Part shown: in pieces, positions 1 through 31,419 of the stretch
How positions within the stretch are numbered: position 1 is the stretch's first letter
Layout: every line of letters begins with the position of its first letter
Virus record (IMG/VR): IMGVR_UViG_3300037502_000354
Location: 1 to 31,419 of that record
Source: a virus
Length of the DNA stretch: 31,419 nucleotides
Reading direction: 5' to 3' (one strand)
Notes under the pieces: generated by a model
The model's input: the letters and a program-made list of their open reading frames with translations, nothing else
Told to the model about the DNA's origin: nothing
Database searches by the model: none
Translations under genes and position numbers: made by a program

Positions 1-346
1 TACCTCGGAGGCTGTCTGGATTGTCCGCACCGTATAAAGAGATGCGCCTATCCCAGAAGTCCACCCGCAACTCTGAGATGTTTGCCTTATGTTCTAACGG
101 CTCTGTGTACTTAAGAAGGTAGTCCCACGCGACTCGCTTGGCCTGGGTGTAGGTTGGTGCGATATAGGCATAACGAGGAGATTCCCGAGAGCATTCGATC
201 GCAGCTTTAATGAGATGGTTAATGGCCGCGACCGATTTTCCTGCACGCCTATGGCATACGGCGACCACAAATCTAGTTCTATCAGCAACTTCGTGAATTT
301 TGCGCTGAGCATCTCTAGGCTTGTAAGGGATGACAATTTCTTTCAC
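1..346 (-). CDS. terL: Terminase large subunit, N-terminal part (truncated by left edge)
   Basis: This is the ATPase motor that cuts concatemeric DNA and pumps it into the prohead. The first 115 codons are present and the gene runs off the left edge. The N-terminus reads VKEIVIPYKPRDAQ, and the Walker A-like P-loop CHRRAGKS follows at about residues 31-38, typical of Terminase_6-type large subunits. The next segment, YIAPTYTQAKRVAW, matches the usual strand and motif after the P-loop. The start is a GTG at 346, whose bases overlap the TGA of the HNH gene upstream (GTGA), so translation is probably coupled. The Shine-Dalgarno match is weak. The nuclease domain lies outside the window. Family assignment is confident; the start codon is likely. 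Confidence 0.93.
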   Translation of the reverse strand, partial: MKEIVIPYKPRDAQRKIHEVADRTRFVVAVCHRRAGKSVAAINHLIKAAIECSRESPRYAYIAPTYTQAKRVAWDYLLKYTEPLEHKANISELRVDFWDRRISLYGADNPDSLRG

Positions 347-822
347 CTTAAACAAGCCCAGTTCTTACCGTTCCATATTCCGTAAATTGCTGCTCTTGAA
401 ACGCCAAACTTTTTGGCTAACGCTGCTCCTGTTCCTTTAACCCTTGTTTCAAAAGCCTCAAGTATTTCTTTTGCAGAAACTTCGTTTAACTTTGAGTGCT
501 TGGCTTTTTCTCCGCGATTGTCTGGAAACTTATGCCTGTTACATTCGACCATATATTGCTGGTTTTCTTTCCTTGTCCCAGCTTTAAGATGGTCTGGGTT
601 CACGCAGGACGGATTGTTGCATTGGTGCATCACAATCTTGCCGCGAGGAATTTTTCCTTTATGGATAAGAAAAGATAAACGATGAGCTTTTATTAGGCCT
701 TTGCTTCGCTTACCTCTTCCAATGACACCATAGCCATGCTCTTTAGTGGCCGCAGTCCAAACCCAGCAGCCAGTCCACGGAACAGGCTGATATTTTTGGT
801 GGAATCGATCAACAATGCTCAT
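343..822 (-). CDS. HNH endonuclease with C-terminal HTH
   Basis: This is a 159-residue HNH_3-type nuclease. The fold signature is visible: GCWVWTAA, then KAHRLSF, VMHQCNNPSCVNPDHL (the HNH core with paired Cys) and KENQQYM. The C-terminal third, containing KKFGVSRAAIYGIWNGKNW, looks like a small helix-turn-helix, as in NUMOD-type homing endonucleases. I place the start at the ATG at 822, which follows AGGTGG and overlaps the TerS stop as ATGA; an in-frame GTG at 831 is possible. It sits exactly between TerS and TerL. That fits either a homing endonuclease or a packaging-associated HNH like HK97 gp74. The gene looks AT-richer than its neighbours and contains almost none of the CCGCA pentamers common elsewhere, which hints at recent arrival. 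Confidence 0.9.
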   Translation of the reverse strand: MSIVDRFHQKYQPVPWTGCWVWTAATKEHGYGVIGRGKRSKGLIKAHRLSFLIHKGKIPRGKIVMHQCNNPSCVNPDHLKAGTRKENQQYMVECNRHKFPDNRGEKAKHSKLNEVSAKEILEAFETRVKGTGAALAKKFGVSRAAIYGIWNGKNWACLR

Positions 823-1118
823 GCTATCCACCTAAAACCAAAATTTACTGGCTTTTCTTCATCGCCAGACAGTTCTATGTTGCTTAGTCTTGGGTGCATA
901 TAGGGAGCCGCATCTTTAGCTATCTTTGCGGCATCCTCTAGCCTACCTTCATCACGCAACTTGAGATAAGCCTCGACCATAACTTCTAGCGGTGTCGCTC
1001 CTAAGTCCGCACACTTTTCTGCTATTGCTCTGGTCTTAGAGTTAAGCGATCCTGGTTTACGCCCTGCCCCTGGCCTAGCGCCACCCCAAGATTTTTCTTG
1101 ATTGTTTTCATGTTCCAT
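819..1118 (-). CDS. terS: Terminase small subunit-like protein
   Basis: This 99-residue protein probably recognises phage DNA for packaging. It opens with a Gly/Arg-rich stretch (GGARPGAGRKPGS), usual for this family, followed by helical segments and the segment APYMHPRLSNIELSG. That combination is typical of small terminase subunits paired with Terminase_6-type large subunits. An AAGGA ribosome site lies 8-9 nt before the ATG at 1118. The stop overlaps the start of the HNH gene. In many phages TerS directly precedes TerL, and here the HNH gene separates them. The assignment rests on the sequence pattern and the position. Confidence 0.8.
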   Translation of the reverse strand: MEHENNQEKSWGGARPGAGRKPGSLNSKTRAIAEKCADLGATPLEVMVEAYLKLRDEGRLEDAAKIAKDAAPYMHPRLSNIELSGDEEKPVNFGFRWIA

Positions 1119-1157
1119 TTATCCGAATCCTTTACGGGTGTTCGTAGTGTTTCTATT

Positions 1158-2240
1158 TTACAACAATCCCTTGCTTATCCAGTCCTCTACAGGAATGTCG
1201 TTTATTTCTTGAATCTTGAAATCTTCTGGGCTAAAGGGGATAAAGTTAGATGTTCCTTGTCCAGATGTACCGCGACTGCCTTGGTCTAAGTAGCGTATGC
1301 CGCGAATTCCCATTGAATTTAAATACTCGGATGCTTTTTGCTGTCCGTAAGTGTAAGCATCACCGGTCATCTCGTTACTTTTTTGCGCTTCATTTTTAAA
1401 ATGATCTGCGAGTATTGAGTAAACTTGCCTTCCGCTCAAACTTTCTACATCAAAATTATCGCCATACTTTTTTGAAAGTTGTTGCATACTTTTTAATTCT
1501 TTTTTTAGTTTTGAGTTTAATAAATTTTTTAAAATTTTAAATGAATCTGGGGTTTGCTGGCTTAGCGGCTTATCCCAATCCAGAAACTTAGGCAGGATTT
1601 CGTCTGGGATGTCTCCTTTGTAGAGATAGCCCTCTGGCTGCATTTCTGTGGTTTTTAATCTTTCAATAGCGTTTTGATATAACTGTTCATAAGAGTCGTT
1701 AGGCCAACCCTTTTCTTTATATTCTTTTACGTCTTTTTCTAGATACTTAATTGCTTTGTCTTTTGTGCCTCCTTGAACCATCGCAAACGAAGCCAAATCT
1801 TGAGCATCATCTCCGGTAACTTGTCTATTTCTACCAGCAGTTAATAATCTATAAGCCTCTGCTACAGGTCTGGCCTCTGCCGTATACCCCGCACCAACCC
1901 CGTAAGCCTGCGCTCCTTCTCCTGTTCCTACCTTTGTGGGGTCAAACTGTCGAAATAGATACGGAGAGCCGTGATAGGCAGTTATACCCGCAGGAGCAAA
2001 CCCCATCGGCCCTGCCATAAGCATATCTGTTAGCTTTGCCATCGCCTGCGGATCTGTCACGCGGAACGGTCTGTTAGGGTCGCCAAATGTCTGCTCTTGC
2101 AGGGCTTGAGCCTGTTGCCCAGACTCTACAATCCTACCCCCGAGCATAGCCGCAGCGTCTCTCGGGTTTGTGAGCATATCGTATAGCTGCCGCTTGAGGG
2201 CATCTACTCGACTAAATGCTGTTCCTAATGGGCTGTCCAT
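1158..2240 (-). CDS. ADP-ribosyltransferase-like (polyvalent-type) protein
   Basis: This 360-residue protein has an ART-like signature split over its length. The first half has AYHGSPYLFRQFD then GTGEGAQAYGVGAGYTAEA (about residues 88-122), resembling the YHGS and GLYFAE-type motifs of phage ART domains found in polyvalent proteins and MuF-type effectors. The C-terminus has MGIRGIRYLDQGSRG and NFIPFSPEDFKI, matching the second half of such domains. Between them, at roughly residues 140-300, lies a Lys-rich, AT-rich insertion. The usual Gly-Leu-Tyr is replaced by GAGY, so activity is uncertain. The ATG at 2240 lies 29 nt inside the methyltransferase gene. It could modify host proteins early in infection or be carried in the virion; neither can be told from sequence. 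Confidence 0.6.
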   Translation of the reverse strand: MDSPLGTAFSRVDALKRQLYDMLTNPRDAAAMLGGRIVESGQQAQALQEQTFGDPNRPFRVTDPQAMAKLTDMLMAGPMGFAPAGITAYHGSPYLFRQFDPTKVGTGEGAQAYGVGAGYTAEARPVAEAYRLLTAGRNRQVTGDDAQDLASFAMVQGGTKDKAIKYLEKDVKEYKEKGWPNDSYEQLYQNAIERLKTTEMQPEGYLYKGDIPDEILPKFLDWDKPLSQQTPDSFKILKNLLNSKLKKELKSMQQLSKKYGDNFDVESLSGRQVYSILADHFKNEAQKSNEMTGDAYTYGQQKASEYLNSMGIRGIRYLDQGSRGTSGQGTSNFIPFSPEDFKIQEINDIPVEDWISKGLL

Positions 2241-2736
2241 GTTTTATTCCGCAATATCTCAGATCCGTATTAAGTGTGGAAAACTCACCCGCAATCCCTG
2301 CTGTGTCTAGATCCTCTGCTACTAGGTTCCTGTAATAGTCTCCGCAGAAGGGTGCATCTTTCGGGCTTGTGCGTGTCGTACCGTGTTCTGGCCTTCCCGT
2401 AGTCGCGCACGTAAAGAATAACAACCCCCCAGGCTTGAGCATCCGCACCATGTTTCTAAGAGTCTCTTGGTACGCGGGGTTATGCTCGAAACACTCGCAA
2501 CTCAGGACTACATCAAAACTGTCATCAGGGAAGTCTAGGTCTTGCCCCGCACAAACTATGTCTACACCTCTGCCCTCTCCCAGATCGCACCCTGTGTAGT
2601 CGCAATCTGTGAAGAAGTCTCTAACAGTTCCGTTTATGTTCAGACTGCCTACTTCCAGCACCCTCTTGCCTGTGAAGAACTCGGGGTGCTTTTCCTTTAC
2701 CGCAGCAACAAAGTCTAGTTGTTCCTTATGACTCAT
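2212..2736 (-). CDS. Class I SAM-dependent methyltransferase
   Basis: This 174-residue Methyltransf_11-type enzyme shows the SAM-binding motif I VLEVGSLNINGTV (about 27-38), an acidic motif II region YTGCDLGEGRGVD, then FDVVLSCECFEH (about 74-85) and LKPGGLLFFT (about 100-109). No target-recognition domain or DPPY/PCQ motif is present, so it is not an obvious DNA methylase. A small-molecule, glycan or lipid methyltransferase fits better. It begins directly after the TAG of the preceding gene and overlaps the ART-like gene by 29 nt. Two glycosyltransferases and a 2OG oxygenase lie in the same transcription unit, which suggests a shared modification task. The substrate is unknown. Confidence 0.85.
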   Translation of the reverse strand: MSHKEQLDFVAAVKEKHPEFFTGKRVLEVGSLNINGTVRDFFTDCDYTGCDLGEGRGVDIVCAGQDLDFPDDSFDVVLSCECFEHNPAYQETLRNMVRMLKPGGLLFFTCATTGRPEHGTTRTSPKDAPFCGDYYRNLVAEDLDTAGIAGEFSTLNTDLRYCGIKHGQPIRNSI

Positions 2737-3027
2737 CTACCACTTCTCGCGGTCACTCCAGTACGCCGCACTCATCTTGCCCTTGGCTATGTTAGCCGCG
2801 TGTCGTGCCTTGAATGACTTCCTGCGGGCCTTGTCTGCTTCGGACTCTCCCTCTCTTGGGGGAGAACCCTTCATGCCTTGTTGCCCGAACCGGATGGTCT
2901 TTACCTTGTCGCCTTCTTTTGCGACTACGACATGGCTTTTAGTAGGATGGTTCGGGGTGCGCTTGGGTTTGTTATATCCCGCAACGCCTATACGCTCCAG
3001 AACCTTTGCAGCCTCTCGGACTTTCAT
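2737..3027 (-). CDS. Conserved small basic phage protein
   Basis: This 96-residue protein is rich in Lys and Arg. The core KTIRFGQQGMKG, then GESEADKARRKSFKARHAANI and AKGKMSAAYWSDREKW, resembles a hypothetical phage protein I recognise from many marine and freshwater phages (RFGQ..., SAxYW... ending). Its function is not established; the strong basic charge suggests nucleic-acid or virion-DNA contact. The ATG at 3027 overlaps the stop of the 53-residue gene before it as ATGA, so the two are probably translationally coupled. Confidence 0.75.
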   Translation of the reverse strand: MKVREAAKVLERIGVAGYNKPKRTPNHPTKSHVVVAKEGDKVKTIRFGQQGMKGSPPREGESEADKARRKSFKARHAANIAKGKMSAAYWSDREKW

Positions 3028-3185
3028 TTCTTCGCCCTGGCTCCAGCCATGTTTGCAACGAGGGAAGGGTAGGGAGTGCCTGACTTCTTCGCAAAAGCCT
3101 TTGCCGCCTTCTTCTGGTTGGGGCTAAGTGCTTTCGGCTTGCCTAATCCTTTGGGACGGGGCTTTTCGTAGACTTCCTTTTTCAT
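3024..3185 (-). CDS. Small basic phage protein (53 aa)
   Basis: This short gene encodes 53 residues beginning MKKEVYEKPRPKGLGKP, with the segment SPNQKKAAKAFAKKSGTPYP and ending NMAGARAKK. It is highly basic. The pattern (Ser/Thr-Pro, Lys/Ala repeats, GxPYPSLV) resembles small hypothetical proteins found in several phage groups. The ATG at 3185 overlaps the oxygenase stop (ATGA) and its own stop overlaps the next ATG. This tight chaining on both sides is the best evidence that it is real. Function is unknown; DNA binding is a guess from charge. Confidence 0.72.
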   Translation of the reverse strand: MKKEVYEKPRPKGLGKPKALSPNQKKAAKAFAKKSGTPYPSLVANMAGARAKK

Positions 3186-3844
3186 TTGTACACACTCGCT
3201 GCTAGGTTGTTGTCCGCACGCTTCCTTATCAACTCCTGGATGTTGGGATCACCCTTCTGCTCTGGAGTCGGCAGGAATAACGCTCTCTTTCGGTCTAGAG
3301 TCCCGTCTGGTTCTACAAGATAGTAGACCGCAATACTGTTTCTGGTCATACCCTCGGGGCAGACTATTGGCCTAGGTAGACCATGCCATTGCCCTTTGGT
3401 CTCGAACAAGACCGCACGGTTGAACTTGCACCACACGGACTCGGTAAATGTGTTCTCGTCTTCCCAGAACCCTAGTTCACCGCCGTACTCTGGCTTCCAG
3501 CCTGGGGTGAGATAAACGATAAGGTTTAGATACCGCTGGAGTTCCAGCTTTGGATGTATGTCGTAATCCAGGTGGACATTCAGCTTGCCGCCCCGCGCAT
3601 GACAATGTAGACCACCACCATGCAAGCCGTAATCTGGCTGAACGTCTCCGAGTTTTGCACAAAACTCTGGGGAAAGAAGCGCAGTAATCGCTCTGTAAGT
3701 CGCTGGCCCAAATGCGTTCCAGTTGTTACAAGTCTTTTTAATCTCGATTGGATTGTTGTATTCATGCCAGACATCAGAGTAAAAATCTGGGAACTCCGCA
3801 GCAATCTCATCTGCGTTCGGTAAGAAGTCGTCTACTACTATCAC
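3182..3844 (-). CDS. 2OG-Fe(II) oxygenase (prolyl 4-hydroxylase-like)
   Basis: This 220-residue double-stranded beta-helix oxygenase would use 2-oxoglutarate, O2 and Fe(II) to hydroxylate a substrate. The iron triad is visible: H91 and D93 in NVHLDYD and H154 in WHGLP. R168 in TRNSIAVYY is suited to bind 2-oxoglutarate. The spacing matches 2OG-FeII_Oxy_3/P4H-like enzymes, not the TET/JBP class that modifies thymine or cytosine in DNA. The start is a GTG at 3844 overlapping the previous stop (GTGA). Such enzymes are common in phages of aquatic bacteria, usually with unknown targets. The nearby glycosyltransferases and methyltransferase make a glycan or protein target plausible. Confidence 0.85.
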   Translation of the reverse strand: MIVVDDFLPNADEIAAEFPDFYSDVWHEYNNPIEIKKTCNNWNAFGPATYRAITALLSPEFCAKLGDVQPDYGLHGGGLHCHARGGKLNVHLDYDIHPKLELQRYLNLIVYLTPGWKPEYGGELGFWEDENTFTESVWCKFNRAVLFETKGQWHGLPRPIVCPEGMTRNSIAVYYLVEPDGTLDRKRALFLPTPEQKGDPNIQELIRKRADNNLAASVYK

Positions 3845-3999
3845 TTCTTCTTTTTCTCAGGCAGTCTCTTGAGTGAGTCTTGACCTTCTTTCACATACTT
3901 TTTAGCAACATCCTGCGGAATCCCTAGTTCCTTTGCCATCTTCGGGTTCTTAGCCGCAGCGTGCATGAAACGTGCCTGGGCCTTGCTAGCAAAAGGCAT
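3841..3999 (-). CDS. Small phage protein (52 aa)
   Basis: This gene encodes 52 residues starting MPFASKAQARFMHAAA, then KNPKMAKELGIPQDVAKKY and a Lys-rich tail. The opening resembles the MPF(x)SxAQxRxM start of small phage hypotheticals. An AGGAG site sits about 7 nt before the ATG at 3999 and overlaps the end of the upstream gene, and the stop overlaps the oxygenase GTG. It is probably helical and basic. No function can be assigned. Confidence 0.72.
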   Translation of the reverse strand: MPFASKAQARFMHAAAKNPKMAKELGIPQDVAKKYVKEGQDSLKRLPEKKKK

Positions 4000-4000
4000 C

Positions 4001-4186
4001 CTACGCTCCTTTTATCTTTACTGGTAAGCAAACACCTTCAGACGCAGATACAGTCGGCTCATCGTCCAGCTTGCTCATCGTCTTTAAGACCACAATCTCA
4101 CACTCTTTCTTGTTGTCAAAGAGTTCTGTAGTCCAGAAATTACAAGACCCGTCAACCATGCAAAAGAAGATGACGGGCATCCACAT
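4001..4186 (-). CDS. Small Cys-containing phage protein
   Basis: This 61-residue protein begins MWMPVIFFCMVDGSCNFW and ends EGVCLPVKIKGA. Hydrophobic N-terminus, internal CxxxxxxC and a late Cys resemble short conserved phage proteins of the same layout. The N-terminus is hydrophobic but short and interrupted by acidic residues, so it is a weak membrane-segment candidate. It lies between two other small genes, and its 3' end carries the AGGAG site for the next gene. Function is unknown. Confidence 0.65.
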   Translation of the reverse strand: MWMPVIFFCMVDGSCNFWTTELFDNKKECEIVVLKTMSKLDDEPTVSASEGVCLPVKIKGA

Positions 4187-4189
4187 GGC

Positions 4190-4534
4190 TTAATCCTCGT
4201 ACTCTTCTTCGTCTTCTTCTTCGCCACTGTCCCAAGCGTCGCAGACATTATCCGCAGCACATTTGAACTCAAAGACATCGCAGAAGACTTCGTTCTTGCC
4301 CAGACCGCAGCCCTTGAGCTTCTGGCCGTATTCGCAATTACCGCAACGCTTCTCGCCCTCTGCTGGCCCGTAGTTCGCAGTCAGAATGGCTTTTTGCTTG
4401 TTGCCCTTATTAACTATCTCATCTTGAGTTGCGAGCGGACACTCGTCGTAGTCGCCCTCTAGGAGATTCTCGCCCTTCTTACCCATTTCCTTACCTGGGC
4501 CAAGAAGACCGATCATAATCGTCGGGCCTTTCAC
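4190..4534 (-). CDS. Cys-rich small protein with acidic tail
   Basis: This 114-residue protein has a cysteine cluster: RCGNCEYG, GCGLG, VFCDVFEFKCAADNVCDAW. The pattern resembles small HiPIP-like or zinc-binding phage proteins. It ends in a strongly acidic stretch of mostly Glu and Asp. I use the GTG at 4534, which overlaps the stop of the 18-residue peptide gene (GTGA) and follows AAGGG; an ATG six codons later is an alternative. The cysteines could hold zinc or an iron-sulphur cluster. The acidic tail is unusual for a nucleic-acid-binding zinc ribbon and could mediate a protein contact or mimic DNA. Function is unknown. Confidence 0.7.
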   Translation of the reverse strand: MKGPTIMIGLLGPGKEMGKKGENLLEGDYDECPLATQDEIVNKGNKQKAILTANYGPAEGEKRCGNCEYGQKLKGCGLGKNEVFCDVFEFKCAADNVCDAWDSGEEEDEEEYED

Positions 4535-4587
4535 TTCTTACCCTTTTTTGCGGGTATTTTTCCCTTTTTTGGCATTTTTCCGTACAT
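4531..4587 (-). CDS. Tiny Lys/Gly/Pro peptide (18 aa)
   Basis: This reading frame encodes 18 residues of the type MYGKMPKKGK followed by IPAKKGKK. A GGAGA ribosome site lies about 5-6 nt before the ATG at 4587. Its TGA overlaps the GTG start of the Cys-rich gene. Half of the residues are Lys or Arg-like, and a KKGK pattern repeats. It may be a real small basic peptide, or a translational-coupling leader for the downstream gene. I recall similar Lys/Gly-rich mini-proteins in related phages. It is too short to assign by homology. Confidence 0.5.
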   Translation of the reverse strand: MYGKMPKKGKIPAKKGKK

Positions 4588-4629
4588 AACTTTCTCCAGA
4601 AAGTGAAGTGACAATGACCCACCCCGAGT

Positions 4630-4989
4630 TTAACCCGTTTTGTAAAGCGCCGCAACAGATTCTTGGGCTTTTTTAAGCTGCAACTCATATCGCTCTGTGC
4701 TGATCTTCAGTCTCTGCGCTATGGAGTGAGGTCGATGATACGGATACTGTATATACGTTGCCTTTAAGACTGCCCGCTGGATCTCAGGCAATCCCCGCAC
4801 GATGTTTTCTACCGCCTCCCCTGCTACCGAATCAGGTTCGTACTTAGCCTCTTCGCCCTCAAAAACCTCCGTGGACTGGTAATTACCCTCCGCGCTTGCG
4901 GCCTGGGTTTGGACTGGTGGCCCGATATGCCCGTGGGCGCACCAGAAAGCCCAGTTCTTTAGGAGGCTTTCCGTTTGTCTGGAAACCAT
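4630..4989 (-). CDS. Antiterminator Q-like / sigma region 4-like regulator
   Basis: This 119-residue protein has an N-terminal LLKNWAFWCAHG segment and the core VENIVRGLPEIQRAVLKATYIQ, followed by a helix-turn-helix SIAQRLKISTERYELQLKKA. This layout (Trp-rich start, LPxxQRxVL, then an HTH) fits phage antitermination proteins of the Q/DUF1133/RinA-ArpU type and resembles sigma-70 region 4. It overlaps the preceding glycosyltransferase by 31 nt. Its role would be to license late transcription. A promoter followed by a terminator, the usual target of such factors, lies about 1.5 kb upstream in the same operon. The family is inferred from pattern and could instead be a sigma-like activator. Confidence 0.6.
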   Translation of the reverse strand: MVSRQTESLLKNWAFWCAHGHIGPPVQTQAASAEGNYQSTEVFEGEEAKYEPDSVAGEAVENIVRGLPEIQRAVLKATYIQYPYHRPHSIAQRLKISTERYELQLKKAQESVAALYKTG

Positions 4990-5651
4990 GCGTCTGCCAA
5001 GTCTGGTCTGTTCTCTGCGATCCAGGGATATGCCTCATCGCGCAGCGCCCGCCAATCCCTGCCCGTACTCGCTCCTCCGACATGGTGGCAGTAAGCCCTA
5101 GAGATGTAGTTCCGCAATCCCTTTTCCCGCATCTGGACGCATTGCACATCATCCGAATAGTTGTTTATGGGAGGAAAGTCCACCCAGGCATCTCGGTGTA
5201 TATACGCAGCGTAAGGGGCAATAATATCCACTTCACAAATGTGGTCTTCGCTTGGGTGCTTGTTCTGGTTGTTTTCGTCACCCTCATGGCGGTAGCGGAT
5301 GTTCTGGAGCCCACGAGCAAAGTCTGCCCGAGCCGCAACCCAACCCCTGTTTTCCTCTGGGATCAGTCTTAGGTCTTCAACCATTGTCTGCCAGAAGGTC
5401 GGGGTCAGCACCACATCGTCGTTTAGAACCAGCAGATCTTCATGCGACTGCATTGCCTCATGCACCGCAGCGTTATACGCATCGCCAAAGTTTTTAGCCG
5501 GATTGGGCAGGTTTATGGTTCTGTGCTTGGGTAGCATGATCGTGCTACCCGCAAGGTAGACCGTCCAGTAGGTCGGAAGGTACATTGTGATACTTGTAGC
5601 CAAGACTGGCAGACAAGTTCCCTTAGTCGTGCAGATGACTACTGCGGACAT
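4959..5651 (-). CDS. GT-A fold glycosyltransferase
   Basis: This 230-residue protein resembles phage-borne GT2-type glycosyltransferases. The acidic sugar-nucleotide motif LLVLNDDVVLTP lies at about residues 73-84, in the DxD position, and IAPYAAYIHRDAW and YCHHVGGAST follow, as expected for the acceptor and late conserved regions. It follows a DUF616-type gene (13 nt overlap) and precedes the antiterminator-like gene. It could decorate a virion protein, host surface glycan or small molecule. It is shorter than typical GT2 enzymes and has no membrane segment, so a soluble enzyme is likely. Donor and acceptor are unknown. Confidence 0.78.
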   Translation of the reverse strand: MSAVVICTTKGTCLPVLATSITMYLPTYWTVYLAGSTIMLPKHRTINLPNPAKNFGDAYNAAVHEAMQSHEDLLVLNDDVVLTPTFWQTMVEDLRLIPEENRGWVAARADFARGLQNIRYRHEGDENNQNKHPSEDHICEVDIIAPYAAYIHRDAWVDFPPINNYSDDVQCVQMREKGLRNYISRAYCHHVGGASTGRDWRALRDEAYPWIAENRPDLADAWFPDKRKAS

Positions 5652-6259
5652 TTTTCGTACTCCCCAACCCTATGCCCTGCCTCCACCCTTAAAAACGGAT
5701 TGGTCATCAGCGGCATATCACATGTATAAAAACGTAACTTGTAGTTCCACGAAACATAAGAAAGGCTTATCTGGTCTTGGAATGACCACTTCTCATGCTC
5801 CTGCCACCACAAGGTGTTTAAATCGTCGCCCCAGTCGTTTCTGCGGCAGATGATACCGGAGGCCCAGAGACCCCAATTGGAAGGCATACCGGCCTTTTTA
5901 TAGGCTTCCCCTTGGGCCATGATCGGCTCACCGTGGTACTTCCGCATATCGTGGGACTCTTCTGCCTCGTCGTAGAGACAGTTACGCCAGGGATGTTTAA
6001 ACATTGCCCAACGGTCTTTAGCCTGATCTACCATATATTCCGCAAAGAACCGGCTAAACACCCGTATAGATCCGTCTATCCAGATTGTGTAATCGTAATC
6101 CCTGGGAGGGTTTAGCTTGTACCACCGAGAGTCCATCCGCGCATTGCGCTGGCCCTTGGGCTCTGTGAATAACTTAAAGTCGCAGGCAATAGACTGCTTG
6201 GGAAACTCTTTTACGGGGTCATAATCCCCGACGATTGCGCTATAGACTAGGACGCGCAT
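5639..6259 (-). CDS. DUF616-type glycosyltransferase-like protein
   Basis: This 206-residue protein starts MRVLVYSAIVGDYD, then WYKLNPP, DYDYTIWIDGSIRV and FKHPWRNCLYDEAEE. Later segments are WGLWASGIICRR and WSFQDQISLSY. These are the ordered motifs of the DUF616 family (TOD1/MUCI70-like), regarded as glycosyltransferase-related. The ATG at 6259 lies 20 nt inside the winged-helix gene upstream. Together with the next glycosyltransferase it makes a two-enzyme glycosylation pair. Substrate is unknown. Confidence 0.8.
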   Translation of the reverse strand: MRVLVYSAIVGDYDPVKEFPKQSIACDFKLFTEPKGQRNARMDSRWYKLNPPRDYDYTIWIDGSIRVFSRFFAEYMVDQAKDRWAMFKHPWRNCLYDEAEESHDMRKYHGEPIMAQGEAYKKAGMPSNWGLWASGIICRRNDWGDDLNTLWWQEHEKWSFQDQISLSYVSWNYKLRFYTCDMPLMTNPFLRVEAGHRVGEYEKCPQ

Positions 6260-6452
6260 AGACGAATTCCATCTTCGGCCCCATGCCTGGGGTGAGTCTT
6301 TCCTTTTTTTCCCGCGTCAGCTTTTGTTTCTTGACTAGAGCCAGCAGGCAGATCTTTACAGTTCCCGCTGGCAGACCTGTTATCTCCGAGATCTGTCGTG
6401 CAGTCAGCGGCCCGCCCTCTAGCACCCTAAGTATGTTTTCGTTATGTGTCAT
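6240..6452 (-). CDS. Winged-helix transcriptional regulator
   Basis: This 70-residue protein is mostly a winged helix: ENILRVLEGGPLTARQISEI, then TGLPAGTVKICLLALVKK and a wing of basic residues. It resembles MarR/ArsR-like or Rrf2-like DNA-binding halves. I choose the ATG at 6452 because GGGAGA precedes it by about 3-4 nt; longer in-frame starts would run through the terminator hairpin at 6462-6486. It is the first gene after that terminator, so its expression probably depends on readthrough. It may regulate its own leader or the modification genes that follow. Confidence 0.75.
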   Translation of the reverse strand: MTHNENILRVLEGGPLTARQISEITGLPAGTVKICLLALVKKQKLTREKKERLTPGMGPKMEFVYARPSL

Positions 6453-6461
6453 AAGTCTCCC

Positions 6462-6486
6462 AAAAAAAAGCCCGCACGAAGCGGGC
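6462..6486 (-). terminator. Rho-independent terminator before the winged-helix gene
   Basis: On the minus strand there is a perfect 6-bp GC stem (GCCCGC, loop TTCGT, GCGGGC) followed by eight T. The T tract ends one base before the GGGAGA ribosome site of the winged-helix gene. Transcription arriving from the replication operon, or from the promoter near 6602, should largely stop here unless antiterminated. Confidence 0.85.
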
Positions 6487-6595
6487 AAACCCCTGTGAAG
6501 GGGGGAGGGAGGAGACAACAAACCCTAAGTTTACCCGCAAAAAGTCGGGTGGCAGCACGGCGCAGATGCCCGTATGGTCAGAAGGCTACCACCCT
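6487..6595 (-). promoter_or_regulatory. Structured 5' leader with competing hairpins
   Basis: Read as minus-strand RNA, the leader begins with a 10-bp helix: GGGUGGUAGC (6594-6585) pairs with GCUGCCACCC (6556-6547). It contains one G-U pair that works only in minus-strand RNA. The 3' arm also supplies four bases of a second hairpin, ACCCG (6550-6546) with CGGGU (6537-6533), so the two are mutually exclusive. Then come a CCCC/GGGG hairpin (6503-6500 with 6493-6490) and the terminator. GUCUCC at 6516-6511 is complementary to the GGAGAC ribosome site at 6460-6455. This is a plausible attenuator, riboswitch or antiterminator recognition region; folds were found by eye. Confidence 0.55.
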
Positions 6596-6601
6596 GAGAC
6601 A

Positions 6602-6631
6602 ATTATACATAACATTATGAGAGATCCACAA
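6602..6631 (-). promoter_or_regulatory. Leftward sigma-70-type promoter
   Basis: The minus strand has a perfect TATAAT at 6607-6602, with a weak -35 TTGTGG at 6631-6626 and an 18-bp spacer. Transcription would start near 6595 and produce the structured leader that ends at the terminator at 6462. The promoter overlaps the last codons of the nuclease gene. The arrangement resembles a lambda pR'-type late promoter with an immediate terminator. Confidence 0.5.
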
Positions 6632-6929
6632 CCTTGTGCGTCCAGCGGTTATTTTGTTTGCGCCATCCGATAACCCATAAGTGCCAGGAGGCTCTCCGAA
6701 CCTGGGACAACAATTCGGCGTTTTCTATCTTTTTGATCCGCGCACCCATGTTGCTGTAACTGGTCGCCTGCACTCCCAGGGTCAGATCCCCCTTGAGGGC
6801 CACTAGGTCTATGAACCCAAACAGATCCTTGCGGATGTTCGCCCCTGGTATCCACCTCTCGACTACCTCTACTGTCCACCCCTCGTCCCGCAGGAGTTTT
6901 AGGGTTAGTTGTGTTGGGCTTGTTGCCAT
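6615..6929 (-). CDS. PD-(D/E)XK nuclease-like protein
   Basis: This 104-residue protein has TLKLLRDEGWTVEVVERWIP, then NIRKDLFGFIDLVALKGD and LGVQATSYSN, followed by a basic helix. The order (helix with E, then FIDLVAL, then V-Q-A-T) matches small PD-(D/E)XK folds such as Hjc/VRR-NUC-like resolvases, with Asp in FIDL and Gln in the QxT position instead of the common ExK. That substitution occurs in some family members but leaves catalysis uncertain. An AGAGGAGAT ribosome site precedes the ATG at 6929. It is the last gene of the replication operon and might resolve recombination intermediates. Confidence 0.6.
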   Translation of the reverse strand: MATSPTQLTLKLLRDEGWTVEVVERWIPGANIRKDLFGFIDLVALKGDLTLGVQATSYSNMGARIKKIENAELLSQVRRASWHLWVIGWRKQNNRWTHKVVDLS

Positions 6930-7071
6930 ATCTCCTCTTAGTGCAGGGTGAGCAAAACAGTTTCTTTGGCGTAAATACTATCTTGGCGCAACAGTCTTTG
7001 CATTTTCTGAAACGCAAAGGAGATCCCTTTTCCACAACTCTAATACTGTCCTTTTCCATGCGTTCGTCCAC
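6649..7071 (-). CDS. Zinc-finger-like small protein; C-terminal extent uncertain
   Basis: The first ~55 residues look genuine: SPLRFRKCKDCCAKIVF, then KKLFCSPCTKRRYGN, a CxxCC...CxxC zinc-binding pattern with basic flanks. GGAGG lies 4 nt before a GTG at 7071; an ATG at 7059 is an alternative. The frame then stays open for a further 280 nt through the whole first part of the nuclease gene in another frame. There it reads as Gly/Arg/Ser-rich low complexity, which is probably the shadow of that gene. Either the protein really has a long overlapping tail, or the true product is short and the stop was lost or misread. It overlaps the YbcO-like gene by 94 nt. Confidence 0.5.
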   Translation of the reverse strand: MDERMEKDSIRVVEKGSPLRFRKCKDCCAKIVFTPKKLFCSPCTKRRYGNKPNTTNPKTPAGRGVDSRGSREVDTRGEHPQGSVWVHRPSGPQGGSDPGSAGDQLQQHGCADQKDRKRRIVVPGSESLLALMGYRMAQTK

Positions 7072-7289
7072 ATTTCCTCCCGAGCAAATTTAGGCATATC
7101 TTTGCCTTGGTCTATTTCGTAATGACAGTCAACACAGAGCGCCGCAGTATAGCAATCGTGCGCCTTTAGTCCCATTCCCTTGCCAGACCAACCCCAATTG
7201 GCGTGTGCGGCCTGGGTGTAGCCTTCTCGGAAGCAATGCTGGCAGGGAAGGGAAGCGACCGCTTTTAGCAGACTTTTATTTCTGTGCAT
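6978..7289 (-). CDS. YbcO-like (DUF1364) HNH-type nuclease
   Basis: This 103-residue protein starts MHRNKSLLKAVASLPCQHC and has YTQAAHANWGWSGKG, then KAHDCYTAALCVDCHYEIDQG. These are the hallmark motifs of the DUF1364/YbcO family of prophage metal-dependent nucleases with a zinc-stabilised HNH-like core: C16, C19, C52 and C55, with H29 and H44. The start at 7289 matches the family N-terminus and overlaps the end of the upstream 58-residue gene; a longer start at 7340 preceded by GGAGA exists but would read through that gene. It probably acts in recombination or DNA processing, like ninB-region genes. Confidence 0.8.
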   Translation of the reverse strand: MHRNKSLLKAVASLPCQHCFREGYTQAAHANWGWSGKGMGLKAHDCYTAALCVDCHYEIDQGKDMPKFAREEMWTNAWKRTVLELWKRDLLCVSENAKTVAPR

Positions 7290-7452
7290 CCGTATCAAAC
7301 CATTCGTAGATTTCGTTAGTGATTTCCAAAAGTAAAGCATTTTCTATCTCCACCGCAGAAGGTTCGTCCGTATGCTTGTAAGCCCGAGCCATACCGCGTT
7401 TGATCCCGTTCTGCAAACACATCTCAAGAAGCTGCATAAACTTAGGAGTCAT
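7276..7452 (-). CDS. Small conserved phage protein (58 aa)
   Basis: This gene encodes 58 residues, MTPKFMQLLEMCLQNGIKRG, then MARAYKHTDEPSAVEIENAL and EITNEIYEWFDTDAQK. It is predicted helical and acidic at the C-terminus. The pattern (AYKHTDxPS... EIxEWFDFD) resembles small hypothetical proteins in phage replication regions. AGGGG lies upstream of the ATG at 7452, which overlaps the end of the LuxR-type gene (ATGA). Function is unknown. Confidence 0.72.
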   Translation of the reverse strand: MTPKFMQLLEMCLQNGIKRGMARAYKHTDEPSAVEIENALLLEITNEIYEWFDTDAQK

Positions 7453-7694
7453 CTCAATCCCCTCTGTATTGCGTCTCTGATGTTGTGTACTTCCAGCTTG
7501 TAGTAGATCCGCTTTAGGTGTGTGTACAACGTATGTACGCTTATCTCCATCTTCTCCGCAATGCGGGCAGAGGTAAACCCATCCTTATACAGTTCTAGGA
7601 TCTGCCTCTGCCTAGGCATCATCGGCCACTTTTTGCCCTTGCGTCCGTTGGGCATTACGCGCTTACACCTGCGGAACGGATCGTGCCATCTCAT
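7449..7694 (-). CDS. LuxR/GerE-type helix-turn-helix regulator
   Basis: This 81-residue protein carries a GerE-like DNA-binding domain: MPRQRQILELYKDGFTSARI, AEKMEISVHTLYTHLKRIYY, KLEVHNIRDAIQRGL. It is a stand-alone HTH without a receiver domain, similar to small phage regulators and sigma region 4-like proteins. The N-terminus MRWHDPFRRCKR is nearly repeated at the C-terminus of the upstream winged-helix protein, because a 23-bp sequence is duplicated there. It overlaps that gene by 32 nt. It probably times replication or late gene expression. Confidence 0.8.
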   Translation of the reverse strand: MRWHDPFRRCKRVMPNGRKGKKWPMMPRQRQILELYKDGFTSARIAEKMEISVHTLYTHLKRIYYKLEVHNIRDAIQRGLR

Positions 7695-7878
7695 TGCCGC
7701 ACCTGTTGAACGGATCGTGCCACTTTATGCAACTAGGCTTGACCTCGTAGTAAAGATGAGTACCGCTAGGCCCGATCTTTTTCCGCATCATGCCCTTGTA
7801 CTCCAAGTCAGCAAGTATGCTCCGCGCAACTTTTATGCTTACCTTTTTCTTTTTGGCGAAATCTTGTGCGGTAATCAT
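7663..7878 (-). CDS. Small winged-helix-like protein ending in WHDPFNRC
   Basis: This 71-residue protein reads MITAQDFAKKKKVSIKVARS, ILADLEYKGMMRKKIGP, SGTHLYYEV, then KWHDPFNRCG. The first 50 residues fit a compact winged helix with a recognition helix and a wing. The C-terminus carries WHDPFNRC, an aromatic and Cys-containing motif repeated at the start of the next protein. The ATG at 7878 overlaps the previous stop (TGATG). It is a probable regulator; the target is unknown. Confidence 0.7.
   Translation of the reverse strand: MITAQDFAKKKKVSIKVARSILADLEYKGMMRKKIGPSGTHLYYEVKPSCIKWHDPFNRCGNEMARSVPQV
7666..7722. repeat. Imperfect 23-bp direct repeat at an HTH gene junction
   Basis: Copies at 7666-7688 and 7700-7722 share GAACGGATCGTGCCA exactly and differ at only three positions in their 5' third. 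They lie 34 bp apart. One copy is in the 3' end of the winged-helix gene and one in the 5' end of the LuxR-type gene, and both encode WHDPF-x-RC on the minus strand. A short tandem duplication or copied protein motif would explain this. Confidence 0.85.
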
Positions 7879-8060
7879 CAGTCGGCCATCGTTGTAATTT
7901 CTTGGTAGAGAAACTTCTCCAGAGCCTCGATGTCTGCGTCTATCCGAGCCAGATGACTTGGAAGGTCGTACTGCTTCTGGATCTCAGGAGTCGCAAAGCC
8001 AGCCCAGCACTCTACGTCTTGACGAGCTTCTTTTAGTGCGTCTATGGCCTGCTGGATCAT
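7878..8060 (-). CDS. Small helical acidic phage protein (60 aa)
   Basis: This 60-residue protein, MIQQAIDALKEARQDVECW, then EIQKQYDLPSHLARIDADIE, ALEKFLYQEI, looks like two amphipathic helices. It is common in size and position among replication-region proteins of phages. The ATG overlaps the upstream stop (ATGA) and its own stop overlaps the next start (TGATG). I do not recognise a family. A protein-protein role is a guess. Confidence 0.65.
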   Translation of the reverse strand: MIQQAIDALKEARQDVECWAGFATPEIQKQYDLPSHLARIDADIEALEKFLYQEITTMAD

Positions 8061-8341
8061 AGAACCTCCGCACCGATAAGTTTGTCATTGTTAAACACCA
8101 GACGAAGATTCGCGGTAAGGCTTACTTTCTTCGCGCTGCCATGTCTGTAGTGAATCCGCAGGCGGGACTGATCGCCTATCTCTGCTTTCACCAGATACTC
8201 AAACTTCTTGTTTGCAAGGCTTCTGGTGTTCTCTGGCTTTCTGTCTGCCAGGATGTAACTGACCCAACCTAGGTCGCTGTAGAAATACTCTTGTATGTCT
8301 GTCTTCACTTTGTTTCCCTCATGTTTTTTAGTCTTGAACAT
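8057..8341 (-). CDS. Hypothetical phage protein (94 aa)
   Basis: This 94-residue protein reads MFKTKKHEGNKVKTDIQEYF, YSDLGWVSYILADRKPENTR, then beta-rich segments ending ANLRLVFNNDKLIGAEVL. The second half alternates in a way that suggests beta strands, possibly an OB or small barrel fold, which would suit ssDNA contact, but no motif decides it. It overlaps the upstream Cys-rich gene by 37 nt, and a downstream in-frame GTG (VKTDIQ) would reduce the overlap. Function is unknown. Confidence 0.6.
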   Translation of the reverse strand: MFKTKKHEGNKVKTDIQEYFYSDLGWVSYILADRKPENTRSLANKKFEYLVKAEIGDQSRLRIHYRHGSAKKVSLTANLRLVFNNDKLIGAEVL

Positions 8342-8556
8342 TGTTTGTCACAACCGCAATGCGGCTCACCCTTCCAGTCTGTTACCTCTCCCCACCTCCT
8401 TTCCATACTTTCAACCATTGACTTCCGAATGATCTTGCAAGGTTCCGCAAGGGCTATGGCCGTTCTGCACTCCGAACAGGTTACGTTGTAGATGCAGGGA
8501 AAGCCTTGAGTACGACTATAACAGTCTGGGCAAGAAGATGCAACAGTATCTGTCAT
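8305..8556 (-). CDS. Small Cys-rich, probably zinc-binding protein
   Basis: This 83-residue protein has three Cys groups: SSCPDCYS, VTCSECRTA and HCGCDKQCSR. That pattern is typical of zinc ribbons or knuckles. The ATG at 8556 overlaps the stop of the helicase-loader gene (ATGA), so the two are coupled. Its position after the O/P-like replication pair suggests a DNA-associated role; this is inference. A 37-nt overlap with the next gene is unusual for this chain. Confidence 0.6.
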   Translation of the reverse strand: MTDTVASSCPDCYSRTQGFPCIYNVTCSECRTAIALAEPCKIIRKSMVESMERRWGEVTDWKGEPHCGCDKQCSRLKNMRETK

Positions 8557-8867
8557 GCGTCCCCCGCAAATAACTTTCTCAAAGCCGCAATCTTTTCTGG
8601 GTTCGGCTTTGGCCTATAGGTCAACTGCTGTTGCTCAAAGTATCTGGGGGCTTTTGTGCAAAGGTCTTTGAACTGGATCAGGTTCGGAGCGCGTTCTGGT
8701 AGAACAGTCAGAGCGTATTTGATCTGCTCCAAGGTAAAGCCGCGCAACTCATCTGCCCAGGCTCCCTTTACCTCATCCAACGGCATACCGGAAAACTTCT
8801 TATCCCACTCGGAACCGTAGACCACCAGCATCTTGTTCCACAAAGCGTCTATAGCGTTTAGGTTCAT
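8553..8867 (-). CDS. Lambda P-like helicase-loader protein
   Basis: This 104-residue protein reads NAIDALWNKMLVVYGSEWD, WADELRGFTLEQIKYALTVL, PNLIQFKDLCTKAP. The sequence of W...L.G.T..Q...L, then a Pro followed by F..LC, matches the replication P family (DnaB-binding loaders). It would bring host DnaB helicase to the origin bound by the initiator encoded immediately upstream. I use the ATG at 8867, which overlaps the initiator stop (ATGA). A longer in-frame start at 8933 would lie inside that gene. Confidence 0.75.
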   Translation of the reverse strand: MNLNAIDALWNKMLVVYGSEWDKKFSGMPLDEVKGAWADELRGFTLEQIKYALTVLPERAPNLIQFKDLCTKAPRYFEQQQLTYRPKPNPEKIAALRKLFAGDA

Positions 8868-9604
8868 AGTATTTGCAACCTTTCTACCTTCTCCCCAGGT
8901 TCCGGCCACTTGCGGCCAGTCATCTCTTCCCATCTTTTGCGTTTAGCAAGTTCGTCTTTCTCCGCAAAGGATAGAACCTTATCAGACTGTTTGTCTTTCA
9001 CCCAATCGGCTTTGAACCCACGCCAACCGCGTAGCACACACTCACGCAATGCGGCCTCTAAAGACCATCCAGCCTTTCTTGCCTCTCGGTCTATACCATC
9101 AAGCGCGGTCTGTGTAATGCTTGCCCTTACAGACTTCCTATGCTGGCAAAAGTCTTTCCACACATCTTCTGGAACACCCTGTGGACAACTAATCGCCTTT
9201 TGGCGCGTAGTATTTATTACTGGTTCTTGGTTATTGGTTATTGGTTTATGGTTATTGGTTAGTTGAACATCCGTTGAACGACCGTTGAGCCTTCGTTCAG
9301 CAGATGCTTTACCAGCCTTAGAAGCAGACTCGCTCTTAGACTTAAAACGCGCAATCTCTTCTTCTGCCCGCTTGTTTTCCCAACCAAGTTCCGTCAAGAC
9401 AAAAAAAGTCTCTAAAACGTACCTCACCGCGTCTTCGTGGTCGCGCATACCGATCTGTCGTGCAACGGTCGTTGTACATTCGTTGAACGGACGTTCGTGC
9501 AGATAATACTCATCGAGCAATCTGCGGTAAGCAAGGTCTTCTAGGAGGTTGAGGCTGCGAGTATGGCTCGCGTAGTCACCAATGTTGAACTGGTAGTAAT
9601 GCAA
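8864..9604 (-). CDS. DUF1376 replication initiator (O-like)
   Basis: This 246-residue protein begins HYYQFNIGDYASHTRSLNLL, EDLAYRRLLDEYYLHERPF, the classic DUF1376 (YdaU-like) N-terminus. A low-complexity Thr/Asn/Gln linker (about 113-130) follows, then a helical C-terminal domain with WKDFCQHRKSVRASITQTAL and GWRGFKADWV, as in DnaT or O-like proteins. The linker is encoded by tandem repeats in the DNA, so the gene probably contains the replication origin. The start is a TTG at 9604 preceded by AAGGAG; the family N-terminus supports it. The following gene is the P-like loader. The pair would recruit the host replisome. Confidence 0.85.
   Translation of the reverse strand: MHYYQFNIGDYASHTRSLNLLEDLAYRRLLDEYYLHERPFNECTTTVARQIGMRDHEDAVRYVLETFFVLTELGWENKRAEEEIARFKSKSESASKAGKASAERRLNGRSTDVQLTNNHKPITNNQEPVINTTRQKAISCPQGVPEDVWKDFCQHRKSVRASITQTALDGIDREARKAGWSLEAALRECVLRGWRGFKADWVKDKQSDKVLSFAEKDELAKRKRWEEMTGRKWPEPGEKVERLQIL
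9220..9305. repeat. Tandem iteron-like block inside the initiator gene
   Basis: Six back-to-back 7-bp units at 9220-9261 (CTGGTTC, TTGGTTA twice, TTGGTTT, ATGGTTA, TTGGTTA) are followed without a gap by 11-bp units at 9262-9305: GTTGAACATCC, GTTGAACGACC, GTTGAGCCTTC, GTTCAGCAGAT. The 11-bp period is close to one helical turn, as expected for protein-bound iterons. The position inside the initiator gene matches the lambda origin within gene O. Confidence 0.7.
9471..9500. repeat. Second cluster of 11-bp iteron-like units
   Basis: GTTGTACATTC at 9471-9481 and GTTGAACGGAC at 9482-9492 are followed by the partial GTTCGTGC at 9493-9500, in the same phase and period as the main 11-bp block. The cluster lies about 165 bp away from the first one and could be a second binding array for the same initiator. 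Confidence 0.55.
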
Positions 9605-9649
9605 GGCAATCTCCTTCGGTGCTGGCCTATCCGGTGGAAATTCCGGCAG

Positions 9650-9708
9650 GTCAGTACCCGAGTTGGGTTTGTGAAACGGTCAGATAGACCAGCCCGAAAG
9701 AGACTGAC
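9650..9708 (-). promoter_or_regulatory. Three-way-junction-like RNA leader of the replication operon
   Basis: As minus-strand RNA, GUCAGU (9708-9703) pairs with ACUGAC (9655-9650) and encloses two hairpins: GGUC/GACC (9690-9687 with 9681-9678, loop UAUCU) and ACCC/GGGU (9668-9665 with 9659-9656). The second hairpin abuts the closing helix. A CCGG/CCGG stem and AAGG/CCUU around the ribosome site (9615-9601) follow. The stems are short and were found by eye, so they need a folding calculation. No known riboswitch class is recognised. Confidence 0.4.
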
Positions 9709-9746
9709 TTTCTAACCTGCTATGCGTTTTCCACGACGCAGAAGCT

Positions 9747-9774
9747 AGGATATACCAACTGGAGAAAAGTTCAA
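9747..9774 (-). promoter_or_regulatory. Promoter for the replication operon
   Basis: On the minus strand TTGAAC (9774-9769) and TATCCT (9752-9747) are 16 bp apart, each matching four of six consensus positions. The promoter lies between the upstream terminator (9796-9825) and the initiator start (9604). It would give a leader of about 135 nt carrying the folded region at 9650-9708. Confidence 0.45.
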
Positions 9775-9795
9775 ACTTAAAGCCGAATTAGGGAT

Positions 9796-9825
9796 AAAAA
9801 AACCCGAAATAGCATAATTCGGGTT
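9796..9825 (-). terminator. Rho-independent terminator after the phosphoesterase gene
   Basis: On the minus strand a perfect 8-bp stem AACCCGAA (9825-9818) and TTCGGGTT (9808-9801) has a 9-nt loop and is followed by a run of T (to 9796). It ends the SprT-phosphoesterase operon and separates it from the replication operon. Confidence 0.85.
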
Positions 9826-9829
9826 GTGG

Positions 9830-9881
9830 GGCAGGTCGTGGGCGCGGCCACGCTAAAAAGCCCGTAGGTGCAAAGCCTGCC
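9830..9881 (-). other. Folded 3' untranslated segment after the phosphoesterase stop
   Basis: Directly after the stop at 9882, minus-strand RNA can pair GGCAGG (9881-9876) with CCUGCC (9835-9830), enclosing a CGUGG/CCACG hairpin (9852-9848 with 9841-9837). The terminator lies just downstream. It may protect the mRNA 3' end or be a small RNA. No gene is seen here. Confidence 0.4.
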
Positions 9882-10820
9882 TCACACCGGCTTGCCTCGG
9901 AAGTAAGCCACATCCTTGATGACCTCGCATAGTTCCGGTGGCAGGAGCATCCCGTTCTTGTCAAAAGTCAGCACCGCAAAGCCAGACGCCCACGGTACGG
10001 GATTGCCCTCCAAATAGGCGAACTGCTCGCCTCCTAGTTCCGCAAGGGTTCCTGTATCTACGCCGTATCTACGCCCGTTATAGTCCCCCCAGGCCGATAC
10101 CTGTAGACGGTGAAGGTGGCCGGTAATGATGCTGCGTCCAGACTTCAGAACATTGTTGTAGGTCGCGTGGATTCCGTGATGCCATCTGTGTTTTATAACG
10201 GTGTTCTGGTTTATGTGGATCGTGTAGCCAAAATGCCAGCCTGGAAAAAAGTCGAACAGATCCGCACCCATCGTGCCTTCCATCTCTGGCGCGTTGATCT
10301 TCATATACCGCCAGAGCCGCGTGTCGTGATTCCCGTATGTCCAAAATAGCTTTGCGTTGTGCGCGGCCTTCTCAATCTCTCCTAGACGATCTTGGCAGAC
10401 TTCTAACTCCTGCTTTACCGTGGGGGTTTCGTTCCTGTACAGAGGGTCGTGTCGGCTTATCCTGGCCCCGTCAAATACATCTCCATTCATCACTACCGCA
10501 TGGGGCTTCATCGCCTTGCAGAGCTTTATAAAGGCTTTGTGCGCGACCGTAGCCTCTCCAGGCCAGTAGTGTGCATCCGAGGCAACAAGCCAGACCTGGT
10601 TGCGGGCTTCTGCGTGGACAGCGTTCTTGCGGATCTCTACGCTTGCGGTCATCTGCGGAGCCGCAAATGATTCCAGTTCTATGCCTAGCTTTTGCTCGAT
10701 CCTATTCCGACGCTGGTAGACAGACCTTTCGCTTACCCCGATTTCCCGCGCCACCGCTTCTGGTGAACCGTGCTTCTTAAACAATGCGATAAATTCTTCT
10801 TCGGTAACAGTCGGTGTCAT
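9882..10820 (-). CDS. Metallophosphoesterase with N-terminal HTH
   Basis: This 312-residue protein has an N-terminal helix-turn-helix (about 10-46; ALFKKHGSPEAVAREIGVS, then ERSVYQRRNRI) joined to a calcineurin-like phosphoesterase. The metal ligand motifs are in order: SDAHYWP (D82, H84), NGDVFD (D114), GNHD (163-166), HHG (214-216) and GHLHR (234-238). It would hydrolyse a phosphoester, possibly on DNA, RNA or a nucleotide; the HTH favours DNA. Similar HTH-phosphoesterases are found in lambdoid and other phages, often near replication genes. It follows the SprT-like gene at 10821 and ends before a terminator. Confidence 0.88.
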   Translation of the reverse strand: MTPTVTEEEFIALFKKHGSPEAVAREIGVSERSVYQRRNRIEQKLGIELESFAAPQMTASVEIRKNAVHAEARNQVWLVASDAHYWPGEATVAHKAFIKLCKAMKPHAVVMNGDVFDGARISRHDPLYRNETPTVKQELEVCQDRLGEIEKAAHNAKLFWTYGNHDTRLWRYMKINAPEMEGTMGADLFDFFPGWHFGYTIHINQNTVIKHRWHHGIHATYNNVLKSGRSIITGHLHRLQVSAWGDYNGRRYGVDTGTLAELGGEQFAYLEGNPVPWASGFAVLTFDKNGMLLPPELCEVIKDVAYFRGKPV

Positions 10821-11165
10821 TCACAACTCCTTTGGGTCGAAGCCCAGTTCGGTTCCCACCGCGTGTGCCAGTTCTGAGAACCTGTGGTCATGCTTATCCC
10901 AGTCGGGATAGCCTTCTAGACATAACTTTTGGTGAATCATTTCATGAGCCATCGTACGCAGTAGCGTGTCCAGATGGCCGTGTTTTGCAGATGAGATAGT
11001 GATGATCCCGCGCTCGTCGTACTCCCCGTAGAAGCGCTCCCAGGCGCGGACGCGGAACTCTACGTCTTGGCTTGGCGGGAGTTTCCAGGACTTTATGGGC
11101 GCAAGGCTCGCCAAAAACTCGTAGGCGACTATGCAATCGCGGCGGGTCACTTTCACGGCGCACAT
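10821..11165 (-). CDS. SprT-like zinc metalloprotease
   Basis: This 114-residue protein contains TMAHEMIHQKL (HExxH, H74-E75-H78) and KHDHRFSELA (H94 as third ligand), the core of the SprT/Spartan fold. These proteases cut DNA-crosslinked or other substrates in cells; a phage role is not established. The N-terminal part is shorter than in cellular SprT, and the C-terminal zinc ribbon is absent. AAGG precedes the ATG at 11165 by a few bases, almost touching a probable -10 box, so the transcript may have little or no leader. It is first in an operon with the phosphoesterase. Confidence 0.8.
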   Translation of the reverse strand: MCAVKVTRRDCIVAYEFLASLAPIKSWKLPPSQDVEFRVRAWERFYGEYDERGIITISSAKHGHLDTLLRTMAHEMIHQKLCLEGYPDWDKHDHRFSELAHAVGTELGFDPKEL

Positions 11166-11170
11166 CCTAC

Positions 11171-11199
11171 CTTATAACAATTACAAAACAAATAGTTAA
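11171..11199 (-). promoter_or_regulatory. Leftward promoter for the SprT operon
   Basis: On the minus strand TTAACT (11199-11194) and TATAAG (11176-11171) are 17 bp apart. The -10 box is only a few bases from the start codon at 11165, so the expected transcript starts at or just before the ATG. The promoter is divergent from the rightward early promoter at 11241. The AT-rich interval holds three GTTAA (11195, 11208, 11216) and two GTTTGAC (11225, 11239), candidate regulator sites. Confidence 0.45.
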
Positions 11200-11240
11200 T
11201 CATGACTGTTAAATGGTTAAGAAAGTTTGACCAATACTGT

Positions 11241-11269
11241 TTGACATAGTGCCTGGAGATTGTTATAGT
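11241..11269 (+). promoter_or_regulatory. Strong rightward early promoter
   Basis: TTGACA at 11241-11246 and TATAGT at 11264-11269 are separated by exactly 17 bp, and a TG at 11261-11262 gives an extended -10. This is the best sigma-70 promoter in the window. It drives the plus-strand recombination operon that begins at 11316. Confidence 0.85.
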
Positions 11270-11292
11270 TCTCTTACGGTCGATGTCTCCAG
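11253..11292. promoter_or_regulatory. Inverted repeat flanking the early promoter -10 box
   Basis: CTGGAGA at 11253-11259 and TCTCCAG at 11286-11292 are exact reverse complements. They sit on either side of the -10 box and start site, 33 bp between centres. The second is within GTCTCCAGAC, itself a palindrome with a 2-bp centre. This could be a pair of repressor sites, or form a hairpin across the start of transcription. Confidence 0.5.
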
Positions 11293-11315
11293 ACCGTGTG
11301 AAAAAGGAGAAAGTC

Positions 11316-11459
11316 ATGGATGACCTGCAATACCTTCACTACCAAACACAATTAGAGGAGCAACAGTATGCTGAACTGGATTCGGATGGTTCGGTATTAC
11401 CTACGGTGCGGCCACAACTTGATGACCGCAATCAAACTAACGAGGGAGAGATCAAATGA
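11316..11459 (+). CDS. Small early protein (47 aa)
   Basis: This is the first gene of the rightward operon. It encodes 47 residues, MDDLQYLHYQTQLEEQQYAE, LDSDGSVLPTVRPQLDDRN, ending GEIK. It is acidic and Gln-rich. AAAGGAGA lies 5 nt before the ATG and its TGA overlaps the next ATG (ATGA). I do not recognise a family. Its position right after the strongest promoter suggests an early host-takeover or regulatory peptide; this is inference. Confidence 0.7.
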   Translation: MDDLQYLHYQTQLEEQQYAELDSDGSVLPTVRPQLDDRNQTNEGEIK

Positions 11460-11959
11460 GTTCAAGCAATACAGGCATCGTAAACATACGCGGTAAGGAG
11501 TACCAGACCGTAGCCCTGCGGGTTCAGAAGTTCCGCGAAGCACATCCTACCTGGGCGCTTACCTCCGAGGTTCTGTTCCGCGACGCAGATTGTGTAGTAA
11601 TGAAATCCATCATCGCAGACGAAACCGGACGCGTACTAGCCACCGGCCACGCAGAGGAATACCGCAAGTCTTCACAGATCAACGGAACATCTGCCCTAGA
11701 GAACGCAGAGACATCTGCACACGGTCGCGCTCTTGCGGCTCTGGGGATCGGCGGGACAGAGTTTGCCTCGGCTAACGAAGTACAGAACGCAATCCACCAG
11801 CAAGTAGAGAAACCTCACCCACGCCGCGGTGCGCTAGAGGTAGCGTTCAAGGCAGTAGACAGTATGGCAAGCCTCCAGGCTCTCTGGCAGAACCTGAGTG
11901 CGGAAGACAAGAAGATTGCAGCAGACCTTAAAGACATTGCAAAGGAGCGAGTCAAATGA
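11456..11959 (+). CDS. Probable single-strand annealing protein (Sak/Erf-like)
   Basis: This 167-residue protein reads NIRGKEYQTVALRVQKFREA, then DADCVVMKSIIADETGRVLA, TGHAEEYRKSS, and the motif ALENAETSAHGRALAALGIG. Motifs such as ETSAxGRALAxLG occur in phage ssDNA annealing proteins of the Sak/Rad52-like group, though the match is by eye. The same operon encodes a YqaJ exonuclease and an SSB-like protein, making a Red-type recombination set. It could instead be another ssDNA-associated family. It starts at the ATGA overlap with the first gene. Confidence 0.5.
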   Translation: MSSSNTGIVNIRGKEYQTVALRVQKFREAHPTWALTSEVLFRDADCVVMKSIIADETGRVLATGHAEEYRKSSQINGTSALENAETSAHGRALAALGIGGTEFASANEVQNAIHQQVEKPHPRRGALEVAFKAVDSMASLQALWQNLSAEDKKIAADLKDIAKERVK

Positions 11960-12180
11960 ACGAGGCATACCTAATCATCCAGATGCAGGAAGCGGTAAAC
12001 AAACTCACCCGCCTTACGCGGGCATCTCGGAATGTGGATTACTTAGAGATCCGCAACATCTGTAACCAGATTGAGAACGATGCCCACGCTCTCTGGCAAT
12101 GGGCCATGAACGCAGAAGAGGCTTTGGATTTGGAGTCTTGGAGACTTATGCGCGAACGCCACATAAGGAAGCAACCATGA
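11956..12180 (+). CDS. Small helical protein (74 aa)
   Basis: This 74-residue protein, MNEAYLIIQMQEAVNKLTR, ICNQIENDAHALWQW, ALDLESWRLMRERHIRK, is almost all helix with a Trp-containing hydrophobic face and a basic C-terminus. It starts with an ATGA overlap on the annealing-protein gene and ends overlapping the next start. I do not recognise a family; it is probably an accessory of the recombination operon. Confidence 0.65.
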   Translation: MNEAYLIIQMQEAVNKLTRLTRASRNVDYLEIRNICNQIENDAHALWQWAMNAEEALDLESWRLMRERHIRKQP

Positions 12181-12359
12181 ACTACTCAGACCGCGAAGAA
12201 GTAAAAGCCTATGTTGAGAAGATGCTTGGTGAAGACTACGAGCATCTTTCAAATTGGATCGCTAGTGAACTTTATTACGCCTACCAGCGCGGCAACTCCG
12301 AGGGTTGGTCTGGTTGCTTAAAGGTAGTAAACAAAACATTATTCAAGGAGGCGGCATGA
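12177..12359 (+). CDS. Small acidic/aromatic protein (60 aa)
   Basis: This 60-residue protein starts MNYSDREEVKAYVEKMLGED, then ASELYYAYQRGNSEGWSG. An AAGGA site lies about 7 nt before the ATG at 12177, whose bases overlap the previous stop. A longer in-frame start at 12099 would lie inside the previous gene and is less likely. It is probably helical. No function is visible. Confidence 0.65.
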   Translation: MNYSDREEVKAYVEKMLGEDYEHLSNWIASELYYAYQRGNSEGWSGCLKVVNKTLFKEAA

Positions 12360-12445
12360 ACGAACACTTGGACGGCTTCTTGGTGGCGGTGTGTCTCGCA
12401 GCGCTTTTCCTGATGGTCAACTTTCTGCCAGGGCTCTTCTTATGA
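12356..12445 (+). CDS. Tiny single-pass membrane peptide (29 aa)
   Basis: This gene encodes 29 residues: MNEHLDGF followed by a hydrophobic stretch LVAVCLAALFLMVNFLPGLF. AAGGAGG, the strongest ribosome site in this operon, precedes the ATG by about 5 nt. Both ends overlap neighbours (ATGA). A short charged N-terminus and one membrane span suggest an inner-membrane peptide that could alter host membrane physiology or act as an accessory holin-like protein. No homology can be claimed. Confidence 0.6.
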   Translation: MNEHLDGFLVAVCLAALFLMVNFLPGLFL

Positions 12446-12819
12446 TTACGACACAGAACGCAAGACCAGAAGAACAACTTCTTAGTGCGGTCGTGGCATT
12501 GGCAATAGAAGATGCTTGCTTACCACCAACAAGAAGTTTGGACAAAAAAACGCTCGTTATGAACCGTCATGCTTTCACCGCATACAGGTTCTTGTTTACG
12601 CACTCAGATCCATACTTGGAACTGTTAAACATAGATCCAAAGTCATTTCGAGAGCGAATACTTGTACAACTTCAAGACCTGACGCACAACCGACCCTTTA
12701 ATGTTTCCAACAGGCCAGATGACATCATAAGCCGCCGCAAGCGTATGTTTAAGATGAATCATCACTTGTACCACCAAAAAGGTATGAAAGACAGTTTTGT
12801 GGAGGATGAGGACGAATGA
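12442..12819 (+). CDS. Conserved phage protein of unknown function (125 aa)
   Basis: This 125-residue protein contains PEEQLLSAVVALAIEDACLP, AYRFLFTHSDPYLELLNID, then FRERILVQL and a Lys/His-rich tail ending in acidic residues. This pattern resembles a small phage protein family I have seen next to recombination genes, without assigned function. I use the ATG at 12442, which overlaps the stop of the membrane peptide gene; an in-frame start at 12391 would lie inside that gene. It is probably helical. Confidence 0.7.
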   Translation: MITTQNARPEEQLLSAVVALAIEDACLPPTRSLDKKTLVMNRHAFTAYRFLFTHSDPYLELLNIDPKSFRERILVQLQDLTHNRPFNVSNRPDDIISRRKRMFKMNHHLYHQKGMKDSFVEDEDE

Positions 12820-13064
12820 ACGCCACTTATCTTAAAGATGTACAAAAAGAGACATTTTGGATGGGAGTCGCCCTAGGAGTGTTGACTACATTGTTAGTCA
12901 TACTCTCTTTTGATAAACTGTTAGATACGCAAGTCTCGTCGGTAGAGATGCCGCACGATGTGATTGCCGCGTACAACATGGGCATCAAAGACGCTCTTAA
13001 AACTAATCCAGCGGGCGCAGAGTTAGAGATGGCTTGCCTGGAACTATGGGGAAATAAACAATGA
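12816..13064 (+). CDS. Small single-pass membrane protein (82 aa)
   Basis: This 82-residue protein has one membrane span at about residues 15-32 (MGVALGVLTTLLVILSF) after a short charged N-terminus. A periplasmic-like segment follows that ends YNMGIKDALKTNP, then LEMACLELWGNKQ. That C-terminal pattern (GxxDALKTxP... LEMACxxLW) resembles small phage membrane proteins I recognise. It starts with an ATGA overlap and ends overlapping the exonuclease start. Function is unknown. Confidence 0.7.
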   Translation: MNATYLKDVQKETFWMGVALGVLTTLLVILSFDKLLDTQVSSVEMPHDVIAAYNMGIKDALKTNPAGAELEMACLELWGNKQ

Positions 13065-13729
13065 AAGTAAGCGGAATTCCTTACGAAGTCGAGTTGGAGC
13101 GCAATGCTAACCAACTGCAAGGGACTGGCGAATGGTTTAACGCCAGGACAGGGAAGTTGACCGCAAGCAGGATGCGTTCGGCTATGAAGCGCCTCAAGAA
13201 CGGGGAGGATAGTGCGGAGCGAAAGAATCTCAAGATTGAGATACTTTGCGAGAGGATGACCGGAGACATTGTGGATAAGTTTGTTAGTACCGCAATGCAA
13301 TGGGGCATAGAGAAGGAGCCAGAGGCGAAAGCAGCTTACGAAGCCAAGACCGGACGGATCATCACCGATGTTGGGTTTATAGACCACCCGCGTATAGAGT
13401 TTTGCGGGGCCAGTCCTGACGGGTTTGTAGATGATGGGCTTATAGAGATCAAATGCCCGAACACCTCTACCCATGTTGGCTGGATCTTAGATGGAGGCAT
13501 ACCGGAGGAGCATAAAGCGCAGATGACCCTGCAAGCCGCCGTAACGGGTCGCAGTTGGGTTGACTTCGTTTCCTATGACCCTCGTATGCCAGAGGCTCAG
13601 CAACTGCTTGTGCGCCGTTTCTACCCCACTCCTGCGGAGATTGCGGAAATAGAGGAAGAAGCAAAGAAGTTTTTGCAGGAAGTAGATGTACTTTTTGACA
13701 CCATCACACGACGGGAGATGATTGAATGA
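13061..13729 (+). CDS. YqaJ/lambda-type exonuclease
   Basis: This 222-residue protein is a PD-(D/E)XK recombination exonuclease. WFNARTGKLTASRM (about 25-38) is the YqaJ start motif, MQWGIEKEPEA (79-89) follows, and the active site is GASPDGFVDDGLIEIKCP with D120, E129 and K131. It would resect dsDNA to expose single strands for the annealing protein encoded upstream. AlkE-like or RecE families share this core, but the length and order fit YqaJ. It is chained by overlaps to its neighbours. Confidence 0.9.
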   Translation: MKVSGIPYEVELERNANQLQGTGEWFNARTGKLTASRMRSAMKRLKNGEDSAERKNLKIEILCERMTGDIVDKFVSTAMQWGIEKEPEAKAAYEAKTGRIITDVGFIDHPRIEFCGASPDGFVDDGLIEIKCPNTSTHVGWILDGGIPEEHKAQMTLQAAVTGRSWVDFVSYDPRMPEAQQLLVRRFYPTPAEIAEIEEEAKKFLQEVDVLFDTITRREMIE

Positions 13730-13983
13730 CACAGTACGATAACAATATGCGCGGTCTCATAAGCAAGAATGACCGCAAGACGGAAGACAAACACCCAGAT
13801 ATAAAGGGTCAGTGCGAGATCAACGGTACAGAGTATTGGATCTCTGGCTGGCAGAAGGAGAGGAAAGACGGAACAGGGAAGTTCTACAGCCTAACCTTCC
13901 AGGCTAAGAACGATGCGCCACGCCCGATGCCGGAGCCAGCGCGTAATAGCGATCCATTCCTTGATGATGCGCCCCCGTTTTAA
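13726..13983 (+). CDS. Probable SSB-like protein
   Basis: This 85-residue protein has DKHPDIKGQCEINGTEYWIS, GWQKERKDGTGKFYSLTFQA, a small OB-like beta pattern resembling DUF736 proteins. It ends in an acidic tip DPFLDDAPPF like the C-terminal tail by which SSB proteins bind partners. It completes the exonuclease/annealing/SSB set. It ends on the same TTAA that holds the stop of the opposing lysozyme gene. Confidence 0.6.
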   Translation: MTQYDNNMRGLISKNDRKTEDKHPDIKGQCEINGTEYWISGWQKERKDGTGKFYSLTFQAKNDAPRPMPEPARNSDPFLDDAPPF

Positions 13984-14480
13984 GATAAGTAGAGCGCTTT
14001 CTCGTCCTGTCTGCGTCTGACAAGCCCAGGCAGGACTTTCCCACCACCTTTAGTCCACGCCATAAACGCCTCCGCAGCGCCCTCGTGGTCTCCCCTATTG
14101 GCCCTCATGCGGATGCTAGACCGCTGTAAATTTCCTAGCCCTGCATTAAAGGCGAAAGAGACAAGAGCGTCAAAGCGGCCTTGACTGCCAGCACTAGAGG
14201 GAACAAGTCGTAGAACACCGCGTTCAAAAGTTGCGACATCTTCCGAGAATAGTTCCTCGATCTCTTGTTTCGACCAGACACGGTTATCCTCATGTTTTAG
14301 CGGGTACTCTTTGCGGATCAGCCCAGGCTTATCTGTCCGCACCATAGGCAATCTGATCTGATCTTGATACAGAACATGGCCATAGCCAATCGTCCAGATA
14401 TGCGCGGGGCAAAGGTATGGTTTGCTGCGGAAGCCCTCATACCTGTGCATGAGATCCGCACCGGCCTTGCTTAACCTCAT
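13980..14480 (-). CDS. GH24 phage lysozyme (endolysin)
   Basis: This 166-residue enzyme hydrolyses peptidoglycan. The GH24 triad is clear in RYEGFRSKPYLCPAHIWT and TIGYGH: E15, C24 (in place of Asp) and T30, with the family spacing of 8 and 5 residues. FDALVSFAFNAGLGN and the late W..GGG.VLPGLVRRR follow as in T4-type lysozymes. No signal peptide or SAR-type hydrophobic start is present, so it depends on the holin encoded immediately upstream (ATGA overlap). It closes the late operon at a convergent junction. Confidence 0.93.
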   Translation of the reverse strand: MRLSKAGADLMHRYEGFRSKPYLCPAHIWTIGYGHVLYQDQIRLPMVRTDKPGLIRKEYPLKHEDNRVWSKQEIEELFSEDVATFERGVLRLVPSSAGSQGRFDALVSFAFNAGLGNLQRSSIRMRANRGDHEGAAEAFMAWTKGGGKVLPGLVRRRQDEKALYLS

Positions 14481-14980
14481 CGCTTCTGCCAGTTCCTAGA
14501 CCCGAACCAAAACCCAATGATTCCACCGAGCATTGCCATCTCATCCGTAGAGAAAACAATGTCCGCAAAGGCGATCACATCCTGGATCGTCATAAGTAGA
14601 TTGGGCTGGTTCAGTCCCCAATACATAAGATAGAAATTAATTAGCACCAACTCCAGCACGAAGATGTAGGTTATGGTGGGTCTTACTGTCCCGACATAGT
14701 TTGCCACCCAGGTAGATGCACGGTCTAAGACCTTCTGATCGTGTTCCAGCGCTGCCACGGTCATCTGGGCATCTGTCTGCATGGCAACCTGATCTGTGCG
14801 GATCTCTTCTACCCGAGCCTGCGCCGCAAAGCCTTGCGCTGCCAAAGCAAGTTCGCGCTCAGATTGCATCTTTGCAAGTTCTAGTTCGTGCTTCTTGTCT
14901 TGCTTGTCTTGAAAGTATTCCAGCAGTTTCGGCAGACCGGAAATAAGAAGACCGCCAAGAGTAGAGAGAAGAGAAAGCAT
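14477..14980 (-). CDS. Holin, GTA/3TM-type
   Basis: This 167-residue protein has a hydrophobic N-terminus (LLSTLGGLLISGLPKLLEYF), a long Gln/Glu/Ala helical segment, then two membrane spans near IFVLELVLINFYLMYWGL and MAMLGGIIGFWFGSRNWQKR. The VRPTITYIFV and GFWFGSRNW motifs match the GTA_holin_3TM family. It would form the membrane lesion that frees lysozyme. It precedes the lysozyme gene by an ATGA overlap. Confidence 0.85.
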   Translation of the reverse strand: MLSLLSTLGGLLISGLPKLLEYFQDKQDKKHELELAKMQSERELALAAQGFAAQARVEEIRTDQVAMQTDAQMTVAALEHDQKVLDRASTWVANYVGTVRPTITYIFVLELVLINFYLMYWGLNQPNLLMTIQDVIAFADIVFSTDEMAMLGGIIGFWFGSRNWQKR

Positions 14981-15466
14981 TTAGAGTCCCATTGCGATTT
15001 CTATCATTATGTAAATGCCCAGAGCCCCGACCGCAAGCACCCCAAGAATCAGAACGCCGGTGAAAAGGTCTTCAAGCAACTCCTGCCTGCGGAGTTTCTG
15101 CTCCTGGACAGCGCGAATCCGTCTCTCCCTGATCTGCCTGCGGAGTTCGTAAAACTCTCGTAGACCGTCCATGCCAAGATGGTTTAGACCACCGTAGAGG
15201 AATTCGTGACGAATGTCTTTCTCCATCTCCCGCAGCTTTACCTTTGCGGCATAGGAGTCAAACGCTTGTTTAGTGTCATCGCCAAACTTCAGCTTGGCAA
15301 AGAGTGGAGGTTTCTTAGGCTCAGAAGATTGCTCTAGGATGTCCGCAGCTTGAGCCCATTGGGAGAGTTGCCCCATCACATCCTGGACTTCGCGGCCTAC
15401 CTCCACCGCTTTCTTGATCCCGCCCCATATCGTAGAGATCGCTGCCAGGGCAGTAATGGGATCCAT
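14981..15466 (-). CDS. Membrane-anchored helical late protein
   Basis: This 161-residue protein is mostly helical: DPITALAAISTIWGGIKKAV, a Lys/Glu-rich middle with FDSYAAKVKLREMEKDIRH and LRRQIRERRIRAVQEQKLRR, then a C-terminal membrane span ILGVLAVGALGIYIMIEIAM. It is a common companion of holin genes in similar phages (KQAVALGKxLxDM-like start). It may be a spanin-like or lysis-timing factor, but no lipoprotein signal is seen. Its start abuts the previous stop. Confidence 0.65.
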   Translation of the reverse strand: MDPITALAAISTIWGGIKKAVEVGREVQDVMGQLSQWAQAADILEQSSEPKKPPLFAKLKFGDDTKQAFDSYAAKVKLREMEKDIRHEFLYGGLNHLGMDGLREFYELRRQIRERRIRAVQEQKLRRQELLEDLFTGVLILGVLAVGALGIYIMIEIAMGL

Positions 15467-15711
15467 TAGTCACCCTTTATAGACTGCGTAATTCCGATCC
15501 AGAGCGCGGCAACAACCGCCACCGCAACGGCTCCAAAGAACGCAAGAGTTCCGTGGTCTGCAATCTTTCTCAGTCGCTTGCCAAACCGCAAGTCCTGGCG
15601 GAACTCCTCCACGGACTCGGGCTTGTCTATATCTACACCAAGGATCGCAAAAGTCTTGCGGACTGCTCTATCCGCGATCTCGGCGCACTCTGGTCGGGTT
15701 CCGCAATCCAT
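15466..15711 (-). CDS. Small single-pass membrane protein (DUF6127-like)
   Basis: This 81-residue protein reads CAEIADRAVRKTFAILGVDI, EFRQDLRFGKRLRKIADH, then a membrane span FFGAVAVAVVAALWIGI. I recognise the ADRAVRKTFAILGVD...FREDLRFGxRxRKxADHG pattern from small phage membrane proteins near lysis genes. It may tune the holin. GGAG precedes the ATG by about 7 nt. Confidence 0.75.
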   Translation of the reverse strand: MDCGTRPECAEIADRAVRKTFAILGVDIDKPESVEEFRQDLRFGKRLRKIADHGTLAFFGAVAVAVVAALWIGITQSIKGD

Positions 15712-15714
15712 CTA

Positions 15715-16158
15715 TCACTCCGGCTTAACAGGCCACGATACGTTCCAGGGAAAACCAGCCTGTAGCGTAACATCCCGCAGTGACTGGCGATAGGTTGCCC
15801 ATGCAGCCTTATTCACCGGAGCATCTGCTACTTGTGTCCAGTCTGAGTCGGAAAGCAGCGTATTACGATGTTTCCGAACGCTGTCAGCTTCTTGCTTGTC
15901 TATGCTCGCAACCGTTTCTGCATCTGCGTCAGTTACAACCCACGCCCAAACCCAATTACCAGAAGCGTTTTGCGTGACCCCGTTTTTGCTTGCAGTTTGA
16001 TAGCGCGTAACTTGCGGGGCTGGCGACTCCAAAATTGGATCAATGTTTAGCCGGTTGAGTACCGCAGCATCCCAAACCGCAGGGAGTGAAACATTAGGAA
16101 ACATCTTGCGGATTTCGCCTTGGGACTTGATTTCGCCCGTTGACTTGAGTCGATACAT
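15715..16158 (-). CDS. Tail fibre assembly chaperone (Phage_tail_APC)
   Basis: This 147-residue protein ends with KHRNTLLSDSDWTQVADAPV, AWATYRQSLRDVTLQAGFP, WPVKP, the signature of Phage_tail_APC/DUF4376-type fibre chaperones. Residues 1-60 include an SGEIKSQGEIRKMFPN-like start that may touch the fibre tip. It directly follows the large fibre gene, as expected for a chaperone of that fibre. AAGGAG precedes the ATG. Confidence 0.85.
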   Translation of the reverse strand: MYRLKSTGEIKSQGEIRKMFPNVSLPAVWDAAVLNRLNIDPILESPAPQVTRYQTASKNGVTQNASGNWVWAWVVTDADAETVASIDKQEADSVRKHRNTLLSDSDWTQVADAPVNKAAWATYRQSLRDVTLQAGFPWNVSWPVKPE

Positions 16159-16168
16159 GGTTTGCTCC

Positions 16169-18139
16169 TTATGCGATTGCTAAGTAAATATAAGTGCCAG
16201 TGTTGACGTTTGCATTTGCGGTTGTTTCGTTTACGGTGAATCCTGTACCACTTACATCTATCCAGTCTTCGTCCGTATCTTCTGCTGCGCTACTGTTAAA
16301 CAGTAAGTAAGGATCATTACCAGCAACAAACCCACGGTAAGAATCGCCGACAATCCAGTTGCCTGTCGAATCTGTTCGTTTAACTAACACGAACCTTGGC
16401 TGAAACCCTGTGGTTACAGTAACAGAAGATCCGTTACCTGTATATGTACCTACCTTGGAAACTCCAGCAAGAGACGCAAATAAATATGCAACATAAGTGC
16501 TTGTAGAAGCATTTACCGCATTGTTTGTTCCTACTGAAAAAACTGTAGATGTTGGGCTAGTGTCATTCCAGTAAGTATTGTCATCAGCGGTTGCAGCATC
16601 TGTATTTAACACGAGATAGTCTGTGTTATCTCCAGCATAAACCGCCCAAGCGTTTGTTGTATTTCTGCGTTTAATTATCATCAACTCAGGAATAACATTT
16701 AAGTTATGACTAACAGTTCTATTTACTCCTGTTCCTGTATAGCAAACAATATCAAACACGCCTGGGGTTCTACGCCAGAATGAGTGGATGTAGTTCCCAT
16801 AAGAACCAACGCTCCACCCGTTATCCATCGTAATATTTTTTGAATCGTTTTTTAATGCTGCATAAGCGAAGCTAGTGGTTTCTTCTGCGGTAGTGCTTGA
16901 CTTTAGTTGGAAGTTTCCGCCACCGCTTGCGCTTTGTCCAGCCCACCCAATTCCACGCAAACGATCATAAAAACCACCCGTATAATTTCTATCCGTACCA
17001 TTCCTGCTGTATTGATAATAAAGATCAGGAGGCCAAGGAACATTAGAAGTATCTTGCGTATCAGCTTGCGCTTTTAATTCTGCATAGTACACATCTGTAC
17101 CAGCAGTAGGTTTCTTCATCGGCCCACGGCGAATGGCAATGTAGATGTAGGTAGTACCACTAACGTTGTAATGAGTAGCGGTAGAACTAGATACAAAACC
17201 AGTTGCGGTTGGTGCTGGCCCTGCGGTTGTAGTGTCTTCAGAATTTATGACATTTGCGAAAGTTCTTGTAGTTACTGTCCGTGCCAAACCAGACTGATTG
17301 TTAAACAAAACCCAATTCGATGCAGTGCCGGATGTAGATTTTATAAGCAAAAACTGCGGTTCATACCCCAACGTGATTTCGTTTCCTGCTGCACCGTTCC
17401 CAGTGTAACCACCGCAAGTAATTGCATTATCGCTCCCACTATCACCAAACCCACCAGCATCGTGAGCAAATAAGTATGCAACATAAGTTCCACCACTAGC
17501 GTTTACTTGAGTGGCGGTTCCTACTGAAAAAACTGTGCTAGTTGGTAGGGTGTCGTTCCAACGAGTATCGTCATCTGTTGTATTTGAAAACTGGTTTAGT
17601 ATTAAGTAATCAGTCTCTGGGTTTGCCGTATTTGCTCTGTGATAGACTTGCCAATCACCTGTTGTATTAGTCCTTTTCACCATAATACAACCAGGAACAG
17701 AGCCAAGATTATGAGAAATTGTCCTAGCTACTCCTGTTCCGGTATAACTAACTACATCAAAAAACTTAGGTGCTTTACGAAAAGTTAAACCAAAGTGGTT
17801 TTCTCCAAGAGCATTAACACCGACAGCATTTTCGATAGTAAACCCATTAGAATTAAAAGATGTTAAGCTGCTTGCTAAAGAAGCCTGAGCACCAGAACTA
17901 TCAGTGTTAATTTCATTTAATGTTCCACGGACTGTATCAAATAAAAAGTTTGATCTATTTGCGTTTCTTGCTTTGATCCAAACTAAACCGCCCTCACCAG
18001 AAAGATCAATTCCATTGGTAATGTTTAAGGTTGCGCTAGTACCAGTCCATAAATTATTAGAAAACACATCTTCTATATAAAGTTTGTCGCCGCCTCCCGC
18101 CCCTGCTGCGGCTTGCAGATTCGCAATTAAGTCTGCCAT
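16169..18139 (-). CDS. Tail fibre/receptor-binding protein with duplicated modules
   Basis: This 656-residue protein has an N-terminal anchor region, then beta modules of about 95 residues. Modules at 128-225 and 463-555 are near copies (SYTGTGVARTISHNLG against CYTGTGVNRTVSHNLN, and WNDTLPTSTVFSVGT against WNDTSPTSTVFSVGT). Modules at 243-336 and 564-656 form a second related pair with YTGNG and QFLLIK/RFVLVKR. These resemble DUF7483-type phage domains. The C-terminal copies probably form the distal tip. The gene looks AT-richer than the neighbouring virion genes and is followed by its assembly chaperone, so it likely determines host range. Confidence 0.85.
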   Translation of the reverse strand: MADLIANLQAAAGAGGGDKLYIEDVFSNNLWTGTSATLNITNGIDLSGEGGLVWIKARNANRSNFLFDTVRGTLNEINTDSSGAQASLASSLTSFNSNGFTIENAVGVNALGENHFGLTFRKAPKFFDVVSYTGTGVARTISHNLGSVPGCIMVKRTNTTGDWQVYHRANTANPETDYLILNQFSNTTDDDTRWNDTLPTSTVFSVGTATQVNASGGTYVAYLFAHDAGGFGDSGSDNAITCGGYTGNGAAGNEITLGYEPQFLLIKSTSGTASNWVLFNNQSGLARTVTTRTFANVINSEDTTTAGPAPTATGFVSSSTATHYNVSGTTYIYIAIRRGPMKKPTAGTDVYYAELKAQADTQDTSNVPWPPDLYYQYSRNGTDRNYTGGFYDRLRGIGWAGQSASGGGNFQLKSSTTAEETTSFAYAALKNDSKNITMDNGWSVGSYGNYIHSFWRRTPGVFDIVCYTGTGVNRTVSHNLNVIPELMIIKRRNTTNAWAVYAGDNTDYLVLNTDAATADDNTYWNDTSPTSTVFSVGTNNAVNASTSTYVAYLFASLAGVSKVGTYTGNGSSVTVTTGFQPRFVLVKRTDSTGNWIVGDSYRGFVAGNDPYLLFNSSAAEDTDEDWIDVSGTGFTVNETTANANVNTGTYIYLAIA

Positions 18140-18149
18140 GTTCTTTCCC

Positions 18150-18827
18150 TTACTTAATGTCTAAGCCAGCAGCAAACCCGAAATAGGTCGTTCCCGCGTC
18201 TCTTGTAGTAAAGACCAACTGATCCTTACCTGACGATGTAAGAGTGGGCGCAGTGCCTCCAGGCCAATCTACCGCAGCAGGCCATGCTTGCGTATAAGCG
18301 CCACCGTTTGTCAATTCCAGCACGAACCCGCAGAAGTCACCAGAAGCAACAGGGTTGGTAAAACTCCAGGTAGTCGCAGCGGTAGAGGTTGCAGAGAAGA
18401 AGTTTGCACTCTCGAAATTGATCGTTGCCGCAGTTCCTACGTTACCAAGTGCAGAGCCCTTAATCGCGTAGTCTAAGAGTTTTGGACGCTGGACATTGTT
18501 ATCCGTGAAGTTCACCGCAGCGTTAAACGTAGACGCGTTAGACACGTTTACGTTTGACAGGGTAGAGGACATCACGACCGCAGAGTTAAAGGTAGCGGTT
18601 CCCGTTACAGACGCACCTGAGAGGATCGTCGCGGTAGTAGCTACGATCTTGGCAGTCGTAACCGTATCACCAGATGATCCATCTATAAACTCTTTTAGCT
18701 GGGCCATCTGTTCCCGCATAGCGTTATTCACATCCGAGGGAGCCATGCCCTCTGCGATGTTTATCCCGCCGATGTCGGTATTGTTTGCTGCGTCCGAACT
18801 GTACTCGGAAAGTTTGTTCTTAGGCAT
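18150..18827 (-). CDS. Tail fibre/spike base protein
   Basis: This 225-residue protein opens NKLSEYSSDAANNTDIGGIN, IAEGMAPSDVNNAMREQMAQ, the usual anchor of phage fibres. Ala/Ser/Thr/Val repeats suited to beta structure follow, then SFTNPVASGDFCGFVLELTN and VFTTRDAGTTYFGF, a small C-terminal beta domain. It probably docks to the tail and carries or accompanies the larger fibre encoded next. AGGAG precedes the ATG by 5-6 nt. Confidence 0.75.
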   Translation of the reverse strand: MPKNKLSEYSSDAANNTDIGGINIAEGMAPSDVNNAMREQMAQLKEFIDGSSGDTVTTAKIVATTATILSGASVTGTATFNSAVVMSSTLSNVNVSNASTFNAAVNFTDNNVQRPKLLDYAIKGSALGNVGTAATINFESANFFSATSTAATTWSFTNPVASGDFCGFVLELTNGGAYTQAWPAAVDWPGGTAPTLTSSGKDQLVFTTRDAGTTYFGFAAGLDIK

Positions 18828-18830
18828 TTC

Positions 18831-20309
18831 TTACTCCTGTTGTGAAGATAGTAAACCGCGAAGACCGGCAATAGGAACTAAAGATGGTTGTTGCGGAATT
18901 TGTTGTTGGGCAATTTGTTCTATAAGACGAGACACATCACGCTGACGTAAGGCTTCTGCTCCGCGTTTTGCGGCTTCTGTAACTGCCATCCCACCCACTG
19001 CCAAAGCACTACCGATCTCTGGGCTTGCACTAACTGTTCCAAGGTACGGGATAGAAGTTACTGGCCCACGAACTGCAAACCTTCCGGTAAACCGCAACAT
19101 CTGTTGAACAGTTCCACCACCTCTAGCGATACGTTTAATTTCGTCACGCTCTGTTTTAGAAAACGCGGCCATGCGTTTTTTGTTCGTGGCTAAATTTACA
19201 AATTGGTTTCTAAGAGTATTGTCTAACCCTGCTTGTGTCTGTTGCGCTGCCCGAGTTTGAGCAGCATCTACCATGTCCTCAATGATCGAAACTTTCCGCG
19301 ATTTTTGATAAACATTACGAGCATCTCTTAATGCACCTAAAGCAACACTTTTATTGCCTGCTGTTATGTCTTGAGGAGCAAGATTCCCAATAAGATCATC
19401 AAACTCATCTATTAAATTTTTAGCAATAAGTTGTTGTTCTGGGTTGTCAAATTTTTTACCTGGGGTTCTAACTATGCGACGCAACTTTTCTATATCCCTT
19501 AAAGTTTGCGTAGATTGTCTTTCATTTTCTAGCCGAGTAAGAACTTTAGTAATGTCTGGGTGTATGTCAGGATCAAATCCTTCGTCATACGCTTTGGTAC
19601 GCAACTGCGTAGACAATTTATCCATAAAGGCAGGGGTTATTTCCAACCCAGCATTTTCTGCCCGCGTATAAGCCGCGTCAGCCTGCCTGCGAAGCTGTTC
19701 CGCTACTGGAGCCTGCTGTGGTTGTCTACGCATCCCCGCAGCACCACCAGCTAGGACACCAGCCGCCATGCCTGCAACGGGGCTTTCCGTGGCTTCTGTG
19801 ACCTGTTGTGCAGTAGGAGCAGCGACAGCCGCCGCAGTAAGTTGTGTCCCAGGTGCTTGCGCTAACTGCTCAGAAACATTGCGCGAAACGGGACTGGTAA
19901 GTTGTTGCGCTGCCTGTCTTGCAAGCCCAATCTGGCTACCAGCACCAGCCATAGCTTCTGCACCAGCGCCAGCAATACGCTCTATGCGAGTTTCTGGTTC
20001 TGGCAAACCTAGGTTGGTAAGAGTCTGGCGCAAAGCCTGAGATGGTGGTGTAACCCCAGCCAAACGAGCAAATGGGTCTGCAATAAGGTTTGGAAGCCCA
20101 GCGATACCTTGTATTGCGGATCTAGCAGTTAAACCTAACTGCCTGCTGATCTGGGAACCCATGCTTGGCTCCGCTGCTTGCGTAGGCGCTTGCTGAGTAG
20201 ACTCATCGTAAAGGCGTTTAGCCGCAGCGTTTATTTCTGCCTCCGACATGGAGGAAGGAAAGGCTACCTGTCCAACATTCGGAATGTCAATAACGATGTC
20301 ATTTTCCAT
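18831..20309 (-). CDS. Internal virion/ejection-like protein (492 aa)
   Basis: This 492-residue protein starts VIDIPNVGQVAFPSSMSEAE, INAAAKRLYDE, an N-terminal region of a kind found in podophage virion proteins. Ala/Gly-rich hydrophobic segments follow (GVLAGGAAGM, SALAVGGMAV), then a long helical middle with many Gln and Arg. It fits a capsid-internal protein ejected with DNA. No enzymatic motif is visible. The ATG at 20309 overlaps the previous stop by one base (TAATG). Confidence 0.65.
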   Translation of the reverse strand: MENDIVIDIPNVGQVAFPSSMSEAEINAAAKRLYDESTQQAPTQAAEPSMGSQISRQLGLTARSAIQGIAGLPNLIADPFARLAGVTPPSQALRQTLTNLGLPEPETRIERIAGAGAEAMAGAGSQIGLARQAAQQLTSPVSRNVSEQLAQAPGTQLTAAAVAAPTAQQVTEATESPVAGMAAGVLAGGAAGMRRQPQQAPVAEQLRRQADAAYTRAENAGLEITPAFMDKLSTQLRTKAYDEGFDPDIHPDITKVLTRLENERQSTQTLRDIEKLRRIVRTPGKKFDNPEQQLIAKNLIDEFDDLIGNLAPQDITAGNKSVALGALRDARNVYQKSRKVSIIEDMVDAAQTRAAQQTQAGLDNTLRNQFVNLATNKKRMAAFSKTERDEIKRIARGGGTVQQMLRFTGRFAVRGPVTSIPYLGTVSASPEIGSALAVGGMAVTEAAKRGAEALRQRDVSRLIEQIAQQQIPQQPSLVPIAGLRGLLSSQQE

Positions 20310-21448
20310 TACTCAACCTTTTGTGTTGCTGGGTTATAACGGCGAACCCTTTGTGATGGTTGCCCAGGAGTTGCCGCTGGAGGCGCTGTAATATTTACCG
20401 GCCCAATTCCTGTGCCTTCAATTGCGGTTTTGGGAATCTGCTTAAATCGGTCATTCCATTTCCTTGCGATTCCGCGAGCCGCCCTTTCTTCAATGTCCAG
20501 TTGGCGTTTGAGAGAATCAGCAGAGAACTCAATGTTTCCAAGAACTGTTTTTTCCAAGAAATCACGGTCTTTATCCGTAAATCCTTGACCAGAACCAAGA
20601 CCAGAGGCTTTCACATTGTCTAGTGTTGCTTTAGCGCGGTTCGCAAACAGTCGTTGAGTATTAGCGACAATTTCGTTTGTGTCTTTTCCTGTTACACCAA
20701 GAGATTGACCAGCCGCCGCAATAAACAATTTTTGGTTGGCAAACTTTCCGGTAAAGACATTGCCTTGATCTAAAAGCGCTCTGCTTTCTTGAATTGTTTC
20801 TAACTGAGATGGCACAGACCGCGCTTGTTCTAACAATTTCATGTCTTGTTGAGCAGCTTCCGCACCTAAAGTCTCTCCATACTTTCTTTCTGTTCCCAAT
20901 TGAACATTTACCGTGGCTGGCGGGGTTACTGGCCGAACAATCGGCTCTACCTTACCTTGCGGGGATAACTGGAAAGTCTCGCCTTCTCTTGGCGTATACC
21001 CAGTCATCTTTTGGACTTCTTCAGTGGAAAGCGGGCGATACGCGCCTTTTGGCTCACGGAACATAGCTTCTGCCGCTTGCGTTGGAAAAGCCCTAAACCT
21101 ATTCTGCTCTTCCATCGGCAAAGAGGAAATGTAGCTTTCAAGCGCTTGTCTTTGTGCTTCTTGCCGCTGCGCTTCCTGTTGTTGTTGCTGACGCTGCCTT
21201 TGCATATCCTGCATCTTTTGTCCGGTCAAGATCTGTTGTAGAGCCTGATCTATCCCGCCCTGATAGCCTTGCATCCCTACAGGCAACGCTTGTCCAAGAA
21301 CTTGTCCAAGTCTCGGTCTGGGCTGGCCTGGAGCGCCGGTGGAACCTTGTAATAACGCAGAACCTAACCCGAGCAAACCCTGGGTCAGCGCTTGTTGCTG
21401 CGCCATTTTCTGTTGGTCTGGAGTGAGAAAGCCTAAAAGTCCGTCCAT
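20309..21448 (-). CDS. Internal virion/ejection-like protein (379 aa)
   Basis: This 379-residue protein has a Gln-rich first third (MAQQQALTQGLLGLGSALL, then a run of Gln/Arg near 85-105) and a helical middle with AEAAQQDMKLLEQARSVPSQ. The C-terminal half (ERAARGIARKWNDRFKQI) is Lys/Arg-containing. The type is usual for podovirus internal virion proteins. No catalytic motif is seen, so a structural or ejection role is inferred from position and composition. Confidence 0.6.
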   Translation of the reverse strand: MDGLLGFLTPDQQKMAQQQALTQGLLGLGSALLQGSTGAPGQPRPRLGQVLGQALPVGMQGYQGGIDQALQQILTGQKMQDMQRQRQQQQQEAQRQEAQRQALESYISSLPMEEQNRFRAFPTQAAEAMFREPKGAYRPLSTEEVQKMTGYTPREGETFQLSPQGKVEPIVRPVTPPATVNVQLGTERKYGETLGAEAAQQDMKLLEQARSVPSQLETIQESRALLDQGNVFTGKFANQKLFIAAAGQSLGVTGKDTNEIVANTQRLFANRAKATLDNVKASGLGSGQGFTDKDRDFLEKTVLGNIEFSADSLKRQLDIEERAARGIARKWNDRFKQIPKTAIEGTGIGPVNITAPPAATPGQPSQRVRRYNPATQKVE

Positions 21449-21452
21449 GTCT

Positions 21453-22883
21453 CTATCCTAGAAGCGATAATGTAGAAGGGGTAAGAAGCGGTTGGTACAT
21501 TTGCCGCAACTGCGCTGGAGCCAACAGAGAAGACACGCCAGGGGTGGTTGCCTGCCTTTGTAGTAACGCAAGTATTCCTGAGTAGTCTACAGTCCCCGCA
21601 GGCCTACCTGGAAGCCCTTGCTGTTGGGGTACTAGCGGATTCTGTCCCGCAGGATTCAGTAACTGATTAGCCGCGTTTGCAAGGCGTAGCGCATCTGTCG
21701 CGCTCATTCCCGATGTTGCCGCACCTGGTGGAGTAAGTGTATCTGTCGTAAATACAGTCTTACCAAGGACATCAGGGTTGTTGATAAAAGATTTAGGGTC
21801 TCCCAAGACAGGAGTTGCGCCAGTCGGAACAAAGCCGAGTTGCGTAACAGTCCCGCCAGGAACACCTACAGAAAGCCCTTGCGCCCCACCCATTGCCGAC
21901 AATCCTGGCAATGTAGGAATCTGTAACCCTTGACCGGCTAACGCAGTTCCTTCTGGAATAAGCGCCACCTGTGCAGAGTTTATAGGAGGAACGCTTAGAC
22001 CAGTCTTGGGAAAGGTCACACCATCTAATAACCCGAACGATGTTGCTGCCGCAGTTGTAGGTGCAATTGCCGTAACGGTTGGCGCTACAGGAGCAGCCAC
22101 TGGGAAAATAGTAGAAACCCCAGGAGTTCCGACTATTCCTGCGCCACTAGCCGCAGTGCCAGCAGTTGCACCCGTAGTAGCACCAGCGGTCGCACCACCT
22201 CCTGCTAACGGCCCAAATCCAGCCATGCCAGCAGTGCCAAGGCCGATAAGCCCGTAACCTACGATACTAGCCGCTTTCGCCCAACTTGCTGGCTCTTTAT
22301 AGGTTGAGTAATTAAGGTCTCCACTCGGTGCTATAAAGGCTTGAGCGTTCGGGCCAGACGATCCAGAAACATCCGTTACGAAGACTTTCTGACCGTCTTT
22401 TGTACCAATTCCCTGGATGCCAGAAAACTGAACATCACCGTACTTTGTGCCGAATTTTGATCCCAACTCAAACCCTTTTGCTTCTGGGATTAAGTTTTGC
22501 ACAACCCGAACAGGAATCAGAAATCCAGGCTCGTCTTCTTTGTATCCCGCAGCCTTTACATCTTGCAGCCACTTGTTTTCGTTCGGGCTTACTGCCGTAC
22601 TGTAATTGTAAAGAGTGTCGTATACCTGTTGCGGTGTGTACTGTTGTGCATACGGAGCGATCTGTTGCTCGAAATCAGCAGAAAGAACAGACGGGAAAAA
22701 ATAGTTTGTCTTGTTAGAAACTACACCCTTCTCAAATACGCTACGCGGTACGAAGTAGTATTCCTGGTTGTTTATGTCAAACCGGAAACCAGCAGTAGTG
22801 GGAGACTCCGCGCCTTCAGCTTGGAATTGCCACTCTGGTCTTCTGTAAACCGCGTTTATGTAAGGATTGGTTTCGTCCACTGT
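21453..22883 (-). CDS. Virion protein with Ala/Gly-rich hydrophobic middle (476 aa)
   Basis: This 476-residue protein begins VDETNPYINAVYRRPEWQFQ, has folded-looking segments with RFDINNQEYYFVPRSVFEKG, and a Gly/Ala/Thr-rich middle (GLIGLGTAGMAGFGPLAGGG) that could insert in a membrane. The C-terminal part is Pro/Gln-rich. I use a GTG at 22883, just after the stop of the large upstream gene (GGGG 8-9 nt upstream); a GTG at 22910 would overlap that gene. The profile fits DNA ejection proteins; the function is inferred. Confidence 0.6.
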   Translation of the reverse strand, partial: TVDETNPYINAVYRRPEWQFQAEGAESPTTAGFRFDINNQEYYFVPRSVFEKGVVSNKTNYFFPSVLSADFEQQIAPYAQQYTPQQVYDTLYNYSTAVSPNENKWLQDVKAAGYKEDEPGFLIPVRVVQNLIPEAKGFELGSKFGTKYGDVQFSGIQGIGTKDGQKVFVTDVSGSSGPNAQAFIAPSGDLNYSTYKEPASWAKAASIVGYGLIGLGTAGMAGFGPLAGGGATAGATTGATAGTAASGAGIVGTPGVSTIFPVAAPVAPTVTAIAPTTAAATSFGLLDGVTFPKTGLSVPPINSAQVALIPEGTALAGQGLQIPTLPGLSAMGGAQGLSVGVPGGTVTQLGFVPTGATPVLGDPKSFINNPDVLGKTVFTTDTLTPPGAATSGMSATDALRLANAANQLLNPAGQNPLVPQQQGLPGRPAGTVDYSGILALLQRQATTPGVSSLLAPAQLRQMYQPLLTPSTLSLLG

Positions 22884-22884
22884 T

Positions 22885-25188
22885 TTACCCCAAGAGACCA
22901 GCAAGACCACCTAACACCGCACCGCCGCCAATAAGTTCTGGGCGCGAGAAGCCAAACGCTCCAGATTGTCCTGCAATCATACTTCCGAGACCACCACCCA
23001 AAGCCGCAAGACCTAACGCGTTTCCTGCGGTGTTAGTTTGAGCCTGTGCCGGTGTCTGATACTGAGAACCCGCAAGCGGTGTCCCGTAAATACTGGACAA
23101 GAACCCACCTAGTTGCTGATAGGGAAGTTGTTGCTGGTACTGATACCGCGTGATCGCCTCTTGTAACGGTTGTGCCGCGATTGCTTCCCGAGCCGCACCC
23201 ACTTGCGCTAACTGTTGAGCAGGCAGGAATTGTTGACCATAAATCTGCGGGGCAAGAGTAGAAGCCTGTAGCTGATTGCGTATAGCCGCATCCTGCAAGC
23301 CACGCTCTCTCGCATAGTCCGTGTAAGCGATATTCGCCGCGACATCACCAAGCGCCCGAGAAGAGGCTTCCTGCGCCTGCCCTGTAATCCTTCCCATGGC
23401 TCCAGATCCATATCGACCCGCAGCGGAGAACTGACCAGCAATAGTCGGCAGGGTTGTCTGCTCAAACTGTTGCATGATCGGACGAGTAGCCGCCTCTATC
23501 GCTCTTTGCTGGAATGGATTACTTCCCAAGAAGCCGCCACCCGCAGTAAAGCCTAGCCCACCAAGTCCAGCCATGTAGGACTCTTGCGCGGCTTGCAATG
23601 CACTAGGTTGCGCCCGAGCAATCTGCTCTGTCTGAGCAAGAGCGTCTAAGGTCTGCTGGCTAGGAGAGACAAACATCTGTCCTGGGTAGAGACTCGGTGC
23701 TTGCTGGAGGAACAACTGTTCCGCACCACGCAAACCTAGTTCCAGGTAAGGTCGAAGCGTAGGATCGACCGCAGATTGACCAGTAGCAGTCCCGCGCAAT
23801 GCAGGAAGAGACTCAGGACGCAATCCTGTGGGTTGTGTAGCAGTGCCGGTAAGGAATGTCTGCGGCATAGCCTGTTGGCCACCTATTCCAGCAGAAATAG
23901 GTTGCGCGGCAATGTCCATAGATGTTGGAGTAGCCATAGGGGTTCCCAAAGTTGTAGCCATAGGCGCAGCGGTTACAGGCGCGGCAGTTGCAGGCGCGGC
24001 AGTCGTAGTGGTAACTGGTGCAGCAGCCGTGACCGGCGCGGTCATAGCTGTAGTCGCAGCAGGAGCAACAGGAGCAGTGCCTGTAAGGAAAGGGCTTTCA
24101 GCGGGTGTGGCGGGTTGCGCTACAGGCTGCGTAACCGCTTGTGCCGCTGGTTGTGCTACGGGTTGAGCCTGGGAGAGTAGTGCCTCTGGTTGCGTGACAG
24201 GTTGAGCCTGTTGCGTCTGCTGTGTTGCTGGTTGAGTTGCTGGTTGAGCAGGGGCTTGAGCAGCTTGTAACTGCTGCGCGGATATGTTGCCGGTGAGGAA
24301 GTTAGAAACAGGTGTCTTAGGAGCAAGATCGAACGCACCAAGAATGTCTTGATCGTTTAATGGTACGCCTTCAGATTGAGAGCGTTGAAACATCTCGTTA
24401 AGCTGAGTCTGGATCTGCGGGCCAAGAGTTCTAGCTTGAGCATCTATCTGCTCTTGAAAACCCATGTTTGTACGGTTTTGCTGGCGAGTAAATGCGTCTA
24501 GTTCTGCTTGTTCTGCCCTTCCAACCTGTTCGCCAATGGTTGACGATATTTGGTTGTACAAACCTTGCCCAAGTTGTTGCAATGCAAGCTGTTTCCGTTT
24601 AACTGGGTCTGAATGTCCCTCCCAAGTTGTAGATTGCCCTAACCCAGTTGTATCTCCTAAACTGCGGAACGCATTATCTAACACCCACTGTGGCACTGAG
24701 TTCATGTCCGCAGGGTTAAACTCCCACGGTTTGCCCGTGTTCGGGTTGGTCAAAACTTGGTTGAAATAGTTAAGCCTTTGTTGGGCAAGAAAAATGTCTT
24801 CTGGGTAAGGCTTTCCCTCTATCCCTGGGCCTGATAACCGAATCCCTACCTCTGTACCTCTTTCTGGGTCTGTATAACTTACCCGCGATCCAGGTGGATA
24901 CTTGCCAGCAACAACATCTTGCAGGGTCTGTTGGGCTGCTCTTGACCTGTCGTAAAAACTTTTTACAAACGGTTCGTTTACCGCATTGCTAATAAACGAA
25001 GTAAAGGTATTGTTGATCTGATCGTTTACCCGCTGCTCAAACGCTTGCCGAGCCTCTGGCGAATTGTATTTTTGGTTTAGTTGCTGATACTGCTGCTCTA
25101 ATCCTTGGCGAGCCTGATCCCATTGTTGGTTCAACGGCTGAAGTTTTGCGTCAAGGATGCTTGAGTAGATGTTTCTAAAGTCAGCCAT
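22885..25188 (-). CDS. Large internal virion/ejection-like protein (767 aa)
   Basis: This 767-residue protein has an N-terminal helical region (LQPLNQQWDQARQGLEQQY), a low-complexity Ala/Pro/Gln/Thr linker at about 308-425, and a C-terminal Gln/Ala-rich helical part (QRAIEAATRPIMQQFEQTTL, then YGSGAMGRITGQAQEASSRA) ending in Gly-rich hydrophobic segments. This C-terminal pattern occurs in podovirus ejection proteins. An FLTG motif recurs at residues 297, 367 and 445, bracketing the linker. There is no recognisable lysozyme or transglycosylase motif. It probably forms part of the DNA-ejection apparatus. Confidence 0.65.
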   Translation of the reverse strand: MADFRNIYSSILDAKLQPLNQQWDQARQGLEQQYQQLNQKYNSPEARQAFEQRVNDQINNTFTSFISNAVNEPFVKSFYDRSRAAQQTLQDVVAGKYPPGSRVSYTDPERGTEVGIRLSGPGIEGKPYPEDIFLAQQRLNYFNQVLTNPNTGKPWEFNPADMNSVPQWVLDNAFRSLGDTTGLGQSTTWEGHSDPVKRKQLALQQLGQGLYNQISSTIGEQVGRAEQAELDAFTRQQNRTNMGFQEQIDAQARTLGPQIQTQLNEMFQRSQSEGVPLNDQDILGAFDLAPKTPVSNFLTGNISAQQLQAAQAPAQPATQPATQQTQQAQPVTQPEALLSQAQPVAQPAAQAVTQPVAQPATPAESPFLTGTAPVAPAATTAMTAPVTAAAPVTTTTAAPATAAPVTAAPMATTLGTPMATPTSMDIAAQPISAGIGGQQAMPQTFLTGTATQPTGLRPESLPALRGTATGQSAVDPTLRPYLELGLRGAEQLFLQQAPSLYPGQMFVSPSQQTLDALAQTEQIARAQPSALQAAQESYMAGLGGLGFTAGGGFLGSNPFQQRAIEAATRPIMQQFEQTTLPTIAGQFSAAGRYGSGAMGRITGQAQEASSRALGDVAANIAYTDYARERGLQDAAIRNQLQASTLAPQIYGQQFLPAQQLAQVGAAREAIAAQPLQEAITRYQYQQQLPYQQLGGFLSSIYGTPLAGSQYQTPAQAQTNTAGNALGLAALGGGLGSMIAGQSGAFGFSRPELIGGGAVLGGLAGLLG

Positions 25189-25190
25189 AT

Positions 25191-25991
25191 TTACCCCACA
25201 ATAATGTATGCGTAAGTCTTGTTTGCCGTGTCGTTGGAGAAGTGCGTAATCACCGCTTCTCCCTTAGTCTGTGATGTCACATAGATGTTGCTATAAGCGT
25301 ATGGTGCTATGTACTGCACTGTGATGATCGCTGTAGGTGTTTCTGGTATTGCAGGAGTCACACCCGCAGACGCAGCCACCGCCGCAAAATGCTCAAACGA
25401 CACGCCTATGTCTGTCGGCCTCCAAGCAATCTGGATATAGTCGTTAGCCGCTAAATCGAAAAACACCATCGTCGCCGCAATCATCTGCGAGTCTGCGCCA
25501 GTAGACTTTCTCGGTTTAATACCAAACTTGCTGTTGCTAAGCGCAACATTGCTTCCGTTCTTCTTAAACCAGATGTCAATACTCTGCACATCATTTGTGG
25601 AGTTGACAACTTGTATAGAGAACTGGATCGCATACTTGCCCGCATTGCGGAAGTTGATCCGATCTCCGTTACTAAGATAAACCCCGTTACTCAGGTCTGT
25701 GGTATTCAGCCCAAGTATGTTCTCTGTTCCAATTGTGGTCGCAGCTTGGTCTGTCGTGTCTAGAAACTGCCCGTAAGGTGCTGAGTCTGCCTCTGCCTCA
25801 TTTGAGAACGGAATCAGCACAATCTTGGTATCTGGGCTTATACGCTCGTCATACAAAGTCGTAGAGGTCGCGTTACCCGTGTTGAGCGTAATCAGGCCGG
25901 TGTTGTTCGTCTTGCCATCTAAGACGAGGTTGAGGATCTCCGCGACTGCACGAGGATCACCACCAAAAGGAGGAAGCCTGCGAAACTGCAT
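25191..25991 (-). CDS. C1q/TNF-like jelly-roll virion protein
   Basis: This 266-residue protein has an N-terminal anchor (RRLPPFGGDPRAVAEILNLV, LDGKTNNTG) and a C-terminal jelly-roll domain with NGDRINFRNAGKYAIQFSIQ, VQSIDIWFKKNGSNVAL, AANDYIQIAWRP, a C1q/TNF-type layout seen in phage tail and appendage proteins. The N-terminal segment is shared with several aquatic-phage virion proteins. It probably projects from the tail hub or capsid. Its start overlaps the stop of the gp10-like gene by one base. Confidence 0.72.
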   Translation of the reverse strand: MQFRRLPPFGGDPRAVAEILNLVLDGKTNNTGLITLNTGNATSTTLYDERISPDTKIVLIPFSNEAEADSAPYGQFLDTTDQAATTIGTENILGLNTTDLSNGVYLSNGDRINFRNAGKYAIQFSIQVVNSTNDVQSIDIWFKKNGSNVALSNSKFGIKPRKSTGADSQMIAATMVFFDLAANDYIQIAWRPTDIGVSFEHFAAVAASAGVTPAIPETPTAIITVQYIAPYAYSNIYVTSQTKGEAVITHFSNDTANKTYAYIIVG

Positions 25992-27421
25992 TACCTCATC
26001 CCTTGCGGATTTATATCAACCTCCACGCCTATAGCGGTTTGCCAATTTCCAGACGGAATAACCCGTAAACGATGATACCGCCCAACTGACCGCAAGCCAA
26101 CCCTGTTCTCAGAGTTTGCAGGGACTTCTGCGCCAAATACACTCGTCTGAGCCAGATTAAACCGAGAGGAAACCGCAACGCTCGCGCTACCTCTGTCTAC
26201 GATGGGCCTTGCCAAGGTAATCATGGAAGTATTGCCACCAGCTTCTAGGTCGCCTGTCGTAATACTTGCGGTCTTGTTCGTTCCCTCGAAAGTGACGATC
26301 TTCGCGCCACGGATGCCGGCAAACACAAACTTGCCACCGAGCCACTGCCGCGAATCCAGGCTTACAGGGATTCCGTCTATAGAGGCGTAGATAGTGCTTA
26401 GTTGGTCAAGCGTAGCCGCAGGAGTCGCAATATCCGCAACACCGTTAATGTTCGTGTCTATATAAGACCACCGCTTTGTAATCCAGTGGTACACCAAAAG
26501 CCTGTAGGTCTTGTCTAGTGACGGATAGCCCCACATCACCAGACTGCGGAACGGATCAACCGCAGCAGACATTGTTTCGATCTGGGACTCATCCAGCGTA
26601 TCCCAGAAGTATCGGTTCACCTTCTCAGCGCCAATCGCCTCTACTTGCTGGCCATCGCAGGAATAAAACCCGTCATCAGACAAGAAGTAAGTTATACCGC
26701 GCCACTGCACGACAGAATTGGACTCGTAGCACCCAATGTTCCGCGTAATGTTGTCAAACTGAAATATAAGCGGGGTTCCGACATAACTCATGCGGATAAT
26801 GGACTTTTCTAACAGTACAAGTCCAAATTCACCGCCCGTTATCCCGACAACCTCACCGCCATCAGGCAGTTGTTGGAAGTCTGACTGCGTTACCGCGCTA
26901 CTTGCCCAGGTATTAGGGTTGTTTATGCCTGACCACCGCACCTCTTGGGGAGAATCTGCGGTATTTCCGACCACAACGAAGTCACGAACCACCGTAACCA
27001 GCTTGGCAGTCGGGGCAGATGCGTCTATGTTGTTAAAAGACAGGGTTGTTGTTGCCAGATCAACGTACTGGAGGGTATTCCCTTCACCAGCAGCGATCAG
27101 ATACTCACCAAATCGAGCAAAGCGCCATTTGTTTGTGGTCTGGTAGGTCGTGAGAGACACATCATCCAGCGACAAGTCGGCGGAATCCATCAGAAACAGT
27201 CGCGTACTACCCGCAGCAAACACCTTTGTGTTGCCATCAGGAGTCTTAGCCGCAACTACGTTGGTCAGATTCTGCGAGGCTGCGCCAGAATAGTCCTGCT
27301 CCTCTGGAAAAGCGCCATAACCATACGCCTTGGGGAATACATTTTTGGCGTTTGTGAGCGCCCCTATCACCCCTGGCTGGTCAGGAAGCCACTCAGAGAA
27401 GTCTACCCGCGTGATTGCCAT
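25991..27421 (-). CDS. P22 gp10-like phage stabilisation protein (beta-propeller)
   Basis: This 476-residue protein begins FSEWLPDQPGVIGALTNAKN, VFPKAYGYGAFPE, then repeating W-containing strands (KWRFARFGEYLIAAG, GGEFGLVLLEKSIIRMSYVG, VQWRGITYFLSDDGFYSC). These match the phage stabilisation family (P22 gp10), tail-accessory factors that plug the head-tail passage in podoviruses. It lies next to the adaptor and small tail genes, as expected. This is the best evidence for a podovirus morphotype. Confidence 0.78.
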   Translation of the reverse strand: MAITRVDFSEWLPDQPGVIGALTNAKNVFPKAYGYGAFPEEQDYSGAASQNLTNVVAAKTPDGNTKVFAAGSTRLFLMDSADLSLDDVSLTTYQTTNKWRFARFGEYLIAAGEGNTLQYVDLATTTLSFNNIDASAPTAKLVTVVRDFVVVGNTADSPQEVRWSGINNPNTWASSAVTQSDFQQLPDGGEVVGITGGEFGLVLLEKSIIRMSYVGTPLIFQFDNITRNIGCYESNSVVQWRGITYFLSDDGFYSCDGQQVEAIGAEKVNRYFWDTLDESQIETMSAAVDPFRSLVMWGYPSLDKTYRLLVYHWITKRWSYIDTNINGVADIATPAATLDQLSTIYASIDGIPVSLDSRQWLGGKFVFAGIRGAKIVTFEGTNKTASITTGDLEAGGNTSMITLARPIVDRGSASVAVSSRFNLAQTSVFGAEVPANSENRVGLRSVGRYHRLRVIPSGNWQTAIGVEVDINPQGMR

Positions 27422-27949
27422 TTAGATTTCTGTCCAAGTATTCGTTTCGTAGGGAACTTGCGTCCACTCTTGACCGTAAATATAACCAAGCGCAGTAAGC
27501 GCCCCAGATCCGCTTATAACGGCTCCAGACACCACGGTGTAGTTTGCCCCTGCCACAAGCGTACCAACGCCTGTAATGCTGGCTTCCGTGGAGAATTCCA
27601 CCCCTGCTAGAGCCGTGAGAGTACCGACACCGGTAATCGCCGCGTCTACAGTTCTGATCTTGCCAGCAGAAGCGGTGAGGTTCGCCGTACCAGTAATCTC
27701 TGCCGCTGCCATCAACTCACGGATGACAATCGCCGACAAAGATCCCGTACCGGAGAACTCAGCTTGCCTTTGTATCTCAAGAGATACGGTCGCAGTTACA
27801 TTGCCAAAGCCTGTAACGCTACCCGCACCATCTAGGATACAAGTGTCCGCAGAAGTCCAAATAGCGCTATCTAATGAGAACGCTAAAGAGTCAAGACTCC
27901 CAAAGGCATCTAGCTGGTCAAGATTCCAGGGGCCGCATTGGTCTGCCAT
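27422..27949 (-). CDS. Virion protein built from 20-residue repeats
   Basis: This 175-residue protein starts DQCGPWNLDQLDAFGSLDS and then shows six repeats with an exact 20-residue period. The [T/S]-G turn lies at 46-47, 66-67, 86-87, 106-107, 126-127 and 146-147, for example ITGVGTLTALAG. Each unit looks like two short strands. Such repeats suggest a fibrous beta solenoid on the capsid or tail. Its stop abuts the gp10-like ATG, and its start overlaps the upstream stop (TAATG). Confidence 0.65.
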   Translation of the reverse strand: MADQCGPWNLDQLDAFGSLDSLAFSLDSAIWTSADTCILDGAGSVTGFGNVTATVSLEIQRQAEFSGTGSLSAIVIRELMAAAEITGTANLTASAGKIRTVDAAITGVGTLTALAGVEFSTEASITGVGTLVAGANYTVVSGAVISGSGALTALGYIYGQEWTQVPYETNTWTEI

Positions 27950-28335
27950 TAGTCAAGGTTTGCAGTAAGACTTCCGGTGGAGATCTTCAGCACATCGCCA
28001 GAGTCAATCGTCTTGGACGTTGTGAGCGCCGTGTGCATCAGCAGATTGCCAGACGTAATTGCATCCAGCAGTCCGATGTGGGAGATGGTTCCCCAAGATG
28101 CCGTAGCCTGGGGGAAGGTCACATCCGCAGAGGAAGTAACGATTCCACCCGACGCAGTGGTCACACTCAGAATCTGACGGGCATAAGACCCACCAGAAAC
28201 TTCCGATCCTGAGTTGTCATCGGCAGGGTTTGAGGTATAGAGGCCCACATAAACAGTCGTGGGAGAAGTGTAGGAAACATTCCGCAAGACATGATCGAGC
28301 AGTTTGTTTTCCAGGTAGTTGCTAAGTTCAGCCAT
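27949..28335 (-). CDS. Tail or head decoration-like protein
   Basis: This 128-residue protein reads LSNYLENKLLDHVLRNVSY, TTVYVGLYTSNP, GGSYARQILSV, then TFPQATASWGTISHIGLLDA and GNLLMHTALTTSKTIDSGDV. This is a widespread phage structural family (NKLLDHVLG...PxxVYVGLY...W.T..H.G..D), usually annotated as a tail or neck protein without a firm role. AGGT precedes the ATG. Confidence 0.75.
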   Translation of the reverse strand: MAELSNYLENKLLDHVLRNVSYTSPTTVYVGLYTSNPADDNSGSEVSGGSYARQILSVTTASGGIVTSSADVTFPQATASWGTISHIGLLDAITSGNLLMHTALTTSKTIDSGDVLKISTGSLTANLD

Positions 28336-28338
28336 TTT

Positions 28339-28959
28339 TTACCTCGCAGTAACAGACATGGATAAGGGAACTCCAGCGTACTCACTGGAATTGTCGGACT
28401 CGGCTATGGACACAACCGCAAGCCCGTATAGCTGAGTCCAGGTTTGGATACGAGCATCGTTCATCAGATAAGGCTCTGCCTCGATCAGCGCCGCGTACAA
28501 AAGCGCATCAGGACAGTTAGCCATAAAGACATTGCTTGCATTGCTATCACTTAACGCAACAGGCTTTGCGTAGTAAAGCATCACAACTTCGTAGGTTGAA
28601 TCAGGCTTCGGGGCCAGTTCAAACTCTAAACCCCTCTGGGTGTAAAAGATCGGCTTACCAGACTCATGCGCCCTGGCATCACGCGTAAACGCAGAAGGAG
28701 ATAGATAGGTAATGGGTTGGCGCGGGTTTGTATTTACATAAATGTCCCGCATACTCAGGAAGTCGCTAGGAAGTCCTAGTGTTGCATCTCCACCAGTCGT
28801 GGTGGTTTGTACTACCTTGAGCATCTGCCGCAGGCGCAATTGCCGCGACAGACGCAATTCAGCTAGAGCGATAAATGTCGGAATCTGTGCCGTTAAGTCA
28901 CTTCTTCCTAGATAGTTTTCGACCGTTGTCTTGAGGTCGCTGTAGTTTGTGAGGCTCAT
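28339..28959 (-). CDS. SU10-type head-tail adaptor
   Basis: This 206-residue protein begins NYSDLKTTVENYLGRSDLTA, then IPTFIALAELRLSRQLRLRQ, LGLPSDFLSMRDIYV, YYAKPVALSD. These motifs match the SU10-like adaptor family that docks on the portal and starts the tail. Its place close to the capsid gene and before the gp10-like gene fits. The first 62 nt overlap the end of the glycosyltransferase gene, a large overlap for this operon. Confidence 0.78.
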   Translation of the reverse strand: MSLTNYSDLKTTVENYLGRSDLTAQIPTFIALAELRLSRQLRLRQMLKVVQTTTTGGDATLGLPSDFLSMRDIYVNTNPRQPITYLSPSAFTRDARAHESGKPIFYTQRGLEFELAPKPDSTYEVVMLYYAKPVALSDSNASNVFMANCPDALLYAALIEAEPYLMNDARIQTWTQLYGLAVVSIAESDNSSEYAGVPLSMSVTAR

Positions 28960-29587
28960 CCTTAAAGTCGCTCCAACTGTAGGTGTACTGCCCTATGTGA
29001 CCGATCTCTTGGCTCAGATCATGGTCTACCCAAGTCTCAAAACCAGCATCGTGCGCCGCAATACAAAAGTGGACATCTTCGCCTAGCGTCTTGCCACCAG
29101 GGATCTCGTAGAAATAGAACCAAGGCTTCGGAGTCTCTCTAAAGACTTTCGCCTTTACCAGCATCACACCGCAACCAATCGCAGTGACTCGCTCTATACC
29201 TGTTTTGCCCTTGGAGACGATGGAGTACCAATGGTTCTCTTTCTTCTCCAGGTCAATCTTTAAATTCTTGGCAGTAGGCCCAACCGGAACCGACCGCGTT
29301 GTGGCGTTTACCCCAACAATGTCTTTGTCGTGAGCCAGCAACCGTTCAATCGTGTTCTTTGGAAAACGCATATCCGCGTCTATCCAAAGTATGTAATCGC
29401 AGCCGCCCTCTAATGCCGCTTCAGCCAGTTTGTTTCTCTGGTCAAAGATCAGCGTACCAGCAACTGTGTAAATGCCTTGCTCTCCGTTTGAGCGAAACCT
29501 TGAGTCATATCCGCAGAGTGTTGCAAGGTCGAACGCCGTACCAATCATCATATCCCCACGGCTAGGGATACATATGCCTATTCTCAA
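28898..29587 (-). CDS. GT-A glycosyltransferase in the structural operon
   Basis: This 229-residue protein reads GICIPSRGDMMIGTAFD, then DQRNKLAEAALEGGCDYILW, IDADMRFPKNT (an acidic DAD at 70-72 in the DxD position) and GEDVHFCIAAHDAGF. It matches phage GT-A glycosyltransferases. It starts at a TTG (29587) preceded by GGGAGGA with a good spacing, and it overlaps the adaptor gene by 62 nt. It might glycosylate a capsid or tail protein, given that it is co-transcribed with them; it could instead change host glycans. Substrate is unknown. Confidence 0.8.
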   Translation of the reverse strand: MRIGICIPSRGDMMIGTAFDLATLCGYDSRFRSNGEQGIYTVAGTLIFDQRNKLAEAALEGGCDYILWIDADMRFPKNTIERLLAHDKDIVGVNATTRSVPVGPTAKNLKIDLEKKENHWYSIVSKGKTGIERVTAIGCGVMLVKAKVFRETPKPWFYFYEIPGGKTLGEDVHFCIAAHDAGFETWVDHDLSQEIGHIGQYTYSWSDFKDEPHKLQRPQDNGRKLSRKK

Positions 29588-29908
29588 TTAAATCCTCCCA
29601 GGTCTAGAACGAAAATGTCGGTTATCTGGATCGTTTAGCCATGCCTTGAACTTCTTCTGGTCTACAACCGCATAGCCGCGCATGATGTTTTGCCTGTTCA
29701 GTTCAATAATGACCGAATCAGGTATCCAACCGATATGTTCTAGTTCACCCCACTTGGCTCGTTCATCCGTAGCCGCATAACGCGACTTGTTGGACTCAAG
29801 CACCGCAGTGATGTCCTGGGAATTCTCTATGATGACTTGACCGTTGTCGCCCTCGTAGAACGTGGTTTTAACACCGGCCCAGTTTGTATCCTCGCCTAGT
29901 TTTCTCAT
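29588..29908 (-). CDS. Small conserved structural-region protein (106 aa)
   Basis: This 106-residue protein reads DTNWAGVKTTFYEGDNGQVI, IENSQDITAVLESNKSRY, ELEHIGWIPDSVIIELNRQ and ends FKAWLNDPDNRHFRSRPGRI. The C-terminal W.ND..NR.FR.RPGR pattern recurs in proteins that follow capsid genes in similar phages. It probably associates with the head or tail completion. It begins after the capsid terminator and has only a weak ribosome site. Confidence 0.7.
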   Translation of the reverse strand: MRKLGEDTNWAGVKTTFYEGDNGQVIIENSQDITAVLESNKSRYAATDERAKWGELEHIGWIPDSVIIELNRQNIMRGYAVVDQKKFKAWLNDPDNRHFRSRPGRI

Positions 29909-29917
29909 TTATTACCC

Positions 29918-29950
29918 AAAAAAATAGGGGGCAGTTGCCCGCCCCCTATT
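29918..29950 (-). terminator. Strong terminator after the major capsid gene
   Basis: On the minus strand a perfect 10-bp stem AATAGGGGGC (29950-29941) and GCCCCCTATT (29932-29923) is followed by seven T (29924-29918). It sits between the capsid stop and the next gene, so capsid mRNA probably accumulates above downstream genes, with readthrough for the rest. Confidence 0.9.
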
Positions 29951-29975
29951 CTACTCTTCTAAACTAAACAGTCAA

Positions 29976-30932
29976 CTACAGGCTGAAGTTCAGATCAAAG
30001 ATACCGCCGTGAGCAGCCTCGTTGCGAACTTCAAGGGTCAACTCAGCGATGATCTGGGTCTTCTCAGCGTCACCAACCCGAGCCAGTTCGTTCGTGGAGA
30101 ACGGACGGAGGAAGGCCATCGCAGCGTACTCAGGATCAAGTACGAGCGCGTCACGGGTACGCATAAAGCGATCCGGAACCACCTGGAGAACGCCAAAGTC
30201 GGACTGGTACAGATCAGCACCAGCAAGAATCGCAACCTTGCCAGTGGTGGCTTCGGTGTTGATCCGATGCTGACTGATGCCCGTAAATTCGGAAACCTTC
30301 TGCTTACCAGCAGGAGGAACCACGAGCAGGGTGGGCGTACCGCCAGAAGTAAATACCTTCTGAACCACATCCTTCAGCAGAGTCTCGGTGAAGGTGCGGG
30401 TCGTACCATCGCCACGGGTTGAAACGCCAATCGTCGTGGGATCAGTACCAGTCGTTGCCGAGTCACGCTTATTGGTGTTGGTCTTGATCCAGGACAGCAG
30501 GGAAGCCATCTTGCGAGCAGCGGAACCCGTACCAGCGTCACGGCCTTGGTTGGCAGTGATGGTGGCCTCGATGTCGCGCTTAATTTCCGCAGAACCTTTA
30601 GCCAATTGATAGGCTTTTTCAGATTTTCTGCCTGCTTTATCAACTGCTTGGAGCGTACCGCTAATCATAATTGTCTTTTGGACAATCTGCGTATAATTTC
30701 CAAGACGAGTCGTGGGCGAAAGGTCAGCTTCCGTAGCGGTAGCACCTTCGACCGCAGCGTTGCCAGTCGTAGCAGCGGCTAGGGAGTCAGTCTGCCACTC
30801 GTGATAAACGGCAGTAGCTTTGCCCTTGCCAATCGAAGACATGATCGGCGTGTCGGTGGGGGAAATGTCATAGATGACATCGGTAAGGTCTTCACGCAAG
30901 CCTACTGCGTCATATGTTTTGTACTGAGCCAT
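29976..30932 (-). CDS. Major capsid protein (SU10-like, DUF5309)
   Basis: This 318-residue protein begins YKTYDAVGLREDLTDVIYDI, SPTDTPIMSSIGKGKATAVY, HEWQTDSL, the unmistakable start of SU10-type/DUF5309 capsids. Conserved segments SEKAYQLAKGSAEIKRDIEA and LAGADLYQSDFGVLQVVPDR, then a C-terminal ELTLEVRNEAAHGGIFDL follow. It has the HK97 fold and forms the shell. AAAGGA precedes the ATG by about 8 nt. It lies after the scaffold gene and before a strong terminator, as expected for a high-level product. Confidence 0.92.
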   Translation of the reverse strand: MAQYKTYDAVGLREDLTDVIYDISPTDTPIMSSIGKGKATAVYHEWQTDSLAAATTGNAAVEGATATEADLSPTTRLGNYTQIVQKTIMISGTLQAVDKAGRKSEKAYQLAKGSAEIKRDIEATITANQGRDAGTGSAARKMASLLSWIKTNTNKRDSATTGTDPTTIGVSTRGDGTTRTFTETLLKDVVQKVFTSGGTPTLLVVPPAGKQKVSEFTGISQHRINTEATTGKVAILAGADLYQSDFGVLQVVPDRFMRTRDALVLDPEYAAMAFLRPFSTNELARVGDAEKTQIIAELTLEVRNEAAHGGIFDLNFSL

Positions 30933-30944
30933 GATTTAATTCCT

Positions 30945-31419
30945 TTACAGTAATCGTTCAAAGATGCGAGCAGCGTCATTCTTTTTACCAGAACGCCGCA
31001 ATTGCTCACGGAGTTTTTTGCCTTCGGAACTCTCTCTAGCCTCTGGCGTAAAGGTTCCTGGGCGCATCATCTTGGGCGCTTGTGCAACCTTCTTGACCGC
31101 ATCAGCTTTCCCTTGGGTTAGTTTGTCGTACTGCATAGCCTTGTATAAAGCAGTCACCGCACGAGAATCATAAACTTGGGCCAACTCTTGATCTGAGAAC
31201 CCAATCTTCTTGGCATAGTTCCGTATGTCAGTCTTAATCGCCTGACCTTTTGCTGGATCAGACATCTCGGGAATCGCCTCTTGCAACTTTAAGGCTTCTG
31301 CTTGCAAGTGGGCCTGTAGCCTTTGCGATTGCTCTGCCTGTTGTTGTTGGGCAATCCGTTGCTGTTCTGATCGAACCGCTGCCAGTTGCTTCTCTCGCTC
31401 TGTCTGCTCAGCAACCTTT
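30945..31419 (-). CDS. Scaffold-type protein, C-terminal part (truncated by right edge)
   Basis: The frame is open to the right edge, about 157 codons. The visible start of the segment is a Gln/Glu/Arg-rich coiled coil (QTEREKQLAAVRSEQQRIAQ), followed by a helical domain with NYAKKIGFSDQELAQVYDSR, AVTALYKAMQYDKL and a basic C-terminus. A coiled coil just upstream of the capsid gene, with a basic C-terminal end, is typical of phage scaffolding proteins. The N-terminus lies outside the window. Confidence 0.75.
   Translation of the reverse strand, partial: KVAEQTEREKQLAAVRSEQQRIAQQQQAEQSQRLQAHLQAEALKLQEAIPEMSDPAKGQAIKTDIRNYAKKIGFSDQELAQVYDSRAVTALYKAMQYDKLTQGKADAVKKVAQAPKMMRPGTFTPEARESSEGKKLREQLRRSGKKNDAARIFERLL

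Follow-up and report, generated by a model that had tools for sequence, protein, structure and literature searches.

Our analysis reveals that the non-coding leader at about 6595-6453 on the minus strand can form two mutually exclusive helices of similar energy, an intrinsic terminator and an antiterminator, and that the latter is significant against shuffled sequences in several classes of homologous leaders and is kept with changed letters between two homologues. The leader is best read as a cis-acting transcription attenuator preceding a regulator operon, a reading that we hold with somewhat more belief than doubt. The switch is probably real and so far undescribed, and the attenuator itself is of a known kind; among open-licence papers, no phage attenuator of comparable kind was found.

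The leader and the operon behind it

The window, that is the whole stretch of DNA analysed, is the 31,419-base virus record IMGVR_UViG_3300037502_000354 (a virus of bacteria), with about 50% GC. Structural genes occupy its right part, and its middle contains the genes for replication and regulation; the minus strand holds most of the genes. The leader is flanked by a nuclease-like gene upstream (6615..6926, minus strand, 104 aa) and by a small winged-HTH gene, the first behind it (6240..6452, minus strand, 70 aa). The function of the former is assigned by reading only (alignments A1 and A4), and Pfam and PHROG searches gave zero matches for it. The latter has weak Pfam winged-HTH matches and homologues behind other leaders; as a sole query the window protein retrieved zero relatives, and a wide winged-HTH alignment yielded no stretch usable for searching. 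There follow a TOD1/MUCI70-type glycosyltransferase (E 4.5e-11) and then another protein that, on reading alone, looks glycosyltransferase-like; in the same operon the protein of 4630-4989 has weak matches to sigma-70 region 4 and to a 'transcriptional activator', which makes it late-activator-like or Q-like. The initial annotation had placed the leader at the gate of a modification module; the two glycosyltransferase-like genes agree with this, but the first gene encodes a winged-HTH protein and the operon also holds a gene resembling sigma-70 region 4 and late activators.

Such an operon brings to mind lambda pR', where a promoter, a short leader RNA (6S) and the terminator tR' stand before a phage operon and read-through depends on Q. 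The layout in the window is alike, with a promoter, a short RNA and a terminator preceding a phage operon that includes a Q-like or activator-like gene, and isolates bearing the nuclease have Q genes nearby. A leader of this type, read through by means of a Q-type protein, is nevertheless extremely improbable here, since the Q-like gene (4630-4989) lies downstream of the terminator and the lambda scheme needs no RNA antiterminator, which the window has.

Leader homologues and their classes

The glycosyltransferase encoded downstream, the nuclease and the winged-HTH proteins served as queries to collect homologous leaders. Leaders in the same slot and with the order terminator, SD and ATG are present in about 28 viral contigs, where they fall into seven sequence classes. 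Class A consists of the window and five contigs (L002-L006) with one common leader, and class B of 14 contigs with 12 distinct leaders; class C is formed by L025 and L026, class C' by L125, class D by L027, class E by L115 and the MAG contig L191, and class F by L226, L228 and L231. The terminator is equally placed in all classes, and in the complete leaders the SD and ATG of the winged-HTH gene stand close behind it. As for isolate phages, no similar DNA was found, and the leader is absent from those carrying a relative of the nuclease. An exact pattern derived from the first hairpin (P0, described below) had zero matches in viral contigs, and a scan with a class B pattern returned only already-known contigs.

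Several contigs differ around this slot. For example, L121 has the winged-HTH gene and lacks the terminator leader, and a tRNA-Met (CAT) gene lies in the slot between nuclease and winged-HTH genes at L122:1816-1889, L127:1816-1888, L208:1816-1889 and L209:769-842. In L020 (L020:798-1000) the nuclease is 98% identical, yet the leader is absent behind it and an epimerase-like frame overlaps the stop codon; the leader together with the winged-HTH gene therefore looks like a removable cassette. L025, L026 and L125 have an insertion that separates the nuclease gene from the leader, a small Cys-rich frame of the CxxC type. In L191, filed as an Akkermansiaceae MAG, the class E leader belongs to a phage-like early region (L191:3000-3700), where the winged-HTH frame is truncated and the large gene next to it seems to be unrelated; the contig may therefore be mis-assembled or hold a prophage remnant. 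The class B leader at L038:2813-2939 looks mosaic: its CU tract is that of one SD subgroup and its SD that of the other.

Elements of the leader RNA

The initial annotation had listed a TATAAT box, a 10-bp helix, a second and a third hairpin, a terminator, and a pairing of GUCUCC (6516-6511) with GGAGAC (6460-6455), and all of these are present at the positions given. All elements described here are on the minus strand. The putative promoter has its -10 element TATAAT at 6602..6607, with a start expected near 6595; it is called by consensus, TATAxT being found at the equivalent position in nearly all homologous leaders and a clear -35 element being absent. The first hairpin, P0 (6547..6594), consists of a 10-bp helix of 6594-6585 with 6556-6547, containing a single U.G pair (6588.6553), and an inner hairpin. 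In L002 the P0 helix is kept and its 3' half is nearly identical to that of the window, and two further changes allow pairing on the minus strand alone, as G.U, which supports the earlier argument from the G-U pair for an RNA of this sense. P0 is found in class A only. Inside it, the five-codon frame GUG GUA GCC UUC UGA (6592-6578) was considered as a leader peptide and rejected, as it has no spaced SD; the counterpart frame in L002, GUG GUG GCC UCC UAA, has the same length and keeps the stop. Likewise an open frame in L007 was rejected as a leader peptide, since indels interrupt it elsewhere in class B.

The second hairpin, ACCCG (6550-6546) with CGGGU (6537-6533), spans 6533..6550 and was proposed as the competitor of the long helix. 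It is present in the sequence and does overlap P0, but it is weak, is absent from the MFE structure and is outcompeted by the far stronger 10-bp helix; if formed, it would occlude the strand 6538-6529, whose decisive alternative pairing, given below, had been missed. P3, a hairpin of 6503-6499 with 6494-6490 (6490..6503), is part of the MFE structure, and class B keeps its stem with varied sequence. The intrinsic terminator (6462..6486) pairs 6486-6481 with 6475-6470 and continues into U8 (6469-6462). Among the candidates listed for the window, its stem (6486-6470) is the sole perfect GC stem with U8, and it is located between the putative promoter and the first gene, directly preceding the ribosome site GGGAGAC (6455..6461). 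Folding of the minus strand, a check proposed with the initial annotation, gave a leader more stable than its dinucleotide shuffles (z -2.8, 2/200), with z -3.3 for the first hairpin alone and z -3.2 for the RNA that stops where the terminator 5' arm ends.

A predicted antiterminator helix competing with the terminator

The strand GCGGGUAAAC (6529..6538) can form 10 pairs, one of them U.G, with GUUUGCCCGC (6481..6490), which contains the terminator 5' arm GCCCGC; shuffle tests of this helix in the window give p 0.0015 to 0.015. Antiterminator and terminator are mutually exclusive, since both need the 5' arm 6486-6481. When the RNAs are cut before the terminator 3' arm, the 5' arm is captured by an upstream strand in the window, in L002 and in classes B, C and E, and the result is a branched structure closed by the antiterminator helix. 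Forcing the ON and OFF states gives energies that lie at most about 7 kcal/mol apart, in most cases less than 5, with the sign going either way. The attenuator layout proposed earlier is thus supported, and it is strengthened by this previously unlisted pairing of 6538-6529 with 6490-6481 and by the homologous leaders.

The corresponding helix in L002, GGCGAUGCUUAG with UUAAGCCUCGCC, has 11/12 pairs and letters that largely differ from those of the window, though the two leaders align. Class B has GUGGUG.GCUA with UAGC.CGCCAC, and class E an 11-bp helix of GUCCGGUGUAA with UUACGCCGGAC, where a single C is replaced by U in L191, which changes a C-G pair to U.G. Compensatory change is clear between the window and L002 and one-sided between L115 and L191, too few independent pairs to carry it for the leaders as a whole; it rests mainly on the former comparison because the classes are not mutually alignable. 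Within class B the MAFFT alignment misplaces P3, hence pairs were not counted on it. There the antiterminator 5' strand is invariant and adjoins a variable stretch. Within the invariant block GTGGTGTGCTATTCT the letters TGTGCTATTCT, which L017 and other leaders of the class have inside that strand, look like an extended -10 element; the invariance could thus reflect a promoter constraint as well as pairing. A second promoter at TGTGCTATTCT would yield a shorter RNA lacking the antiterminator strand in these leaders.

In purine-type ON riboswitches, too, a branched fold is closed by a helix that has its 3' strand in common with the 5' arm of the terminator. The window leader has the same sharing of a strand, and its P0 3' half is nearly the same in L002, as might be expected if P0 or the branched fold were the sensor in a new class of ligand- or protein-sensing leader. 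We regard such a sensor as very improbable: P0 is confined to class A, and unlike the purine-type switches the window leader shows neither a conserved junction core nor an Rfam match. At the gathering score no Rfam family was matched, the weak matches include no riboswitch, and there is no sequence-conserved aptamer core common to the leader classes. The initial suggestion of a riboswitch is accordingly not supported, there being no known ligand either.

Significance of the antiterminator against shuffled leaders

A duplex test measured how strongly, in energy, the terminator arm pairs with the leader upstream of it, relative to shuffled leaders. With the arm alone, p was 0.0015 in the window and 0.006 and 0.031 in class E, while L002, class B and L125 were not significant because their helix runs into the terminator loop. 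The results consequently depend on how the arm is defined. With arm and loop, p was 0.015 in the window, 0.12 in L002, 0.013-0.037 in class B, 0.003 and 0.029 in class E, 0.18-0.26 in class C, 0.09 in L125 and 0.67 in class D; seven leaders combined gave p 1.6e-4, the classes being partly dependent in that their surrounding genes are homologous. The loop had entered the test only after the arm-alone outcome was seen, and therefore a single automatic rule (75 nt upstream; target of 4 nt + arm + loop) was run on every terminator in all fetched loci. Under this fixed rule p was 0.007 in the window, 0.027 in L002, 0.023-0.056 in class B and 0.007 and 0.047 in class E, and neither class C (p 0.27) nor class D (p 0.47) was significant alone; the 32 other terminators, serving as controls, had a median of 0.39 with 3% at p <= 0.05, as by chance. 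In class F no antiterminator helix was seen in the fold. The antiterminator is thus supported in classes A, B and E.

These figures bear directly on another reading, with an ordinary promoter and a terminator that protects the winged-HTH operon against transcription coming from upstream, the alternative helices being due to chance. Intrinsic terminators are indeed common between phage genes, the helix is non-significant in classes C and D and missing in class F, and the class B values vary with the arm definition. However, the combined p and the fixed-rule test with its controls, together with the changed letters of the L002 helix and a fold z of about -3, make this reading distinctly unlikely.

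The CU-rich tract and the resemblance to RF02278

The CU-rich tract GUCUCCU (6510..6516) is complementary to the SD, and similar tracts occur in other classes. In the full-length MFE structure it pairs with 6461-6455 in the window, and likewise with the SD in L002 and class B. The proposed pairing of the ribosome site therefore stands as a predicted structure, but the tract is not specific: its own SD ranks 14/51 among gene starts, 13 other starts pairing at least as well. Sequestration of the ribosome site by the CU tract is plausible, but this ranking does not support a sequestration specific to its own SD.

The 3' half of the leader resembles RF02278, the Betaproteobacteria toxic sRNA family, with full-length but sub-threshold matches of 31 bits in the window, 29.4 in L002, 27 in L017 and 27.2 in L125, against a gathering cut-off of 50. 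Only the terminator hairpin is formed, the first family hairpin having broken pairs, and class E leaders have no match; the window leader thus resembles the family and falls short of membership. RF02278 RNAs are short, form two hairpins and carry CU-rich stretches with complementarity to ribosome sites, and overexpression of ncS27 slows growth (PMC5688073); Bordetella S17 is processed to a short form starting near its C/U-rich loop (PMC11722255). In both the ncS27 group and S17 a CU-rich anti-ribosome-site stretch is followed by an intrinsic terminator, as in the window, but the window leader has a gene directly behind the terminator and an antiterminator.

The main product might accordingly be a short terminated phage sRNA that acts in trans, its CU tract binding to mRNAs of phage or host at their ribosome sites, while the winged-HTH gene is expressed only by leaky read-through. 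The conserved CU-rich tract, which finds good pairing partners among many of the window's SDs, the matches just described, the trans action of the RF02278 relatives (PMC5688073, PMC11722255) and the second promoter-like element of class B, which would give just such a short RNA, are all in line with this. We nevertheless think it unlikely: the scores of 27-31 stay well below 50 with the first hairpin unformed and class E unmatched, the winged-HTH start is always directly behind the terminator, which a trans-acting RNA does not need, and the antiterminator is left unexplained.

The two roles could also be joined. In Listeria, the 5' leader Rli51-mpl is predicted to fold as terminator or antiterminator, and premature termination frees a short trans-acting RNA (PMC11394854). 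It is like the window leader in its terminator/antiterminator layout and a precedent for an attenuating leader that also yields an active sRNA, although it belongs to another organism, has another sequence and has a trans sRNA as a known partner, and no homology is claimed. The OFF state in the phage might block the winged-HTH operon and release an anti-SD RNA imitating host RF02278-type translation-repressing sRNAs, until a signal, which in class A might be sensed by P0, shifts the balance to the antiterminator and the operon with its late-activator-like gene is switched on; we consider such a bifunctional switch improbable.

A model for the proposed attenuator

For the attenuator that we prefer, transcription would start near 6595, and P0 would form as the RNA emerges. 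If 6538-6529 then pairs with 6490-6481, the polymerase would read into the winged-HTH, glycosyltransferase and late-activator-like genes; if the antiterminator is not formed, the terminator would end the RNA at about 6462. The choice might be set by a ligand, a protein, an RNA in trans or simply the kinetics of folding. In a read-through RNA refolded to the terminator form, the freed CU tract (6516-6510) may pair with the SD and damp translation. That termination is regulated and that SD pairing matters is what we infer, and the anti-SD helix is the less certain part. Against the attenuator stand the non-significance of classes C and D taken alone, the missing helix in class F and the close relative L020, which has no leader.

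The timing of phage transcription is usually explained by proteins such as N, Q and sigma factors. If the attenuator is true, leader switches before a regulator operon that includes a late-activator-like gene would bring an RNA checkpoint into this timing. Moreover, given the likeness to anti-SD sRNAs of the host, one may ask whether phage leaders, once terminated, affect translation as well.
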